Shown here: piece by piece, positions 1 through 64,000 of the stretch
Layout: each line of letters opens with the position of its first letter
Position numbering within the stretch: the stretch's first letter is position 1
Origin: Desulfosarcina sp. BuS5
GTDB lineage: Bacteria > Desulfobacterota > Desulfobacteria > Desulfobacterales > BuS5
Length of the DNA: 64,000 bases
NCBI RefSeq assembly: GCF_028752835.1
Contig: NZ_CP087952.1
Location: 1,531,041 to 1,595,040 of the forward strand
Direction: 5' to 3'
Translations under genes and position numbers: made by a program
The notes under the pieces: generated by a model
Told to the model about the DNA's origin: nothing
What the model saw: the letters and a program-made list of their open reading frames with translations, nothing else
Databases searched by the model: none

Positions 1-1
1 T

Positions 2-1723
2 ATTTTCGTTTTTAACCGCTTCCCTGGCATCGGAGACGAGCTGTTCGCACCGTGATCTTTCATGCACCGGCACCTTGTCACCCATATCGGCCATCAACCG
101 CTCCAGCTGATTGGCCAGGCTGTCGGTTTTGTTTCGGGCATCGATGGTTTCACGCCGCTGTTTGTCTGAGGCGGCATGCTGCTCGGCCTCCCTGACCATG
201 CGATCCGCTTCATTTTTGTCCAGATTGGTTGATTCAGTGATGGTCACGGTCTGGGATTTACCCGTAGTTTCGTCCTTGGCGGTCACATTGAGAATGCCGT
301 TGGCGTCGATATCAAAAGACACTTTGATCTGGGCAACACCACGCGGCGCAGGGGCGATGTCTTCGAGGCGGAAACGTCCCAGCACGCGGTTGTCCGACGC
401 CATTTCGCGTTCACCCTGCAGGACGACGATATCCACCGCGGTCTGGTTGTCGTCGGCGGTGGAAAAGACCTCTTCCCGCCGGCAGGGGATGGTGGTGTTG
501 CGATCGATCAGCTTGGTCATTACGCCGCCAAGGGTCTCGACACCCAGGGACAACGGGGTAACATCCAGCAGGACTACATCCTCCATCTCGCCCTTGATGA
601 CCGCAGCCTGTATGGCGGCCCCAACGGCAACCACTTCGTCGGGATTCACGCTCATGTTGGGCTGCTTTCCACCGGTAAGCTTCTTGACCAACTCCTGAAC
701 AGCCGGTACGCGGGTGGACCCACCCACCAGAATCAGTTCGTCGATGTCATTGGCCGTCAGTTTTGCGTCCGCCAATGCTTGCTCGATGGGTTTCATGCAT
801 CGTTGAACCAGATCGTGGATCAAACTCTCAAACTTTGCTCGTGTGATCTTCTGGGTCAGGTGTTTGGGACCGGTCGCATCCGCCGTGATAAACGGCAGGT
901 TGATTTCCGTCTCCACCGCCGAGGAAAGCTCGCACTTGGCCTTTTCCGCAGCCTCATACAAACGTTGAAGGGCCTGCCGATCCTTGCGCAGGTCAATACC
1001 GTTTTCTTTCTTGAATTCGTCGGCCACCCAGTCCACGATGCGTTTGTCAAAGTCATCGCCGCCAAGATGGGTATCGCCGGAGGTGGAGCGAACCTCACAC
1101 ACGCCGTCGCCCACATCCAGAACCGATACGTCGAACGTACCGCCGCCAAGGTCGAATACCAGCACAGTTTCATTTTTCTTCTTTTCGAGCCCGTATGCCA
1201 ACGCCGCCGCCGTGGGTTCATTGATGATGCGCAACACTTTGAGTCCCGCGATTTCGCCGGCGGTCTTGGTGGCCTGGCGCTGGGCGTCATTGAAGTAAGC
1301 CGGGACGGTGATGACCGCCTCGGTGACCTTCTCTCCCAAGTGGCTGGAGGCGTCGGTTACCAGTTTGCGCAGCACTTGGGCGGAGACTTCCTCCGGGGCG
1401 ACCTTTTTACCGCGTACGTCAAAACGGACCGCATCGCTGCTGTCTTTAACCACTTTGTAGGATACGATTTTAGACTCTTCATCCACCTCGCCCCACCTGC
1501 GGCCGACAAACCGCTTGGCCGAGTAGATGGTCGAATCCGGATTCATCACCGCCTGCCGCTGGGCTATTTTGCCCACCAGTCGCTGTCCATCTTCAGTGTA
1601 CGCCACGACCGATGGTGTGGTGCGAGATCCCTCACTGTTGGGGATCACCGCCGATTTGTCACCTTCCCAAACTGCGACGACCGAATTGGTCGTTCCCAAG
1701 TCTATTCCGATTGCTTTAGCCAT
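2..1723 (-). CDS. dnaK: Chaperone protein DnaK (Hsp70), 3' end beyond window
   Basis: ATP-dependent cytosolic Hsp70 chaperone. Read from the minus strand, 574 codons are open to the left edge of the window, against about 640 in full-length DnaK, so only the C-terminal lid is missing. Visible signatures are the phosphate-1 loop ([10 protein letters not shown], residues 5-14), the second nucleotide motif ([15 protein letters not shown]), the adenosine motif ([10 protein letters not shown]), and the linker and substrate-domain start ([13 protein letters not shown]). The ATG at 1723 is preceded by GGAGGG (about 1731-1736). Base use is clearly more GC-rich than the rest of the window, shared with the htpX-like gene. 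No grpE or dnaJ is visible on this side, so this may be a second, horizontally acquired dnaK; that is inference. Confidence 0.96.
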
Positions 1724-2240
1724 AGTTCGTTCCCTCCTTCGGGTGGATTGTGTTTTCTAAAAATTATGGCATGTTCAATTTTTGTCAACAATAATCAGCA
1801 ATTCTAATTTTGGAAGGTTGTGGCACATCATATTGTAGCAACGCTATGCTTCATAATCTATATATAGATAAAAATATGCCATAATTAGAATTGCTGAACA
1901 ATAATAACATTACTTTTTTAATTTATGGCGTTATGTAATGAATCGGCGCTTGTTTTTTGTGCGCTTAGTCCTAAAAAAGGTCGCAGGCATATCAAAAACT
2001 AAGAATTTACAAAAATATCAATTTATTAAATGTTATCCTGCAAATTATACACATAGGAATCAGATATTATTTTTTTAATGTGGGTTGCCGCATGCAAAGC
2101 AAGCATTCTTCAAATTATCGCAATATGATAAGGTGGGCCTGCTAAAACAGGTGGTGATATTGAAATTGACAAGTATTGTAATAATTCATATTATTACTTT
2201 ACCTTTTATTAGTCAATTATTTTCCTTTGAGGGGTTCAGG
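1724..2240. repeat. AT-rich divergent intergenic region with inverted repeat
   Basis: No credible gene lies between dnaK (leftward) and the rightward gene at 2241. It holds an inverted repeat: AGCAATTCTAATT at 1797-1809 against AATTAGAATTGCT at 1883-1895, and an overlapping pair AATTATGGCAT (1762-1772) / ATGCCATAATT (1876-1886). Position upstream of dnaK suggests a control region or a small palindromic element. No CIRCE-type repeat was seen. Confidence 0.5.
2166..2194 (+). promoter_or_regulatory. Sigma-70-type promoter
   Basis: TTGACA (2166-2171), a 17-nt spacer and TATTAT (2189-2194) form a near-consensus housekeeping promoter. Transcription would start near 2201, which argues that translation begins at the ATG at 2241 rather than at upstream in-frame ATGs. 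Confidence 0.75.
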
Positions 2241-2855
2241 ATGTCCGAGAACACCAAGTCGAGAAGCAATCGTTCTTTACTCCTGAAAGACGCTTCAGAG
2301 CTGATGGAGCAAAAATCAGTCCGTGCAACCTTTCGAATTTCGCCGGAGTTCATCGAGGCGCTCAGTATTCTTTCGGGTCGTTTGGGGCTCAAGCAGAAAT
2401 CCTTGTTTGATTACCTACTGGAGGATTCTGATTCTCTGATCGCCATTGCCCATTCAAATCCACGAGAAAATGTCGAAAAGAAAAGTCGAATCCAAAAGAC
2501 GTTTGTGATCAGCAAAAAGTCCCTGTCATCTCTTGAAGATTTATTAAGTAAGGTGGAGGCATCGAGGGATGACCTGGTCGAGTATGCCATCCAGCGTCTC
2601 TTGCCCATCCTTTTAAAGGAGTGCAGCCAGCAGAAAAATCGTGAAATGGCGCTGACCCAAATCGCCCAACATTTTGAGCAGTCCCAAGAATTGATGCATG
2701 AAATTGCAAAATCGATAGGCAAAGACGATCCACTTTACGAATATTTTTGGGAAGTTATTGAGGTATACCGAAATGCATTCGATAAAATGGAAAACCTGGT
2801 ACAACAGGGGAAACGGATCTCAAAACTGCGGATGGAAAAATTTAAACTGGAATAA
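2241..2855 (+). CDS. Hypothetical protein with two ribbon-helix-helix-like segments
   Basis: 204 residues, family not recognised by name. Two segments look alike: residues about 27-64 (VRATFRISPEFIEAL followed by helices) and about 85-125 (IQKTFVISKKSLSSL followed by helices). Each has a short beta strand then two amphipathic helices, as in ribbon-helix-helix DNA-binding domains. The C-terminal third is helical and charged. The start at 2241 is chosen because a consensus promoter ends at 2194 and a GAGGGG ribosome site lies at 2229-2234; the longer reading would start upstream of the promoter. It lies 62 nt before the HtpX-like gene. A local regulator of the dnaK/htpX group is a possible role, not shown. 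Confidence 0.75.
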   Translation: MSENTKSRSNRSLLLKDASELMEQKSVRATFRISPEFIEALSILSGRLGLKQKSLFDYLLEDSDSLIAIAHSNPRENVEKKSRIQKTFVISKKSLSSLEDLLSKVEASRDDLVEYAIQRLLPILLKECSQQKNREMALTQIAQHFEQSQELMHEIAKSIGKDDPLYEYFWEVIEVYRNAFDKMENLVQQGKRISKLRMEKFKLE

Positions 2856-2917
2856 CAGTGCAATGAAATCGAACCGCTGTTGACAACGGGAAAAATTTTC
2901 GGATTGGGAATTTATAT

Positions 2918-3895
2918 ATGCATGATGATTTTTACCAAATAAATACATTGAAGCACAAAATCGTCAACTGGTTGCACTCGCTGATGCTTTTGGCCGGCAT
3001 GGCATTGCTGCTGGGCCTGCTGGGCTGGATTTTCGCAGGTCCTTCGGGAATACGCTGGGCCGTTATTATCACCGTCATAAGCATGATCATTAGCCCACAC
3101 CTGTCACCGAAGGTCATCTTGCGTTGGTACGCCGCCAAGCCCCTGATCCCACACCAGGCGCCGGATCTGTATACCGCGTTGCAGGAACTTACCCAACGGG
3201 CGGGTCTGCCGAGGCTCCCGGTTATTTATTACGTGCCGACAAAAATGCTCAACGCTTTTACCACCGGCAGCCGCGATGACGCCGCCATCGCCCTAACGGA
3301 CGGTTTGCTGAACACGCTGAGCATGCGTGAGGTGAATGCCGTTATGGCTCACGAGGTCGCCCACCTTAAAAATAACGACTTATGGATCATGAATCTGTCG
3401 GACACCATCAGCCGGGTAACGTCTTTCTTTTCGATGTCCGGACAATTTTTACTGTTTTTAAATCTGCCGCTTTTATTGGCATCGGGCCATCATGTCTCCT
3501 GGGTCGGCATTCTGGTGCTGATCTTTGCACCGACACTGGTTGTACTACTTCAATTGGCGCTTTCCCGCACACGTGAATTCGATGCGGATTTGGACGCCGC
3601 CTTGCTGACAGGCGATCCGGAAGGTCTGGCCTCGGCGCTGGCCAAGATGGAACGCTATCAAGGGGGATGGCTGACACGTATGCTTTTCCCTGGGTATCGC
3701 GAGAGACAGCCCTCCATTTTGCGAACCCACCCCCAAACCAAGGAGCGGCTTGATCGCCTTTTGGCCCTTTCACCTGGTAAACTTGAGCCATTGGACAAGG
3801 AGAATGCGTTTGGAAACGGCACCTTCCCTTTTACTACGGCACCGGTCCCGATTCGAAAAAACCCCAGATGGCGTTTTGGTGGGATTTGGTATTAA
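2918..3895 (+). CDS. htpX: HtpX-like membrane zinc metalloprotease (M48)
   Basis: Inner-membrane M48 peptidase that degrades misfolded membrane proteins in characterised homologues. 325 residues. Two hydrophobic segments occur at about 21-60, the zinc motif HEVAH at 145-149, a further hydrophobic pair at about 165-215, and the third zinc ligand Glu220 in SRTREFDAD. This order is typical of HtpX. The C-terminus carries the usual HPQTKERLDRL stretch. It follows the two-RHH protein by 62 nt and sits near dnaK, so the group reads as a proteostasis cluster. The ribosome site before ATG 2918 is weak (GGGAA). GC-rich codon use resembles dnaK rather than downstream genes. Confidence 0.92.
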   Translation: MHDDFYQINTLKHKIVNWLHSLMLLAGMALLLGLLGWIFAGPSGIRWAVIITVISMIISPHLSPKVILRWYAAKPLIPHQAPDLYTALQELTQRAGLPRLPVIYYVPTKMLNAFTTGSRDDAAIALTDGLLNTLSMREVNAVMAHEVAHLKNNDLWIMNLSDTISRVTSFFSMSGQFLLFLNLPLLLASGHHVSWVGILVLIFAPTLVVLLQLALSRTREFDADLDAALLTGDPEGLASALAKMERYQGGWLTRMLFPGYRERQPSILRTHPQTKERLDRLLALSPGKLEPLDKENAFGNGTFPFTTAPVPIRKNPRWRFGGIWY

Positions 3896-3933
3896 GAAGG
3901 AAAACTGGTTTGTTGATGGATAGGAGATTGCAG

Positions 3934-4140
3934 ATGAAATACAAACAGGCATTCAGATGTGGACATTGTGGAAAAGAAAACGAGTTGACGCTAAACCTCA
4001 TCTTGCAACCCAAGGAAAAATCTACATCGTTAATATTCACCATTACAGGAGACGGGATACCCTCCTCTTATTCCGACTATCGGAAACAAGTTTGTGCGAA
4101 AGGCTTCGGCAATGAAGCAGATATTTGGTTGGATATCTAA
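3934..4140 (+). CDS. Small hypothetical protein with one CxxC pair
   Basis: 68 residues starting MKYKQAFRCGHCGKEN. One CGHC pair near the N-terminus and a lone Cys later; not enough for a full zinc ribbon. ATG 3934 is chosen because AGGAG lies at 3921-3925; upstream in-frame ATGs would overlap htpX. It follows htpX by 38 nt and precedes the next gene by 20 nt, so it may be co-transcribed. No function can be assigned. Confidence 0.6.
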   Translation: MKYKQAFRCGHCGKENELTLNLILQPKEKSTSLIFTITGDGIPSSYSDYRKQVCAKGFGNEADIWLDI

Positions 4141-4160
4141 CCTGATTTGGGACTAAAGAG

Positions 4161-5212
4161 ATGGCTAAGGCGATCAATTCGAAAGATAAGAAGCATAGGA
4201 AAAATGCAGAGCGTGGATTGAAAAGCGCTTCGATGGACGAAATAAACTCGTCCATGATTCGTCACGCCCAACAGGTGGCTGAGGAAATCGGAGCCAACGC
4301 GGTGCTGGTGTATGTGGATGAAATTAAATCTAAGGATAACTTAGAATCTTTGCTTCAGGAAAGTCAATGCATCTTGGCAGCACGAGACAAGAATGTTCTG
4401 GAAGAATTGAAGATGCTTAAATGCGACAATAACAGGATTATCCAAGTTCCTTATATGAAGCTCAACCGCCACAGTCAGGTCAAGGTTGCCGCCATGATCG
4501 CCATATCTCAAGCCTTGATCCATCGCAAGGAACGTATTGTCTGCTTGTCCGGATCTCCCGAGTACGGCATTTTGGACAACTTGTCAGTTCTCGATCTTGA
4601 AAGAGAATTCGAGCTCTTTTCTTCAAGCAGCTTGGATATTGCTGATCAAATGGAAAAACCGGAGGTATTTGAACGGTTGTTAACTGGGGTGTCTAAAAAG
4701 GTAACATGTTGATTTGATAATATTTTTTAGACAAATTTCACAAAAAATTAACGGGATATGGTACTTATTTATAAAAAAATTAAATGAAAACAACGAGTTA
4801 TATTTATATTATTGTTGAAAAAAATAGACGTTCGGTCAACTATTGAAAATGTTGTATGTATTTAATTTTATTGGCTTAAATGATATTTTACTTTAAACAG
4901 TATAAAGGCCTTTTGAAACATACCAATATCAGTTTTTCCTCACTTTTTGGACCCCTTAAATTTTGCTTAAAAGCTTTACTAGAATGAGCCTTGCAAGCAA
5001 TTTTCTTGGGTCCATTTTTGAGCAACTATGTCTGTCGATTTGGACACCCCAGTTGTTAACGATAGTTTTAGAGTTGGCAGTGGAAGGCAAGGAGGGCAAA
5101 CCACTCGGCACCGTGTTCGTCCTTGGTGATCATGAACAAGTGTTGAGCATGTCGAGCCAGATGGTGATCAATCCGTTCACGGCGGTTCCGGAGGAGGAAA
5201 GAAACATTCTCG
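4161..5212 (+). pseudogene. Diadenylate cyclase-like (DisA_N/DacZ-type) gene, interrupted and truncated
   Basis: The 5' part (4161-4684) encodes an N-terminal alpha/beta domain of the kind found before the DisA nucleotide-binding domain (HAQQVAEEIGANAVLVYVD, then LDLEREFELFSS). It ends at PEVFERLLT. After a 367-bp insertion the frame resumes at LLTIVLELAVEGKEGKP and continues GTVFVLGDHEQVL, the beginning of the diadenylate cyclase domain that makes c-di-AMP. It then ends at ERNIL, where the IS66 element starts at 5213. The catalytic DGA and RHR-type motifs of the family are not present anywhere in the window, so the gene is dead. Family assignment rests on recalled motif similarity. Confidence 0.75.
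4685..5051. mobile_element. 367-bp MITE-like element
   Basis: Ends are TGGGGTGTCTAAA (4685-4697) and, inverted, TGGGGTGTCCAAA (5039-5051), a 13-bp terminal repeat with one mismatch. It is flanked by a perfect 9-bp target duplication GTTGTTAAC (4676-4684 and 5052-5060). Removing the element plus one duplication restores the reading frame of the diadenylate cyclase-like gene. No transposase is encoded. A solitary end of the same type lies at 10976-10990. Confidence 0.9.
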
Positions 5213-6221
5213 GTAACCGTTCACGGGTATAAATGCCCCCTTTAAATATTGGAATGGCAGGAAATGGTTGGGCCTATGAATAAACGGTATATAGTATCGC
5301 TGTCTTCAAGGATGAAAAAATTTTAGGGATATACTACTACGCCTACCGATTCATCTTTGATGAGGATGTTGGATTATAAAGAGACAAAAAAAGAAATTCT
5401 TGCATTTGATCACTACTTAGGAAATCTCGTTCTCATTTCATGATCAGTGTAAGAATAAGCGCATCACCTATGATTGTCCTCTGCGAAATATACACGGAAT
5501 ATTCGAAATCAGTGGCCAGTCGATCACGCAGTGGCGGAATGTCAAATCAACTCCAGGTTTTTTAATAGACTGATTCCGAGGGATTCCTATCGTAAATTCA
5601 CTATGAGGTATCAGGTATAAGGGATGGGGCGGGATCATTCTTGAAGTACGCCTTAACTGCTTCCAATATAAAATTGAATGCTGATCGGCCTTGTAATGCG
5701 CATGTTGCAATTACAGTCCATAACCGTTCGCAACTTTTTCGTCCTTTGATACTGCGTGTACCGTGAGTTACGTAACGATCTATTACGATAAATCGGATTG
5801 CCTGTTCTGCCACATTGTTGGTAGGGCCTATTTCGGGAGTTGTGATAAATTCAAAATATTCTTTACCATGCTTGCGGAATCGGTTGGCCATATTTTTGGC
5901 TTCCCGTTTTTCTTCTTTACCGTCTTTATTCAGTCGACTCGGAACATCCTCCAAGGCTGCTGTAATAATTCTTGCCTTAGCCTTTTCAAGAGCATTGGTG
6001 AAGTCTTCCGGGATTATATTGTCACGATCATGAATAACCTTGAACATATTTCGGACTTCATCCAGAAGTTTTTCGCCATATGCTTTTGTTTCTTTATCTG
6101 GCAAAGTTGTTAAAAACCGGATGTCCCGAATCAAGTGGGCGATACAAAACTGTATAGTAACGTTAAAATCCTTCATATACTTGCTGATACGCCGAAAAAT
6201 AATCACAACCCAGTACTCCTC

Positions 6222-8483
6222 GTGCCAAGATAAATCCGAATCGTTGGGATAAGACACAAGGTCTTTGAAACTCGATATTGTTACCAAGTGGGTGCTCGGG
6301 AAACGGTTTGTTTCCTTCATCTCTGCAGGGCTTGCTCTGGCATTGATGTTAAGATAGTCCCACCTGACTAAAGACTAACCAGCAGGTCAGTAGCGAAGTC
6401 CACAGGTAAACCCGGTAACGGGAGTCTGGAGCTGGACGGAGCAAGATTGCAGGCTCTGTATTGAGCCCCGAAAAATGTATGGTTGTGGTCATTGTGATAA
6501 TCCTGCTTGCAGGAAAAAGCCGACGCTTTGGAGACAGCGGAAGGCAGCAGTCCTGAATATGCTAAGGCAAGTATTCAGGACACCACCGGGGTCTTAGACC
6601 AGGGCATGTACTCAAAGGGGTAGCTCGGGAACTTGGGAGACCCGGATGTTTCCTTGGGTAAAAAGAACGGTAACAGGAAATCCAGCGCAAGCGAAATCCC
6701 GGCGTTGCATAGGAATGTCCCGCCTTGCAACGAGTCTGCCATTGGCAGAAACACAAACATTAAAAGATGGGCGATACAAGGTATCAGGGGAGGATAGCGA
6801 AGAGCGAACGAACCTGAGATAAACATTCGGAAGTCTTAGCAGATCATAGTACCGATGATTAAGAATTGAACTATCTTGATCGGAAAGGTGGGGAAGTGAT
6901 GCCCAAGCGACCCACTGCAGGGAAGGTGAAGCAGGGTATAACGTTTTTTTGGCAGGAATTATGGGAGATACACAGATGTCACAAACCATATCAACAAAAA
7001 GCCGAGAAATTGCAAGAACGGTCGCTTGCAATTCCAGACCGATAGAATGGGGACAACCACCGGTGTTAACAGGTGGGTCATCCCTTATCAAAATCGAGCT
7101 GCTTGCTCAAAGTAATCCTGAACTGGTATTTACATCAGTAGTCCATCGGATAGACTTTGATTTACTGAAACAATCCTTTCGTAAAATTCGGAAAAGCAAA
7201 TCTGCAGGAGTGGACAAGGTTACGGCAAAGGAGTATGCCGAAAATCTTGATCAAAACCTCTATAATCTGTATGAACGACTGCGGAGAGGACAGTACGTTG
7301 CGTCTCCTGTAAAGCGTATCTGGATAGACAAGGAAGGAGGGAAAAAGCGTCCAATTGGCATACCTGTACTTGAGGATAAAATTGTCCAGAAAGCAGCAGC
7401 AGCCATATTGAATGTCATATTTGACAGGAATTTTTACAATTTTTCCCATGCATTCAGAAAAGGTCGGAGCCAACACATGGCAATCAAAGATTTACGTGAG
7501 CAATGCTTGAAGCAGAATATCAGCTGGATAGTAAGCGCAGATATTACAGGACTATTTGACAATATTAATCACGAGTTACTTAAAGACATGATACGTCGGA
7601 GAGTAAGTGACGGCGGAATGATTCGCCTGATAGGGAAGTGGTTGAATGCAGGCGTAATGGAGGAAGGCAACCTGACGTACTCTGAAACGGGCACTCCACA
7701 GGGAGGAGTAATTTCCCCTGTGCTCAGTAATATCTTTCTTCATTATGTTTTAGATGACTGGTACGTGAAAGAAGTGATCCCCCGGATGAAAGGGAGATGC
7801 TCCATCATACGCTGGGCGGATGATTTCATCCTCGGGTTCGAGTATGAAAAAGACGCATTGCGTGTCATGGATGTATTACCCAGGCGGTTCGAACAGTTCG
7901 AGCTGTCACTTCACCCGGAAAAGACAAAACTGATTCGATTTTCCAAACGCATTAGCGGAAAGGGAAACGGGACGTTTGATTTTTTAGGGTTTACATTTTA
8001 CTGGTCAAAATCATTAAAAGGGTACATGGTAATAAAGAAAAAGACGGCAAGAAAGCGTTCAAGCCGTTTTATGAAGAGAATATGGATATGGTGCAAGGAT
8101 AACCGTCATAAGCCAATGGCCGAGCAGTATGAGATTCTTTGCAGTAAACTGCGAGGTTTTTACCAGTACTTTGGAGTAATAAGTAACTACAAAGTGCTGG
8201 AAGTTGTGTTTGAATATACTGAGAAAGCATGGCGTCGATGGTTAAGCCGAAGAAGTCACAAGGGCGAAGTAATGTTCGAGGACTTGCGCACAACATACCC
8301 ACTGCCATTACCCAGAATAGTCCATAATATTTGATGCCGTAAGGGCTGCAAAGTTATACGCCAAACGGGGTGTCGCCTGTTTGGTTGATAATCCGGTAAA
8401 AAGGATTTGAACCGAGGAACCGTATGAGGGAAATCTTCACGTACGGGTCTGTAGGGGGGGCGTCGGGTAACCGATGCTCCTAC
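6222..8483 (+). mobile_element. Group II intron
   Basis: The 5' end GTGCCAAG at 6222 fits the GTGYG-type start of group II introns. The long structured region before the reverse transcriptase (6222-6960) lacks other genes. Near the 3' end, a domain V-like hairpin with paired arms ACCGTATG and CGTACGGG spans about 8419-8451, followed by a domain VI-like hairpin (GTCGG-GTAA-CCGAT) ending in CTCCTAC at 8483. Compared with IS copy 2 the inserted segment is 6220-8488, so two nucleotides on the left and five on the right are extra exon-side bases. Exact splice points are inferred. Confidence 0.85.
6961..8334 (+). CDS. ltrA: Group II intron reverse transcriptase/maturase
   Basis: About 457 residues. 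It promotes splicing and retrohoming of the intron that encodes it. Reverse-transcriptase blocks are visible: KRPIGIPVLEDKIVQ, DITGLFDNINHELL, GTPQGGVISPVLSN and the catalytic WADD in IIRWADDFILG (Trp in place of the common Tyr). A maturase X domain follows (FDFLGFTFYW to SKLRGFYQYFG). No HNH endonuclease domain follows, as in endonuclease-less bacterial lineages. An in-frame TTG at 6949 is an alternative start; ATG 6961 is used here because a TTG start needs no support from the weak upstream sequence. Confidence 0.93.
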   Translation: MGDTQMSQTISTKSREIARTVACNSRPIEWGQPPVLTGGSSLIKIELLAQSNPELVFTSVVHRIDFDLLKQSFRKIRKSKSAGVDKVTAKEYAENLDQNLYNLYERLRRGQYVASPVKRIWIDKEGGKKRPIGIPVLEDKIVQKAAAAILNVIFDRNFYNFSHAFRKGRSQHMAIKDLREQCLKQNISWIVSADITGLFDNINHELLKDMIRRRVSDGGMIRLIGKWLNAGVMEEGNLTYSETGTPQGGVISPVLSNIFLHYVLDDWYVKEVIPRMKGRCSIIRWADDFILGFEYEKDALRVMDVLPRRFEQFELSLHPEKTKLIRFSKRISGKGNGTFDFLGFTFYWSKSLKGYMVIKKKTARKRSSRFMKRIWIWCKDNRHKPMAEQYEILCSKLRGFYQYFGVISNYKVLEVVFEYTEKAWRRWLSRRSHKGEVMFEDLRTTYPLPLPRIVHNI

Positions 8484-9311
8484 CTGGAGTTGAACTCTTT
8501 ACCCAAAACATCAATTAAAATTTTTGATCCACGGGACTTGTCGATTTTGAACAGCACATACATTTCAGCCTTGAAAACCCATGTCCAAAACTTGTCTTTG
8601 TTTTCCTTATGGCCGGTTTCATCGACATTTACTGCTTCCTCGAAAGGTAAACGATTGAGCAATTCACTGTATGGCGCTTCCAGGGACTGACTTACTTTTT
8701 CAATTACTTTTCGCAGATATCCACGGGAAACATTTTCTCCAAGGACGTCTCGGATAAATTTTCTGATTGTGGAAAACGATGCATGACAGACATTTTTCAT
8801 ATAGGCAACCAAGGCTGTCAAGCGCTCTTTGAAGAGCCCTTCCTTGACTATATTAGCAGGAAAAGGCATGTAATGAATTTGCTGACATTTCTCGCACCAT
8901 ACCGGATACGAACGATGTTCTTCTTTGATTATCGGCAGCTCCGGCAGTTCCATTTGTTGGATAATACGAGGAGGCGCATCAATTATATGAACTTCCCCAT
9001 CGCATACAGGGCAAACAGTTAGTATGTATGGATGAGTTTTGTTTATCTCATCCTCGGTGAAGGGAGTACGAAGATGCCTCTCATGTCCGGGTTGGCCTCC
9101 GATCTTACGATTTCCTTCTTTTTGATTTTTTGGCTTTGTGATCTCATCAGAAGAAGGGCGTTTGCTGGAATTAGATGAGTTTTTTGAAAGCTTGGCAACC
9201 TTGACCTCCAAAGCCTTTATCTGCTCTTCCTGAAATTCAATAGTATTGCTTAAATCACACAGGATTTTGACCGTAACTTTCAGCCCGGCATTATACAAAG
9301 CCAATGCTTCA

Positions 9312-10199
9312 TCATGCGTCATGACATAACTCCCTGCGAAAGTTTTTAGTCAAGGGATAAACATAAACAGCCTTTTTGGAAAGTAGTGGTTGCTTTGATT
9401 TGCTGAGCTTGCCCTGACCGGTTGTCTGCCCCACACAGATCCAATTATCCGCTTTATAACAGGTACCGCGGTAGCGCTCTGTGTCAACAAAGGTTTCAAG
9501 CAGATAAACCGGATGATGATATAAAGTTTTCCAATCTTGTAACAAGCGATGACGGTTCAATGCCAATAAATATGATGCCAAACAAGGGACTTGAACCCAT
9601 GGCAGGATCAAAAAACGGAGATTGTTGGCGATTAGATGAAGATTGTTCTCTCTAATCTTTTTGCTCCAGCCAATGAAACGATCTCGTGCTCCAATATACC
9701 ATGGCGCTGACCCCCATGCCAAACACGCAATAGGGCGATTATGAGAAAATGCAATATATTTGAGATGCTCCCCAACTGGTTGAGTATAACCAAGATAATG
9801 GTACTCACTTACAAGACCATTGAATATCTTCTCAAAAGAAGTTCTGCGAACCTGGTCAAGTTTTATAGGAAACAGGTCTTCGACAGAACAATGAACAGGA
9901 GTTTTATCGACTATTACCCAGGATGTTTTTTTTCGCTTTGCAAGAGGGTTGGGAGGGGTACATTTTCGGGCAGGCAGTTTAATAAAACCCTTTGATTCCA
10001 AAAGAAGCAGCAGGCTTCGGCAGATCATATCTTTAAGAACACCATTAGACTGTCTCCAGTTCCATTCCCTGCAGACTTCTTGAGAAATGAAGCGTCTGCT
10101 TTTGTCAGGATGTGATTCAATAATCCGCCTGACGGTCGCTATATTTTGCCTGGTGACTGATCGCCTCCGATATGTTATGACTGATTCCATTCCTGACAC
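9312..10199 (-). CDS. DUF4338 (DruA-like) protein of IS66 element, copy 1
   Basis: 295 residues. The DUF4338 family includes DruA of the Druantia anti-phage system and many transposon-linked proteins. Recognised stretches: EYHYLGYTQPVGEHLKYIAF, RDRFIGWSKKIRENNLH, FLILPWVQVPCLASYLL and ETFVDTERYRGTCYKADNW. The N-terminal 90 residues look like winged-helix segments (REWNWRQSNGVLKD). It overlaps the transposase start by 11 bp inside the same inverted repeats, so it travels with the element. Identical in length to the copy at 26494-27381. Role unknown: a transposition accessory or a passenger defence-type gene. Confidence 0.85.
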   Translation of the reverse strand: MSGMESVITYRRRSVTRQNIATVRRIIESHPDKSRRFISQEVCREWNWRQSNGVLKDMICRSLLLLLESKGFIKLPARKCTPPNPLAKRKKTSWVIVDKTPVHCSVEDLFPIKLDQVRRTSFEKIFNGLVSEYHYLGYTQPVGEHLKYIAFSHNRPIACLAWGSAPWYIGARDRFIGWSKKIRENNLHLIANNLRFLILPWVQVPCLASYLLALNRHRLLQDWKTLYHHPVYLLETFVDTERYRGTCYKADNWICVGQTTGQGKLSKSKQPLLSKKAVYVYPLTKNFRRELCHDA

Positions 10200-10422
10200 T
10201 ATAAACCATCAGGCACTGGAACGCAAAATTTTTCTTAAAAAAATTTGCGGTTAGATATTAAATTTTAAACTCAAAACGATTATTGCCCGTGAACGGTTAC
10301 AAATATTTGAATATATAGGGAATAATAATTTTTTTCAATCAGCAATTTTGAATTATTGACGGCATTTTGTTATGGTCTACGCAAATTTTACTGAAAATAT
10401 TGAAGGTGCCTGAATGACATAT

Positions 10423-10627
10423 GATAAGTTGACCGTGAGCTCCGCTGCGCTACGCACACGGTCAACTTATCGCCGGCTGTCGAGTTCCTCGAACGTCCTT
10501 GACAGGTTCCGCTCACGCTCCACCTATCAAGGGCGTTCGAGCCGACTGCGATTCTCGACACTGAATGAAAAAAAACCGCCTTTTTCATTCAGTGCCTGCG
10601 ATTCTCGCGGCTCAACAGCCGGCGATA
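10423..10627. repeat. Nested palindromic repeat element
   Basis: Four inverted repeats are stacked. Hairpin 1 has 15-bp perfect arms (10423-10437 / 10457-10471, GATAAGTTGACCGTG). An outer stem TATCGCCGGCTGT (10468-10480) pairs with 10615-10627 and encloses hairpin 2 (10488-10507 / 10522-10541, CTCGAACG...AGGT) and hairpin 3 (10559-10572 / 10581-10594, CACTGAATGAAAAA). A direct repeat CTGCGATTCTCG occurs at 10545-10556 and 10596-10607. The predicted shape is a hairpin followed by a two-armed cruciform. No gene is encoded. Confidence 0.85.
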
Positions 10628-10639
10628 GATTGCAAGCAA

Positions 10640-10920
10640 AAATAATCCCTGGCAAACATTGTAGCTTTTGTGGAAACGATTCTGTTCCTTTAATAAAAAC
10701 AAAAATGTTGTGACCAATGGATTTGCTGTGACACTTCTTTTGCATCTATAAAAGGTGGAGATTATTGCCAATATCATCACGAGCACGAGGGTCTCTGCCA
10801 TTTTCATTACAATAACAGCCATTCAGGGATATGGCAGGAGTGCAAAGAATGCCGGGATTTGGTTGGGGAAGATAATTTTAATGCTGCATTTCATGACCCC
10901 AACAATGTGCCAAGATATTA
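10640..10920 (+). pseudogene. Remnant of a Cys/His-rich (zinc-binding) protein
   Basis: Two frames carry one cysteine-rich stretch: GKHCSFCGNDSVPLIKTK, then, after a shift in an A-rich run near 10705, CCDQWICCDTSFASIKGG continuing YCQYHHEHEGLCHFHYNN and WQECKECRDL to a TAA at 10920. The spacing of Cys and His pairs suggests a zinc finger. There is no upstream start: the 5' side runs into the palindromic element. Family not identified. Confidence 0.45.
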
Positions 10921-10975
10921 ATCGCACTCATGATAGGGCCAAAAGTTGAGCAAAAAAAGTAACCACAAAACTGAG

Positions 10976-10990
10976 TTTTTGGACACCCCA
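10976..10990. repeat. Solitary end of the 4685-5051 MITE family
   Basis: TTTTTGGACACCCCA at 10976-10990 is the inverted form of the TGGGGTGTCCAAA end of the MITE at 4685-5051. No partner end was found within the preceding 700 bp, so this is probably a relict terminus. Confidence 0.5.
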
Positions 10991-11008
10991 CCATAGATCC
11001 CAACACAG

Positions 11009-12373
11009 TTACATGCTGTCAAGAATTCTTTGCAGTTCCTCAACCATGTAAAGGGGAAGAGAGAATAATCTGAATGTGCCGGACGCTCCCGGCAAAGAAA
11101 AATTTGCATTATGGAGGGCCGGCAGGTCGGCATTGAAGCGGACTCCCAATTTAACTCCCTTTTCTTTGATAAATACCTGCAAAGATTTCAGGGTCCCGGT
11201 TTTTCCCGCCTTCACCTCCACCGGAAAGATCATGCTGCGGAAAGCCTGGACATAATCAACCTCGGATGATGCCTGCCGTTTTTCCCGGCACCAGTAAAAA
11301 AGTTCCGGCTCTTCATAATATTGCCGGGCGTAGAGAAGATGCTGGCCAATAAACTGCTCACTGATAGGACCGGAATTAACCAGCTTAACTTTATCCGCGC
11401 TTGCAATATCAGCATAGCTCATCCCGCAGGCTGCTGTGAGCAGCCCAACATCCAGGAATAACGGCTTTTGCACCTTTTCGTTGCTTTCAGCCCTTAACGG
11501 CACCCCGTTTGCCCCGCTATGGTAAACCGGCGCGTATACCCTGGCCAGGGCCAGTAGATGCAATGATTTTTTCAGTTCGGAACTTTTTTCGTTTCGGTCC
11601 AGGTTGACGTATTTAAGCTTTTGTCCCACCTGCATGGGCAGTTTTTGAAAAACTCTCTGGAGTCGGATATGCTTGACACGTTTACCATATTTACTGAAAT
11701 CATCTCGGTAGGTGAGAAGTATTGAATGCTTAATGGTATCCACATCAAGCATGGAGCCGCTATCCTGATATGCCTGAATAGCTTCCGGCATACCGCCAAC
11801 AGCACAATAAATCTTGAACATCTTCATGAGCTCAGTATGGATAACCGACGGGAATTTATCATGAATCTGGAACTGCTCAATGAATTCTTTCAGTTGCTCT
11901 CTGCCGGTTCCGGTCAGAAACTCTTTAAAGGTCATCGGCCCAAGGTGCAGGTATTCTATTCTTCCCACCGGCATTGAAAATGTATGTTCTTCCAGGACAA
12001 ATTCCAGCAGAGAACCTGCGGCAATGACATGCAGCCTGGGCATCAATTCATAAAAATAGCGCAGGGATGCCAGAATTTGCGGTGTGGCCTGGATTTCATC
12101 AAGAAAAAGAAGGGTCTTGCCGGGCGTTATTCTCCGGGAAGTTTTTAACTCAAGCAGTGTAATAATCTGGTTGGGATCTTTTGAGGTGAAACAGTCAGCA
12201 TAATCATCACTAAGCTCAAGGTTGATTTCCATGAGATCTAATCCTGCTTCTTTGGCAAATATGCGAACAAGATATGATTTGCCCACCTGACGTGCTCCTC
12301 TGATGACGAGCGGTTTTCTTATTTTTTTGTCTTTCCAGTTTTCGAGATATTGCAACGCGGATCTTTTCAGCAT
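11009..12373 (-). CDS. AAA+ ATPase with C-terminal DUF4143
   Basis: 454 residues. N-terminal AAA domain with Walker A RGARQVGKSYLV (about residues 25-36) and Walker B TLLFLDEIQATP (about 108-119), followed by a winged helix region and the DUF4143 C-terminal domain ending near VEVKAGKTGTLKSL, which resembles a PD-(D/E)XK-type core (EVDY then VEVKAG). Such proteins are widespread in anaerobes and have no settled function; nuclease-ATPase or toxin-like roles have been proposed. It is a single gene here with no tight neighbour. Confidence in the family is high, in the role low. Confidence 0.9.
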   Translation of the reverse strand: MLKRSALQYLENWKDKKIRKPLVIRGARQVGKSYLVRIFAKEAGLDLMEINLELSDDYADCFTSKDPNQIITLLELKTSRRITPGKTLLFLDEIQATPQILASLRYFYELMPRLHVIAAGSLLEFVLEEHTFSMPVGRIEYLHLGPMTFKEFLTGTGREQLKEFIEQFQIHDKFPSVIHTELMKMFKIYCAVGGMPEAIQAYQDSGSMLDVDTIKHSILLTYRDDFSKYGKRVKHIRLQRVFQKLPMQVGQKLKYVNLDRNEKSSELKKSLHLLALARVYAPVYHSGANGVPLRAESNEKVQKPLFLDVGLLTAACGMSYADIASADKVKLVNSGPISEQFIGQHLLYARQYYEEPELFYWCREKRQASSEVDYVQAFRSMIFPVEVKAGKTGTLKSLQVFIKEKGVKLGVRFNADLPALHNANFSLPGASGTFRLFSLPLYMVEELQRILDSM

Positions 12374-12549
12374 AGCGGTCCCCTTTTTAGTTTATTTGTA
12401 AGGGTATAAATAGACTAAAGATATTGTTTTGTAAAGGTATATTTTGTACGGAAGCATGTTGCGTTGCAGCTTTTTTGAAGGGAGGAGCAATTGTATGTTT
12501 ACGCTTTATCACAGGTGGCTATTGTTGAAATGAAAACCAGCCAACATTC

Positions 12550-12915
12550 CTAATCATCCAACTCGCAATGTTCCGGCTCAATATCAAGAATCAGGGCAAT
12601 TGACTTTTTTACAAGGCTGATTTCATCGTTTGAGATGTTTCCGATCTTTTCCGCAAATCTCCTGTGGCTGATGGCTCTGATCTGAAAACAGTCAACTACA
12701 GATTTTTTTTGAAGGCCATTGTTTGTACAAGGTTCCAGAGAAACGAAAAAAGGATTTTCCTTCCAATACGGGTTCCAGGCAGTGACAGGTAAAATAATGG
12801 CAAGCTTGAGATGCTTGTCATGACCACCGTTCAAGACGAGTACAGGCCGTCTTTTCTTAATTTCATCCCCGATAGCTGGATCAAGACTTACCCAATAGAT
12901 ATCACCGGCTTTCAA
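12550..12915 (-). CDS. mazF: MazF/PemK-like mRNA interferase toxin
   Basis: 121 residues. Typical MazF start GDIYWVSLDPAIGDEIKKRR followed by PVLVLN, which holds the conserved Arg and beta-barrel core, then ILPVTAW. Members cleave mRNA at short sequences. The start overlaps the end of the antitoxin gene by 14 bp, as in translationally coupled toxin-antitoxin operons. The gene looks intact. Confidence 0.88.
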   Translation of the reverse strand: MKAGDIYWVSLDPAIGDEIKKRRPVLVLNGGHDKHLKLAIILPVTAWNPYWKENPFFVSLEPCTNNGLQKKSVVDCFQIRAISHRRFAEKIGNISNDEISLVKKSIALILDIEPEHCELDD

Positions 12916-13144
12916 AATCTTCCCCTTCTATCGATTCAAAAAGGTTATCATATTGTGCCCTGCCGATCATCTCCATGGCTTCCATCCTCTTAAATTCCCG
13001 AAGCCTTTTGCGGTCTTCTTTAACCTTGGCGTTGATAGCCTCTCGCATATATTCACTAAGGCTTCTGTAGCGAAAGCCCTTATACGTTTTCTTGATGAAA
13101 TTATGATCTTTTGCGTCAATCTGCACTTTGGTCTGAACCAGCAT
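12902..13144 (-). CDS. Ribbon-helix-helix antitoxin of the MazF-like pair
   Basis: 80 residues beginning MLVQTKVQIDAKDHNFIKKT; a strand then two helices (RSLSEYMREAINAKVKEDRK) fits a ribbon-helix-helix DNA-binding antitoxin with a C-terminal toxin-binding tail. It is the first gene of the two-gene operon and overlaps the toxin gene. The ATG at 13144 is preceded by GGGAGGGT. Confidence 0.85.
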   Translation of the reverse strand: MLVQTKVQIDAKDHNFIKKTYKGFRYRSLSEYMREAINAKVKEDRKRLREFKRMEAMEMIGRAQYDNLFESIEGEDFESR

Positions 13145-13285
13145 ATCACCCTCCCATTTTTTGTTTATTCTGCCATATTTTTTACCCCAATATCAAGGAC
13201 AAAATTAAGGGTCACTTTAAGGGTACATGACTTTGCCAAATCTTTCGGGACAGCTTTAAAAAATAGCAGGAAAAAGTTTTTTAAT

Positions 13286-13335
13286 AATAGCTTGATTTTC
13301 AAATTATTTTATATTCAAATAGCTTGAGATTCAAA
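13286..13335. promoter_or_regulatory. Paired operator-like repeats
   Basis: AATAGCTTGATTTTCAAA (13286-13303) and AATAGCTTGAGATTCAAA (13318-13335) are 16/18 identical and 32 nt apart, about three helical turns. Each contains TTGA-N4-TCAA, the shape of a MarR-type half-site pair. They lie just upstream of the P-type ATPase remnant and of the MarR gene, a likely binder. Confidence 0.6.
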
Positions 13336-13393
13336 CAAAGGTGATTTCCGCAATTTTTAAGCAATAAAACCTTTCTAATAAGGAGGTAAGGCA

Positions 13394-13995
13394 TGATCGG
13401 TCGTTTTTCCCGCCCTGGCGTCTATCGTGAACTGCTGCAACAGGGAGAATTTTTAAGAGTATTTTAGCGGGGATTCTTGCCCTGCTGAGTTTTCTTCTGG
13501 ATAGAGGAATATATCCTGCGTCGGCAATTACGCATTCATTTAACCTATCTGAAGATACCATAGCCACAATAGCAATGGTCTTTGCCCTGGCATCTGTGAC
13601 TATAAACGGACTTCCCATAATCTGGGGTGGTATCAAAGGCCTTGTACAGCGCAAACTGAATGTGGATGAACTCGTAAGCCTGGCAATCATAGCATGTCTT
13701 GTTCGGGGGAATTTTCTGGAGGCGGCTTTTGTCAGCTTTGTTATGATGTTGGGTGCTTTAATAGAAGAAGCAGCAAGCAGTTCAGCACGAAAGTCGATTC
13801 AATCTCTAATTGGTATCGCACCGCAAACAGCCACAGTGCTTATTAATGGCCGGGCGATCACAAAACCGATTAACGAAGTTAAGGTTGGAGAAATCCTTCT
13901 GGTTAAACCTGGCGAGCGTATCCCCGTCGATACTGTGGTAAGAAAGGGAAACAGTGCGGTGGACGAATTTTCAATAACGGGTGAAGCGAGGTGTC
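13394..13995 (+). pseudogene. P1B-type heavy-metal ATPase fragment
   Basis: After AAGGAGG (13380-13386) and an ATG at 13394, one frame runs only to 13467; the frame next to it (from about 13427) encodes transmembrane helices and the actuator domain of a ZntA/CadA-type ATPase: TINGLPIIWGGIKGL, then LNVDELVSLAIIACL, then VKPGERIPVDT and EFSITGEA. The sequence stops at the TGE motif; the phosphorylation site DKTGT, ATP-binding domain and last helices are absent. So the gene is truncated at its 3' end and probably frameshifted at its 5' end. The MarR gene abuts the break. Confidence 0.85.
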
Positions 13996-14418
13996 ATGCA
14001 CCATACCGACATAGAAAAACTTTCTTCAATTTTAATCGAGCTTTATGAAAAGATGTCTTCCTGGGAACATGCCGTGGTTAAGGAAAGCGGTCTAACCCCT
14101 GCCCAAATGCATGCCATCGAAATTATGGGCCATCAGGAGAGTCTTCGGATGAAGGAACTGGCCCAAAAGCTGGGTGTCACAACAGGAACTCTCACGGTTA
14201 TGATCGACCGACTGGAACAAAATGATTTGATATTGCGAAAGCCTCATGAAAACGATCGTCGTTCCATCGTTCTTGTCCTCACGAAAAAGGGTCAAAAATA
14301 TTTTAAAGAACACCATAAATTGCACCTTGAACTAACCAGTGAAATCACATCTTCATTGAATGAAGATGAAACAAAGCAATTTTACACTTTTATTGAAAAA
14401 CTTGTCAGTCACTTTTGA
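13996..14418 (+). CDS. MarR-family transcriptional regulator
   Basis: About 140 residues with the winged-helix core LRMKELAQKLGVTTGTLTVM and the wing LEQNDLILRKPHENDRRS, whose DxRS motif is diagnostic of MarR. ATG 13996 is preferred; a GTG at 13981 lies in the P-type ATPase remnant. It ends 36 nt before the permease gene at 14455, so it likely controls metal efflux here. The paired TTGA-N4-TCAA sites at 13286-13335 are plausible operators. Confidence 0.88.
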   Translation: MHHTDIEKLSSILIELYEKMSSWEHAVVKESGLTPAQMHAIEIMGHQESLRMKELAQKLGVTTGTLTVMIDRLEQNDLILRKPHENDRRSIVLVLTKKGQKYFKEHHKLHLELTSEITSSLNEDETKQFYTFIEKLVSHF

Positions 14419-14454
14419 ATCTATTTACATCTGGAAATAAAAACGGAGAAACTT

Positions 14455-15597
14455 ATGAACGTTTTAGTCACTATTATTTTACAGTCCTGGCATCTATTAC
14501 TGGAAGCATCGATATATATTCTTTTTGGTATTCTTGTGGGTGGTTTGCTGAAGGTCTTTATCAGTCCGGCAACAGTGGCCGGACATCTGGGAAAGGGACG
14601 CTTTACTTCCGTATTTAAGGCGGCTTTGTTCGGAATACCCATCCCTTTATGATCCTGTGGAGTGCTGCCGGCGGCAGCATCACTAAAAAAGCAGGGGGCC
14701 AACAACGGCGCTACCACTGCTTTTTTGATATCAACACCGGAATCCGGAGTGGATTCCATAGCCATAACCTATGCTTTGCTTGATCCGCTGATGACAGTGG
14801 CCCGACCGGTAGCGGCATTTCTCACCGCTATTGCCGCCGGAATAACTGAAAATCTGTTTCATAGCGCTAACGATAAAGACAAGATAAAGGTGGACTTAAG
14901 CTGCCCGATAGATGGGTGTTGTGACGGGATTGACTGTTCGCCGGATGAGCATAAACACCATCATTCCTTTGTTGAAAAATTACAGGCAGGCCTCAAGTTT
15001 GCAGTAACCGATATTTGGGGAGATCTTGCAGGATGGTTTTTTACAGGAATCCTTTTGGCCGGTTTGATTACTGCGCTGGTCCCTTCACGTCTTTTTATCC
15101 AATATCTCGGGTGTGGTTTTTCTTCCATGCTTATTATGCTGGCCATGGGCATTCCGCTCTATATATGTGCAACAGCCTCAACTCCCATTACGGCAGCATT
15201 CATTCTTAAAGGAGTAAGCCCGGGTGCCGCCCTTGTCTTTTTACTGGTCGGACCGGCAACCAATATTACTTCGTTATCGGTTCTTTTCGGACTCCTTGGC
15301 AAGAGAGCTACTGCCATCTATCTGCTTACCCTGGCCGTTTTTGCCGTGTTTTGCGGATTGATCCTGGATCAGCTCTATATAGGGTTTGGATTCTCGGCCA
15401 GGGCAGTGGCCGGCCAGGCGGCTGAACTCATTCCTTTTTATGGCCAACTGGCAGGTGCCATAATTTTACTCGCATTGTCGGTCAGGCCGATTTGCGATAG
15501 GCTAAAGAATTTTTTCAGCAAGGCAAGCCATCATCATGCCCACGGTACAGTCTGCGGCTGTGAGCCCAGCTCACCTTTTCCAATAGATAAAATCTGA
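14455..15597 (+). CDS. SO_0444-like Cu/Zn efflux permease with in-frame TGA (candidate selenoprotein)
   Basis: 380 codons in one frame if the TGA at 14650-14652 (codon 66) is read through. The protein is a DUF318/SO_0444-type permease, proposed to export copper or zinc. The N-terminal helices end at GIPIPL, the TGA follows, then SCGVLPAAASLKKQGA. Homologues have Cys in this place (PLCSCGV, recalled), so TGA replaces a conserved Cys. A second permease half follows (LYICATASTPITAAFI, GPATNITSLSVL). A Cys/His-rich linker (CCDGIDC, HKHHH) and tail (HHHAHGTVCGC) suit metal binding. A 7-bp stem with a G-first loop lies 17 nt after the TGA. The alternative is a nonsense mutation; the P-type ATPase next door is broken. 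Confidence 0.8.
14650..14679 (+). promoter_or_regulatory. Candidate bacterial SECIS-like hairpin
   Basis: TGA at 14650-14652 is followed by TGCTGCC (14663-14669), loop GGC (14670-14672) and GGCAGCA (14673-14679). The stem has 7 bp, the loop has G in its first positions, and the loop starts 18 nt after the TGA. This fits published bacterial SECIS constraints as I recall them (loop 16-37 nt from UGA, G among the first two loop bases). Confidence 0.5.
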
Positions 15598-15610
15598 AAG
15601 ACCAACCACC

Positions 15611-15765
15611 TCGTTAGTGCCCATCCATAAATGGCTATTTCGCCCGGTATCTGCGTTGCTCTAAAATTTTAATCCTCAAAATACTTAATGTATTCCTGCG
15701 GTTAAAATTTTAGAGTGCCTTGATCTCGAATGAACCATCCTATTTATGGACGGACACTTGTTAAG
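15611..15765. repeat. Palindromic interspersed element A (TCTGCGTT...GCCTTGATCT type)
   Basis: About 155 bp. Outer inverted ends: CATCCATAAATGG near 15620 against TATTTATGGACGGACAC near 15747-15763. Inside, TCTGCGTT precedes an arm GCTCTAAAATTTTAATCC, paired with CGGTTAAAATTTTAGAGTGC, followed by CTTGATCT. The companion at 16512-16680 keeps the fixed blocks but has different, still complementary, arms. Confidence 0.8.
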
Positions 15766-16281
15766 TTTTTCAAAGATTCTAAACCATCTTTGTTCAGGTA
15801 AAGGGCAAGCTTTTGACTCTTATTGCCTTTTGTCTGCCTTCACCCGTTATCGATCTTTACCTGCGATTCCGGGTTCAAACAAAAAACCTTGACATAGAAC
15901 TTCCCATTTGTTAAGAGCCCCTAACTTGTTTAGCAAAGCCAAATAAGATTGTCGGCACCAAAAAAATGGTCATGGAAGCGATGGATTGCATTTTCTCAAC
16001 CATTACAAATAATTTAAAAAAGAAGAAAAAGGGTGAAGGGAATCTGATTTAGCTGAAATAATAAAAGCATGGAGGCAAACGGCTCAAAGCAGTTCTACCA
16101 GGGTAGCAATGAGAGCGGCCTGGGCAAGCAGCATACCGGCTACCCAACGAATGGTGCCGGCCTGGGTGGAAAAAAGAAAAAATGTTTTAGCCAGGTTTTT
16201 TATGTTCAAAATGAATGGCGATAATAAAGCTGGTTCAATGACTCCGGAAAATGCACTTATAAAGAATGCTCAAGAGCTTCA
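15766..16281. other. Region without a convincing gene
   Basis: Short open frames are present (for example from 16109), but none has a recognisable domain or a good ribosome site. The stretch lies between palindromic element A and a small ORF. It may hold the decayed 5' part of the gene at 16282. Confidence 0.4.
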
Positions 16282-16509
16282 ATGCTGTTCGATGAGCATC
16301 ACCGGTTGCTGCGTGCCGCAACTTTTCGGGACTGTATCAGCAAGAAAGGAGAAATATGTTTTTGTCACGATTGTCCATACAGGCGCAGGTTCAAGGAAAC
16401 ACTCATTAGCACTATAGAAGCTTTTGAAGAAACTCGCAGGAACTTCAAATCAAAAAAGATTGAAATGTTAAGAAGACATCTGACTGGTATTCTTGCAGAA
16501 GAAATTTAA
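16282..16509 (+). CDS. Small conserved-looking hypothetical protein
   Basis: 75 residues, with DCISKKGEICFCHDCPYRRR followed by a long charged helix (EETRRNFKSKKIEMLRRHL). Two Cys pairs could bind metal. Similar short proteins with this helix are remembered from sulfate reducers but the family cannot be named. No strong ribosome site precedes ATG 16282, and the upstream sequence may be a decayed 5' extension. Confidence 0.4.
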   Translation: MLFDEHHRLLRAATFRDCISKKGEICFCHDCPYRRRFKETLISTIEAFEETRRNFKSKKIEMLRRHLTGILAEEI

Positions 16510-16511
16510 CA

Positions 16512-16680
16512 AGTGTCTATCCATAAATGGTCTTTTCGGAGTCTCGCAGGCTCGCTTACCTGCCCAATCTCTGCGTTATGCGAAAAAAATAATCCTCGGA
16601 ATATCAACCATATGCCTGCGGTTATTTTTTTCGCATGCCTTGATCTTGAACAAAAATCCTCATTTATGGATGGATACTAA
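16512..16680. repeat. Palindromic interspersed element B
   Basis: Outer ends GTGTCTATCCATAAATGG (about 16513-16530) and CATTTATGGATGGATAC (about 16662-16678). Inside, TCTGCGTT precedes an arm ATGCGAAAAAAATAATCC, paired with CGGTTATTTTTTTCGCATGC, followed by CTTGATCT. Same plan as element A at 15611-15765, with arms that changed on both sides. Confidence 0.8.
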
Positions 16681-16748
16681 CAAATAAATAATTGGAAATA
16701 CGTGCGGATGTCTTACGGTCTCTCGTCATAATAAAGCTGGAGAAAGTG

Positions 16749-16790
16749 AAGGCGTAACTTGTATTCGGTTTTGGGTTGCGCCTTTATTTT
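16749..16790 (+). terminator. Terminator-like hairpin before the heme operon
   Basis: AAGGCGTAAC (16749-16758) pairs with GTTGCGCCTT (16775-16784), one mismatch, followed by TATTTTT. It lies 45-50 nt upstream of the TonB receptor start. It could end an upstream transcript or act as an attenuator for iron or heme control; the sequence does not decide. Confidence 0.5.
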
Positions 16791-16834
16791 TGCGCTTTAA
16801 TAAAACGGTTCCAAGAACAATGGGAGATAAGACA

Positions 16835-18815
16835 ATGATGAAAAAAACAAGAGGTTTATTACCTGTTTTTGTTTCGCTGATTTTTACTGTTTTTACAGTT
16901 TCAGCAGTTTTTGCACAGAACAAAGATGTGAAAGAAATTAAAATCGAAAAGGTGGTTGTCACCGCTACCAGGACAGAAAAGGATATAATGGATGTTCCGA
17001 CTTCGATGTCTGTTGTTAATGAAAAGGATATCAATCGTACTGGAACAAACAGCACACCGGAACTTCTTCGTGATATTCCGGGTGTGTTTCTCTTTGACAA
17101 TGCGGCCTCAGGTGCAAAGAGACTGATGATACGCGGCGAATCCGGATCAAGAGTGCTTATCATGATAGACGGACAGAAGATTTCTGAACAAAAATCAATG
17201 GACGGAGCGCCGATATTTATTGCTCCCGGGGATATAGAACGTATCGAAGTGGTAAAAGGGCCTGCTTCCGTGCTTTATGGCTCGGAGGCTATTGGCGGAG
17301 TTGTGAATATCATTACTAAAAAGGGAGGAGACAAACCTGTCGGGCTGACCTTAAGCGGCACATACGACTCATCAACAGACGGCGTTGCAGGATATGGATC
17401 TGTTTTTGGAACAATTAAAGGTTTTAGCTACAGGCTTTCCGGCAATTATTCAGATAATGATGACAGGGAAACCCCAAAGGGTAAGCTCGATAATTCAGCA
17501 TACGAGTTTAAAGACGGGAACGCTTTTTTAGGCTATGACTGGGAAAAAATATCGATAGGCGCAAATTACCAGCGCTATGACAGCGAAATCGAAGTACATA
17601 CATCGCCGGATACAATAAGCCCGCCGCTCACAGCATTTCAGCTTGATCTGCCGGAGTGGGACAGGGAAAAGTACGGCGTCTTTTTTGAAGCCTGCGACAA
17701 TAGACAAAGAACTTCGCATTACAACGCAAAACGATCAGGACGCATATGGCGGTACCCTCCAGTTAGACTGGATTCCCCTTGAAAAACACTACCTCATTAC
17801 AGGGCTTGATGTTGTTCTGGACTATCTGGATGCTGACCAACGCCAGTTCGACACGACGACAACGAGTTTTCCTTTTCCAGTTACAACTGTAACGGATGAC
17901 CTTTTTAATGATGAAGCTAACATGAAAACCTACGCCCTGTATGCCCAAGACGAATGGAATATTATAAATGACTTTGTCCTTACAGCAGGCTTAAGGTACA
18001 CATGGGTCGATTCAGAGTTGGAAGAAACAAACGATCCAGGCCTTACTGAAGAATCGAGTGATGATACCAATCTCACAGGAAGCCTTGGCCTGGTATATTC
18101 AGGTATCGATAACCTGGCACTTCGCACTCTGTATTCCCAGGGTTACCGGTACCCGAATCTGTTGCAGCTTTTTATCGGTACAGTGCACGGGAGTTCCGAC
18201 CCTACATTTGCCAATCCTGATCTTGATCCCGAGACGTCCGATAATTTTGAAGTAGGTGTTCGTTTTGACAACAAAGAGTTTCTCCTTGACCTGACAGGGT
18301 TTTATTCATCGGCTGATGACTATATTACAACTGTAGTGGTAACAGGAGGTGATAAGTATGATAATGTTGATGAAGCCACTACATACGGGGTTGAGATGCT
18401 GGCGCAATATACCTTTGAATCTGTTGGAATTACACCATATATTAACGGTACCTGGATACGAAGAAAATTCGAGACCGATGCTGGTCCAACAAAAGATACC
18501 GGCCTTCCTGACTTAAATGGCCGCTTTGGATTGCGGTACGAAAAGAATCTTGAAATTATTCCTGCGTTGTGGGGAGATCTTTTCGTTCGGGCAGCCAGTG
18601 ATGCTGATAAAGAAGACTTAAGCGATGGAACTGTGGAACATTTTGACGGATGGGGAACTCTAAATCTGGCTCTGGGAGTTGATTTAGGGAAACGCAGTCA
18701 ATATAAATTGAGCCTGGAGCTTAACAATCTATTAGACAAGGAATACACGCATGCGACTGAAAGCCTTATGGCGGCTGAACGGCATGTTGTTGTTAAGCTG
18801 AGCGCTACATTTTAG
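16835..18815 (+). pseudogene. TonB-dependent outer-membrane receptor (heme/siderophore type), one frameshift
   Basis: Start at ATG 16835 follows GGGAG (16822-16826) and gives a signal peptide (hydrophobic core VFVSLIFTVFTVSAVFA) and a TonB box (VVVTATRTEK). The plug domain contains RDIPGVFLFDNAASG and VVKGPASVLYGSEAIGG. The frame is lost near 17685-17700 and continues one frame over (IDKELRITTQND onward) through beta-barrel strands to the terminal NLLDKEYTHATES and an aromatic-ended strand (VVVKLSATF). About 660 residues if repaired. A single one-base event explains it, so it may be an assembly error. It heads an operon for heme uptake and degradation; heme as substrate is inferred from that. 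Confidence 0.85.
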
Positions 18816-18884
18816 AGGCTGGGAGGATAGGAGGGTGGGCAGCTAAACAGCTTCAGCCTGACTACGTAAAGGAGTAGAAAAAGA

Positions 18885-19481
18885 ATGATACAATCCGATT
18901 CGGCGGCTGTCAATTCTGATGGCATGATAATGCCGGAGCATTTGCCTAAAAAACGATACTGGCAGGTCAGAGAATTAATCGTAATCGGAATATTTGCTGC
19001 ATTGATAAAGGTTTCGACTCTTTTGATTGCCATAGCAGGCGGTAGTATGAATCCGGTTACACTGGTTTTAAAGAACATTGTCGCAACATCTTTGCTGGTT
19101 GTGCTTCTCTACAAAGTCAGAAAGTTTGGCGTGCTTACCCTGTTTGTTATGGTCAGCAGTGTTGTTTCTTTGTTATTAATGGGCGGAAATATGATAACCG
19201 TGCCGGGGATGCTCATAGCAGGTCTTGTCTGCGACTGTCTCATAGTTGTTGCAGGCGGATACAAAAGGACATGGTCTCTTATCGCCGGTATCGGGCTGTT
19301 TGACTTTTTATCGCGGGCTATTACACTGGGCTATTCATATCTGACATTCAGGGAAGAACCAAAACTTTTCATTATGGGTGTTATTGTTGTAACTATTGGC
19401 TATTTGGGCTGCCTTCTGGGTCTGGGAAGCGGCGTCTTTTTTGTAAAGGAGTTAAAGCATGCAGGAATTATCAGGGAATAA
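18885..19481 (+). CDS. ECF transporter S component (MptD/Trep_Strep type)
   Basis: 198 residues, strongly hydrophobic with about five or six transmembrane helices. RELIVIGIFAALIKVSTLL at the N-terminus and NMITVPGMLIAGLVCDCLIV in the middle resemble Trep_Strep-type substrate-binding subunits of energy-coupling factor transporters. It is followed, with 23-bp overlap, by EcfT and then EcfA, completing a dedicated ECF importer. With the TonB receptor and heme-degradation genes around it, the substrate is probably heme or a porphyrin; that is inference. Confidence 0.82.
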   Translation: MIQSDSAAVNSDGMIMPEHLPKKRYWQVRELIVIGIFAALIKVSTLLIAIAGGSMNPVTLVLKNIVATSLLVVLLYKVRKFGVLTLFVMVSSVVSLLLMGGNMITVPGMLIAGLVCDCLIVVAGGYKRTWSLIAGIGLFDFLSRAITLGYSYLTFREEPKLFIMGVIVVTIGYLGCLLGLGSGVFFVKELKHAGIIRE

Positions 19482-20226
19482 TAAAACAACATATTCTGAT
19501 AATTGTATTCGAAGATTAGATGCCCGCACGAAAATGGCAATCTGCCTTTTAAGCTCGGTTGTTGTTATTGTCTTAAAGGGGGTTATCCCGCTGACTTTTC
19601 TTCTTGCTGCAAGCCTTGTCTATGTGCTCTTTCAAAAACGATTCGGTGTCCTGCTTATCTGCTATGGCGCTGTCATGTTGATGGGATTGATTGCCCTTTT
19701 TTGTATTAAAATTATGGCTGTTTTCATGCCTGAAATGGGTCAGTTTGATCTTTCAATGTTTTTTGTTCCCTTTCTTCGGGTTGTAATACTTTTAAATGTT
19801 ATTCTGGCATTGGCCCTGTCTTCAAAGATTCAAGATATCCTGACTTCTTTAAGGTCTCTTCACCTGCCCTTGTTTATTTATCTGCCTGCTGCGGTCATGA
19901 TTCGCTTTATTCCAAGTTTCATTGACGACATAAAGCTGATCAACCAGAGTCTTAAAATTAGAGGGTATCGTATTAATCCGTTCACTCTTACCTTCCGTCC
20001 GTTTCTGACCACAAGGCTGCTGTTCGTACCAACTGTAATAAGGGCATTGCGTGCTTCCGATGAACTGGCAGTAGCTGCGGAACTTAAGGGGGTCGGTTAT
20101 TATGAAAGGATATCTTACTACAAGACAAACAGGTTTTCAGGTGTCGATTATTTTATCGGCGCTGTGGCCATTATTTTTTTATCCTTTGCCTGCCTGCTGG
20201 AATACCAGGCAAGGCTTTTCGTTTGA
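19459..20226 (+). CDS. ecfT: ECF transporter transmembrane component EcfT
   Basis: 255 residues. N-terminal RRLDARTKMAICLLSS is the typical EcfT entry into the membrane domain. Coupling helices contain IRGYRINP and ELAVAAELKGVGYYER; the latter corresponds to the Ala-Arg-Gly-type EcfA-contact motif. It links the S component to the ATPase dimer in the inner membrane. It overlaps the S gene by 23 bp and precedes ecfA by 17 bp. Confidence 0.88.
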   Translation: MQELSGNNKTTYSDNCIRRLDARTKMAICLLSSVVVIVLKGVIPLTFLLAASLVYVLFQKRFGVLLICYGAVMLMGLIALFCIKIMAVFMPEMGQFDLSMFFVPFLRVVILLNVILALALSSKIQDILTSLRSLHLPLFIYLPAAVMIRFIPSFIDDIKLINQSLKIRGYRINPFTLTFRPFLTTRLLFVPTVIRALRASDELAVAAELKGVGYYERISYYKTNRFSGVDYFIGAVAIIFLSFACLLEYQARLFV

Positions 20227-20243
20227 AAGGTCACAGAGTCTAA

Positions 20244-21664
20244 ATGATTCGACTTGAGAATGTATCATATACATATCCGTTTCAAAACCAAAAGGCTTTG
20301 GAGTCCGTTTCTTTCGAGCTCAGACCGGGAGAAGCGGTTCTGTTTACAGGATTAAGCGGCTGCGGTAAATCAACCCTGGTGCGCATTATAAACGGCCTTG
20401 CGCCTCATTATTATAAAGGAGAGTTGACAGGAAAGGCTTTTGTCAACGGAATAGATAATGCCGGCCGGGAGATCCATGAGATTGCCGGTGATGTGGGGAC
20501 CCTGTTTCAGGATCCTGAGCATCAGTTTTTTGCTCTGAATGTCGATGATGAGCTGGCCTTTGCCCATGAATGCCGTGGTGTGGACCCATCCGAGATCAGC
20601 GCTACCGTTCTGAAGATGGTTAAGCGTTTTTCATTGGAAAAGGTCATTTACTCGCGAATCTTTGACTTGTCGGAAGGGGAAAAACAAAAAGTGGCCCTTG
20701 CCTCGATCATTTCCCTGAAACCCAAAGTCATTATTCTTGATGAACCATCAGCAAATCTTGATCCGAAGGCCACAGAAGAACTGGCATTGATTCTTGCAGA
20801 ACTGAAACAGGAAGGGATAGCTATAGTAATTGTTGATCACAGGCTTTACTGGTTATCTAAGCTGATTGACAGGGTTTATGTTCTCAAGGACGGCAGGATT
20901 GCAGAATCAGGCCATTACTCAATTTTAAAAGAAGATGCGATTCGCATCAAATATGGTTTGCGTAAAACAAAAATCGCTTCCTCAAAAATAATGCTGCCGG
21001 ATGCGTTAGAGACCTCAAAACCGGGATTCAAAATTGATGATATGAGTTTTTCATACAGCAGGAACGGACAGGCGTTGTTTGAAAATGTTTCGTTAAGGCT
21101 GCCCTTTGGAGAAGTCATTGCTATTGTTGGAGGTAACGGCGTCGGTAAAACCACTCTTGCCAAACTCCTGACCGGTCTTCATAAGATGTCTTCGGGGAAT
21201 ATTTTTCTGGATCACAGAATAATTCCCCTAAAAACGCTGCTTAAAAAGTCGAGCATTGTGTTGCAGAATATGGACCATCAATTATACATGAAGACCGTGT
21301 GTACCGAACTTGATGTTGCCGCCAGATTCCTGTTTAAATCTGAACGTGAAAAAATGGCTAAGGACTTAATGCATAATTTCAGCCTTGACGAGCTTGCCAC
21401 TCGGCATCCCCAGTCTTTATCAGGGGGCAGAAGCAGAGGCTTGTAATAGCCTGCGGTTTGATCAAGAATCCGGATATCTTAATTCTGGATGAACCCACAA
21501 GCGGTCTTGATGGCATGAATATGAAAACAATGTCTAAAATGATGAAGGAGTTTGCAGGGCAGGGGAAATGTGTCCTTGTCATTACCCATGATCTTGAGCT
21601 TATTGCAGAGGCATGCAGTTATCAGATAAGACTTCCACTGGAAGCTCCAACAGTTTATAAATAA
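20244..21664 (+). pseudogene. ecfA: EcfA-type ABC ATPase with two nucleotide-binding domains, one frameshift
   Basis: The first domain (residues 1-230) has Walker A FTGLSGCGKSTLV, signature LSEGEKQKVALAS and Walker B KVIILDEPSANLD. The second has Walker A IVGGNGVGKTTLAK. Near its signature, LSGG is followed by a run of five G (21423-21427); one more G would restore [10 protein letters not shown] and the Walker [14 protein letters not shown] in the frame that ends at 21664. A single deletion in a homopolymer is a common sequencing error, so the gene may be intact in the organism. It energises the ECF importer of this operon. Confidence 0.85.
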
Positions 21665-21753
21665 ATGTAACAGTTTGGTGATTTGACAAAGCTAATTTTT
21701 CTTTGAGCGAATCCTGAAAAATCCACTTTAACCAAAAAAAGGAAAATTATACT

Positions 21754-22275
21754 ATGAAAAGTCTTGTGGTATATTCGAGCCGGACAGGAAACACAAAAAA
21801 GGTGGCTGAAGCTGTATATAAAGCCTTGCCTGATCCAAAGGAAATCAAAAAAGTTGAGGATGCTCCGCCTGCGGACGGATATGATTTTATTGCAATGGGT
21901 TTCTGGATCGACAAGGGAACGGCAAACGCAACGGCTCGAAAATACATGGCCAAAATGAAGGGAAAAAAAGTTGGTCTTTTTGGAACCCTTGGCGCTTATC
22001 CTGATTCAGACCACGCAAAAGATTGTATTAACAATATAAAAAACCTGATGAAGGAAAACGATATTTTAGGAACATTTCTTTGCCAGGGCAAGGTAGATCC
22101 GGCTTTAATAAAGATGATGGAGGAGAGAATGAAAGATGATCCTCATCACGCAATGACGCCGGAAAGGAAGGAGAGGCTCGAAGAGGGCAAAAAACACCCT
22201 GATGAGACAGACTGCCTCAATGCGCAGAAAGCTTTTGAGGCTATGGTTAATAAACTTAATGAGAGCGGTGCATAA
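21754..22275 (+). CDS. Flavodoxin of heme-utilisation operon (HmuF/BilS-like)
   Basis: 173 residues. The N-terminal FMN phosphate loop YSSRTGNTKKVAEAV is diagnostic of flavodoxins, followed by GFWIDKGTANATARKYM and GLFGTLGAYPDSDHAK, as in the flavodoxins that accompany anaerobic heme or bilirubin reduction. A C-terminal extension (HHAMTPERKERLEEGKKHP) is also seen in that subgroup. It would supply electrons to the HutW-like radical SAM protein encoded two genes later. Ribosome site AAGGAAA precedes the ATG. Confidence 0.88.
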   Translation: MKSLVVYSSRTGNTKKVAEAVYKALPDPKEIKKVEDAPPADGYDFIAMGFWIDKGTANATARKYMAKMKGKKVGLFGTLGAYPDSDHAKDCINNIKNLMKENDILGTFLCQGKVDPALIKMMEERMKDDPHHAMTPERKERLEEGKKHPDETDCLNAQKAFEAMVNKLNESGA

Positions 22276-22307
22276 AGCAGCAGGCAAATGTCAGGCATGG
22301 AAATTTT

Positions 22308-22772
22308 ATGAGAAAAATGACGCAAGAAGAAATAAATCAGGCTCTGAAACAAAGCAAATGGGCAACCATATGTTCAGTAACACCGGAAAAAAGCCCGTAT
22401 GCCATAGAGGCTACATATTTTCTTTATGAAGAAAATATTATAGGTTTTATGATTAATCCTAAAGGGACTACGGCGGCAAATGTCTCCGTAAATCCCAGGG
22501 TGTTGGTGAAAATCACCTTCACAAATAAAAATCTGTCCAGATGGGCGGGGATCTCCTGTTTTGGTACAGGTTCCTTTATTAAGGATAAAGAGGAGATTTT
22601 GCAGGGCTGGGAAAAATTGGGAGCTATTATGCAGACCGATTACAGCAAAGTCGCAGAAAAGTTTTGCATAAACCCTGACAGGTCGCCCTTTTTCAGAGTT
22701 AAGATAGATAGCATGACCGGTCGTTGCAGCGCAAAACCCGGCGAGAGTTTTGATTTTAAAATGTTTGAATGA
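22308..22772 (+). CDS. PNPOx-like (HutZ/HugZ-related fold) heme-utilisation protein
   Basis: 154 residues. A split-barrel flavin-binding domain is suggested by WATICSVTPEKSPYAIEATYF and FMINPKGTTAANVSVNPRVL, as in pyridoxamine phosphate oxidase-like proteins. In Vibrio and relatives such a protein (HutZ) works with HutW and HutX in heme breakdown. Its place between the flavodoxin and HutW genes supports the same use. It overlaps the next reading frame at ATGA (22769-22772). Confidence 0.75.
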   Translation: MRKMTQEEINQALKQSKWATICSVTPEKSPYAIEATYFLYEENIIGFMINPKGTTAANVSVNPRVLVKITFTNKNLSRWAGISCFGTGSFIKDKEEILQGWEKLGAIMQTDYSKVAEKFCINPDRSPFFRVKIDSMTGRCSAKPGESFDFKMFE

Positions 22773-22795
22773 TATTTGATGAAAGGATAAAATTG

Positions 22796-24340
22796 ATGGA
22801 ATGGACTCCTGAAGCAAAAGAGGGTTTAAAAAAAGTGCCTCCGTTTGTTAAGAATATGGCTCAGAAGGGGGTGGAGGCTTATGTAAGAAAAAAGGGGATG
22901 GTCACTGTCACGCAGGAAATTCTTGAAGAGGCCAAAGATGTCTTAATGGGAATTGGTGGTAGGAAAAACAGTAAAAACTCAGATCTGAATATCGGTTATA
23001 ACAGGCGCCAGACAATGCATCTTACCGACGAACAAAGATTTTTGGCTAATGAAACCGATGATCCTCTCCATGAAGCGTTTGATCGTAAAATGGCGGTTCA
23101 TGCCATGCCCAAAAATGATCCTATACCGAATGATCAATTACAAAAACGCTGGTCAGAGGCTATGTCTAACAAGTTTGAAGGGCAGCCTGTACGTACCATC
23201 TATATCCATATTCCTTTTTGCCAGGGGCACTGTCTTTTTTGCGGGTTTTATCAAAATGCATATAAACCGGATCTTGCAAAGCAATACGTAAATGCACTTA
23301 TACGCGAGATGGAACTTACAGCAAAGGAATCCTTTATCAAGTCTAAACCATTTCATGCCGTATATTTTGGTGGGGGGACTCCGACCGCTCTTGACGCCGT
23401 TGATATTTTACGACTGGTCTCAACTGTAAAAAAACTTTACCCCTTGACCAATGACTGTGAAATCACTTTCGAAGGACGGTTTTTTAATTTTGATAAAGAT
23501 AAGATTGAAGCGGCCCTTGAAGCAGGTGTAAACCGTTTTTCTCTTGGAGTTCAGACATTTGACACTCAGATAAGAAAATCCATCGGCAGAAAAGAGCCCA
23601 AAGAAAAACTAATTGAAACATTAACTCTTATTCGTGAGATGGGCAAAGCAACTGCCATTATAGATCTTATCTATGGCCTTCCCGGCCAGACACTTGAAAT
23701 ATGGGAAAAGGATATCAATACATATCTTTCCCTTGATATTGACGGCTGTGATCTTTATCAACTGAATATTTTTACCGGCGGACCTCTGGAAAAATCGGTG
23801 TCGAAAAAGGCGCTGCCAAAACCGGCCACCCTGCGTGAGCAGGCCGATTATTTTGTTCGGGGTATAGAGATAATGGAAGCTGCTCACCAGCGACGCCTTT
23901 CCCTTACTCACTGGGCAAACAATGCCAGGGAAAGGAGCCTTTACAATATTTTTTCGCGTGGACGCAGTGAATGTTTACCGCTTGGTTCAGGTGCGGGTGG
24001 ATGGCTTGGAAATCACATGTTTTTTTTAGAAGGTGATCTTAAAGACTATCTCGCAGCGGTCAAAGCAGATCGAAAGCCTGTTGCCATGGGCTTTAAAGGA
24101 AGTGAAAAGAACTTGCTGCTCAAAGATATTTCCTGCCAGATAGAGCTTGGTTATTGTGATCTTAAAACCCTGTCATTAAGGCATAATCTGGACATTTTAA
24201 ACAGTGTCGGACCTCTCATCTCCCAGTGGGAGAAGGTAGGCTTAATAAGACTTTCCAACGGATGTCTTTATCTTACCCGGCCTGGGGAATACTGGGCGGT
24301 CAATCTTGCACAAATCCTTATCTATTCTCTTCAGTTGTAA
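22796..24340 (+). CDS. hutW: HutW/ChuW-like radical SAM heme-degradation protein with N-terminal PCP_red-like domain
   Basis: About 514 residues. The radical SAM cluster motif CQGHCLFC lies in YIHIPFCQGHCLFCGFYQN, and the coproporphyrinogen-oxidase-like path follows (YFGGGTPTALDAVDI, NRFSLGVQTFD, IDLIYGLPGQT). This is the ChuW/HutW family that opens heme anaerobically. The N-terminal 60 residues (WTPEAKEGLKKVPPFVKNMA) resemble the small PCP_red domain of light-independent protochlorophyllide reductases and related proteins. ATG 22796 is preceded by AAAGGA (22783-22788); an alternative ATG at 22769 overlaps the previous stop as ATGA. It is the last gene of the heme operon. Confidence 0.88.
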   Translation: MEWTPEAKEGLKKVPPFVKNMAQKGVEAYVRKKGMVTVTQEILEEAKDVLMGIGGRKNSKNSDLNIGYNRRQTMHLTDEQRFLANETDDPLHEAFDRKMAVHAMPKNDPIPNDQLQKRWSEAMSNKFEGQPVRTIYIHIPFCQGHCLFCGFYQNAYKPDLAKQYVNALIREMELTAKESFIKSKPFHAVYFGGGTPTALDAVDILRLVSTVKKLYPLTNDCEITFEGRFFNFDKDKIEAALEAGVNRFSLGVQTFDTQIRKSIGRKEPKEKLIETLTLIREMGKATAIIDLIYGLPGQTLEIWEKDINTYLSLDIDGCDLYQLNIFTGGPLEKSVSKKALPKPATLREQADYFVRGIEIMEAAHQRRLSLTHWANNARERSLYNIFSRGRSECLPLGSGAGGWLGNHMFFLEGDLKDYLAAVKADRKPVAMGFKGSEKNLLLKDISCQIELGYCDLKTLSLRHNLDILNSVGPLISQWEKVGLIRLSNGCLYLTRPGEYWAVNLAQILIYSLQL

Positions 24341-24528
24341 AGGGCTTCAGATGTCGTTAAGTCGTTAAGGGCTCGCTCAAAAACAACTTATCAGAAATTT
24401 ACAAACTGAATAACTGTTTGATATTGTTAACTTTGATGGATTCGTCGATAGGCTCCTTAATCCACCCTATAATTTTATATAAAAGTTGGTAGTGTCGTGT
24501 TATGCGTGAAATATCGTATCAGGTACTT

Positions 24529-24598
24529 GTCATTCCCGCGAAGGCGGGAATCCAGCGGTTTTACAGGTTTTCTGAATTCCCGTCTTCACGGGAATGAC
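24529..24598. repeat. GTCATTCCCG palindromic repeat
   Basis: GTCATTCCCG (24529) pairs with CGGGAATGAC (ends 24598). Each half forms its own hairpin: ATTCCCGCGAAGGCGGGAAT (24532-24551) and ATTCCCGTCTTCACGGGAAT (24577-24596). This is a widespread proteobacterial interspersed palindrome. It lies in the 324-bp gap between hutW and IS66 copy 2, where nothing else is seen. Confidence 0.8.
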
Positions 24599-25052
24599 GT
24601 TCACCGCCATAGATTATTGAGAAGTTACAACATACATCTTTCCTTTTTAAGGGTTTCATTTTTTGTAACCGTTCACGGGTATAAATGCCCCCTTCAAATA
24701 TTGGAATGGCAGGAAATGGTTGGGCCTATGAATAAACGGTATATAGTATCGCTGTCTTCAAGGATGAAAAAATCTTAGGGATATACTACTACGCCTACCG
24801 ATTCATCTTTGATGAGGATGTTGGATTATAAAGAGACAAAAAAAGAAATTCTTGCATTTGATCACTACTTAGGAAATCTCGTTCTCATTTCATGATCAGT
24901 GTAAGAATAAGCGCATCACCTATGATTGTCCTCTGCGAAATATACACGGAATATTCGAAATCAGTGGCCAGTCGATCACGCAGTGGCGGAATGTCAAATC
25001 AACTCCAGGTTTTTTAATAGACTGATTCCGAGGGATTCCTATCGTAAATTCA

Positions 25053-26504
25053 CTATGAGGTATCAGGTATAAGGGATGGGGCGGGATCATTCTTGAAGTA
25101 CGCCTTAACTGCTTCCAATATAAAATTGAATGCTGATCGGCCTTGTAATGCGCATGTTGCAATTACAGTCCATAACCGTTCGCAACTTTTTCGTCCTTTG
25201 ATACTGCGTGTACCGTGAGTTACGTAACGATCTATTACGATAAATCGGATTGCCTGTTCTGCCACATTGTTGGTAGGGCCTATTTCGGGAGTTGTGATAA
25301 ATTCAAAATATTCTTTACCATGCTTGCGGAATCGGTTGGCCATATTTTTGGCTTCCCGTTTTTCTTCTTTACCGTCTTTATTCAGTCGACTCGGAACATC
25401 CTCCAAGGCTGCTGTAATAATTCTTGCCTTAGCCTTTTCAAGAGCATTGGTGAAGTCTTCCGGGATTATATTGTCACGATCATGAATAACCTTGAACATA
25501 TTTCGGACTTCATCCAGAAGTTTTTCGCCATATGCTTTTGTTTCTTTATCTGGCAAAGTTGTTAAAAACCGGATGTCCCGAATCAAGTGGGCGATACAAA
25601 ACTGTATAGTAACGTTAAAATCCTTCATATACTTGCGATACGCCGAAAAATAATCACAACCCAGTACTCCGTTGAACTCTTTACCCAAAACATCAATTAA
25701 AATTTTTGATCCACGGGACTTGTCGATTTTGAACAGCACATACATTTCAGCCTTGAAAACCCATGTCCAAAACTTGTCTTTGTTTTCCTTATGGCCGGTT
25801 TCATCGACATTTACTGCTTCCTCGAAAGGTAAACGATTGAGCAATTCACTGTATGGCGCTTCCAGGGACTGACTTACTTTTTCAATTACTTTTCGCAGAT
25901 ATCCACGGGAAACATTTTCTCCAAGGACGTCTCGGATAAATTTTCTGATTGTGGAAAACGATGCATGACAGACATTTTTCATATAGGCAACCAAGGCTGT
26001 CAAGCGCTCTTTGAAGAGCCCTTCCTTGACTATATTAGCAGGAAAAGGCATGTAATGAATTTGCTGACATTTCTCGCACCATACCGGATACGAACGATGT
26101 TCTTCTTTGATTATCGGCAGCTCCGGCAGTTCCATTTGTTGGATAATACGAGGAGGCGCATCAATTATATGAACTTCCCCATCGCATACAGGGCAAACAG
26201 TTAGTATGTATGGATGAGTTTTGTTTATCTCATCCTCGGTGAAGGGAGTACGAAGATGCCTCTCATGTCCGGGTTGGCCTCCGATCTTACGATTTCCTTC
26301 TTTTTGATTTTTTGGCTTTGTGATCTCATCAGAAGAAGGGCGTTTGCTGGAATTAGATGAGTTTTTTGAAAGCTTGGCAACCTTGACCTCCAAAGCCTTT
26401 ATCTGCTCTTCCTGAAATTCAATAGTATTGCTTAAATCACACAGGATTTTGACCGTAACTTTCAGCCCGGCATTATACAAAGCCAATGCTTCATCATGCG
26501 TCAT
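25053..26504 (-). CDS. IS66 family transposase
   Basis: 483 residues, intact. N-terminal helix and coiled region (ALEVKVAKLSKNSSNSSKRP), GGQPGHERHLRTPF and the zinc-like CPVCDG...WCEKCQQIHY region are typical of IS66 TnpC. The DDE triad is seen as VDETGHK, GCDYFSAYRKY and NNVAEQAIRF. It starts within the last bases of the DUF4338 gene (11-bp overlap). It could move both copies in this window because ends are identical. Confidence 0.95.
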   Translation of the reverse strand: MTHDEALALYNAGLKVTVKILCDLSNTIEFQEEQIKALEVKVAKLSKNSSNSSKRPSSDEITKPKNQKEGNRKIGGQPGHERHLRTPFTEDEINKTHPYILTVCPVCDGEVHIIDAPPRIIQQMELPELPIIKEEHRSYPVWCEKCQQIHYMPFPANIVKEGLFKERLTALVAYMKNVCHASFSTIRKFIRDVLGENVSRGYLRKVIEKVSQSLEAPYSELLNRLPFEEAVNVDETGHKENKDKFWTWVFKAEMYVLFKIDKSRGSKILIDVLGKEFNGVLGCDYFSAYRKYMKDFNVTIQFCIAHLIRDIRFLTTLPDKETKAYGEKLLDEVRNMFKVIHDRDNIIPEDFTNALEKAKARIITAALEDVPSRLNKDGKEEKREAKNMANRFRKHGKEYFEFITTPEIGPTNNVAEQAIRFIVIDRYVTHGTRSIKGRKSCERLWTVIATCALQGRSAFNFILEAVKAYFKNDPAPSLIPDTS

Positions 26505-27381
26505 GACATAACTCCCTGCGAAAGTTTTTAGTCAAGGGATAAACATAAACAGCCTTTTTGGAAAGTAGTGGTTGCTTTGATTTGCTGAGCTTGCCCTGAC
26601 CGGTTGTCTGCCCCACACAGATCCAATTATCCGCTTTATAACAGGTACCGCGGTAGCGCTCTGTGTCAACAAAGGTTTCAAGCAGATAAACCGGATGATG
26701 ATATAAAGTTTTCCAATCTTGTAACAAGCGATGACGGTTCAATGCCAATAAATATGATGCCAAACAAGGGACTTGAACCCATGGCAGGATCAAAAAACGG
26801 AGATTGTTGGCGATTAGATGAAGATTGTTCTCTCTAATCTTTTTGCTCCAGCCAATGAAACGATCTCGTGCTCCAATATACCATGGCGCTGACCCCCATG
26901 CCAAACACGCAATAGGGCGATTATGAGAAAATGCAATATATTTGAGATGCTCCCCAACTGGTTGAGTATAACCAAGATAATGGTACTCACTTACAAGACC
27001 ATTGAATATCTTCTCAAAAGAAGTTCTGCGAACCTGGTCAAGTTTTATAGGAAACAGGTCTTCGACAGAACAATGAACAGGAGTTTTATCGACTATTACC
27101 CAGGATGTTTTTTTTCGCTTTGCAAGAGGGTTGGGAGGGGTACATTTTCGGGCAGGCAGTTTAATAAAACCCTTTGATTCCAAAAGAAGCAGCAGGCTTC
27201 GGCAGATCATATCTTTAAGAACACCATTAGACTGTCTCCAGTTCCATTCCCTGCAGACTTCTTGAGAAATGAAGCGTCTGCTTTTGTCAGGATGTGATTC
27301 AATAATCCGCCTGACGGTCGCTATATTTTGCCTGGTGACTGATCGCCTCCGATATGTTATGACTGATTCCATTCCTGACAC
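26494..27381 (-). CDS. DUF4338 (DruA-like) protein of IS66 element, copy 2
   Basis: 295 residues, the same protein as at 9312-10199, including ETFVDTERYRGTCYKAD and RDRFIGWSKKIRENNLH. It is the promoter-proximal gene of the element, overlapping the transposase by 11 bp. Conservation of the intact frame in both copies suggests it matters for the element. DUF4338 also defines DruA of Druantia; a shared biochemical activity on DNA is likely but unknown to me. Confidence 0.85.
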   Translation of the reverse strand: MSGMESVITYRRRSVTRQNIATVRRIIESHPDKSRRFISQEVCREWNWRQSNGVLKDMICRSLLLLLESKGFIKLPARKCTPPNPLAKRKKTSWVIVDKTPVHCSVEDLFPIKLDQVRRTSFEKIFNGLVSEYHYLGYTQPVGEHLKYIAFSHNRPIACLAWGSAPWYIGARDRFIGWSKKIRENNLHLIANNLRFLILPWVQVPCLASYLLALNRHRLLQDWKTLYHHPVYLLETFVDTERYRGTCYKADNWICVGQTTGQGKLSKSKQPLLSKKAVYVYPLTKNFRRELCHDA

Positions 27382-27482
27382 TATAAACCATCAGGCACTG
27401 GAACGCAAAATTTTTCTTAAAAAAATTTGCGGTTAGATATTAAATTTTAAACTCAAAACGATTATTGCCCGTGAACGGTTAC

Positions 27483-27956
27483 AATATATTAAAGGTCGCT
27501 ACAGATAAATTAGCGGCTTACAAAAATGCGCTCGAAAACATTATGTCTGAAATTCCTTATGCTTACCTGCAAATTGTTAAGCGCCGAATAAAGCGTCGGC
27601 TTGTAACAGTTAAAAAATATTTTGTAAAAGGTACTGTAAAAGATTTCCCCGGAAAAAGCCAAAACACCTCATTTATTGAGAGACTGAACCTTACCCTAAG
27701 GCAACATATCTCCTATCTTCAGAGAAAAACCCTGGGGTATTGCAAGAACAAGCTGAATTTTAGTAATGTAATGTGGATTAACTTATTCAACTATAATTAC
27801 ATACAATTTCATAAGAGCTTACGAATACGAATTAACAATGAAAACGAGAAATTTATAAAAAAGTATAACCATAATACACCGGCAATGCAGATGGGACTTA
27901 CGAATTCTCCACTAAACTGGAGATATCTCATTACAGTCCCAATACCTTGTAAGTAG
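27483..27956 (+). pseudogene. IS1-like transposase, 3' remnant
   Basis: The frame enters from the end of IS66 copy 2, so the N-terminus is lost. It reads TDKLAAYKNAL, then GKSQNTSFIERLNLTLRQHI and SYLQRKTLGYCKN, the D and E portions of an IS1-like DDE transposase, and ends NSPLNWRYLI. The first catalytic part is missing and is not found elsewhere in the window. An apparent GTG start lies in the IS66 terminal repeat and is not meaningful. Confidence 0.75.
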
Positions 27957-28077
27957 CTGATTTTTCGAACCTGCATTGTTTTGTAGGGACTACCAAGAAA
28001 AGAGTATGATATTCATCTTCTGAAATATGCTGTTTTAATTTCGTGTTAATAAATTAAAAAAATACAGGTAATATCAA

Positions 28078-31000
28078 ATGAAAAAATTGGAATCGAAGCA
28101 ATCACGATCCATATCCGAGACACAGGGGCTTTATAATCCGCTGTTTGAACATGACAACTGTGGGGTGGGATTTGTGGCAAACATTCATGGTGTTGGGAAT
28201 CATGACATAATTAAGAAAGGTATCCAAATCCTGCATAACCTCATCCACCGAGGTGCTGTGGGTGGTGACGATGCAACCGGTGACGGTGCAGGAATCCTTT
28301 TACAAATACCGCACAAATTTTTAAAAAAAGAATGCGCATCATTAGGCATCAATCTTTCAGACAGCGGAACTTACGGTGTCGGCATGATCTTTATGCCGCG
28401 AGATACAGAATTTATTGATGAATGCCGCCGTATAGTTGAAAGAACTGTTGTGTCCGAAGGCCTTGCCCTTATAGGATGGCGCCATGTTCCTGTAAACAGT
28501 GAAGCAGTTTCAGGGCAGGCTTACAAAAGTAGACCCGAAGTGATGCAGTGTTTTATTGACGGTTCTAGCCTGGATGCAGAGAGCCTTGAGCGTAAGCTAT
28601 ATATTGTTCGCAGACTGATCGAAAAACAGGGCGCCGGTTTATCTTCTGAGGCCGGATGTTTTTATATAACCAGCATGTCATGCAGGACCATTATATACAA
28701 AGGTATGTTTACAGCTCCCCAGCTTTCCGGCTTTTATCCCGATCTTCATGATACTGACATGGAAAGCGCTTTAGCACTTGTCCACCAGAGATACAGCACC
28801 AACACATTCCCGTCCTGGGAGCTGGCCCAGCCATTCAGGTATCTTGCGCATAATGGTGAGATAAACACACTGCGCGGCAATCTTAATCAGATCTGTTCAA
28901 AAGAATCATCTTTTAAATCCGATCTTTTCGGCGATGAGATAAAAAAATTGCTGCCTGTAATAAATAAAAACGGGAGTGATTCAGCATGTCTTGACAATGT
29001 ACTGGAACTTCTTACTAACGCTGGAAGATCCATTTCCCACTCCATGCTGATGCTGATCCCTGAAGCATGGGGAGTTAAATATAATATAGGGCCGGATCTC
29101 AAAGGGTTTTTTGAATATCATTCAGGAATTATGGAGCCTTGGGACGGGCCGGCCGCAGTGGTATTCTCAAACGGCGTTCATACCGGAGCCATGCTAGATA
29201 GAAACGGACTCCGGCCCGCGCGCTATACTTTAACAAAAAACGGTCTTATTGTTTTTGCTTCAGAAACCGGTGTGCTCGATATTGCCCCTGATGAAGTAGC
29301 TGAAAAAGGTGCTTTAAGACCAGGAGACATAATTTTTGTCGATTTTGAAAAAAAACGACTCCTGAAAAACGGGGAGGTAAAAACGCTTTGTGCCAGGCAG
29401 CAGCCTTATAGAAGATGGGTTGCTGAGAATCAAATTACTTTGAGGGGTTTTTACGGTGCGGTCGACCGGGTTGAACCTGATTCTAAAAATCTGCTGCAAA
29501 GCCAGAAGCTTTTCGGATATACCCGTGAAGAGCTTGATTTTCTATTGAACCCTATGGCCACAAGCGGTGTGGAACCTACAGGCTCCATGGGAAACGACAG
29601 CCCCCTCGCTGTTTTTTCCGAAAAAAACCAGCTTTTGTACAACTATTTTAAACAACTTTTTGCGCAGGTGACGAATCCTCCCATAGATCCGGTGCGAGAA
29701 GAACTTGTTATGTCCCTTATGACATTCATGGGAAATAGCGGGAATATCCTTTCAGAAACTCCCGGAGACAGTCGCTTGATAAAACTGAAGCACCCTGTTT
29801 TGACCAATGAAGACTTAAAAAGGCTGCGAAAAATTAAAAAACCAGGGTTTAGTTGTGACACTATTCATATCGGGTTTCCTGCAGGCGGATCGGGAAGAGA
29901 TCTTGAAGAAGCTCTTGAATCGATGTGCAGCCTGATAAACAAAACCTTAAAGAGTGGAAATTCGATTATCATTCTCAGTGACAAAGAATTGCCCGAAGAT
30001 ATGACACCGATACCGGCGCTTCTCGCAGTTGCAGCAGTAAACAGGAGGCTTATTGAAAAAGGAGCCCGCGCAGAAACCGGTCTTGTGGTCGAGACAGGTG
30101 AAGCAAGAGAAATTATGCATTTTGTACTGCTCCTCGGTTACGGAGCAACCGCAATAAATCCTTATCTGGCTTTTGAATCGATTGCTGAAATGGCTATTAC
30201 CGGCAAAATTTCAAACAATAATGACACAGCAGGAGCAATTGAAAATTATATTAAAGCCGTTTGTAAGGGAATCCTTAAAACAATGTCAAAAATGGGTATA
30301 TCAACCCTTAGAAGCTACAGGAATGCCCAGGTTTTCCAGGCCATCGGCATAAACAGTCGTATTATTAATAAATATTTTACAGACACCGTCTCTACCATTG
30401 AAGGTATAGGGCTTGAAGAGATTGCGAAGGAAGCGAATTTAAGGCATCAGAATGCATACAAAACAGGGCCGGACAAGGCCGCAGGTATCCTGCCTTCAGG
30501 CGGACATTACAGGTTTCGCAAAGATGGTGAACGGCACTTGTGGACGCCTGAGTCCCTGAGTACGCTTCAACATGCTGTCAGAAATAATGATTACAATACC
30601 TTCCGCAAATATTCGGATATGATCAATGATCAGAATGAAAAACAGTCGACCCTGAGAGGGCTGTTTAAATTTAAAAAAAGAACTCCCGTACCCCTTGATG
30701 AAGTGGAACCTGCTGAAAAAATTGTTCAACGCTTTGTAACCGGGGCAATGTCTTTTGGATCAATCAGTAAAGAAGCCCACGAAACAATAGCTATTGCCAT
30801 GAACCGTATTAAAGGAAAAAGTAACAGCGGTGAAGGCGGTGAAGACCCTGCCCGCTATATTCCCATGGAAAACGGGGACAGCCGGTCAAGCGCAATAAAA
30901 CAGATTGCAAGTGGAAGGTTCGGTGTAACCGCCCAGTATCTTGTCAATGCAAAAGAGCTTCAGATCAAGATCGCCCAAGGCGCAAAACCGGGTGAAGGAG

Positions 31001-32637
31001 GACAGTTGCCCGGGCATAAGGTAAATGCGGAGATAGCAAGGGTAAGGCATTCAACACCGGGTGTTACTTTGATTTCACCACCGCCCCACCATGATATTTA
31101 TTCAATAGAGGATCTGGCCCAGCTTATTTTTGATCTTAAAAATATTAATCCAGCCGCCGATGTTTCAGTCAAACTTGTTTCAGAGGCAGGGATCGGAACA
31201 GTTGCAGCAGGCGTAGCAAAAGGACGGGCTGACAAGGTGCTTATAAGCGGCAGTGATGGAGGAACAGGAGCATCACCCCTCTCCTCTATCCAGCATGCCG
31301 GAGCGCCATGGGAACTGGGCCTTGCTGAAACCCAGCAGACGTTAATGCAGAACGGACTTCGGAAACGGATAAGAATCCAGGTGGATGGACAGATTAAAAC
31401 CGGCCGGGATGTCATCATCGGCGCTCTTCTCGGGGCCGAGGAATTCGGATTTGCAACCTCCATCCTGGTTACATTGGGATGCGTAATGATGCGTAAATGC
31501 CACAAAAACACATGCCCGGCAGGAATTGCAACGCAGGATGTAGATCTGAGAAATCTTTTCAAGGGGAAACCTGAATATATCGTTAATTTTCTTCATATGG
31601 TAGCAAAAGAAGCCCGTGAATATATGGCTCAACTCGGATTCCGAAAGATGGACGACCTGACAGGAAGGGCTGATATACTTGAAATGAACAGGGCTGTAGA
31701 CTTCTGGAAGGCAAAAGGACTTGATTTTTCAAAAATTTTCTACACACACGAAACTGATCAGGTTTCTCCCAAAAGGCAGATTGAACCGCAGCCGTGTGAC
31801 ACTGAAAATGTACTAGACAGGAAACTGATAGCAGATGCACAAGATGCCCTTGAAGGAAATAAAAAAGTTGAAATCAGCTATCCTGTCCACAATTACGATA
31901 GAACGGTCGGCGCAATGCTCTCCGGTAAAATTGCAACGCTTTATGGGCATGAAGGGCTCCCCCACGATACCATTATTTGCAGCTTCAATGGTTCAGCAGG
32001 CCAGAGTTTCGGTGCTTTTGCCGCCAAAGGCCTGACCATTGTACTGACCGGAGAAGCAAACGATTATCTCGGAAAAGGACTTTCCGGTGGAAAAATAATT
32101 GTAAAACCGGATAAAAGAGCCTCATTTAATCCTTCTGAAAATATCATTGCCGGAAATGTTCTCCTCTATGGCGCAACTTCAGGGGAAGCATATATCTGCG
32201 GGAAGGCTGGAGAAAGGTTTGCCATACGCAACAGTGGCGCAAATGCAGTCATTGAAGGTGTAGGAGATCATGGCTGCGAATACATGACAGGAGGAAGGGT
32301 CGTGGTTCTGGGCGAAACCGGCATAAATTTCGGGGCCGGTATGAGCGGGGGAATAGCTTATGTATACGATCCTTTCCAGCGTTTTGATGATCGCTGCAAC
32401 CTCGAAATGATAGATCTCGAGCTCATAAGGGAGCAGGAGGATATTGAGGAGCTTAAGACGCTGATACAGAAGCATCATGGATATACCGGAAGCAAAAAAG
32501 CGCATGAAATACTAATAAACTGGGAGGATAGCCTCCCTTATTTTGTTAAGGTATTTCCTATGGAATACCGGAAAGTCCTTGGTAAAATGAGCAGGGAGGA
32601 CGAAGCAACAGAAAGGCAAGAGGTTCAAGATGGGTAA
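28078..32637 (+). CDS. gltB: Glutamate synthase, large subunit
   Basis: 1519 residues, the usual length. It converts glutamine and 2-oxoglutarate to two glutamates. After a short propeptide the nucleophile is Cys28 in FEHDNCGVGF, opening the class II glutaminase domain (to about 430). A central domain follows, then the FMN/2-oxoglutarate domain (about 850-1200; VKLVSEAGIGTVAAGVAKG, SGSDGGTGASPL) with the iron-sulfur cysteines CVMMRKCHKNTCPAGIAT, and a C-terminal GXGXG beta-helix (about 1270-1450; GLSGGKIIVKP). It overlaps gltD by 8 bp. Confidence 0.97.
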   Translation: MKKLESKQSRSISETQGLYNPLFEHDNCGVGFVANIHGVGNHDIIKKGIQILHNLIHRGAVGGDDATGDGAGILLQIPHKFLKKECASLGINLSDSGTYGVGMIFMPRDTEFIDECRRIVERTVVSEGLALIGWRHVPVNSEAVSGQAYKSRPEVMQCFIDGSSLDAESLERKLYIVRRLIEKQGAGLSSEAGCFYITSMSCRTIIYKGMFTAPQLSGFYPDLHDTDMESALALVHQRYSTNTFPSWELAQPFRYLAHNGEINTLRGNLNQICSKESSFKSDLFGDEIKKLLPVINKNGSDSACLDNVLELLTNAGRSISHSMLMLIPEAWGVKYNIGPDLKGFFEYHSGIMEPWDGPAAVVFSNGVHTGAMLDRNGLRPARYTLTKNGLIVFASETGVLDIAPDEVAEKGALRPGDIIFVDFEKKRLLKNGEVKTLCARQQPYRRWVAENQITLRGFYGAVDRVEPDSKNLLQSQKLFGYTREELDFLLNPMATSGVEPTGSMGNDSPLAVFSEKNQLLYNYFKQLFAQVTNPPIDPVREELVMSLMTFMGNSGNILSETPGDSRLIKLKHPVLTNEDLKRLRKIKKPGFSCDTIHIGFPAGGSGRDLEEALESMCSLINKTLKSGNSIIILSDKELPEDMTPIPALLAVAAVNRRLIEKGARAETGLVVETGEAREIMHFVLLLGYGATAINPYLAFESIAEMAITGKISNNNDTAGAIENYIKAVCKGILKTMSKMGISTLRSYRNAQVFQAIGINSRIINKYFTDTVSTIEGIGLEEIAKEANLRHQNAYKTGPDKAAGILPSGGHYRFRKDGERHLWTPESLSTLQHAVRNNDYNTFRKYSDMINDQNEKQSTLRGLFKFKKRTPVPLDEVEPAEKIVQRFVTGAMSFGSISKEAHETIAIAMNRIKGKSNSGEGGEDPARYIPMENGDSRSSAIKQIASGRFGVTAQYLVNAKELQIKIAQGAKPGEGGQLPGHKVNAEIARVRHSTPGVTLISPPPHHDIYSIEDLAQLIFDLKNINPAADVSVKLVSEAGIGTVAAGVAKGRADKVLISGSDGGTGASPLSSIQHAGAPWELGLAETQQTLMQNGLRKRIRIQVDGQIKTGRDVIIGALLGAEEFGFATSILVTLGCVMMRKCHKNTCPAGIATQDVDLRNLFKGKPEYIVNFLHMVAKEAREYMAQLGFRKMDDLTGRADILEMNRAVDFWKAKGLDFSKIFYTHETDQVSPKRQIEPQPCDTENVLDRKLIADAQDALEGNKKVEISYPVHNYDRTVGAMLSGKIATLYGHEGLPHDTIICSFNGSAGQSFGAFAAKGLTIVLTGEANDYLGKGLSGGKIIVKPDKRASFNPSENIIAGNVLLYGATSGEAYICGKAGERFAIRNSGANAVIEGVGDHGCEYMTGGRVVVLGETGINFGAGMSGGIAYVYDPFQRFDDRCNLEMIDLELIREQEDIEELKTLIQKHHGYTGSKKAHEILINWEDSLPYFVKVFPMEYRKVLGKMSREDEATERQEVQDG

Positions 32638-34048
32638 AGATAAAGGTTTTATAGAATACAACAGGAAAGAACCTGGATACAGGCCGCGCGAGGAAAGGCT
32701 TAAAGACTACAGAGCGGTCGAACTGGAACCGGATGAAGATAATGTTTATGAGCAGGCCGCAAGGTGTATGGAATGCGGAATTCCTTTCTGCCATGGGTAC
32801 GGATGCCCGGTGTCCAATATTATCCCTGAGTTTAATGAACTTCTTTACAGGGGTGATTGGGAAGAAGCCCTCAGGATACTGCTTTCAACAAACAACTTTC
32901 CTGAATTTACAGGCAGACTCTGCCCTGCTCCCTGCGAAGCTGCATGTGTCGCAGGTATAAACGGCACTCCTGTAACAATCCGCCAGATTGAACTTGCTCT
33001 TATTGAAAAAGGTTTTGAAAAAGGATATATCAAACCCTTTTCTCCTGTCCGATTGACCGACAAAAAAGTGGCTGTAATAGGATCAGGCCCGGCAGGTCTG
33101 GCGGTTGCTGATACAATAAACAGGGTCGGATATAATGTTACAGTCTTTGAAGCGGCTGAAAAACCGGGCGGCCTGATGAGATACGGGATACCCGATTTTA
33201 AAATTGAAAAAAGAATAATCGAACGTAGAATAAGCCTGATGGAGAAGGAGGGAATTGTTTTTGAAACAGGAGTAACAGCAGGAACGGATATCTCGGCAAG
33301 ATATCTGAAAAGGCATTTTAATTCAATCTGTCTTGCATGCGGCGCCCAAAAACCACGTGATCTTGCTGTTGAAGGAAGAGATCTGAAAGGGATTCATTTT
33401 GCACTCGATTATCTTATTCAGCAGAATAAAAAAAACAGTGGAGAAAAAATTGTATTCGAGGATGAGATCAGCGCAACCGGAAAAAATGTGGTCATCATCG
33501 GCGGCGGCGATACCGGATCTGATTGCCTTGGAACCGCATTAAGACAGGGCGCTGAAACAGTAACCCAGCTTGAAATTCTTCCAAAGCCCCCTGAAAAAAG
33601 GCCGCCCGAAACCCCCTGGCCGATGTGGCCCTCCATTCTCAGGACCACCCATGCCCATAAAGAAGGTGGTACAAGAAAATGGTCCGTCACAACAACAAGA
33701 TTTGAAGGGTCTAATGGAAAGTTAAAAAAGCTGCACTGCTCTGAAGTTAAATGGGGAAAAAACGGGGAAAGATACATACCGGTTGAAATACCCGGCACAG
33801 AGTTTAAAATCGATGCGGATCTTGTAATCCTCGCAATGGGTTTTACAGGCGCGGGCAACAGCAGACTGATAAACGATTTTGGACTAAAAACAGATACGCG
33901 GGGGAATCTGTCGTCTAACAAAAACAGGATGACTGAAGTGGAAGGAGTCTTTACAGCAGGCGATATGAATACCGGGCAGTCTCTTATTGTAAGAGCGATT
34001 CATTCCGCCGGAAAAACCGCAAAGGGAATAATTGACTACCTTGGATGA
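32630..34048 (+). CDS. gltD: Glutamate synthase, small subunit (NAD(P)H-dependent)
   Basis: 472 residues. N-terminal cysteine-rich region for two 4Fe-4S clusters (CMECGIPFCHGYGCPVSN, then CPAPCEAACV), an FAD Rossmann motif (VIGSGPAGLAVAD), an NADPH motif (VIIGGGDTGSDCLG) and the terminal FAD motif GVFTAGDMNTGQSL. It feeds electrons from NAD(P)H to GltB. The 8-bp overlap with gltB implies translational coupling. Confidence 0.97.
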   Translation: MGKDKGFIEYNRKEPGYRPREERLKDYRAVELEPDEDNVYEQAARCMECGIPFCHGYGCPVSNIIPEFNELLYRGDWEEALRILLSTNNFPEFTGRLCPAPCEAACVAGINGTPVTIRQIELALIEKGFEKGYIKPFSPVRLTDKKVAVIGSGPAGLAVADTINRVGYNVTVFEAAEKPGGLMRYGIPDFKIEKRIIERRISLMEKEGIVFETGVTAGTDISARYLKRHFNSICLACGAQKPRDLAVEGRDLKGIHFALDYLIQQNKKNSGEKIVFEDEISATGKNVVIIGGGDTGSDCLGTALRQGAETVTQLEILPKPPEKRPPETPWPMWPSILRTTHAHKEGGTRKWSVTTTRFEGSNGKLKKLHCSEVKWGKNGERYIPVEIPGTEFKIDADLVILAMGFTGAGNSRLINDFGLKTDTRGNLSSNKNRMTEVEGVFTAGDMNTGQSLIVRAIHSAGKTAKGIIDYLG

Positions 34049-34123
34049 AAACAACACATTTTTACCACACCAAAAGCATTGTCTGAAGATTTCTGGAGTG
34101 ATGTGGACAACCGGGGGTTTTAA
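34049..34123 (+). pseudogene. C-terminal remnant of a DUF6516-type toxin
   Basis: Directly after the gltD stop, a frame reads IFTTPKALSEDFWSDVDNRG and stops at 34123. This matches the remembered C-terminal end of DUF6516 toxins, which commonly precede an HVO_A0114-like antitoxin, as seen here next door. Only about 24 codons remain. Confidence 0.4.
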
Positions 34124-34124
34124 C

Positions 34125-34467
34125 ATGCGTACCGTAATATTGGGGATTTCTTTCCGCGAAAAATTAACAAACGATTACTTGGAGCTTTAGAGGGAAAACC
34201 GCACGAAACATTTATCAGCTTCGAGTTGCCTGCGCTTCTTTTTAAGATTCTATCGGGCAATCAATGGGAGTTACTTAAAGTTATGACAAACGCAGGGCCA
34301 ATATCAATGCGTTAAGCATCTCGTCGTTTGGGCAGAGACATAAAAGCAGTACATCGTGATGTACACATACTTTTGAATGTTGGAATATTGCAAAAAACCG
34401 GTAAAGGTCAAATCGAATTCCCCTTTGAATCAGTACATGTTGATTTCATGCTGAAAGCGGCTTGATA
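34125..34467 (+). pseudogene. HTH regulator/antitoxin remnant (HVO_A0114-like)
   Basis: ATG 34125 begins MRTVILGISFREKLTN, then the frame shifts to RLLGALEGKPHETFISFELP and ILSGNQWELLKVMTNAGP. An in-frame TAA breaks the recognition region, and the reading resumes ASRRLGRDIKAVHRDVHILL to FPFESVHVDFMLKAA. One frameshift plus one stop show decay. Together with the DUF6516 tail it is the relic of a toxin-antitoxin pair. Confidence 0.6.
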
Positions 34468-34502
34468 GTCCGGGCTATAGGTATATAGACAGTCAGATAA
34501 TT

Positions 34503-34683
34503 ACCCGATTTTAAAATTTGGCACAAGGCTATAGTTCCAGAGAAAACCTTTTTTATAGAATTAAAGTCCAGAGCCAAATTTGAACAGATGATCGGAAGGG
34601 GCACCCGGCTATGCCCGGATCTCTTCGGGCCTGGAAAGGATAAAACCCAGTTCAGGATTTTTGACCATTTGGGTAATTGATAC
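34503..34683 (+). pseudogene. Type I restriction HsdR (EcoEI-like) fragment
   Basis: A frame of about 60 codons contains [20 protein letters not shown] and [13 protein letters not shown] before a TGA. This is the helicase motif VI region of EcoEI-type HsdR subunits. No upstream helicase or nuclease part is present. It is one of several unrelated gene pieces in this 1.8-kb stretch. Confidence 0.6.
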
Positions 34684-34721
34684 ATTTCGACCACAGGCCA
34701 TGGTTCCGAAGGAAAGTTTAT

Positions 34722-34856
34722 ATGACATCCATTGGTAAAGAACACCCCCGATATCTTGACGAACCTGAGTCCCGTCGCCTGGAGTTCAAAGAACGTCTTC
34801 CTAAAGGCAACCAACTTGTCCGTACAGCCATTGCCTTTGCAAACGGGGCCGACTGA
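34722..34856 (+). pseudogene. AlbA_2-type (divergent AAA_4) N-terminal fragment
   Basis: 44 codons from ATG 34722: ESRRLEFKERLPKGNQLVRT and AIAFANGAD, the start of Schlafen/AlbA_2 ATP-binding domain proteins, then a stop. Proteins of this family are normally 400-500 residues, so this is a truncated copy. Confidence 0.55.
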
Positions 34857-34873
34857 AACCGTTTATTGAGTTT

Positions 34874-35188
34874 ATGCTGAAATATGATTCAGAAGAGGTT
34901 ATAAGGCTGTTTTTTTTAAAGAAATTTCCATCATTTTTTGATCCGGAAAGTTTCATAACAGGAATAAAAGAAAAATATTATTTTAAGAAAAAATGCTATG
35001 AAGTACCTGAATCAAAATGTGAACATTATGGTGTATCGTTTAATGAATTATTGATAACAAGACGCGGTGTTTTTAATGAACCGCGAAATATTGCAGTTTA
35101 TCTATTACGTCAAATGCGAGGCGAAAACCTTAACAACATAGGTGAGCTGTTTAATATTAAAGCATACAGTACTGTAAGCAGCATATGA
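34874..35188 (+). pseudogene. REP-associated tyrosine transposase C-terminal remnant
   Basis: 104 codons. YGVSFNELLITRRGVFNEPR and NIAVYLLRQMRGENLNNIGE, then FNIKAYSTVSSI, match the DnaA-like helical tail of REP-associated tyrosine transposases as remembered from sulfate reducers. The catalytic HUH domain is missing and the frame stops within the tail. An alternative is a DnaA-related domain protein. Confidence 0.5.
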
Positions 35189-35293
35189 CGAAGAGTGTTA
35201 GCGGCTGTGTAAAAATGTACCCAAAGCGCCGTTTTAAAAATGTATAGAAAAAAATGCGGTTCACCGGCTTTTTCCCCGGAGAACCGCAAGCGT

Positions 35294-35787
35294 TTATTCT
35301 TTTACCACATCCTTCATCCTGTAACTTTTCCTTCCACCACCACTGCTGCTTCGATGTGGTGCAGCAGCCGGTCCAGCAGGGCAGAAGTAAGCATGTTGTC
35401 GTTGTTAAATATTTGCGGCCAATCTTTAAAAACGCGATTGGTGGTTATAATAATGGCACCTTGTTCATAGCGCTGGCTTATAACCTGGAAGAGCAGGTCA
35501 GCGCCGATTTTGTCAATGGGCAGGTAGCCCAATTCATCCAGTATCAAGAGAGCCGGTTTGAGATATTTTTTTAACTCCTGTTTTAAGCGGCCGACCTGCT
35601 GGGCGGAATAAAGGTTATTGATGGTTTCGATTGAGGAGATAAAAAGTACGGTATTCCCTTTCAGGCAGGCCTGATAGCCCAGGGCCGATGAAAGAGGTTC
35701 TGCACCTGCCCTATGTGTTAAGGTAGTTGTCGCCTCAATTGAAAAAAAGTTTACAATTTGCCTGCAGGCCAATGCCTTTTTTGCCAT
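35294..35787 (-). pseudogene. istB: IS21-family IstB ATPase remnant
   Basis: The reading contains ALGYQACLKGNTVLFISS, ALLILDELGYLPIDKIGADL, IITTNRVFKDW and LLDRLLHHIE. The Walker A segment before ALGYQ is replaced by RAGAEPLSS, and a shift near 35335 separates GK from SYRMKDVVKE. IS21-like end repeats (several AAAAATGTA units near 35210-35245) lie beside it. IstA is absent. Confidence 0.75.
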
Positions 35788-35827
35788 AGCGATTGCCCAT
35801 GCTATCCGAACTGCAGTTGAACCGGCA

Positions 35828-35946
35828 TATAGATTTTCACATAAATAATTTCACTGCGTTATCGGTCGTCGAAGTATTATAATACGCCTTCCTTTCTCTG
35901 GCCTTGTGCCAAATTTTAAAATCGTGTAATTATATGACAATCTATA
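35828..35946. repeat. Palindromic interspersed element C (CTGCGTTATCGGTC type)
   Basis: Starts TATAGATTTTCACATAAATA and ends, inverted, TATAGATTGTCATATAATT. Inside are CTGCGTTATCGGTC (35854 onward), a small hairpin around GTATTATAATAC, then CTGGCCTTGTG. The same left half occurs at 49318-49423 (element D) and, inverted, at 59948-60000 (element E). It fills the gap between istB remnant and the next gene; 35947-36130 shows nothing else. Confidence 0.75.
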
Positions 35947-36130
35947 ATCTTCAAAACATTGTTGTATTGGCATGGGGTCAGTGCATTGATAACTTACCAA
36001 ATTTATATCTGATTTGACAAAAATATTAGTTTTGAAGCGTGTAGTCTGAAAGACAGCGATAAATCTTTTTCACACTAATCCGCTATAAGCCGAAAATGGG
36101 AACCGGAAATATATAAAAAAAGAATTTTTT

Positions 36131-37942
36131 ATGACTGAAAATAATAGACAGGCAACCTTCAAATGGCTCAATGCCACCCAATTTTTTGGGGCTTTGAATG
36201 ACAACCTTTACAAGCTGTCGATGGTTTTTTTTCTTATAGCCATTAACCCCGGAATTAATCCCGACAGTGTAATGGCCAATACAGGCGCTATATTTGTGCT
36301 GCCCTTTCTTTTGTTTTCCGATGCAGCCGGCGTGCTTGCAGACAGGATCAGCAAGCAGATTATAATCGCAAGGTTAAAAATAATCGAGCTGATCCTTATG
36401 TCTTCGGGATTACTTTGTTTTTATCTTAAAACCTCTTACGGCCTTTATGTTGTGCTCTTTCTCATGTGTACCCAGAGCGCTTTTTTCGGGCCTGCCAAAT
36501 ATGGCATTATTCCTGAACTGGTTCCGGCCGAACGGCTATCAAAAGCAAACAGCCATATAGTATCGGCCACTTTTTTGTCGATTATCATCGGAACCTTAAT
36601 GGCATCCGTGCTGGCAGGCGGCGAGTATGGATTTCTTATCTGCGGAACGACTTGCATCCTTATAAGCACGGGGGGTATTTTTGTAAGCCGAAGAATTTAT
36701 AAAACATCGCCTGGAGGGGGCAAGGAAAAAATAAACCCGTTATTTTTTGTCGGAATATGGAAGACTGTAAAATATGTTGCCGAAGACCGCTATCTGCTTC
36801 TGTCGGTATTGACTGCATCTTATTTCTGGCTTGTGGCGGCCTATGCCCAGATGAACCTGATCCCTTACGGCATCGACCTGATGCACCTTGCTCCGGAAAA
36901 GAGCAATATTGCAGGATATCTTTATCTTGTGGCGGCAATCGGCGTGGGGACCGGGGCAATCCTGGCCGGTCTGCTGTCAGGACGTAATATTGAATTCGGC
37001 ATTGTTCCCATAGGCGCTTTTGGTTTATCAGCATCGCTTATACTGCTCCATAGTGCTGCCGATTTTTTTGCCTGGGCCATTTTTTTTATAATTATGCTCG
37101 GAACAAGCGCCGGTCTTTTTCTGCTTCCCCTTAATGCCTTTATACAGTGGAAAACCCCGGGACACAGACGCGGAGCCGTGCTGGCGGCGTCCAATTTCTT
37201 GAACTTTGTGGGGATTCTCGGCGCAACCCTGATGATCAAAATATTTCAGGAAATACTGGGCTTCTCTTCTGGTCAAGCCTTCATGCTCCTTGGAGTTATG
37301 ACTTTTATCCTGGCTGTTGCCACCATGATTGTGCTGCCCGATTTTTTTGTCCGGTTTATCATGCTGATCATCACAAAAATCTTTTATAGAATCAAGATTG
37401 AGGGGATTGAAAACATACCTACGGCAGGAGGGGTCTTGCTTGTAAGCAATATTGCATCCTGGGTGGAGCCTTTTATCCTGATGGCGACCGGGCAGCGCAG
37501 AATAAGATTTCTCATTGAACGAAGAATTTACAATATTCGCTGGTTAAACTGGTTTTTCCGGCTTATGCAGATGGTTCCTGTTTCGGAAAAAGATACCCCC
37601 GGGCAGATAAAAAATGCTTTACGCCGGGCAAGGGAAATTATAGAAGCTGAAGGTATGGTTTGTGTTTTCGCTGAAGGAACGGTTTCTCTTACCGGAAAAA
37701 TAGGCAGATTTAAAAAAGGGTGCGAGCGAATAATTACAGGCACCGGACTGCCTGTTGTACCTGTATATATTGGAGGCACCTGGGGAAGTATCTTCAGTTA
37801 TTATAAAGGAAAACCTTTATCCGACTGGCCTGCAAGGATTCCGTATAAGGTTTCAGTGCAATTAGGCCAACAGATGCCGGACAGCACTTCTGCAGAAGAT
37901 ATAAGGGAGCAGATTATAAAACTTTCCAAAGGAATAAAATGA
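36131..37942 (+). CDS. MFS transporter-acyltransferase fusion (LplT-PlsC/Aas-like), acyltransferase motif altered
   Basis: 603 residues. Residues 1-415 form about twelve transmembrane helices of an LplT-like lysophospholipid transporter (QFFGALNDNLYKLSMVF). Residues about 425-603 form a PlsC-type acyltransferase. Its first motif, normally N-H-x4-D, reads NIASWVE (residues 440-446), so His is Ile and Asp is Glu. The second motif FAEGTVSLTGKIGRFKKG and the P-V-Y-I-G block are present. Aas proteins add an acyl-ACP ligase domain that is absent here. It would retailor lysophospholipids at the inner membrane, but loss of the catalytic His makes acyl transfer doubtful. It overlaps asnS by 4 bp. Confidence 0.88.
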   Translation: MTENNRQATFKWLNATQFFGALNDNLYKLSMVFFLIAINPGINPDSVMANTGAIFVLPFLLFSDAAGVLADRISKQIIIARLKIIELILMSSGLLCFYLKTSYGLYVVLFLMCTQSAFFGPAKYGIIPELVPAERLSKANSHIVSATFLSIIIGTLMASVLAGGEYGFLICGTTCILISTGGIFVSRRIYKTSPGGGKEKINPLFFVGIWKTVKYVAEDRYLLLSVLTASYFWLVAAYAQMNLIPYGIDLMHLAPEKSNIAGYLYLVAAIGVGTGAILAGLLSGRNIEFGIVPIGAFGLSASLILLHSAADFFAWAIFFIIMLGTSAGLFLLPLNAFIQWKTPGHRRGAVLAASNFLNFVGILGATLMIKIFQEILGFSSGQAFMLLGVMTFILAVATMIVLPDFFVRFIMLIITKIFYRIKIEGIENIPTAGGVLLVSNIASWVEPFILMATGQRRIRFLIERRIYNIRWLNWFFRLMQMVPVSEKDTPGQIKNALRRAREIIEAEGMVCVFAEGTVSLTGKIGRFKKGCERIITGTGLPVVPVYIGGTWGSIFSYYKGKPLSDWPARIPYKVSVQLGQQMPDSTSAEDIREQIIKLSKGIK

Positions 37943-39309
37943 AACGCAAGAAAATATGCGAACTCTTAAAGGGATCATCTCAACTTGACAATGTTCTGGT
38001 TAAAGGCTGGTTAAGGACCAGGCGGGATTCAAAAACCTTTTCATTTCTTGAGATTAATGATGGCTCCTGCCTGAAAAATATCCAGGTTATAGCCGACAGT
38101 ACTTTAGATAATTATACGGAGATTACAAAACTGACAATCGGTTCAGCCGTCGGTATAAGAGGCAAACTTGTAAAATCTCAGGGTAAGGGCCAGGACATGG
38201 AGATACAGGCCCAAAGCATCGAGATAATCAGTCTTGCTCCGGAATCCTACCCTTTGCAGAAAAAGCGGCATACCGACGAATTTTTAAGAACAATTGCACA
38301 TCTGCGTCCCAGAACAAACAAGTACGGAGCTATATTCCGCATAAGATCCGAGCTCTCATATGCAATTCACAAATTTTTCAGGGATAAGGGCTTTAAATAT
38401 ATTCATACTCCCATCATAACCGGATCCGACTGCGAAGGAGCCGGCGAGATGTTCCGCGTAACAACTTTAAAACCGGATCAAAAGATTAAAAAAGGTTATG
38501 TTGAAGATTTTTTCGGCCAGGAGACCAACCTGACGGTCTCCGGTCAACTATCGGCCGAGATGTTTGCCCTGGCGCTGGGTGATGTTTACACTTTCGGCCC
38601 AACCTTCAGGGCCGAAAATTCAAACACCAGCAGACACGCTGCTGAATTCTGGATGGTAGAACCGGAAATGGCATTCTGCGATCTTGAAGACGATATGGAT
38701 CTGGCTGAAGAAATGATAAACTTTCTTATTACACACATACTCGATAATTGTGCCGAGGATATTCAACTCTTTGCGAAGTTTGTAGATAAAAAACTTATGA
38801 CAACCCTTGAGAATATAAGAGCCGGCGCCTTTTTGAGGCTTCCGTACAGCGACGCCGTTGATATCCTGAGAAAATCCGGTAAAAAATTTGAATATGAAGT
38901 GAAATTCGGGAAAGACCTCCAGTCCGAACATGAACGTTATCTTACTGAACAACATTTTAAAAAACCGGTTATTATTTACAATTACCCGAAAGAGATTAAA
39001 CCTTTTTACATGCGGCTGAATGATGACGACCTTACAGTCGCGGCCATGGACGTTCTGGTGCCGGGCATAGGAGAAATAATAGGCGGCAGCCAGAGAGAAG
39101 ATAGATCTGAGGTTCTTGTAGAACGTATGGATGAACTGGGTCAGTTCCCTGGAGATTATTGGTGGTATATCGACTCCAGAAAATACGGAACAGTACCCCA
39201 CAGCGGATTCGGACTCGGATTTGAACGAACATTGATGCTGCTGACAGGCGTTAAGAACATACGCGACGTAATCCCCTTTCCAAGAACACCTGGCAGTATA
39301 GAATTCTAA
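37939..39309 (+). CDS. asnS: Asparaginyl-tRNA synthetase
   Basis: 456 residues, normal length. N-terminal OB-fold anticodon domain (VLVKGWLRTRRDSKTFSFLE), then the class II core: motif 2 FRAENSNTSRHAAEFWMVEP and motif 3 GFGLGFERTLMLLTGVKNIR. The Asn-specific pattern (PFPRTPGSIEF at the end) separates it from AspS. It starts by ATGA overlap with the upstream gene. Essential cytosolic enzyme. Confidence 0.97.
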   Translation: MKRKKICELLKGSSQLDNVLVKGWLRTRRDSKTFSFLEINDGSCLKNIQVIADSTLDNYTEITKLTIGSAVGIRGKLVKSQGKGQDMEIQAQSIEIISLAPESYPLQKKRHTDEFLRTIAHLRPRTNKYGAIFRIRSELSYAIHKFFRDKGFKYIHTPIITGSDCEGAGEMFRVTTLKPDQKIKKGYVEDFFGQETNLTVSGQLSAEMFALALGDVYTFGPTFRAENSNTSRHAAEFWMVEPEMAFCDLEDDMDLAEEMINFLITHILDNCAEDIQLFAKFVDKKLMTTLENIRAGAFLRLPYSDAVDILRKSGKKFEYEVKFGKDLQSEHERYLTEQHFKKPVIIYNYPKEIKPFYMRLNDDDLTVAAMDVLVPGIGEIIGGSQREDRSEVLVERMDELGQFPGDYWWYIDSRKYGTVPHSGFGLGFERTLMLLTGVKNIRDVIPFPRTPGSIEF

Positions 39310-39321
39310 CAACGGAGAGAT

Positions 39322-39456
39322 ATGACAACATACCGGATTAATTGTGTAAAATGTGGAGAAAGACTTGTTTTCCGCAGGTCATGACAAAAAACCTTTATGT
39401 ATTGCAGGTCTTGCAACACTGAATTGCCGCTAAAAAAATGGTTCATCGCGGAATAG
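39322..39456 (+). CDS. 44-codon zinc-ribbon-like protein with in-frame TGA
   Basis: GGAG (39314-39317) precedes ATG 39322. The frame reads MTTYRINCVKCGERLVFRRS, then TGA (39382-39384, codon 21), then QKTFMYCRSCNTELPLKKWF to a TAG. Two CxxC pairs either side of the TGA would make a small zinc ribbon, so the two halves belong together. After the TGA, TTGCA-GGTCT-TGCAA forms a hairpin whose GGTC loop starts 23 nt downstream, similar to the fdhF SECIS apex. It could be a selenoprotein, a Trp-codon nonsense mutation or simple decay. It lies 12 nt after asnS. Confidence 0.5.
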
Positions 39457-39468
39457 TGTGAAAAAATA

Positions 39469-39601
39469 GACATCCTTCAAATTTAGTTTACACTTTTTAG
39501 ATGCTGGTTCTTGCCTGGTTCCCATGCTCCAGCGTGGGAACGAGAAGTGCAATTTTACATTAAAAAGTGTAAACTACTTTTGGCCTTTAATGAAGGATGT
39601 C
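39469..39601. repeat. 133-bp palindromic MITE-like element
   Basis: Outer arms GACATCCTTCA (39469-39479) and TGAAGGATGTC (39591-39601), then a perfect 16-bp pair TAGTTTACACTTTTTA (39484-39499) / TAAAAAGTGTAAACTA (39561-39576). At the centre is the common palindrome GTTCCCATGCTCC...GTGGGAAC (39518-39541), probably a second repeat nested inside. Confidence 0.8.
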
Positions 39602-39664
39602 GAAAAATATATGAAAAAATTTAAAAAAAAAGTAAACCAAGTCAATTATTTGTAATAGTTAACA

Positions 39665-40739
39665 ATGGGAAAAACCCTAATAAGGAGTAATTCCCAGATG
39701 TTACTTTTGCCAATTTTATTTATTAAGGATGCTGCTCGATCAGTGAAACGTATTTGTAAAGCAGAATTTAAAAAAGCTAACGATACCGTATTAACAGAGT
39801 TACTTGGTATTTCAGCATTGATTGTAACTATGTACATGGTTCGCCGTGAAGATACTTATGAGGTATTGCATCTATACTGTATCCATCAAAATGATGTTGC
39901 TATTTGCCCAAAATGTGGGGCAATCTGCGAAAATATACATGCTGAAGAAAAGCGATGTGTACGCCATTTAGACATTTGGGGGAAGAAAACCTTTCTTCAT
40001 TTTATATCCCGCCGTTTTAAATGTGATCAGTGTAATAAAGTATTCACTGAGGAGCTGTCTTTTATTGATGCCTATCGGAGGCAGACCCATGCTTTTGAAC
40101 GACATGTTTATGAATCTTGCTTATCAAGTAATCGAAAAAAAGTCTATACGTTACGTATCAATAGATATGTGGAGGCCATACGCACAAGCCGTTAAAAAAA
40201 AATTGCCTCGTTCAATGGTAGTTGTCGATCGATTTCATGTAATGAAACAATTAAACGAACGTATGAATCAAGTTTGTAGAAGACTTCAAAATAAAGATAC
40301 CGACATGAAAGAGGCATTAAAAGGCAGCCGTTGGCTTCTTGTAAAGAACCGATCCGATTTGTCACCTAAAGAAGAAAGCCATCTTTGTAAAATATTAGAT
40401 AATTGTCGGGAACTTCGTCAAATATATTTACTTAAAGAAGAGTTCCGAACTATTTTTAAAAAAATAAATAACAAAGAAAAAGCAGAGCAATTTTTATATA
40501 GCTGAAAACAAAAATGCTTGGCAACTGGTAATAGATACCTGATTAAATTTGTTGGCACATTAAAGAATTGGTGGGACGAGATTCTCAATTATTTTATCGA
40601 GAGAGTAAGCAATGGCTATGTTGAAGGGCAAAATAATGCTATAAGAAATATAATCCGTAGAGCATTCGGATACAGAAATTTTAATAATTTTCGATTGCAG
40701 GTGTTTGCAGAACTTGGTTTTTACACTAATCCGCGATGA
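39665..40739 (+). pseudogene. ISL3-family transposase remnant
   Basis: The N-terminal zinc finger part is present (CPKCGAICENIHAEEKRCVR, then RRFKCDQCNKVFTEE). After a frame change near 40130 the catalytic part resumes with YVSIDMWRPYAQAVKKKLP and VVDRFHVMKQLNERM. A TGA at 40503 and a further frame precede the C-terminal NGYVEGQNNAIRNIIRRAFG. About 100 residues in the middle are missing. It cannot be active. Confidence 0.8.
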
Positions 40740-40968
40740 ACCTTCTTCCTTTTCCTCTGCTTCAACCTGCCGCTGTACCGTAGAGTATTCAGGCTTCATC
40801 TGAACTTCTTCCTCGACCTGCCGACGCACGAGTTCTCCATCTGAATGTTTTTGCGCAACTTGCTGCTCCTTCTGAATAATCGCTCGTGCTACCTCGTTTG
40901 CTTCCTGTTCGTATTTGTCACCCGGCTGACCAACGGTGAGCTTTCGCCGCGCTTCATTACCTGTTGTT
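40740..40968 (-). pseudogene. eCIS-core (DUF4157) protein fragment
   Basis: Minus-strand frame: NEARRKLTVGQPGDKYEQEA followed by NEVARAIIQKEQQVA and a Glu/Gln-rich tail (QRQVEAEEKEEGSS). KLTVG-PGDKYEQEADxVA is the well-known N-terminal signature of DUF4157 proteins linked to extracellular contractile injection systems. The metalloprotease-like HExxH part is missing and the fragment is cut by the ISL3 remnant. Confidence 0.65.
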
Positions 40969-41008
40969 AAGTTTCACGATAAATTGAACAGAAAAAGGGG
41001 AAAATTTT

Positions 41009-41341
41009 CAAATTAATTTGACCAGTTTAAAAATTTTTCATTTTATTTGGCTCATCATTTTGAGTAATTCAATCCCGAATTCTTTGATGAAAGAAAGAAA
41101 AAAAAAGCTTAATATATTTTGGCATGCCGTTCGTTTTTGTCGCAAAGTACATTATTATGTAAACTTAATTGAACCTAAATATATCAATTAGTGTGAAAAT
41201 TCCAAAATCTATGACTCTTTCCCCTCTACCCCTTGGAAGGGGGGGGGTGTGTCTTTTAAAAAGTTTTAAAAACAGTAAAAAATGTAACAAAATTTATCTC
41301 AAATAAAATGAAAAAATTTAAGTCTGGTCAATTTAATTAGG
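41009..41341. mobile_element. 333-bp MITE-like element with about 43-bp inverted ends
   Basis: Left arm 41009-41052 (contains TTTGACCAG and TTTTTCATTTTATTTGG) matches the inverted right arm 41298-41341 (CTCAAATAAAATGAAAAAAT, CTGGTCAAT) at roughly 85 percent of positions. The interior is AT-rich with a G-run at 41248-41256 and no gene. It ends 66 bp before the first CRISPR repeat, on the leader-distal side. Confidence 0.7.
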
Positions 41342-41407
41342 AAATTAATGCCAGAATAATGTGCAACTTAACACTTGTGCATCCATAAGCTGCTATATCA
41401 GCAGTAT

Positions 41408-42026
41408 GTTTCAATCCTTGTTGTGGTGGAAGCGGCTCTTTGGGCCCTTTGCCGGTAAAGACTTCCCTATATTCTTTCCTGTTTCAATCCTTGTTGTGGT
41501 GGAAGCGGCTCTTTGGGCCATGTTTTATCCGCTGTTGCAAAATTAAGAACGGTTTCAATCCTTGTTGTGGTGGAAGCGGCTCTTTGGGTTTTGGCGGTAC
41601 CATAGTTGACAGTATTAAAGCATGTTTCAATCCTTGTTGTGGTGGAAGCGGCTCTTTGGGTAAAGCAGCGCACCCACAGATTCGGGATTTATTTAAGTTT
41701 CAATCCTTGTTGTGGTGGAAGCGGCTCTTTGGGTTCAATCACTTCGTTTTCCATTTTCCCCCTCCTTCTTGTTTCAATCCTTGTTGTGGTGGAAGCGGCT
41801 CTTTGGGGTATTCCCTCTACTTGCTTCAGATAGCCTTCTTCTGGTTTCAATCCTTGTTGTGGTGGAAGCGGCTCTTTGGGAATCAATGAAGGGATCAATG
41901 TTGCAATCGTGTCGATGTTTCAATCCTTGTTGTGGTGGAAGCGGCTCTTTGGGATATGCGGATTTGGGGAAAAGTCAATTTGAATTAGAGTTTCAATCCT
42001 TGTTGTGGTGGAAGCGGCTCTTTGGG
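41408..42026 (-). CRISPR. CRISPR array, 9 repeats of 37 bp, 8 spacers
   Basis: Repeats begin GTTTCAATCCTTGTTGTGG and end CGGCTCTTTGGG on the plus strand, starting at 41408, 41481, 41552, 41624, 41697, 41771, 41844, 41917 and 41990. All nine look identical. Spacers are 34-37 bp. Read on the minus strand the repeat ends in ATTGAAAC, the standard 8-nt crRNA handle of type I-B systems, so transcription runs right to left and the leader lies to the right, facing the cas genes. Confidence 0.99.
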
Positions 42027-42185
42027 CCGGAATAACAAAAATATATTTGAATTCCAACATGTTAAGCAGATTATCAAAGAACGATATTTTTAATTTATTA
42101 ATAATTATCATACCGAAAAAGTGATTTAATGCCGTACTGGAGTAAAATTAACAGGTTGTAATTATTTAGCAAAGAAACCTAAATT
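42027..42185 (-). promoter_or_regulatory. Putative CRISPR leader
   Basis: About 160 bp of AT-rich non-coding DNA between the last repeat (42026) and a cas4 remnant, on the side from which the array should be transcribed. New spacers would be added here. No discrete promoter box could be assigned with confidence. Confidence 0.6.
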
Positions 42186-42268
42186 CTATTTTTACAAATA
42201 TTTTTGTAGCAACAATCTGGGCAGTGCTTTTTTACCGGAGTCGGTGTAGGATAGCCGCAATATTTCAT
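42186..42268 (-). pseudogene. cas4: cas4 C-terminal remnant
   Basis: Minus-strand frame MKYCGYPTPTPVKKHC followed by PDCCYKNICKNRI and TAG. It aligns with the C-terminus of the intact Cas4 encoded at 43635-44276 (NNCRYPKPTSVKRRC, PDCCYKNICESTI), including the three iron-sulfur cysteines. It overlaps, in another frame, the 60-codon ORF at 42192-42374. Confidence 0.8.
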
Positions 42269-42374
42269 CTTTCTGTTCCATTTTATTACTTAGGTCTTGC
42301 TCACAAATAACTTCACATTCCGGAAAACCCACGCATCCGGTGAATTTTAAACCGTGAGCGGTAAGTTTTTCCAT
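42192..42374 (-). CDS. Small ORF coupled to the BrxC-like gene, 3' part out of frame over cas4 remnant
   Basis: 60 codons. The ATG overlaps the stop of the upstream gene (TGATG at 42372-42376). The first 35 residues (MEKLTAHGLKFTGCVGFPEC and EVICEQD) have no recognised family; the rest runs through the cas4 remnant in a different frame. Probably a chimeric or decayed gene. Confidence 0.3.
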   Translation of the reverse strand: MEKLTAHGLKFTGCVGFPECEVICEQDLSNKMEQKDEILRLSYTDSGKKALPRLLLQKYL

Positions 42375-43540
42375 CAGTTAAGCATCTCCATGACATTATA
42401 GAATTGATCTATTGCGTCTTCCAGATAATCGGTAATAGTTTGGAAGTTTGAAGCCATATTTATTTTTTTCTTGCTAGTTTGCAACGGGAAAAGTGCTTTA
42501 TTCCTGGTATCATTATTTGCATTTTTTTCATCCAAAACTTTAACGACCTTATCAATCTTTTTTTCTATCCTTTCAACGGCCAAAGCTTTTGCAGAAGCTA
42601 TTTGCTCCTCAACGATAAGATCATTAGCGGCTTTTACAATAGATATGAGGCTCCTTATTTTTTTAATCATACTGTAAGGTTTCGGATTTTTCAATATTTT
42701 ACATAGTGTTTCAAGCGCTTTTTTCACATAAGGATCTTTTTCAAGAAGCATCCGGTTGAGTTTAAAAATATCAACAGCCTTAATCAACGCATCCCATATA
42801 TGAATCTGGTTTTCATAAAAATTTTCCAACATAACAAAATGAGAATATGCATCGCAAAACCGGTCTTCATTATTGAGAAAAGTTTCTATAAATTGATACG
42901 GATCATAGACACTCAAAAGCTTATTTAAAAGATCCAGTCCCTTCCGGATTTCATTTGTCCCGGGATAGCCCCCTGTTCCGGCAACCTTTTGAAACTCTTC
43001 CAGATCGCTTCTCCATATGCGTAAATGTCTGCGAAGGTTTCGGCACATGCTGTTCTGGCTCGCCGGGCCGATATCTTTGAATAGTTTTTTGCCCAGATAT
43101 TGTGCTTTTAGCAGAACAGATTCTTCAACTACTTCAGGTTTTATAATTTCGATACATTTCCATTGAGCAGGTTCAGAGAGATGAATTTTTACAATAGAAA
43201 GGGTCTCTCTCGTCTGCATAAATTTTGATTTCGATTGATCATGCTCAGAAAGGAGGGATTTTATCTTTTTAGACAGAATTTTCTTTCCATCAATGATAAA
43301 ATGGATTTTATCATCGTTAAACAGGTCGTTTATCAAATTCCGGATAAGCGGTTTTGTCCACCTGTCAGATTGCATGGAAAAATGGCTTGCCACCTGCTCA
43401 AACGTAACTTGACCGTTGTCGGCAATCGTTGAATCAATAAAGGCAAGAACTTCTTTTGTTGAATTCTGCTCATGGGATTGCTCAAAAGCAAAAGTTTGCT
43501 GAGAAAATCCCATGTTAATTTTTTTATTCATGGTTTTCAT
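42374..43540 (-). CDS. BrxC C-terminal-domain-like protein, stand-alone
   Basis: 388 residues. No P-loop is present. Residues about 30-85 (VLAFIDSTIADNGQVTFEQV, WTKPLIRNLINDLF) look like the winged-helix segment that follows the ATPase domain in BREX BrxC/PglY proteins. Residues about 140-330 (RNLRRHLRIWRSDLEEFQKV, GGYPGTNEIRKGLDLLNKLL, then PYSMIKKIRSLI) resemble the BrxC helical domain, by recall. Full BrxC has about 1200 residues. The gene starts cleanly (MKTMNKKINMGF, or MNKKIN nine bases later) and has no decay. It lies between cas4 and the CRISPR leader, in the cas direction. Function unknown: a fragment of a lost BREX system or a domestic accessory protein. Confidence 0.5.
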   Translation of the reverse strand: MKTMNKKINMGFSQQTFAFEQSHEQNSTKEVLAFIDSTIADNGQVTFEQVASHFSMQSDRWTKPLIRNLINDLFNDDKIHFIIDGKKILSKKIKSLLSEHDQSKSKFMQTRETLSIVKIHLSEPAQWKCIEIIKPEVVEESVLLKAQYLGKKLFKDIGPASQNSMCRNLRRHLRIWRSDLEEFQKVAGTGGYPGTNEIRKGLDLLNKLLSVYDPYQFIETFLNNEDRFCDAYSHFVMLENFYENQIHIWDALIKAVDIFKLNRMLLEKDPYVKKALETLCKILKNPKPYSMIKKIRSLISIVKAANDLIVEEQIASAKALAVERIEKKIDKVVKVLDEKNANNDTRNKALFPLQTSKKKINMASNFQTITDYLEDAIDQFYNVMEMLN

Positions 43541-43634
43541 GCAAAGATATTGTTAAATATTGTGTATGTCACCAGGCAGCAACATACCGGCAATATTACT
43601 TTTTAAATATATCATAAGGCCGGGCAGAACACTG

Positions 43635-44276
43635 CTAAATAGTGCTTTCGCAAATATTTTTATAGCAGCAATCGGGACAGCGCCTTTTTACAGATGTCGG
43701 TTTGGGGTATCTGCAATTATTAATAATGTTCGCCATATTATTAATAATTTTTTCAAGCTCGATAAAATCTTTATCTTTTATATCAACCTCCACGAGCTTG
43801 TTTTTGCTTCGGGTATAAACTATAAATCCTTTTTTTACCGGAATATGAAAGTTATCTTTTATAAGCCGCGCATAAAAGACAAGCTGAAACCGATAAGTTT
43901 TAAACATTTTTTCCTTATATTCTGCAAACTTGTAATCAAGAGGAGCTGCCGTATCATCATTCATAAACAGCACTTCATCCACGATACCTCTTATTCCCAA
44001 AGGAGATGCAAGGTAAACATCTGACTTTTTATCTTTTACCCCAATTTTTTTTCGCAAATACTCGGAATTCGTTTTTCTCACTTTTTCATGAATATTTCTG
44101 CCTTTTTCAACTTTAAATCTTTGCCCCTCATTTTGTGGAATATCCATCACATATTCAAAGTATGTGAAGCGGGGGCAATACATATATTCAATCATCTGGC
44201 TGGCGGTTAAAGAGCATCCGGATTTCGCCGGCATTGCCTGGCTGCTTGATTCATTTACACAGTATGATGAATTCAT
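43635..44276 (-). CDS. cas4: CRISPR-associated exonuclease Cas4
   Basis: 213 residues. The first cluster cysteine is in MIEYMYCPRFTYFEYVMDI; the last three are in RRCPDCCYKNICE. The RecB-like nuclease core shows RGIVDEVLF and PLDYKFAEYK. Cas4 trims prespacers and selects PAMs with Cas1-Cas2. It is the only complete cas4 in the locus; partial copies lie at 42186-42268 and 45995-46130. It is separated from cas3 by four toxin-antitoxin-like genes. Confidence 0.93.
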   Translation of the reverse strand: MNSSYCVNESSSQAMPAKSGCSLTASQMIEYMYCPRFTYFEYVMDIPQNEGQRFKVEKGRNIHEKVRKTNSEYLRKKIGVKDKKSDVYLASPLGIRGIVDEVLFMNDDTAAPLDYKFAEYKEKMFKTYRFQLVFYARLIKDNFHIPVKKGFIVYTRSKNKLVEVDIKDKDFIELEKIINNMANIINNCRYPKPTSVKRRCPDCCYKNICESTI

Positions 44277-44384
44277 TATTTCCCGTTACTTTTCGGCGAC
44301 TTAAACCCGCGCTAACATAGTTTGTCGGTTTCTAATAATCAGGAACTTCAAAGTTAAAATGAAAAATAGGCTTTGATTTAAAAT

Positions 44385-44753
44385 TTATTTATTTTCTGTT
44401 AATTTGTTTCTTGCAAATTCCATGAAGGCTCTAAACCCATCAATAACCTCTAAAGGAAAAGGTGTGACTTCAACATTTTCTTGTGAGCCGTTGTGAAAGT
44501 GAAACGGATAGGTAGATATTTTTTCCCAGTTTTTGTCAGGAAAATTGTCGTATCTGAAAATAGCGTCTGATATATCTTTGCATTCCCAGTGATAACCGAA
44601 CCTGTCTGGTAACTTTTTTGAAAGATTTGCGTCTATAAAGCTATTATCAATCAGAATAATTCTTATTTTATAGGATATTGGGAAAACTTCTTTAACAATA
44701 TCAGAAAATTCTACTTCAGCTATTCTTCTCAAATCATCGATAGTTGCCATCAA
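44385..44753 (-). CDS. DUF6516-family toxin
   Basis: 122 residues. YKIRIILIDNSFIDANLSKK, RFGYHWECKDISDAIFRYDN and STYPFHFHNGSQENVEVTPF are the familiar DUF6516 pattern (a compact putative toxin). The ATG overlaps the stop of the upstream gene (44750-44753), as in coupled toxin-antitoxin pairs. A tail fragment of the same family lies at 34049-34123. Confidence 0.8.
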   Translation of the reverse strand: MMATIDDLRRIAEVEFSDIVKEVFPISYKIRIILIDNSFIDANLSKKLPDRFGYHWECKDISDAIFRYDNFPDKNWEKISTYPFHFHNGSQENVEVTPFPLEVIDGFRAFMEFARNKLTENK

Positions 44754-45025
44754 ATTTCCCTTAAAAATTTTTTTAGTTTATCTCTATCTGCTTCAAGGTT
44801 ATCCAGCGCGAAATAATCTTCATATGAATTTTTTTCACTAATAAACCCATTTTTTACTTTGGAGTCCATTTCAAAAACATCTTGTACCCCATATTTTTTA
44901 GCAAGAATAAAAATATCAGATTCAACCTTTGAAAGCCTTTGTCGTAAATAAGTCTTTACACCCTCCGTTATAAGCATATCCGGGCTCATCTGAAGTTCTT
45001 TTGCTGCTACATTTATGACATTCAT
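44750..45025 (-). CDS. Antitoxin partner of DUF6516 toxin
   Basis: 91 residues: an N-terminal helical segment (AKELQMSPDMLITEGVKTYL) followed by an acidic helical tail (SYEDYFALDNLEADRDKLKK). The small size, gene order and 4-bp overlap with the toxin identify it as the antitoxin. The DNA-binding type cannot be fixed by eye. An ATG with AGGAGGCG upstream supports the start. Confidence 0.75.
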   Translation of the reverse strand: MNVINVAAKELQMSPDMLITEGVKTYLRQRLSKVESDIFILAKKYGVQDVFEMDSKVKNGFISEKNSYEDYFALDNLEADRDKLKKFLREI

Positions 45026-45224
45026 GATACGCCTCCTTTAGTTCTCTTGTAGTTCTCTTGCAATCTATTACCATATCTGTTTATCCTATTTTATCATTTT
45101 CCCAAATTATTTAAACTCATTATTTTTTAAAAATTTACGATGCGGAAAAATTTGCTGTCCCGCTTAATTTTGCTAAAATATAATTTTTATAAATTTTATG
45201 ATATTGTCAAGTCATATCCGGGGG

Positions 45225-45449
45225 TTATAGTTTCATAAATTTGTTTATCATAGGGGCAAAAGGCTTTGGTTTGTGGTTGATAAATTCATTGTACAAGGTG
45301 ACAAATTCGATATATGCGTCAATATCAACCCTGCCGTTTTTTAAAAAAGGATTATGTTTTTGCCTGTTAACTGTATTTATATCTTTTTTGAAAATATCTG
45401 ACTGGGACAGCTTAAATAGTTCCTGCCGGGATTTGTCGGAAATATTCAT
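45225..45449 (-). CDS. Small partner protein of nucleotidyltransferase pair
   Basis: 74 residues (MNISDKSRQELFKLS...), starting by 4-bp overlap with the nucleotidyltransferase stop (45446-45449). Charged and helical, no named domain. Pairs of a nucleotidyltransferase with a small downstream protein are common in toxin-antitoxin and abortive-infection loci. Confidence 0.65.
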   Translation of the reverse strand: MNISDKSRQELFKLSQSDIFKKDINTVNRQKHNPFLKNGRVDIDAYIEFVTLYNEFINHKPKPFAPMINKFMKL

Positions 45450-45991
45450 CCGTTTTTTTCCTCAATCAATTTTTTATACAAATCCTGCATATCAAAAAGA
45501 TAAAAATATTGTTTTAGCAAAGACCGGTCAAGTTCCCGCCCATAAATATTCAGCAAAGATTCGATGTCCGTCATATCTTTCTGAAATCTTTTCGGATCAT
45601 TCTTGATGGCCTGCAGCTTTAATCCCACAAGATCTTCCGGCATCAGCACTCTTATTTTCAAGGAATTATTAAAAATTCCCTTTTCTTGAGCTCTTTTCAG
45701 CATTTCAAGACTTGTCTTTCTGAAAGCATGGAGAAAGTCGACTTCCCCAAAGACCGCTAATGGAGAAATATATTGAGAAACATTTTCACTACGGTATCTG
45801 CACTCGTACCCGGCTTCCGTCATAATTTTTTCAATCTGTTTAACATCGTCCCGGCTGACTAGAAAATCAATATCAACAGTTGTTCTTCCAACTCCACACA
45901 AACCAAGAGCAAATCCGCCCATCAGCGCATAATTTACATTATTTTCGTCAAATTTTTTTAACAGTAATGACAATACTGCTTTGAAATCCAT
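45446..45991 (-). CDS. Nucleotidyltransferase (AbiEii/MNT-like fold)
   Basis: 181 residues. NYALMGGFALGLCGVGRTTV followed by DIDFLV gives the GG...DxD nucleotidyltransferase site; a third acidic position is in GEVDFLHAF. MPEDLVGLKLQAIKNDPKR is typical of the AbiEii/DUF6036-like group. Substrate unknown. Its start abuts the cut end of a cas4 remnant (45995-46130), so the insertion that brought it probably broke that cas4. Confidence 0.82.
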   Translation of the reverse strand: MDFKAVLSLLLKKFDENNVNYALMGGFALGLCGVGRTTVDIDFLVSRDDVKQIEKIMTEAGYECRYRSENVSQYISPLAVFGEVDFLHAFRKTSLEMLKRAQEKGIFNNSLKIRVLMPEDLVGLKLQAIKNDPKRFQKDMTDIESLLNIYGRELDRSLLKQYFYLFDMQDLYKKLIEEKNG

Positions 45992-45994
45992 GGT

Positions 45995-46130
45995 GTTTTG
46001 TTTCCTGTTTTTCCGATATATCCATTATATATTCAAAGCAGACAAACCTCGGCCAATACAGATATGCAAGCATCCAGCTCGCGGTTATCAGATTATCTGA
46101 CAGAGGTTCAATTTCGGGTTGTTTCAGCAT
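45995..46130 (-). pseudogene. cas4: cas4 N-terminal remnant
   Basis: About 45 codons. LITASWMLAYLYWPRFVCFE and YIMDISEKQ align with LTASQMIEYMYCPRFTYFE and YVMDI of the complete Cas4. The first cluster cysteine is Trp here. The frame is lost at the nucleotidyltransferase gene. It sits just downstream of cas3, where cas4 normally follows. Confidence 0.8.
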
Positions 46131-46152
46131 TTTTTAATAAATGTTTAATATC

Positions 46153-48603
46153 TCAAAACACACACTGTACCGGGTCTTTTCTGATAAAACCGGTATCTTT
46201 ATTATAGACGCTTTCAACCTGATTTTTATTTATATAAACAATTTCGGATTTTTTTCCGAATCCACTACAATAGCTGCCCTTAGCGGGAACAGATATAATG
46301 TATTTATACAGATCTGCTTTAATGCTGTCCATTAAATCCTTTCTTTTAAGTAAGTCAGCCTCATTAAATATTGATATGTATTTTTGCCATACAACAGATG
46401 CTTTATCATCGATTTCGATAAAAAGGTCACATGCAGGATAAGCTGCTTCAATCAGTTTAAACTCATCCAAATTGGCAAAGTTCAATTTTTCCAGTTGTTC
46501 TATAAGTTGTATAGAAAGATCATCGGCCTTATCCTCAGCTAATCTTTTGAAATAATCGTCACCCAGCTCTAAAAATTGTTTTTCTGTAATTTCTACTACA
46601 TCTTTTATGGTTTCTTTGGTCTTTATAATAGAAAGATCTCTTTCTCCGTAAACATACTGGTAATACTTTTTTTTATTAGACAATGAAAAAACAGTCACAT
46701 CCCCTTTTTTACGTTGTTTGGAAAAATTTCGATTACATCGCCCGGCAACCTGATTAAGAGAATCAAAGGGCGCAAAGTCTCTATAAACTCTGTCCACATC
46801 AATATCCACACCAGCCTCCACCAGTTGAGTGGATACAATAATCTTTCTGCATTTTTTTTGTTTGATTCCTTCTTTCCCTTCTATCCTCTCAAGCCTGTGC
46901 ATGGGAATGATATTGGTCGAAAGGTAATATAATTTTACTCCTTCATTTTCGATTTGCCCCATGAATTTTTTCAGGGCGTTGAAAACTTCTATTGATGAGT
47001 TAATCGTATTAAGCACGATCAAAAAATCGTCTTCAGGATATTTCTCAATATCTTTTTTTACTATTTGAATAAATGCAGGAACATCCAATTCTTCATCTGA
47101 ACGGTTATGGAATTTAATTCTATCAAAAAAGGAAAGGTATTCTTTTTTTTTCTCACGGGGAACGAGTTCCCTGATTTCGAAATTTCTAAAAATAACGGGT
47201 TGCGTTGCGGTCATAAAAATAAACCGGGTATTAAATATCTCTGCAAATCCGGTAAATAGTTTTCTGATTAAATGCCAGTATTTATAGGGGATGGTTTGGA
47301 TTTCATCCAAAATAACTATTGCATTGGTTATCGCGTTAAATTTTTTAAGCATTCTGTTTTTATTGGATATCAAGGTATGAAACAGTTGCATGAATGTTGT
47401 GATAACTATTTCAGATTCCCAGGTCTCAATTAATAACCGGCTTATATTTGTTGGGAATTCCTCTTCGCTGCCATGTAACCTGTATGAGATTTCAGCAAGG
47501 TGATGATGCTTGAGCATTGTCCTGTTATCAGGCTTTTTGCCGTTAACAATAAAAATATTTTCAAAAACATCAAAATTCTGTTCGATTATACTTAAAAAAG
47601 GGAGACAATAAATTATTTTCGGCGCAAATTTTTTTTCGGCCAGTATCTTTTCTCTCAATTTTAAAGCAAACGAGAACCCTGTTATAGTTTTGCCTGTGCC
47701 GGTAGGCACGTTAATTGATAATATTCTATCCTTGCAATTGATTGAAGATACAGAGTTACAAACTGTTTCATATATTTCTTTTCTTATAGGGTTTATCAGG
47801 TTATCGTTCTCTTTGTTTGCAAATTTTTTTTCTATATATCTGTCAACCATATTTGATGAAAGCAAGATATGACCATTTGGTATATTAAGCCCTGCCGCAT
47901 CATTTTTATCTGCTGCAAGAAGAGCGGAATAAAAAAACTGAAACAGAAAATAAATATCCAGGGAACTATTTTTGCAGTATTTTCGCCATTGTTTTTTTTC
48001 AGCTCTGCAAATGTTATCCGTGATCAATATATCAACATGCGATTTGAACTCTTTTAGACTCAATGCTGTATTTGGGGATTTTTTTAAAATTCGGTTAAAC
48101 TCATCAGCATCAATACTTTCAAGCTGTTCCTTAATAACATGAAACGCTTCAGGGTTATTTGCCGGCTCAATGTCAATAATCTCATCCTTAAGATTTAGAG
48201 GATTGCCATGATGCCTTTTGACAATTAAATATGAAATTATGGGTAAATAACCGTAAATCGGATGTTCCGACAATTTTTTACTGTAAATAAAATCTTTGAC
48301 TATACGATATGTAAAAAGAGACGAGAGTAAACCATGGTGGGTTTTTTTCTTATTTCTTAAAGAACGTTTTTTGTCTTCATCTTTTTCTTTAAGATACTCT
48401 TGGAAAAAACAAGTTGCCTTGCCAAAATCATGAGTAAAACCTATCAACCATGCAACATCCCCAAGAACATCAATATCAGCGTCTTTGAAATTGATTCTCT
48501 TATTTCGAATTTCCGAACAAAGTTGCGCTGTATTTTCAAGATGATCTATAAGGAGTTGCCCCGGGCGGGACTCCAATTTAAATAAACAGGAAGGTGTCGC
48601 CAT
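46153..48603 (-). CDS. cas3: CRISPR-associated helicase-nuclease Cas3 (type I-B)
   Basis: 816 residues. HD nuclease domain first (GFTHDFGKATCFF, His58-Asp59; further KRHHGN). Superfamily 2 helicase follows: Walker A VPTGTGKTITGFSF near residue 300, DEIQ box VILDEIQTIP near 430, motif III FMTATQPV and motif VI QVAGRCNRN. It is recruited by Cascade to degrade target DNA. The ATG overlaps the cas5 end by 26 bp. The C-terminus (about 760-816) is present, so the gene appears intact. Confidence 0.95.
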   Translation of the reverse strand: MATPSCLFKLESRPGQLLIDHLENTAQLCSEIRNKRINFKDADIDVLGDVAWLIGFTHDFGKATCFFQEYLKEKDEDKKRSLRNKKKTHHGLLSSLFTYRIVKDFIYSKKLSEHPIYGYLPIISYLIVKRHHGNPLNLKDEIIDIEPANNPEAFHVIKEQLESIDADEFNRILKKSPNTALSLKEFKSHVDILITDNICRAEKKQWRKYCKNSSLDIYFLFQFFYSALLAADKNDAAGLNIPNGHILLSSNMVDRYIEKKFANKENDNLINPIRKEIYETVCNSVSSINCKDRILSINVPTGTGKTITGFSFALKLREKILAEKKFAPKIIYCLPFLSIIEQNFDVFENIFIVNGKKPDNRTMLKHHHLAEISYRLHGSEEEFPTNISRLLIETWESEIVITTFMQLFHTLISNKNRMLKKFNAITNAIVILDEIQTIPYKYWHLIRKLFTGFAEIFNTRFIFMTATQPVIFRNFEIRELVPREKKKEYLSFFDRIKFHNRSDEELDVPAFIQIVKKDIEKYPEDDFLIVLNTINSSIEVFNALKKFMGQIENEGVKLYYLSTNIIPMHRLERIEGKEGIKQKKCRKIIVSTQLVEAGVDIDVDRVYRDFAPFDSLNQVAGRCNRNFSKQRKKGDVTVFSLSNKKKYYQYVYGERDLSIIKTKETIKDVVEITEKQFLELGDDYFKRLAEDKADDLSIQLIEQLEKLNFANLDEFKLIEAAYPACDLFIEIDDKASVVWQKYISIFNEADLLKRKDLMDSIKADLYKYIISVPAKGSYCSGFGKKSEIVYINKNQVESVYNKDTGFIRKDPVQCVF

Positions 48604-49303
48604 TTTCAGCCTTGTAGTATTTTGTTGTTATCATCGCTTGAATCGGATTGCCGTTTCGTTCATAAATAAACGAGCCAAACAAGGTTACAATCCGCTGCTT
48701 ATCCATTTCAACCGGCATATTCTCTGTAAAATATTTTTTTCCAGTCTCTATTGTGAAATCATTCATCTTATTAGATGGAATAATGCTGTTAATCATTACA
48801 GGGCTTGTGCTTGAATTTTCTGCGCAACCGAACTCCCCGATATATTCAAAATTTGCCAGCAGTTCACTTAAACCTAAAGAAACAGAGTAAACAGACTCAT
48901 GGTTTTCAAGTCGTGTCTTTACCTGTTTAAAAATGTTTTGATCGCTATGCTGAAAATAGACCCTGTATTTTGGATCTTTGACATATTCAAACCGAATTCT
49001 GGTCCTGGCGCCCCTGGTTCCGCGTCTGATTCTGGAAAACTGTATGGCTTTTTTTGTATGAATAAGATTTTGACTTATCCGCATTTTTTTTACAGGATTT
49101 ATTATCCCAAGGCCGATATTTGCATTTTTTATTTTAAAAAAATCTGCATATTCTTGTTTTCCAAGGCCGATAAGAGCTGAAATAATCCCTGCCAGGGTAG
49201 GTCTTGGGGGGAAGGCAAAACTTAAGGGCGAAGTTGTAGAATATGGTTTTTTAAAATGGCCTATGTCACCCCATAAATCAAAAATCAGTACTCTGCTGTT
49301 CAT
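48578..49303 (-). CDS. cas5: Cascade subunit Cas5 (Cas5h type)
   Basis: About 241 residues from MNSRVLIFDLWGD. The RAMP-like start VLIFDLWGDIGHFKKPYSTT and SPLSFAFPPRPTLAGII are typical of Cas5 of type I-B; it caps the crRNA 5' handle. ATG 49303 with GAGG nearby is preferred over an upstream GTG/ATG at 49330, which lies in a repeat element. The repeat element D separates it from cas7. Confidence 0.93.
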   Translation of the reverse strand: MNSRVLIFDLWGDIGHFKKPYSTTSPLSFAFPPRPTLAGIISALIGLGKQEYADFFKIKNANIGLGIINPVKKMRISQNLIHTKKAIQFSRIRRGTRGARTRIRFEYVKDPKYRVYFQHSDQNIFKQVKTRLENHESVYSVSLGLSELLANFEYIGEFGCAENSSTSPVMINSIIPSNKMNDFTIETGKKYFTENMPVEMDKQRIVTLFGSFIYERNGNPIQAMITTKYYKAENGDTFLFI

Positions 49304-49317
49304 GGCAGCCTCGCTTA

Positions 49318-49423
49318 TATAGACCGTCACATAAATAATTTCACTGCGTTATCGGTCGGAGATATACGATTAGTATTATCTCCTCCCTCTGGCCTTGTGA
49401 AATTTATTATCTGACAATCTATA
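49318..49423. repeat. Palindromic interspersed element D inside the cas operon
   Basis: Left end TATAGACCGTCACATAAATA and inverted right end TATAGATTGTCAGATAATAA. Inside: CTGCGTTATCGGTC, hairpin arms GGAGATA and TATCTCC, then CTGGCCTTGTG. The right end overlaps the cas7 stop codon (TAG at 49421-49419 on the minus strand). Same family as the elements at 35828-35946 and 59948-60000. Confidence 0.8.
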
Positions 49424-50354
49424 ATTCAAAAACTATTTCATTTTTTTGAATGCCTTTTCCTAAATCACTGATGCCGACCTTCTTGCCATCAGCATATAAT
49501 TCAAGGCTGGAATCAATAATATATTCAATTGAGGATATCCTGTCGGCTTTGGCTTCCAAGGCCGTATTTAATCTGCTGATATCCACCGCAAGGTCTCGTG
49601 CATCCCTCAATCTTTCAAACGGCATATCACTTTTATAAGTTATCAGACGATCAAAATCACCGATAAAAAAAAGAGGGGAATTATAATTTACCTTTAGAAG
49701 CAGCCTTGGCATCTGGCCGAATTTTGACCTTGATATCAAATTTTTAGTCCCCTCCCACATCCCCTCAAGAAGAAGCTTCACATCTTCTTTTGAAGCGTTG
49801 CTCTCTTTTGCAGCCGTTGGATTAATGATACCGTGAAATGCAATTAAAGAATAATAAAGAATATCCTCTTCACGAAAAGTCGCTTGTTTGGCTCCTGCTT
49901 TAGAAGCAAATGCGCCTGTGCCCTGAATATGCTTCATCACTACAGGGTGCAAAGATCGTCCCATTTTAAATTGAACAGGCCCGGTCAGTGTTATTGAATC
50001 TTTTTCCTTGGGGATAGTAGCTCCAAAAAGCCTGATATCTATACAGCGCTCCAGAACAGTATCCTCATCACCATCAAAATCTCTTGCTCTTGCCTTTCCA
50101 TCCTGAATTTTACCCTCGTCATCTGCTATTTCCCTTACAAAGATATCATCCTTATTATCATTTTTTCCATTATAACCTTTACACGCAAAAAGATAGTCTC
50201 TGATTGTTCTTTTTAACCGCACATCAGTCACGATATTCTGTCCGGTTTCCTCATCAATACGCGGTTTGTTTTCATCCAGAGGGTCTCCATTGGGGTTTGC
50301 ATCCTTTATATCATATAAAAAAAGCAGCTCGGATTTATTGGTCAGGTCCGTCAT
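49419..50354 (-). CDS. cas7: Cascade backbone subunit Cas7 (Csh2 family)
   Basis: 311 residues. ELLFLYDIKDANPNGDPLDE and VTDVRLKRTIRDYL are the Csh2/Cst2-like opening of type I-B Cas7, which coats the crRNA spacer. The start overlaps cas8b by 20 bp. The C-terminal end (NEIVFEL) reads into palindromic element D, which supplies the stop codon. Confidence 0.95.
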   Translation of the reverse strand: MTDLTNKSELLFLYDIKDANPNGDPLDENKPRIDEETGQNIVTDVRLKRTIRDYLFACKGYNGKNDNKDDIFVREIADDEGKIQDGKARARDFDGDEDTVLERCIDIRLFGATIPKEKDSITLTGPVQFKMGRSLHPVVMKHIQGTGAFASKAGAKQATFREEDILYYSLIAFHGIINPTAAKESNASKEDVKLLLEGMWEGTKNLISRSKFGQMPRLLLKVNYNSPLFFIGDFDRLITYKSDMPFERLRDARDLAVDISRLNTALEAKADRISSIEYIIDSSLELYADGKKVGISDLGKGIQKNEIVFEL

Positions 50355-52224
50355 TGTCTTCCTCCTCTTTTTTTGTCTTAAAAAGGTCAGCCAGGTTCAT
50401 ACCGGTAGTAAAATAAAAACTTATTTCGTTATTGGTTATTAGCCAATTCTTATCACCTATAGTCATGTATTGGGAAATAATTGTTTCAAGCTCCCTGTAA
50501 TAATTCTTTTTATACTGCTCAAGTTTAGCCTGAGCTTCTTTGGAAACATTTTTTATTATTGATTCCGACAATATTAGACCATGCAGTTTTTTTTGAAATG
50601 GAGTTGCGTTATTTGCTTTGAACTGAATATTTAAAACCTTTCTGACTAAAACCCCTGTTAAAAAGCATGCCTTTTTGGGCGCGCAATCAAAAAAACCTCC
50701 ATGAGCAGCAAAGAATCTCTCGATTTTTTCTGAATATGTTTTATCTTCAGAAGAAAAACTTTCCTTAAGATCATCAATAATTTTAATATCCATTTTTACA
50801 CCTCCTTTACTCAAAACTCCAAGCTCAGCCAGAAAGTTCAAAAGCATGTAGCCTTTTAAGCATAAAATTTCTGTAGATTTATTATTAATGAATACCGGCC
50901 TTATTTTCCTGACTATAGCCTGCATAACAAAATTATAATCTATTGGTTTATATGAAAATATTTTACCGGCAAGTTCAAGAAAGTTTTTGTCATAAGTCCT
51001 TTTTTTGCTTATTAGCGGAAAAAAATCTCTTAAAATGCCGAAATTAAATACCAGTCTTGTAGCCTCATTGTTTTTATCTATTTTGACTCTTTTGAAAATA
51101 TCAATTTGATCAATATGAGTTTTTATTTGAAAAAGCCGTTTTAACCGAGACGGCAGGACATCTTCTATGTGAAGGAGAATATTGAAAGCCGCCTGCTTTT
51201 CCGCATAAAACAGGAAATCAAAACTTATGTAATCTTCCTGCTCGCTTATGAGATCAAAAATTTCATTCTCCGCATCGGTAAGACAATATCTGAATTTTTT
51301 CTCAAATCCGGATTTTAATATTTCCGATGCCTTCTGTTCAAAGGCATCTTCAAGGATGTCCATTGATTCGTTAATTAACTTTTCGGTTATAAATTTGGGA
51401 ATCAGCAAATAGTTAAATCCGTAAAAACTGAAACTGAGATTTTCAGTTAGATATTTTTTTCCCTGTTCCATATTTACAGCGCAGTCGCAGCATACCGGAT
51501 AGTTTTTCCATGCATCCTGCTGCTTGAATCCCCCTGAAACAAATCCCGGTTTATCAACCGTGTAAAAGTTGTATGTATTAACAAAACCATATACTTCTTT
51601 CTGGTTTTCATGACAGACCGAACATGTCTGATCCTGACCCAATGATTTTTTTCCATGTTTTTTATAGTATTTTTCTTTTCCCTTGTTTTGCAGAATTTTT
51701 TTGAACAGTTCCATATCGCCTATGTATTGCTTGTCTTCGTTTCCGGAAAAGACAAGTGTTAAAATAAAGCCTTCTTTTTGATCAATATCTTCTAACTGTT
51801 TTTGCAGGCTTATAATAATATCTTTTTCGGATGCTGACAGAACCTTGTTGATTTGTGTAATTATTTTTTGCTCAGCAGAAGTTAAACCAATACTTGTTTT
51901 TTCTTTTTCAATATCACCAATGCATTTATGAATTTTATTCTTAAATGTTTTTTCCATGTCCCCTGCAAATTTTGAAGTAGGGGTTACATCGCTTCCCCTT
52001 GAGCTTCCATGCCTGTATAGATATTTCATCAGCTTGGTTTCACTGAATTCGGAAACATTTACTTTCTCGTAAACAAAGTCTTTTTCATGCTGTTTTAAAA
52101 TTATTTCAAAAACCTTGCTTATATTTCCTTTTTCATTGGGATTTTGTATGAAATTTTTGATTAAGTCCTCGGAATCATCATTTTTTCTGGCCCATCTGCC
52201 GATTTTCATAATAGATTGTATCAT
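50335..52224 (-). CDS. cas8b: Cascade large subunit Cas8b (Csh1/TM1802 family)
   Basis: 629 residues. A zinc-finger-like region contains CSVCHENQKEVYGFVNTYNF and later YPVCCDCAVN; the N-terminal part holds SSRGSDVTPTSKFAGD. This is the Csh1-type large subunit that recognises the PAM in type I-B. It lies between the ATPase gene (26 bp upstream) and cas7 (20-bp overlap). No frame damage seen. Confidence 0.93.
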   Translation of the reverse strand: MIQSIMKIGRWARKNDDSEDLIKNFIQNPNEKGNISKVFEIILKQHEKDFVYEKVNVSEFSETKLMKYLYRHGSSRGSDVTPTSKFAGDMEKTFKNKIHKCIGDIEKEKTSIGLTSAEQKIITQINKVLSASEKDIIISLQKQLEDIDQKEGFILTLVFSGNEDKQYIGDMELFKKILQNKGKEKYYKKHGKKSLGQDQTCSVCHENQKEVYGFVNTYNFYTVDKPGFVSGGFKQQDAWKNYPVCCDCAVNMEQGKKYLTENLSFSFYGFNYLLIPKFITEKLINESMDILEDAFEQKASEILKSGFEKKFRYCLTDAENEIFDLISEQEDYISFDFLFYAEKQAAFNILLHIEDVLPSRLKRLFQIKTHIDQIDIFKRVKIDKNNEATRLVFNFGILRDFFPLISKKRTYDKNFLELAGKIFSYKPIDYNFVMQAIVRKIRPVFINNKSTEILCLKGYMLLNFLAELGVLSKGGVKMDIKIIDDLKESFSSEDKTYSEKIERFFAAHGGFFDCAPKKACFLTGVLVRKVLNIQFKANNATPFQKKLHGLILSESIIKNVSKEAQAKLEQYKKNYYRELETIISQYMTIGDKNWLITNNEISFYFTTGMNLADLFKTKKEEEDNDGPDQ

Positions 52225-52250
52225 TTTGCCACCATTGTCTGATATGGTCT

Positions 52251-53945
52251 TTACAGGTCATTCACCTTAAATATTTCTGATACTTTTTTCATATTCAGCA
52301 AAGATAGAAGGTTATTGATAGCCTGCATGGTTAAACACCAAACATCTGATTGTAATGCATACTCGCTAAAACTTGATTTTGCTATAAAAACAATTTTATG
52401 AATCTTGATTTCAAGCTTATTTTCTACAAAATCCCGTTTTCTTTTCAATAGCTCAATATCTTTTTTCCCCACTGATTTTTTTCTGTATTTAAACTCAAAC
52501 AGCCAGTTTTTCGCGCCCCTGCATAAAGCATCGACTTCGATATTTGATGGTCGTTCAAACACATCGCCATTACTGTCAAACATATTAATTCCGTTAACAT
52601 CATCAAATTTCGGCAGGCAAATATCCTGATAATATTGGCCGTCAAACCTGCTTATCATCTCCCGCAAATAACTCTCAAAAAAAATTCCTGCCTCCGAGCT
52701 TAAAGAAGCAAAATACTCTTTATAATTTTCCTGGATTTTCTCTTTTACATGCTGTAAATCTGTTTCTTCATTCCCATAAATATTTTTCAGCCAGAATGTT
52801 AAAACGCTATCAGTAATGTAATAGGCTTTTTTTTCTTTATCTATAAGGTCTATCGTATACAAATTACGTAAATAAGTGCTTAAATACCCTGTCTGCCTTC
52901 CAAGCCTTTTTGACAACTCAGTTAAGGTGGCTCTACCGTTTGACAATTCCCTCAATATCTCCATTAGAAACGTGCCGCGTCCTTTTAATCTGCTTAATGA
53001 TGTTTCAAAAAGATAATTACAGTGAATATCGAGCGCTCCGGCTGAAAGCTCTGCGATAAACGCTTCCTCAACATGCTGTTTTGAAATAATATTAAAATCA
53101 GAGGCGTTTCCGGATGCCGCTCCAGCAAGAATAACCGTATAAAACGGGTGCCCTTTCGACAAGGTAAACAAGAAATGTAATGCCTCGGATGTTATTGGTT
53201 TTTCAGTACATTTATAAACAAGTTGTATTGTGTCTTCTTTATTAAATGGTTTAACATGAAACTCTATTATTCTACCAAGAAATGGCGAAGCATGACCTGC
53301 TATAATATCTTCCATCAATCGAACAGCCGATCCTGTAAAAAGATACCATGTGTTTTTTTGTCTGGAAATTATATCTTCTAAAAACCCAAGCAAATTTCCA
53401 TTTTCAAACCCTTTATATTTATTCAAATCCACAATTTCCTGAAACTCATCCAATACAATTGCGCTTTTGATTCCCATCTCAATTGAAAAATCATCAATAA
53501 ATTTTAATATTCTTCCTAAAACTTCCCTTTCGTTTTCAGGCGATGGTGGGTAATATGAGATTATAAATCGGGAAAGGTTTAAAAAGACTTTACTCTTCAA
53601 GTGATCGGAAATATCCATTAAAATTCTGGGATTTACTACAATGTCCTCTGTAGCAAAATCTGATTCAATATTTAAACATTCATAATAAGCAAACATAAAT
53701 GAACGCAAAAGACGCATTGCAAATTTTCCTGGAGTACCAATATTCCTTTGAACATTAAATCGAAATTTTACGGTATTGTCCTGTGTTAATGTTTTAAGAA
53801 ATTGTTCTGCAACGGAACTTTTGCCTATTCTTCTTGGACCTACCAGCGCTACATTGTCAACAGGATAAATTTTATGGATATTGCGAAGAAGTTCAACTCT
53901 ATTCACAAAGTCTTTCCCGCTAACCGGATATTTGATGGAAATCAC
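52251..53945 (-). CDS. AAA+ ATPase with nuclease-like C-terminus embedded in the cas operon
   Basis: 564 residues. Walker A VGPRRIGKSSVAEQFL (about residues 35-50), Walker B SAIVLDEFQEIVDL (about 162-175), then a winged helix (LTELSKRLGRQTGYLSTYLR, about 340-365). The C-terminal domain has IEVDALC...WLFEFKYRKK, the D...ExK spacing of PD-(D/E)XK nucleases, as in the archaeal-type ATPase/DUF234 group. It starts right after a repeated palindromic operator and ends 26 bp before cas8b. Such ATPases are often solitary; here it may be a passenger or an accessory of the CRISPR locus. Confidence 0.85.
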   Translation of the reverse strand: MISIKYPVSGKDFVNRVELLRNIHKIYPVDNVALVGPRRIGKSSVAEQFLKTLTQDNTVKFRFNVQRNIGTPGKFAMRLLRSFMFAYYECLNIESDFATEDIVVNPRILMDISDHLKSKVFLNLSRFIISYYPPSPENEREVLGRILKFIDDFSIEMGIKSAIVLDEFQEIVDLNKYKGFENGNLLGFLEDIISRQKNTWYLFTGSAVRLMEDIIAGHASPFLGRIIEFHVKPFNKEDTIQLVYKCTEKPITSEALHFLFTLSKGHPFYTVILAGAASGNASDFNIISKQHVEEAFIAELSAGALDIHCNYLFETSLSRLKGRGTFLMEILRELSNGRATLTELSKRLGRQTGYLSTYLRNLYTIDLIDKEKKAYYITDSVLTFWLKNIYGNEETDLQHVKEKIQENYKEYFASLSSEAGIFFESYLREMISRFDGQYYQDICLPKFDDVNGINMFDSNGDVFERPSNIEVDALCRGAKNWLFEFKYRKKSVGKKDIELLKRKRDFVENKLEIKIHKIVFIAKSSFSEYALQSDVWCLTMQAINNLLSLLNMKKVSEIFKVNDL

Positions 53946-53966
53946 AGTTCACCTTTAATTGGATTT

Positions 53967-54000
53967 GCATATTGATCAATATGCAAATTGATCAATATGC
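53967..54000. promoter_or_regulatory. Repeated palindromic operator upstream of the ATPase gene
   Basis: GCATATTGATCAATATGC (53967-53984) is a perfect 18-bp palindrome. ATTGATCAATATGC recurs at 53987-54000, 16 bp on. The pair lies 22-55 bp upstream of the ATPase start on its 5' side, the position of an operator or promoter overlap. Confidence 0.7.
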
Positions 54001-54068
54001 TTTTTCATATAAATGATTCCAGTTTATATAGAGATTGTCAATATAAATATCTATTTTATCACATTTTT

Positions 54069-54219
54069 TTATATTACCCTCCTCACGCCCCCAAACCCCC
54101 GTGAAACCTATTTCCTGATCCATAAACAATCAATGATTAAAAAATTAGTTTGAAATATTCCCTTAAACCCTATCGCGCTTTTGCCTTTAAGGTTTACTTT
54201 CACCTCTGTTACCTTATAA
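54069..54219 (-). pseudogene. cas6: cas6 3' remnant (second copy)
   Basis: Minus-strand frame TEVKVNLKGKSAIGFKGIF continuing QTNFLIIDCLWIRK, a TAG, then VSRGFGGVRRVI and TAA. It matches the last 60 residues of Cas6 at 54832-55491 (IKVNLKGKSMTAFTGIF, GKSVSRGFGTVKVMI). The glycine-rich loop contains the stop. The ORF6N gene lies between the two cas6 sequences. Confidence 0.85.
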
Positions 54220-54765
54220 TCAATTTTCCTTCTTTCCATATCCGCTGATTTTTTCTTTAACCATAAATCCAATCTTTTTCTTTTCCTTAACATCTACAGT
54301 CAAAAGCTGATCCAAAATTTCAAAAACAATTTGAAACCGTTAATCTGTCTGTTTACTCAATTCAGCCAGTTCTCGCTTCAAATCTTCATTATCAGAAATC
54401 ATGTGACGAAGCTTTGTAAAGGTTCTCATGATTTGAATATTAACAGCAATTGCTCTATCGCTGTTTAGAATGCCGGACAACATGGCAACCCCCTGCTCAG
54501 TGAATGCGTAAGGCATTTTCCGGACACCGCCTCTGCCTGACTTTTTTGATGTCACAGATTGTGATATCAAAAAATCATATTCGCTTTTTGAAAACTGAAA
54601 CATGAAATCCTCAGGAAAGCGTTTTTCATGCCTTTTTACGGCTTGATTTAAAACTCTTGTTTCAACCCCATACATATTTGCAAGATCTTTGTCCATTATC
54701 ACCTTAACACCACGGATAAAAAATATTTTATTGGCAACAGCCTCAATTGCAATTAGCTCGGACAT
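54220..54765 (-). pseudogene. ORF6N-domain DNA-binding protein with internal stop
   Basis: The first 141 codons contain the ORF6N domain (FFIRGVKVIMDKDLANMYGV, AVKRHEKRFPEDFMFQFSK, MPYAFTEQGVAMLSGIL). A TAA stands at 54342-54340, but the same frame continues with the expected C-terminus (RFQIVFEILDQLLTVDVKEK, KKIGF) to TGA at 54220. So one nonsense mutation truncates the protein; the first 141 residues might still be made. ORF6N/KilA-N proteins are phage- or element-borne regulators. Confidence 0.8.
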
Positions 54766-54831
54766 AATTTAATTCACCTTATTTTATCTTTTTAACACAC
54801 TTCAAAATATTTTAATTTTTCTCTTCTTTTC

Positions 54832-55491
54832 TTATATCATCACCTTTACAGTCCCAAACCCCCTCGAAACTGATTTCCCGATCCCCAGATAATCGGGCAA
54901 ACAGAAATTGGTTTTAAATATTCCTGTAAACGCTGTCATGCTTTTGCCTTTAAGGTTTACTTTTATCTCTTTTAATTTGTGAGCAATTTTAATTTTTTGA
55001 TCTTGTGAAAGCCAGGAGTCAAGATACTTTGCCATGGACAGGATATTCCCTGTCATTACTTTTTTCAGTATCTCGTTCTTTTCATCATTCCCCGCATCAT
55101 TATATTTTTTAAAATTTTTTTGGTTAAGGCCGATCCAGGGCGAGGCAAACTCATACATGAATATTTCATCTGAGTATCCGAATTCGACCTCTTCCACCTT
55201 CAGATCCTTTTCGTAGACAGGAATAACCGTATCTTCGATAATAATTTTATCAAGCTTCATGAAGATTTCCGCAAAAATATTTACAGCCTTGTCTGTTATT
55301 GCAATAATAGCGGGCGTTTTTTCGATCAGCTTGAATTGTATTAATGGATAACGATAAATGGGATTCCCTTTTTCATCATGATTATGAATAAGGTCATGCT
55401 CTTTAAATTCATTTCCCACAAACCCTCTGAATTTATGAATCTGTGATGGCCTTAAATTGATATTATTCAGCAGCAGAGTTGATTTTTTCAT
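54832..55491 (-). CDS. cas6: CRISPR repeat endoribonuclease Cas6
   Basis: About 219 residues from MKKSTLLLNNINLRPS. The C-terminal glycine-rich loop LPDYLGIGKSVSRGFGTVKV is diagnostic of Cas6, preceded by VNLKGKSMTAFTGIFKTNF. It cuts repeat RNA to leave the ATTGAAAC handle. A His likely for catalysis lies in the first third (IHKFRGFVGN, then DLIHNHDEKG). The start upstream of 55491 is less likely because no ribosome site precedes it. Intact. Confidence 0.85.
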   Translation of the reverse strand: MKKSTLLLNNINLRPSQIHKFRGFVGNEFKEHDLIHNHDEKGNPIYRYPLIQFKLIEKTPAIIAITDKAVNIFAEIFMKLDKIIIEDTVIPVYEKDLKVEEVEFGYSDEIFMYEFASPWIGLNQKNFKKYNDAGNDEKNEILKKVMTGNILSMAKYLDSWLSQDQKIKIAHKLKEIKVNLKGKSMTAFTGIFKTNFCLPDYLGIGKSVSRGFGTVKVMI

Positions 55492-55548
55492 ATTTTTACA
55501 CATTTTTGATGTTAATGATCGGCGTGGAATCAATATCTTCTTATGATA

Positions 55549-55748
55549 TTACAAAGTTTCACAGATCGCTTTTAATTTTTTCATATCGTTATCAAATGAA
55601 ATAACGACCTTATTTCGGCCTTTTTTGTTCCCTCAAAGACTTTTGACATAAAGGCTTCTGCTTTAGGGCTATGCACTTTATGATCATCAAGCAAGTATCT
55701 GAGAATAATATTTGTATCAATAAGATACACTTTTTTTGTTGAAGTCAT
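55549..55748 (-). pseudogene. vapC: PIN-domain (VapC-like) toxin with internal deletion
   Basis: From ATG 55748: MTSTKKVYLIDTNIILRYLL carries the first PIN acidic motif. After FEGTKK the frame shifts into the C-terminal end of a PIN protein (NKVVISFDNDMKKL, then KAICETL, TAA at 55549). The middle of the domain, with the central acidic residues, is missing. It lies downstream of the AbrB-like antitoxin gene, separated by 180 bp containing CRISPR-like repeats. Confidence 0.7.
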
Positions 55749-55773
55749 ATAAAATTCATAAAATAGATAGAAT

Positions 55774-55878
55774 GTTTTTTTATCCTTGTTTTAATGGATG
55801 TGATGAAAAAACTATTTTTAAGAAACTATATTTAGTTTCAATCCTTATTGTGTTGGATTTTGTAAGTAACTATATTTA
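55774..55878 (-). other. Two degenerate CRISPR repeats flanking a spacer-like sequence (CreA-like mini-array)
   Basis: 55835-55857 (GTTTCAATCCTTATTGTG and on) matches the first 23 bases of the array repeat at 21 positions. 55782-55803 (ATCCTTGTTTTAATGGATG) matches repeat positions 7-28 at 16 of 22. They are 59 nt apart, leaving about 31 nt between. On the minus strand the first keeps the handle ATTGAAAC. The spacer-like end TAAGAAACTATATTTA (55819-55834) recurs as TAAGTAACTATATTTA at 55863-55878. Two degenerate repeats around one short spacer inside a type I-B locus is the plan of CreA RNAs of CreTA modules. Alternatively it is the relic of an old array. Confidence 0.5.
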
Positions 55879-55927
55879 TAAAAATAGAAATATCAATAAT
55901 AAATTTCCAAATTCACTTTTATAGAAA

Positions 55928-56191
55928 TCAATCTGATAAACCTTCTTTTGCTGTTTCATCAGCGATTTCATCCTGTATTTTCTCTCTTATTTTTTTTAAG
56001 GGAACATATCCCTTTGCATATTTTTTCAGACTTCCGGCTAATTGTTCCGCTTGAACTCCGGGAACACCTTTCAGCTTGACCTCGTTGTCTTCAACAAGAA
56101 ACAACACAGCGCCATCTTTTTCGATTTTTAATTTTTCCCTGATTGGTTTAGGAATCGTTATTTGACCCTTCTTTGATATTTTTGCATACAT
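55928..56191 (-). CDS. AbrB/MazE-like antitoxin (VapB-type)
   Basis: About 87 residues from MYAKISKKGQITIPKPIREK, the classic swapped-hairpin AbrB DNA-binding motif, with a C-terminal helical tail (LKKIREKIQDEIADETAKEG). It likely paired with the PIN toxin now broken at 55549-55748. An upstream TTG at 56209 is a less likely start. The toxin is dead, so the antitoxin may persist as a regulator. Confidence 0.85.
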   Translation of the reverse strand: MYAKISKKGQITIPKPIREKLKIEKDGAVLFLVEDNEVKLKGVPGVQAEQLAGSLKKYAKGYVPLKKIREKIQDEIADETAKEGLSD

Positions 56192-56392
56192 TTTACATTT
56201 GCCCTTCAAATTAATATATTCTTACTTTTTAAGATAATCTGCCTTATAGCATAATGCAAACATTAATGTTTTCGGCTTTCATTTTATCCGTATATTAGGC
56301 ATCCTTCATATCACTTCAAAAATATTTTACACTTTTTTAAAAAAATAAACCCATCTGTGTTTATCTGTGTGCATCTGTGTCCCATTATTGTT

Positions 56393-56689
56393 TCAAAAAA
56401 ACATCGCTAAAATCTCGTCATTAACCAGCTTTTTATCAAACCCCTGACCATGTACCCTTATATTTTTAAAATCTTCCTGACAAAAGGGAAACAGGTAAAC
56501 GCTGTCTGTTTCTTCATCAATCAGGTCAAGGCATTTTTCAGATAATTCATCAAACCGGTTTGATTCAAGCTTTCCTAAAAATACGCTTTTTTGAACCCTG
56601 ATAAGGCCGGCCTTTTTGCACTCTTTGGCAACCCTGGTTCTGGGTTTATTCTCGACAATATCGTATATTACCCATACAAGAACGGACAT
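56393..56689 (-). CDS. cas2: CRISPR adaptation protein Cas2
   Basis: 98 residues. LVWVIYDIVENKPRTRVAKE (catalytic-type Asp in YDI), VQKSVFLGKL and SVYLFPFCQED are typical of Cas2. It bridges two Cas1 dimers during spacer capture. Its start lies 12 bp after cas1. Confidence 0.94.
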   Translation of the reverse strand: MSVLVWVIYDIVENKPRTRVAKECKKAGLIRVQKSVFLGKLESNRFDELSEKCLDLIDEETDSVYLFPFCQEDFKNIRVHGQGFDKKLVNDEILAMFF

Positions 56690-56701
56690 TTTTATCCTTT
56701 A

Positions 56702-57715
56702 CTAAAACTCCTTAATCCCCAGCCATTCCGGCCTTTTTTCACCTTCATCGGCCAGGAGAATATTTGCAAGCCGATGGGCTTCATGCTGGGGGATGTACTT
56801 TCTTTTTACATTTTTTTTTCTGTATCTTACGGTTTCATCCATATGTGAATTTATCGCGTCAATGACAAGCGGTTTGCCCTTGTCATTTAAAGAAACCGCA
56901 TTGTCGGTTGTGCGAAAATATTCGTCTTTAATCTTTTTGCCTGTGAAAAGATAAACGGCCGTTTGTTCAGCAAAAATTCTAAAAGGCTCTATAAGGTCAA
57001 ATACCATCGATTTTTTATTGTAGTTGTCGGTATGCAGAAAACCGACATAAGGATCAAGACCGGCCAGGATGCAGGCTTTTTCAATCCTGGAGTAAAGAAT
57101 GCCGTAGCAGTAATTTAAAACAGCATTAAATGGATCTTTGGCCGGCTGCCGCGATCTGCCTCTGAAAATATATTTTTCCGGCATAAGCCTGGACAGGCAC
57201 TGGAAATAGGCTCTGCATGCCGTGCCCTCAACTCCCATTATGCTGTTTCGGGAATCTTCAACGGTTCCGTTATACATATCAAGGCCGGCAAGAGCGCTGT
57301 CAATAATTTTAATCGGGTTTTCAAAAAAAGATTCTTTGCCCGGCCTGGCATACATAAGTTTTTTTAAAAAACCGGTCTGGTTTTCTATTTTTTTTCTGAT
57401 CATATCCGTAACCAGTTCAAGCCCTTTTTTATCTTCTGCAATTTCAAGCTGCTTTCTGCGTATAAGTGCCGTGCTTCCCATTTTGGCAAACCAGACCCGG
57501 CCGATGGGATCTCCATATCCATCAAGAAAAATAATATCTATGTTGTTTTCGAGAGCGGCAACAATGGCTTGTGTGGTAATCATGGCCTGGTTGGAAACAA
57601 CTATTGATTCCACTTTTTGAGGTGAAACATCAAAACTTCGGTCTTTATTTTTAAGCCTGAAGATGCCGTCTTTTTGTGTAATATATGTGCCGGCGCTGTT
57701 TATTACCAGTTGCAA
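56702..57715 (-). CDS. cas1: CRISPR integrase Cas1
   Basis: 337 residues. Catalytic Glu in VEGTACRAYFQCLSRLMP, His in YVGFLHTDNYNKKSMVFDLI with the nearby Asp, and the ERR-like ALIRRKQL region fit type I Cas1. The start codon is TTG at 57715, supported by AAGGAGG seven bases upstream. First gene of the cas operon as transcribed. Confidence 0.95.
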   Translation of the reverse strand: MQLVINSAGTYITQKDGIFRLKNKDRSFDVSPQKVESIVVSNQAMITTQAIVAALENNIDIIFLDGYGDPIGRVWFAKMGSTALIRRKQLEIAEDKKGLELVTDMIRKKIENQTGFLKKLMYARPGKESFFENPIKIIDSALAGLDMYNGTVEDSRNSIMGVEGTACRAYFQCLSRLMPEKYIFRGRSRQPAKDPFNAVLNYCYGILYSRIEKACILAGLDPYVGFLHTDNYNKKSMVFDLIEPFRIFAEQTAVYLFTGKKIKDEYFRTTDNAVSLNDKGKPLVIDAINSHMDETVRYRKKNVKRKYIPQHEAHRLANILLADEGEKRPEWLGIKEF

Positions 57716-57857
57716 TATATGCCTCCTTTTTTAGATAATTGCTTTGTATATTCACTAAAAGTGAAAAACAACGAAATAATAAATGATTGCTACTTTTTTT
57801 ACTATCGTTGGCCCCGCGGTATGCATGGGCTTATGTCAAATATCCAGAAGAATTGCC

Positions 57858-57886
57858 TTGACTTGAGGTGTTAGGTAACTTATAGA
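57858..57886 (+). promoter_or_regulatory. Sigma-70-type promoter for hflKC
   Basis: TTGACT (57858-57863), 17-nt spacer, TATAGA (57881-57886), 51 nt before the hflK ATG. The 222-bp gap to the divergent cas1 shows nothing else firm. Confidence 0.6.
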
Positions 57887-57937
57887 AAAAATAGTTTTGC
57901 TTTTAATAATTTTATTTTTAAGATAAGGATCCTTTTT

Positions 57938-58975
57938 ATGAACTGGGACTGGGATAAATTGAAGGAACAGCAGCAGCACAGTGGCGGAGGGCCGCCGCAA
58001 ATGGATGAGATACTCGGCAAGCTCAGGAATTTTAAATTCCCCGGGGGGCCTATTCTTATAATTGTTATTCTGGCACTTTTTCTGGCTTCTTCGACTTTCT
58101 ATACTGTTGGGGTAGATGAGGTTGGCGTGGTGCAGAGATTCGGCAGATATACCAGGACCAGCCAGCCGGGTCTTAATTTTAAGCTGCCGATTGGAATAGA
58201 GAAGGTTACCAAGGTCAAGGTAAAGCGTGTTTATAAAGAAGAATTTGGCTTTACCGGTGAACGGAGTAATACAAGAAACCGTTTTACGGACGGGCGCGAG
58301 GAATTAAATGTTTCCCTGATGCTTACCGGCGATCTTAATGTGGCGCTGGTGCCATGGATTGTCCAGTATCGGATCAAGAATCCGCGTGATTATCTTTTTA
58401 AAATCCAGAATCCCAGAAAACTCCTGATTGATATGTCCGAAGCGGCGATGCGGCTGGTGGTAGGTGATCGGAGCATTAACGAGGTTATAAGTAAACGCGA
58501 GGAGATTGCGATTGAGGCCCGGGAGTCGCTTCAAAAAGAACTGGACATGGCTGAAACCGGTATACATGTTGTTACGATAGAGATGAAAAAGACCAATGTG
58601 CCCGTGCCGGTGCAGGCCTCGTTTAATGCGGTAAATCAGGCTGTACAGGAAAAGGAGAAAATGATTTACCAAGCCAAGAAGGATTATAATAAGGCCATAC
58701 CTGCCGCACGTGGCGAGGCTGAAAGAACAATAAAGGCGGCTGAAGGGTATGCCCTGGACCGGATAAACCGCGCCAAGGGTGATGCATCCCGGTTTGAATC
58801 AATCTATAAAGAGTATGCCATGGCAAAAGATATTACCAAAAGACGTCTATACCTTGAAAGCATGAAAGATTTATTCCCAAAGCTTAGCCAAAAATATATT
58901 CTGGATGCGGACCAGAAGAATCTTTTACCCTTACTTAATCTTGGTATAAAAAATGGTGTTAAAAATGAAAATTAA
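57938..58975 (+). CDS. hflK: FtsH protease activity modulator HflK
   Basis: 345 residues. Glycine/proline-rich cytosolic start, one transmembrane helix (ILIIVILALFLASSTFYTV, about residues 38-56) and an SPFH/band 7 domain (VGVVQRFGRYTRTSQPGLNF, then INEVISKREEIAIEARESLQ). With HflC it forms a membrane cage around FtsH. The insert of the N-terminal Gly-Gly stretch is typical. It overlaps hflC by 11 bp. Confidence 0.95.
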   Translation: MNWDWDKLKEQQQHSGGGPPQMDEILGKLRNFKFPGGPILIIVILALFLASSTFYTVGVDEVGVVQRFGRYTRTSQPGLNFKLPIGIEKVTKVKVKRVYKEEFGFTGERSNTRNRFTDGREELNVSLMLTGDLNVALVPWIVQYRIKNPRDYLFKIQNPRKLLIDMSEAAMRLVVGDRSINEVISKREEIAIEARESLQKELDMAETGIHVVTIEMKKTNVPVPVQASFNAVNQAVQEKEKMIYQAKKDYNKAIPAARGEAERTIKAAEGYALDRINRAKGDASRFESIYKEYAMAKDITKRRLYLESMKDLFPKLSQKYILDADQKNLLPLLNLGIKNGVKNEN

Positions 58976-59909
58976 GAATATCGCAATAATTGTCTGCATT
59001 GTAGCGTTGCTTTTGGCCTTTGCCTCAGCTTATACCGTCAGTGAGATAGAGCAGGTGGTTATAACCCAGTTTGGAGAGATAAAAGGTGACACGATTAATG
59101 ATCCTGGGCTCCATTTTAAGATTCCGATTATTCAGCAGGCCAATTATTTCCCTAAAAATCTCCTTGAATGGGACGGTGATCCCGGTCAAATCCCTACCCT
59201 GGATAAAACATATATCTGGGTCGATACTTTTGCCAGGTGGAAAATAACGGATCCGGTAAAATTTTTTCAGACCGTCAATAATACCGTGAGCGCTCTTGGC
59301 CGTTTGGATGACATTATAGATCCGTCGGTGAGAAATTTTATTACTTCCTACAGATTGATCGAGACCGTCCGAACAAGTAACCGCAAGCTTGATACAATGG
59401 ATGAGTTAGGATTAGAAGAGACGCAACAAAAACAGGGCACCATGTTTAACGTTACAACCGGCAGGGAAAAGATAACCCGGGGGATACTTAAACAGGCCAG
59501 CCCCAAGCTGGAAAAATTTGGTATTAAACTTGTGGATGTTCAAATTAAACGGATTAATTACGTCGAACAGGTTAGAAATTCCGTTTATGAAAGAATGGTC
59601 GCCGAGCGGAACCAGATAGCGGAAAAGTTTCGTTCCGAGGGAATGGGAGAAGCGCGGAAGATTTTTGGAGAAAAAGAGAGAGATTTAAAAAAGATAACAT
59701 CCCAGGCATATAAGACCGCTCAGGAAATAAAGGGAAAAGCCGATGCCGGGGCTGTAAAGATATTCGCCAAGGCATATTCTGTTGATCCGGAATTCTACTC
59801 CTTTACCAAGACCCTTGAGATCTATAATCAGGCTTTGGGCCGGAACAGCTCTATTATACTTTCAACCGATTCAGAGTTTTTTAAATATTTTAAGGGGTAT
59901 GCCGAATAG
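58965..59909 (+). CDS. hflC: FtsH protease activity modulator HflC
   Basis: About 314 residues from MKIKNIAIIVCIVALLLAFA. One N-terminal membrane helix and an SPFH domain (VVITQFGEIKGDTINDPGLH; QIKRINYVEQVRNSVYERMV; AERNQIAEKFRSEGMGEAR). A further in-frame ATG at 58953 is possible; 58965 leaves no extra residues before the helix. Translation is coupled with hflK. Confidence 0.94.
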   Translation: MKIKNIAIIVCIVALLLAFASAYTVSEIEQVVITQFGEIKGDTINDPGLHFKIPIIQQANYFPKNLLEWDGDPGQIPTLDKTYIWVDTFARWKITDPVKFFQTVNNTVSALGRLDDIIDPSVRNFITSYRLIETVRTSNRKLDTMDELGLEETQQKQGTMFNVTTGREKITRGILKQASPKLEKFGIKLVDVQIKRINYVEQVRNSVYERMVAERNQIAEKFRSEGMGEARKIFGEKERDLKKITSQAYKTAQEIKGKADAGAVKIFAKAYSVDPEFYSFTKTLEIYNQALGRNSSIILSTDSEFFKYFKGYAE

Positions 59910-59947
59910 TAGGGGTTCAAGATTTTGAACCCCTGCTGGAGAAGATT

Positions 59948-60000
59948 TTGACCGATAACGCAATGAAATTATTTAGGTGAGAATCTATAATTAATCTATA
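59948..60000. repeat. Partial palindromic element E
   Basis: Inverted relative to elements C and D: GACCGATAACGCAATGAAAT then TATTTAGGTGAGAATCTATA. Only the half carrying CTGCGTT-like and TATAGAT ends is conserved; the other half is replaced by GGGGTTCAA...TTGAACCCC (59911-59935), a separate small hairpin after hflC. Confidence 0.65.
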
Positions 60001-60006
60001 AATCAG

Positions 60007-60041
60007 TAAGCGTCTCTGCTTTACAGGGAGAGACGCTTTTT
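60007..60041 (+). terminator. Rho-independent terminator after hflKC
   Basis: AAGCGTCTCT (about 60008-60017) pairs with AGAGACGCTT (about 60027-60036), followed by TTTTT. It ends the rightward hflKC transcript and faces the small leftward gene at 60072. Confidence 0.8.
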
Positions 60042-60071
60042 TTAAAACAGCAGAAAGAATTCCGGAATTCA

Positions 60072-60170
60072 TTACTTACCTTTCCTTCTCTGGTGACGTG
60101 TGCGTGCCAGAAGTTTTCTGTGTTTATGCTTGCGCATCTTTTTCTTTCGTTTTTTTACGACGCTGCTCAA
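60072..60170 (-). CDS. 32-residue AURKAIP1/COX24-domain (mS38-like) ribosomal-type protein
   Basis: From TTG 60170: MSSVVKKRKKKMRKHKHRK, then LLARTRHQRRKGK and TAA. This very basic peptide is the AURKAIP1/COX24 (mS38-like) domain found as short proteins in several bacterial phyla. The start is decided by an almost perfect Shine-Dalgarno GGAGGTGAT (60175-60183 on the minus strand). Such short TTG-started genes are often missed. A small-subunit ribosomal association is likely by homology. Confidence 0.8.
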   Translation of the reverse strand: MSSVVKKRKKKMRKHKHRKLLARTRHQRRKGK

Positions 60171-60255
60171 CAAATCACCTCCAATCATATTTGAAATATG
60201 GAAAACTATTTGCTATCATTATTGATTATGGTTTGTCCATGTTTTTTTCAATACT

Positions 60256-60792
60256 ATGCTGAAAAAATTTAGTTCAGAAGATATAGGTGTTGTTAATGAT
60301 GCGGCTGCCATGGCTGAAGAACTGGTCAGTAATTTCTACAAAATGTCGGAAAGCCAGTGGCTCAGACGGCGTTACGATATAAAAACCTTAACAGATCTTA
60401 AGCTTGATGAGATAGTTCACGGACCTTTCGCACAGGTCATACGATTTAAAGGACAACGTAATAACAGATTGCTTGGATCATCAACATATGATTTTTACAA
60501 AATATGTATCCAGGATCATGCTATTATAAGCACTCTGAAAAAGTTTTCGGATATGAAGCTTTTCCCTTTTTCCCTTTATATTATAATCCATGAATTGATA
60601 CATATAGTACGCTTCAGCAAATTCCTTCAGAGCTTTGACGCTTCGCCTGCCGAGAAGATGGCGGAAGAAACCAGGGTTCATGAAAAAACCGGTGATATTC
60701 TTGACAGGGTGAAGGTGCCCGGAATTGATGTTGTGTTGAAGTTTTATAAAAAATGGTCTGAACCTGTTGAGGGAATGCATAATCTTTCATAA
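60256..60792 (+). CDS. Conserved hypothetical protein with HExxH motif
   Basis: 178 residues, soluble except for one hydrophobic stretch (LFPFSLYIIIHELIHIV) that contains HELIH (112-116), the zinc-binding motif of metallopeptidases. Downstream acidic/His residues EETRVHE (137-143) could supply a third ligand. Length and absence of signal peptide suggest a cytosolic minimal metalloprotease-like protein. Family not identified. It precedes fmdB and groESL. Confidence 0.7.
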   Translation: MLKKFSSEDIGVVNDAAAMAEELVSNFYKMSESQWLRRRYDIKTLTDLKLDEIVHGPFAQVIRFKGQRNNRLLGSSTYDFYKICIQDHAIISTLKKFSDMKLFPFSLYIIIHELIHIVRFSKFLQSFDASPAEKMAEETRVHEKTGDILDRVKVPGIDVVLKFYKKWSEPVEGMHNLS

Positions 60793-60955
60793 TCATTTAT
60801 CTTAACTTATATTAACAAGCCTCGGCTTCAAGCAAAATTAACATTTTAAAACAGGCTGTCTTGACAAGATATAAAGACTGACTATCTTTCAAACTACAAA
60901 CTATCAAAGGGCGTGGAGATAAAAATTTTTTAAGCCCGGAAGGAGATTTTAGAAT

Positions 60956-61234
60956 ATGCCTCTTTATGAATACGAATGTGAAAAATGTGGTAAAATCGAA
61001 GAAGTTTTGCAGAAATTTTCTGATAAACCCCTGATTAAATGTAAACATTGTTCAGGGGATCTTCATAAACTTGTTTCGCACAGCAGCTTCCATCTTAAGG
61101 GAACCGGATGGTATGTTACTGACTATGCAAATAAATCCCAGCATAATTCTTCCGGAAATTCAGTTAAGAAAAAGACGCCTTCAAAGTCTGAAAAGTCTGA
61201 AAAGTCTGAAAAATCTTCAGGTAAAACTTCATAA
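60956..61234 (+). CDS. FmdB-family zinc ribbon regulator-like protein
   Basis: 92 residues. MPLYEYECEKCGKIEEVLQK, then IKCKHCSGDLHKLVS: two CxxC pairs form the zinc ribbon of the FmdB/putative regulatory protein family. The C-terminus ends in a repeated SEK tripeptide (KSEKSEKSEKSSGKTS), probably disordered. Often found near groES or other housekeeping genes in sulfate reducers. Start supported by AAGGAG about ten bases upstream. Confidence 0.9.
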   Translation: MPLYEYECEKCGKIEEVLQKFSDKPLIKCKHCSGDLHKLVSHSSFHLKGTGWYVTDYANKSQHNSSGNSVKKKTPSKSEKSEKSEKSSGKTS

Positions 61235-61438
61235 AAAGCATCAACGTTACTTGTTTATTTTTTTCTTTACAAACCTAGAAGTGTGATTATTTTTTTTGAA
61301 AGATATTTCTATGGAAGGAAAAATTTATATCATTATCACCTGTTATATTTTTTATATTCCAGATGCGGATATAGATATTTTATGCGGAACATAGATTTTT
61401 TAATAATATAATTTAATAGTAAGAGGAGATTTTGCACA
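61235..61438. other. groESL upstream region
   Basis: 204 bp, AT-rich. No CIRCE inverted repeat and no clear heat-shock sigma-32 promoter could be found by eye. GAGGAGA lies just before the groES ATG. Regulation is therefore not evident. Confidence 0.4.
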
Positions 61439-63419
<1,981 letters not shown>

Positions 63420-63456
63420 AACCGTTTATTCTGAAAAAGCCATTATCAAAGTAATA

Positions 63457-63497
63457 AAAAAGCCCTTGTGTCCGGTTTAAGACATAGGGGCTTTTTT
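63457..63497 (+). terminator. Rho-independent terminator after groEL
   Basis: AAAAAAGCCCTTGTGTC pairs with GACATAGGGGCTTTTTT around a CGGTTTAA loop; the T-run follows directly. Confidence 0.85.
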
Positions 63498-63601
63498 GTT
63501 TGTGTAACAGGTCCACATTGGAAGCGTGGGAAAGAGACAAACCATGAACCATTTCTATATGCTTCTTGTATATAAAAAGTAATTATGGTAGGAATTTTTT
63601 C

Positions 63602-63934
63602 ATGAAACAATACAGGATTGATGAACTCAGACTGGTCGAATACGATAAAATCAAAAGATATTTTGATGATCATTTTAGCTTTTCGGATCTTGGCGGTCTT
63701 TACTGGATACCTCTTGATGATGATTTGTTAACTGATGTTCAGGCTGCGCATACAGAATGCCGGCCTTTCTTTTTTGCTGTGGAACTTGAAGAGACTTGTA
63801 TATCATTTGAACTGCTGGTGCGCACTAAAGCCAGGATAAGATGCGACTGTATCGGATATGCAACCGAGGCACAGCGTAACTGGATTGTCAGGCTTGCAGA
63901 TTCGATATTCGAACAGCTTGATATAACTACTTGA
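63602..63934 (+). CDS. Conserved hypothetical protein
   Basis: 110 residues from MKQYRIDELRLVEYDKIKRY. It has a beta-rich core (LYWIPLDDDLLTDVQAAHTE, PFFFAVELEETCISFELLV, RIRCDCIGYATEAQRNWI). No family recognised, though proteins of this pattern occur in sulfate reducers. ATG 63602 follows TAGGAA; a TTG further upstream (63566) is unlikely. Confidence 0.65.
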   Translation: MKQYRIDELRLVEYDKIKRYFDDHFSFSDLGGLYWIPLDDDLLTDVQAAHTECRPFFFAVELEETCISFELLVRTKARIRCDCIGYATEAQRNWIVRLADSIFEQLDITT

Positions 63935-63951
63935 AAGAAGATAAAAATATT

Positions 63952-64000
63952 ATGCTTAAAGTTATTCCCTTGGGCGGACTCGGTGAAATCGGACTTAATA
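63952..64000 (+). CDS. rnj: Ribonuclease J, 5' end only
   Basis: MLKVIPLGGLGEIGLN, the unmistakable N-terminus of RNase J metallo-beta-lactamase nucleases, runs off the window. RNase J degrades and matures RNA. It begins 17 bp after the preceding gene. Confidence 0.8.
   Translation, partial: MLKVIPLGGLGEIGLN

Follow-up and report, generated by a model that had tools for sequence, protein, structure and literature searches.

Within a permease gene of Desulfosarcina sp. BuS5 lies a stop codon whose reading as selenocysteine (Sec) is almost certain. The gene lies in a stretch of 64,000 nucleotides (contig NZ_CP087952.1, positions 1,531,041 to 1,595,040 of the forward strand), referred to below as the window. 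We are highly confident that it encodes a selenoprotein of the SO_0444 family, a putative metal-efflux permease in which UGA codon 66 would be decoded as Sec by the host SelB and tRNA-Sec(UCA) under the direction of a downstream hairpin. Computation establishes the Sec codon with its hairpin, the presence of the decoding genes, the action of purifying selection, and Sec/Cys exchange among close relatives; from these we infer the presence of Sec in the actual permease protein. The features of the region, in window coordinates, are these:

about 13393..14048, + strand: what is left of a metal P-type (E1-E2) ATPase, truncated and disrupted close to its start
13981..14418, + strand: MarR-family regulator, directly upstream of the permease
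14455..15597, + strand: SO_0444-family permease (NF033936; Pfam ArsP_1 PF03773), 380 codons with a single in-frame TGA
14650..14652, + strand: TGA codon 66 (predicted Sec), first Cys position of the invariant C-S-C-G motif
14656..14658, + strand: Cys68, the other invariant Cys of the motif (U-S-C-G)
14662..14680, + strand: SECIS-like hairpin GTGCTGCC-GGC-GGCAGCAT, first loop G 18 nt past the TGA
14917..14922, + strand: Cys155-Cys156 in the long inter-half loop, both Cys here; site B, the predicted Sec position in other members
15166..15168, + strand: Cys238, invariant; in the second internal repeat it is the pseudo-symmetric counterpart of residue 66

Reading the sequence confirmed the frame as the original prediction had described it, with one TGA at codon 66 in the context GIPIPL-U-SCGVLPAAASL and no other lesion in the 314 codons downstream. 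Against the NF033936 profile the frame scores 400 bits, above the curated cut-off of 300 for the SO_0444 family, and covers profile positions 1-349 of 351; the Pfam match is ArsP_1 (PF03773). In an alignment of 54 homologues, with TGA read as Cys, C66, S67, C68 and G69 are invariant, in agreement with the family motif CSCG given in that prediction, and the TGA thus aligns with the Cys of homologues. C238 is also invariant, and C155 and C156 are nearly so. Standard-code ORF calling cuts the gene at 14455-15597 into two broken ORFs; because such a gene is split, Sec-containing exporters are easily overlooked in sulfate reducers.

The genome of the window bacterium (4.18 Mb, two contigs) carries selA, selB and selC, the genes whose presence the prediction made a point to check, and selD as well. 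SelA scores 617 bits and SelB 385 bits, and a tRNA-Sec with anticodon tca is present. The SelD gene itself has an in-frame TGA, and SelD is among the selenoprotein families that have been verified (PMC13188914), so reading of UGA as Sec is to be expected in this organism. SelB presence was rejected as a discriminator between Sec and Cys forms, as nearly every genome of the order carries SelB: it was found in 32 of 32 good genomes with a Cys-only family member and in 33 of 34 with a TGA member, and being equally common in both sets it does not discriminate by itself. A second, more divergent selB, adjoining a second tRNA-Sec (tca), lies at C1:1778126-1780191 of the same genome (L238 6127-8192) among insertion-sequence remnants, the main selB and tRNA-Sec gene being elsewhere. 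One repeat, consisting of a 295-residue protein beside a transposase-like one, is found both near this second selB (L238 9002-11187) and in the window (8480-10199), and is probably a mobile element.

The hairpin with the GGC loop, claimed in the original prediction as a 7-bp stem, proved to have seven Watson-Crick pairs and one G.U pair (8 bp in all) with the loop G at +18. In bacterial SECIS elements the loop G typically lies about 16-37 nt after the UGA. Compared with dinucleotide shuffles, the bare 51-nt fold stands out only mildly (z -1.21); among synonymous-codon shuffles encoding the same peptide, 2% are as stable as the window hairpin (z -2.55). Outside the window's own clade, TGCTGCCGGCGGCAGCA is found at 3 loci, all of them after TGA, and at 0 of 124 Cys loci.

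TGA at this codon recurs widely in the family. Among the matches listed, 62 of the 389 genomes of the order have an in-frame TGA in a family member scoring over the cut-off, and no over-cut-off member in these 389 genomes, again among the matches listed, has an in-frame TAA or TAG (1/3 to the power 62). The proposed comparison of codon 66 across other genomes found both TGA and Cys codons there. We inspected codons individually at about 70 TGA-bearing loci, and all TGAs fall on either of two Cys positions, with the exception of a second TGA in the frame-damaged locus L118. Site A corresponds to the leading Cys of CSCG, with TGA in the window gene and 33 further distinct loci of the tree set; beyond that set, more site-A TGA loci occur in Desulfomonilaceae and in other orders. 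Site B, about 87 codons downstream, is a Cys of the inter-half loop, aligned with Cys155 of the Cys155-Cys156 pair that is near-invariant in most members, and has TGA at 25 loci of the tree set. Besides L132, L133 and L200, at least 22 loci carry the site-B TGA (L135, L148 and L151, for example). Three proteins have both TGAs: L132 and L133, from one family, and L200, from another family outside the order. A degenerate motif pattern containing TGA matched in 5 of 395 sampled genomes of the phylum, and the same pattern reversed gave 0 matches in those 395. On a tree of 159 proteins, the minimum number of state changes is 7 for site A and 5 for site B, which implies repeated exchange of Sec and Cys.

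To compare hairpins across the family, the best local hairpin within 42 nt past the codon was scored against 200 synonymous-codon shuffles of the same peptide. This measure was adopted because raw minimum free energy over the 48 nt after the codon, tried as well, gave no separation of TGA from Cys loci (p 0.14), whereas local hairpins do separate them. The mean z is -1.36 after site-A TGA (34 loci) and -0.14 after Cys codons (122 loci), with p 4e-10, a value that overstates independence since the loci are related; after site-B TGA the mean is -1.34. Protein sequence thus does not account for the full stability of hairpins after TGA, whereas in Cys homologues there is no such excess. Several types occur, with a GGC loop (as in the window), a CGTGTC loop (the commonest), a GGTC loop, or AGTT-like loops (in Desulfomonilaceae). 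Stems in Desulfomonilaceae vary with compensation (CCCGC-AGTT-GCGGG, CCAGC-GGTT-GCTGG, CCCGC-GGTC-GCGGG), and compensated stems are found at site B too (CTGTGC-AGTT-GCACAG, GGATAC-AGTT-GTATCC, GTTGTGC-AGTA-GCACAAC). For the CGTGTC type (class 2), 92% of stem cells are paired at TGA loci, compared with 39.5% in the same columns of Cys homologues. We consider it quite likely that SO_0444 permeases use Sec at two separate, independently exchanged positions, sites A and B, each with its own covarying hairpin, and that some, L132 and L133 and independently L200, use both. If so, these double-TGA proteins would be membrane transporters with two Sec residues.

The window protein belongs to a fully supported clade of four, in which the window gene and L118 have TGA, L190 has TGC, and L052 has TGT. 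The nearest relatives by sequence carry Cys (L190 at 89% and L052 at 86% identity to the window protein), yet TGCTGCCGGCGGCAGCA is retained in all four clade members, including the Cys relatives L052 and L190. Since these nearest relatives have TGT and TGC and still keep the same hairpin, the Sec/Cys exchange is recent; the simplest reading would be a clade ancestor with Sec, followed by two separate returns to Cys through different codons. Close relatives that are otherwise about 86-89% identical, with Sec or Cys at one residue, amount to a natural experiment on selenium in metal export. The genome itself holds a second family member, L002 (C1:179108-179419, minus strand), which has CSCG and an internal deletion and is 181 residues long. 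Because this sole Cys paralogue has that deletion, the Sec gene is the only intact family copy in the genome. An intact copy of the Cys paralogue (L003) is found in the same-genus genome G001.

The closest other TGA relative, L118, whose DNA is that of L196, lacks one base further down, which is either real decay or a fault of assembly. L118 and L196 are an identical contig stretch (2886 nt, 100%), filed under contig Deltaproteobacteria CSMAG_3040 and under genome G391. The latter is assigned to a family that does not belong to the window's order, though its permease is nearest to that of the window. The identity may reflect the same assembly, or either mis-binning or transfer.

Past the TGA, purifying selection is acting on the branch of the window: codon changes in that part number 4 nonsynonymous and 13 synonymous (P 5e-5, for an assumed neutral share of 0.72), a ratio resembling that of intact Cys relatives, and dN/dS downstream of the TGA is 0.08-0.10. 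Over the upstream 63 codons dN/dS is 0.17, which indicates purifying selection there too. These values bear on the possibility that the TGA is a nonsense mutation marking a gene in decay, like the adjoining ATPase, whose state the original prediction had raised as a warning. The ATPase is truly broken, L118 combines its TGA with a one-base deletion, and the nearest relatives encode Cys. Even so, we judge a nonsense mutation very improbable, given selection on the window branch across 314 codons with no further lesion, TGA at codon 66 in dozens of other genomes, TGA as the sole stop in over-cut-off members among the matches listed, and the hairpin evidence from synonymous shuffles, stem pairing and the distribution of TGCTGCCGGCGGCAGCA. 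The warning was thus sound for the ATPase and finds no support for the permease. As evidence against Sec, the prediction had named a lack of selB or selC, a non-Cys residue in close relatives, or further frame damage beside the TGA. Here selB and selC are present and close relatives have Cys at codon 66, yet the TGA relative L118 does have its deletion. It is scarcely credible that the TGA is read through as Trp or Cys, in a genome with complete Sec machinery and a permease gene that itself ends in TGA, or that a shorter protein restarts at GTG 14662. A 311-residue ORF does run from that GTG, but the protein would lose its first helices and the invariant C66 and C68, and the upstream codons, too, are under purifying selection. 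Machinery, homologue codons, hairpins and purifying selection together give strong support to the reading of UGA as Sec at a conserved Cys of this permease.

The MarR gene and the permease are probably co-transcribed, and the MarR protein would be the likely regulator of the permease. The gene order ATPase-MarR-permease is conserved in L052 and L118, and L052 has an intact ATPase copy of 642 residues. This shared order with an intact ATPase points to a metal-response operon that, in the window, would have lost its ATPase. With the ATPase broken here and a one-base deletion in L118, decay of the operon is possible in some lineages. Downstream in the window, a TonB-dependent receptor (16790-18815) is split into two overlapping frames, 16790-17782 and 17643-18815, by a frameshift either real or from sequencing.

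BLASTP shows the two halves of the permease to be homologous (E 1e-10), with residue 66 aligned to Cys238; in an AlphaFold2 model (pLDDT 83) both residues lie at helix breaks. No solved structure matched the permease in a search by sequence, and Foldseek on the model returned no match with E under 0.001. In a second look by structural alignment, DASS/INDY, ArsB and TRAP transporters scored Z 11-13 (best NaCT 13.3 and ArsB 13.1), near the helical background. As Foldseek alone gave no significant match, the resemblance of the predicted fold to these elevator-type ion transporters is a lead. In DASS/INDY, ArsB and TRAP transporters, the substrate is held between two symmetric hairpin tips. The position of Sec66 as pseudo-symmetric partner of Cys238 suggests that it may be a central metal ligand. 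In the mechanism we consider most likely, host SelB and tRNA-Sec(UCA), guided by the downstream hairpin, would insert Sec at UGA 66, where the invariant CSCG motif has its first Cys. The two homologous repeats put residue 66 and Cys238 at equivalent positions, and during export Sec66, Cys68 and Cys238 would form a central site for a soft metal (Cu, Zn, Cd or similar), in which Sec would allow tighter binding or faster ligand exchange than Cys. Both the coordination of metal by Sec and the Cu/Zn substrate are proposed by analogy with the family. Sec66 might instead, though we think it unlikely, have a redox role, as a selenenylsulfide switch with Cys68 or Cys238. Selenoproteins are mostly thought to be oxidoreductases (PMC13188914), and the second Sec site lies within a Cys-rich loop. 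Favoring direct metal binding, though not decisively, S-C-G here belongs to one of a transporter's transmembrane repeats, and the symmetry partner Cys238 is invariant.

The original prediction had called this a candidate new selenoprotein. A May 2026 review of prokaryotic selenoproteins already catalogues the SO_0444 family Cu/Zn efflux transporter (NF033936) as UxC with 1 Sec, giving WP_014809615.1 and noting it as annotated in GenBank (PMC13188914). In the Desulfomonile tiedjei DSM 6799 genome (G775, 100% plasmid identity), locus L210 has USCG at site A. We take WP_014809615.1 to be the D. tiedjei protein. Because NF033936 is listed and D. tiedjei has USCG at site A, the window protein adds a new member to a selenoprotein family already in the catalogue. 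It shares with L210 both the family and the U-S-C-G position, while the hairpins of the two lineages differ, with an AGTT loop in D. tiedjei and a GGC loop in the window; the window gene further differs from the catalogued UxC form in the Sec/Cys exchange inside its own close clade. The review assigns different Sec positions to separate subfamilies, yet lists one form for NF033936 (PMC13188914). Site B and the double-Sec forms therefore appear to be absent from the main text of the 2026 catalogue, the part searched. If the link between WP_014809615.1 and D. tiedjei were wrong and the listed UxC were the U-G-C of the loop, site A would be the unlisted one. Looked for in freely available papers under the alternative family names DUF318, YraQ, ArsP and COG0701, a Sec form did not turn up.

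SaoE (NF040736), of the selenoprotein-rich Sao system, is a related permease, to whose profile the window protein scores 175.6 bits, below the cut-off of 325, so it is not a member of that family. A relative in Nitratiruptor is induced by Cd and Cu (PMC10092412). Under stress by Zn and Cu, Shewanella oneidensis needs its SO_0444 gene, as shown with complementation (PMC3219624). The product belongs to the same protein family as the window permease; the operon of SO_0444 has a ZntR-like regulator, whereas the window gene stands behind a MarR-type regulator and the remnant of a metal P-type ATPase.

Follow-up and report, generated by a model that had tools for sequence, protein, structure and literature searches.

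A predicted CreA/CreR-type guide between vapB and vapC in a type I-B cas locus of Desulfosarcina sp. BuS5 and its relatives

In the type I-B CreTA module of H. hubeiense, the gene creT is placed between the promoter and creA, and creA follows the rule that its first degenerate repeat (psiR1) keeps the handle and its second (psiR2) the core (PMC8501985). Any seed mutation of this creA at positions 1 to 5 or 7 to 11 abolished repression, whereas mutations at position 6 or 12 did not (PMC8501985). Two further types are outlined in a review (PMC12737573): CrePA, in which CreA represses a KilA-N protein toxin, and CreR, which comprises cas-regulating RNAs. Two kinds of CRISPR-repressed toxin are known from the literature searched: CreT, a small RNA, and CreP, a protein with a KilA-N domain. 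A mini-array placed between an antitoxin and a toxin gene, as found here in three genera, is not described in that literature, CreR and CrePA being judged from the review (PMC12737573).

The window, the whole 64-kb stretch of DNA that was analyzed, carries on its minus strand, in this order, cas1, cas2 (56689-56393), vapB, the mini-array, a vapC remnant, cas6b, an ORF6N gene, a cas6 relic, an ATPase gene, cas8b (Csh1/TM1802), cas7, cas5, cas3, small genes, cas4 and the CRISPR array. The locus was typed as I-B on the basis of Cas6b, Cas2, Cas1, a Csh1/TM1802-type Cas8b, Cas7, Cas5, Cas3 and Cas4. Every cas gene scanned has a complete open frame and matches its family (Cas5 weakly), so Cascade looks intact. 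The real array (41408-42026) consists of nine identical 37-nt repeats with the 3' end TCCACCACAACAAGGATTGAAAC and of spacers of 34 to 37 nt. vapB (55928-56209) is intact and encodes an AbrB/MazE-fold antitoxin of 93 amino acids (Pfam MazE_antitoxin, 5.6e-08; TIGR01439) that is 89% identical to the VapB of a related genome, G186. The vapC pseudogene (55552-55748) has kept its N-terminal 46 codons and a C-terminal remnant; about 70 codons (47 to 116) are deleted out of frame. It is followed by cas6b (54832-55533; Pfam Cas6b_N and Cas6b_C), which leads the downstream effector operon. The location given by the sequence-only reading, between an AbrB-type vapB and a broken PIN-type vapC and between cas2 and cas6b of a type I-B locus, is therefore correct.

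Several other features of the locus are recorded here in their own right. The ORF6N-domain gene adjoining cas6 (54340-54765) is present in several relatives too and ends at 141 amino acids in the window, its counterpart in G186 having 180. ORF6N is similar to KilA-N, the domain of the CreP toxins. Targeting of this neighboring gene by the guide was rejected, since a whole-genome pattern search found no second copy of the target before it. At its 3' side lies a C-terminal relic of cas6 (54054-54293; 73% identity to 54817-54998), which is shared with G186, L036 and L037, and two cas6 genes that are about 30 to 40% identical occur within one type I-B locus in G186, G009, G078 and G079. Two cas4 fragments, one beside the array (42179-42268) and one between cas3 and cas4 (45948-46130), suggest that cas4 was duplicated and decayed repeatedly in this locus. 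The interval between cas3 and cas4 (44385-45991) holds small genes, including one for a nucleotidyltransferase-like protein, that resemble toxin-antitoxin material.

When both strands of the window were scanned without gaps for the 3' 23 nt of the array repeat, the scan returned the nine array copies at 23/23, followed by psiR1 at 21/23 and psiR2 at 17/23; all other sites reached at most 16/23. The two degenerate repeats that had been noticed 59 nt apart, in array orientation on the minus strand, thus indeed rank directly behind the nine real repeats. psiR1 (TCCAACACAATAAGGATTGAAAC, 55835-55857) is the copy already described as handle-bearing with 21 of 23 matches; its 5' handle ATTGAAAC (55842-55835) is intact, 13 of 15 core positions match, and the repeat is kept in G186. 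psiR2 (TCCATTAAAACAAGGATAAAAAA, 55776-55798) has lost the handle, and its core, TCCATTAAAACAAGG, is that of the array repeat of G186. Between them lies psiS, a spacer-like guide of 36 nt (55799-55834), which together with one 23-nt repeat accounts for the start-to-start distance. In the window, the difference between the cores of psiR1 (13/15) and psiR2 (12/15) is not clear. Also, the present array repeat differs from the one that psiR2 resembles, so that compatibility with Cas6 is not assured in the window. An ordinary array is not what we found: there are only two, divergent repeats, both lack the first 14 of the 37 nt of a full repeat, and the ungapped scan of the 64-kb window revealed no third copy beside them.

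The comparison of the vapB-vapC gap in related loci, proposed earlier as a check, found the mini-array in two further genera (G186 and G344), so that a refutation for want of conservation fails. In G186 (contig JAJSZT010000015.1), the insert sits at the identical junction of vapB and vapC, and vapC is intact and encodes a PIN-domain protein of 136 amino acids. Compared with the repeat of the G186 array (13 copies, ATTGAAGAGAAGATTCCATTAAAACAAGGATTGAAAC), psiR1 retains 11/15 of the core and 8/8 of the handle, psiR2 15/15 of the core and 5/8 of the handle; the two have therefore degenerated in complementary ways, as in creA. In G344, which belongs to another family, psiR1 TCCAAACCAACAGGGATTGAAAT, a psiS of 25 nt and psiR2 TCCACCTAAAACAAGG lie between vapB and an intact vapC, and cas8-cas7-cas5-cas3 follow; a CRISPR array of its own was not found in this genome, which is 60% complete. 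In both relatives an AbrB-type antitoxin gene precedes a PIN toxin gene, as in type II vapBC operons. In most of the related vapBC operons, among them that of G001 from the same genus, the two genes overlap by about 25 nt and there is no insert.

The window and G186 are close homologues and not independent cases. Their mini-arrays are identical at 77/81 positions (95%), compared to 77/97 (79%) in the immediate noncoding flanks (Fisher P=0.003). vapB, the mini-array and the 5' end of vapC are 90 to 95% identical, compared to 83% for cas1 and 82% for cas6, a difference that suggests joint recombination of the three. The module cas1-cas2-vapB-mini-array-vapC-cas6-ORF6N is nearly alike in the two (L061 and L062 in G186), but the I-B effector set attached to it is Cst1/Cst2 in G186 and Csh1/TM1802 in the window; therefore, effector modules were swapped.

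The spacer-like segment had been said to share 15 of 16 bases with a nearby site, and this match holds: positions 1 to 16 of psiS match 55878-55863, on the minus strand, at 15/16, with the sole mismatch at position 12. This protospacer-like self-target, TAAATATAGTTACTTA (55863-55878), would pair with psiS positions 1 to 11 and 13 to 16 and is preceded directly at its 5' side by a PAM-like TTA (55879-55881) that is kept in G186 and G344, TTTTTA being present in all three. For a Parageobacillus I-B system, experiments have established TTA as the PAM (PMC10551041). In the 4.18-Mb genome, the pattern TAAATNTAGTTNCTTA occurs at these two sites only (one match with the reversed control). The pairs of psiS and target, with mismatches in lower case, are TAAATATAGTTtCTTA / TAAATATAGTTaCTTA in the window, TAGATaTAGTTtGTTg / TAGATtTAGTTaGTTa in G186 and TATGTtTGATTcGAAT / TATGTaTGATTtGAAT in G344. 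In all three, the target is on the same strand and begins 21 to 29 nt upstream of psiR1, and positions 1 to 5, 7 to 11 and 13 to 15 are matched (13/13). Position 12 is mismatched in all three loci, position 6 in two. Position 6 is unpaired in Cascade. When the upstream region of the window was shuffled with its dinucleotides preserved, a 10/10 seed match was obtained with P=0.0046 and the 13/13 match with P=5e-5; for G186 and G344, none of 20,000 shuffles each reached 13/13. Moreover, guide and target co-vary between the window and G186, with A/A changed to G/G at position 3 and C/C to G/G at position 13, and the change at position 6 affected the target alone. Credible protospacers for 43 spacers were not found by searching two exact 24-nt patterns against viral contigs, 18 concatenated spacers against phages and all 43 against 389 genomes; the weak matches obtained (25/35 and 28/36) were left unused and do not fix the PAM of these particular systems.

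A promoter overlapping 55863-55878 had been suggested, and a consensus scan predicted a putative -10 box, TATAGT (55869-55874, minus strand), over target positions 5 to 10, with a putative -35 box, TTGATA, at 55891-55896. The candidate promoters are TTGATA-16-TATAGT (10/12) in the window, TTGACA-16-TTTAGT in G186 and TTGTTA-16-TATGAT in G344, with the -10 boxes at identical target positions. The G186 candidate was absent from the scan output because of its -10 box, TTTAGT, and G344 has a second candidate -10 box, TATAAT, of equal score just 5' of the target. Since about five such hexamer pairs are expected by chance per 900 nt, and the number found was no better than chance, the hexamers are weak on their own; this part of the suggestion stands as a prediction of position and not as a significant motif. 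The 16-nt target ends about 5 nt before psiR1 in the window and 5 to 13 nt before it across the three loci. After psiR2 comes vapC, and then, within about 50 to 70 nt, cas6 or cas8; no terminator in the orientation of the unit was predicted between vapC and the next cas gene. Because of these short gaps and the lack of predicted terminators, guide, vapC and effector cas genes probably form one transcription unit. Of the candidate promoters ahead of vapC-cas6, the best one is that overlapped by the target.

The short-spaced mini-array pattern had four matches in 389 genomes: the window, G186, G344 and a shortened spacer inside a true array (G144); the reversed control had none. The vapC-linked mini-array thus has two relatives only among the genomes sampled, and a DNA similarity search with the G186 insert against the 389 genomes of the order and 17 genomes of the G186 family returned only the window and G186. 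With a longer gap (53-75), the pattern also matched G009, along with matches that, as far as inspected, read as ordinary arrays; in L023 there is one repeat-like match. The G009 element (G009:C44:9059-9139, minus strand; L014, L034, L122) lies between cas6 and cas8 without a toxin gene. It consists of psiR1 TCCATCACAAAAAGGATTGAAAT, which retains the handle, and psiR2 TCCATTAAAACAAGG, which retains the core, as in G186, and its target GATATGAAGTATTAAT lies behind TTG. Guide and target match at 13/13 (0/20,000 shuffles). The 10/10 seed match at positions 1 to 5 and 7 to 11 is therefore found in the window, G186, G344 and G009, with TTA, TTA, TTA and TTG as PAM, at sites that are predicted promoters. 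By its CreR-like position, the G009 mini-array is a CreR candidate. The interval from there to cas8 contains a strong inverted repeat (CATGCTTGGGATT...AAATCCCAAGCATG). With the exception of G009, no mini-array with the common repeat was seen in the several I-B loci of relatives that lack vapBC.

In a tree of VapC (one tree), the mini-array VapCs are not sisters: that of G186 groups with G001 (99/96) and that of G344 with G294 (99/97), most other forks having no resolution. A single vertical origin is therefore not supported, and the element may have arisen by repeated gain or by an ancient gain followed by losses. In L036 (1630-1757), a C-terminal relic of vapC stands alone between cas2 and cas6, and vapB is gone; vapBC thus decays repeatedly in such loci.

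From anatomy, conservation, seed register and covariation we infer Cascade-guided repression at the target, and we consider it likely that the element is a CreA/CreR-type guide by which Cascade represses the promoter of the guide itself and thereby also vapC and the effector cas genes. The promoter just upstream would give rise to a crRNA-like transcript of the mini-array. Cleavage by Cas6 at psiR1 would leave the handle AUUGAAAC and cleavage at psiR2 the 3' part, and the processed RNA is predicted to begin AUUGAAAC-UAAAUAUAG, from 55842 on the minus strand. Type I-B Cascade loaded with this guide would bind the -10 region of its own promoter by TTA and the match at positions 1 to 5, 7 to 11 and 13 to 16, and would block transcription. 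Cleavage of the target is not expected, since the match ends by about position 20 and is too short. Because the unit runs on into vapC and then into the effector cas genes, Cascade would keep its guide in check and likewise the PIN toxin and the cas genes of its own operon. The guide mechanism would be equal in all four loci, with different outputs: cas in G009, both cas and VapC in the relatives G186 and G344, and cas in the window, where vapC is dead.

Compared with the two-psiR creA of haloarchaeal type I-B systems (PMC8501985), the element has the same divergently degenerate repeats, the same division of handle and core (in G186 and similarly in G009), the same seed match to its own predicted promoter, a PAM and a cas setting. 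It differs in being bacterial, in having no creT before the guide, in the PIN toxin gene downstream and VapB upstream, and in a match that extends to positions 13 to 16. The earlier proposal of a CreA-type guide on a local promoter with a link to a protein toxin is supported in that its architecture recurs in two further genera, where the seed register is that of CreA, the PAM is conserved, guide and target co-vary and the repeats are divergent, but the element is not a canonical CreTA. As in CreR, as outlined in the review (PMC12737573), a mini-CRISPR guide ahead of effector cas genes matches the predicted promoter from which it would itself be transcribed, and the G009 copy fits this directly; in contrast to CreR, the gene next to the guide is vapC in the window, G186 and G344, where the unit interrupts a vapBC operon. 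CreR has no coupling to a toxin; here, G009 has no toxin, the toxin of the window is dead, and vapC is intact in G186 and G344. Since the targeted promoter precedes the effector cas operon and the toxin-free mini-array of G009 precedes cas8, the label CreR, for autorepression of cas, suits the element no less well than CreA. As in CrePA, as outlined in the same review (PMC12737573), Cascade with a crRNA-like guide is predicted to repress a protein toxin, but the gene here encodes a VapC-type PIN nuclease and not a KilA-N protein, the VapB antitoxin is retained, and toxicity is here a prediction. Compared with ordinary type II vapBC, the AbrB/MazE-fold VapB and the PIN-domain VapC are homologous to the cas-linked vapBC of relatives, whereas the usual overlap of the two genes is replaced by a promoter and the mini-array.

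Within this likely explanation, two accounts of the selected function were weighed. If repression of VapC is what is selected, the element would be an addiction or anti-anti-CRISPR switch like CreTA or CrePA: loss of Cascade, by mutation or by an Acr, would free VapC, and the effect on cas would be secondary. All three short mini-arrays sit exactly between antitoxin and toxin, the usual overlap of cas-linked vapBC is broken at the insert, vapC is intact in G186 and G344, the mini-array and the 5' end of vapC are more alike than cas1 or cas6 between the window and G186, and a protein-toxin variant is known from CrePA, as outlined in the review (PMC12737573). However, the window has a broken vapC next to a mini-array that still matches its target well, the product of the vapB gene upstream could neutralize VapC, and the effector cas genes, too, lie behind the targeted promoter. 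We hold this account to be possible, but somewhat below an even chance. If, on the other hand, autorepression of the effector cas operon is the sole function and vapC is a passenger as its first gene, the position of the promoter upstream of vapC-cas6-cas8 or vapC-cas8 with 50 to 70 nt to the next cas gene, the equivalent toxin-free mini-array before cas8 in G009 and the retention of the element in the window after the death of vapC would all fit. Yet a pure cas regulator need not lie between vapB and vapC, and three do; also, the related I-B loci without vapBC, G009 apart, showed no such mini-array. This account, too, we hold to be possible, and likewise somewhat below an even chance. In the window, an addiction role is unlikely because the toxin is dead, and what is left there is probably autorepression of cas6 and of the genes that follow it, whereas in G186 and G344 the PIN toxin is probably placed under Cascade.

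That the segment is a functionless remnant of a decayed second array, which had been kept in view from the start, fits the two degenerate repeats, the array-like spacer length and a locus rich in gene relics. It was rejected as very improbable, since the element is conserved above its flanks in G186 and paralleled in G344, a third repeat is lacking, handle and core were lost complementarily, and the seed register and the covariation tie the guide to the upstream site. A canonical CreTA with an RNA toxin, to which the CreA-like guide and the self-targeted promoter would conform, was rejected as the least probable reading, since psiR1 begins 5 to 13 nt past the 16-nt target (only about 5 nt in the window), no creT fits into this space, and the next gene is vapC.

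In the relatives, the CreA/CreR-type guide would part vapC from vapB and supply vapC with a Cascade-repressed promoter of its own; loss or inhibition of Cascade should therefore raise VapC relative to VapB. A possibility that we rate a little short of even is that a CRISPR system thereby captured a type II toxin: the mini-CRISPR between vapB and vapC would have swapped VapB-coupled expression for repression by Cascade, so that inhibition of Cascade frees a PIN ribonuclease. The arrangement would have arisen or moved more than once, one guide would serve toxin and cas genes, and the window would represent a later stage, with the toxin dead and the guide kept as a cas regulator. The four guide-target pairs provide a search rule for CreA and CreR in bacteria: an isolated handle, a match at positions 1 to 5, 7 to 11 and 13 to 15, and a PAM just upstream. 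Sequence similarity alone misses such elements. If true, a Cascade-controlled VapC would bring type II toxins of a very widespread family into the reach of CRISPR regulation and would show a route by which such switches evolve, with a mini-CRISPR and its promoter wedged between antitoxin and toxin.
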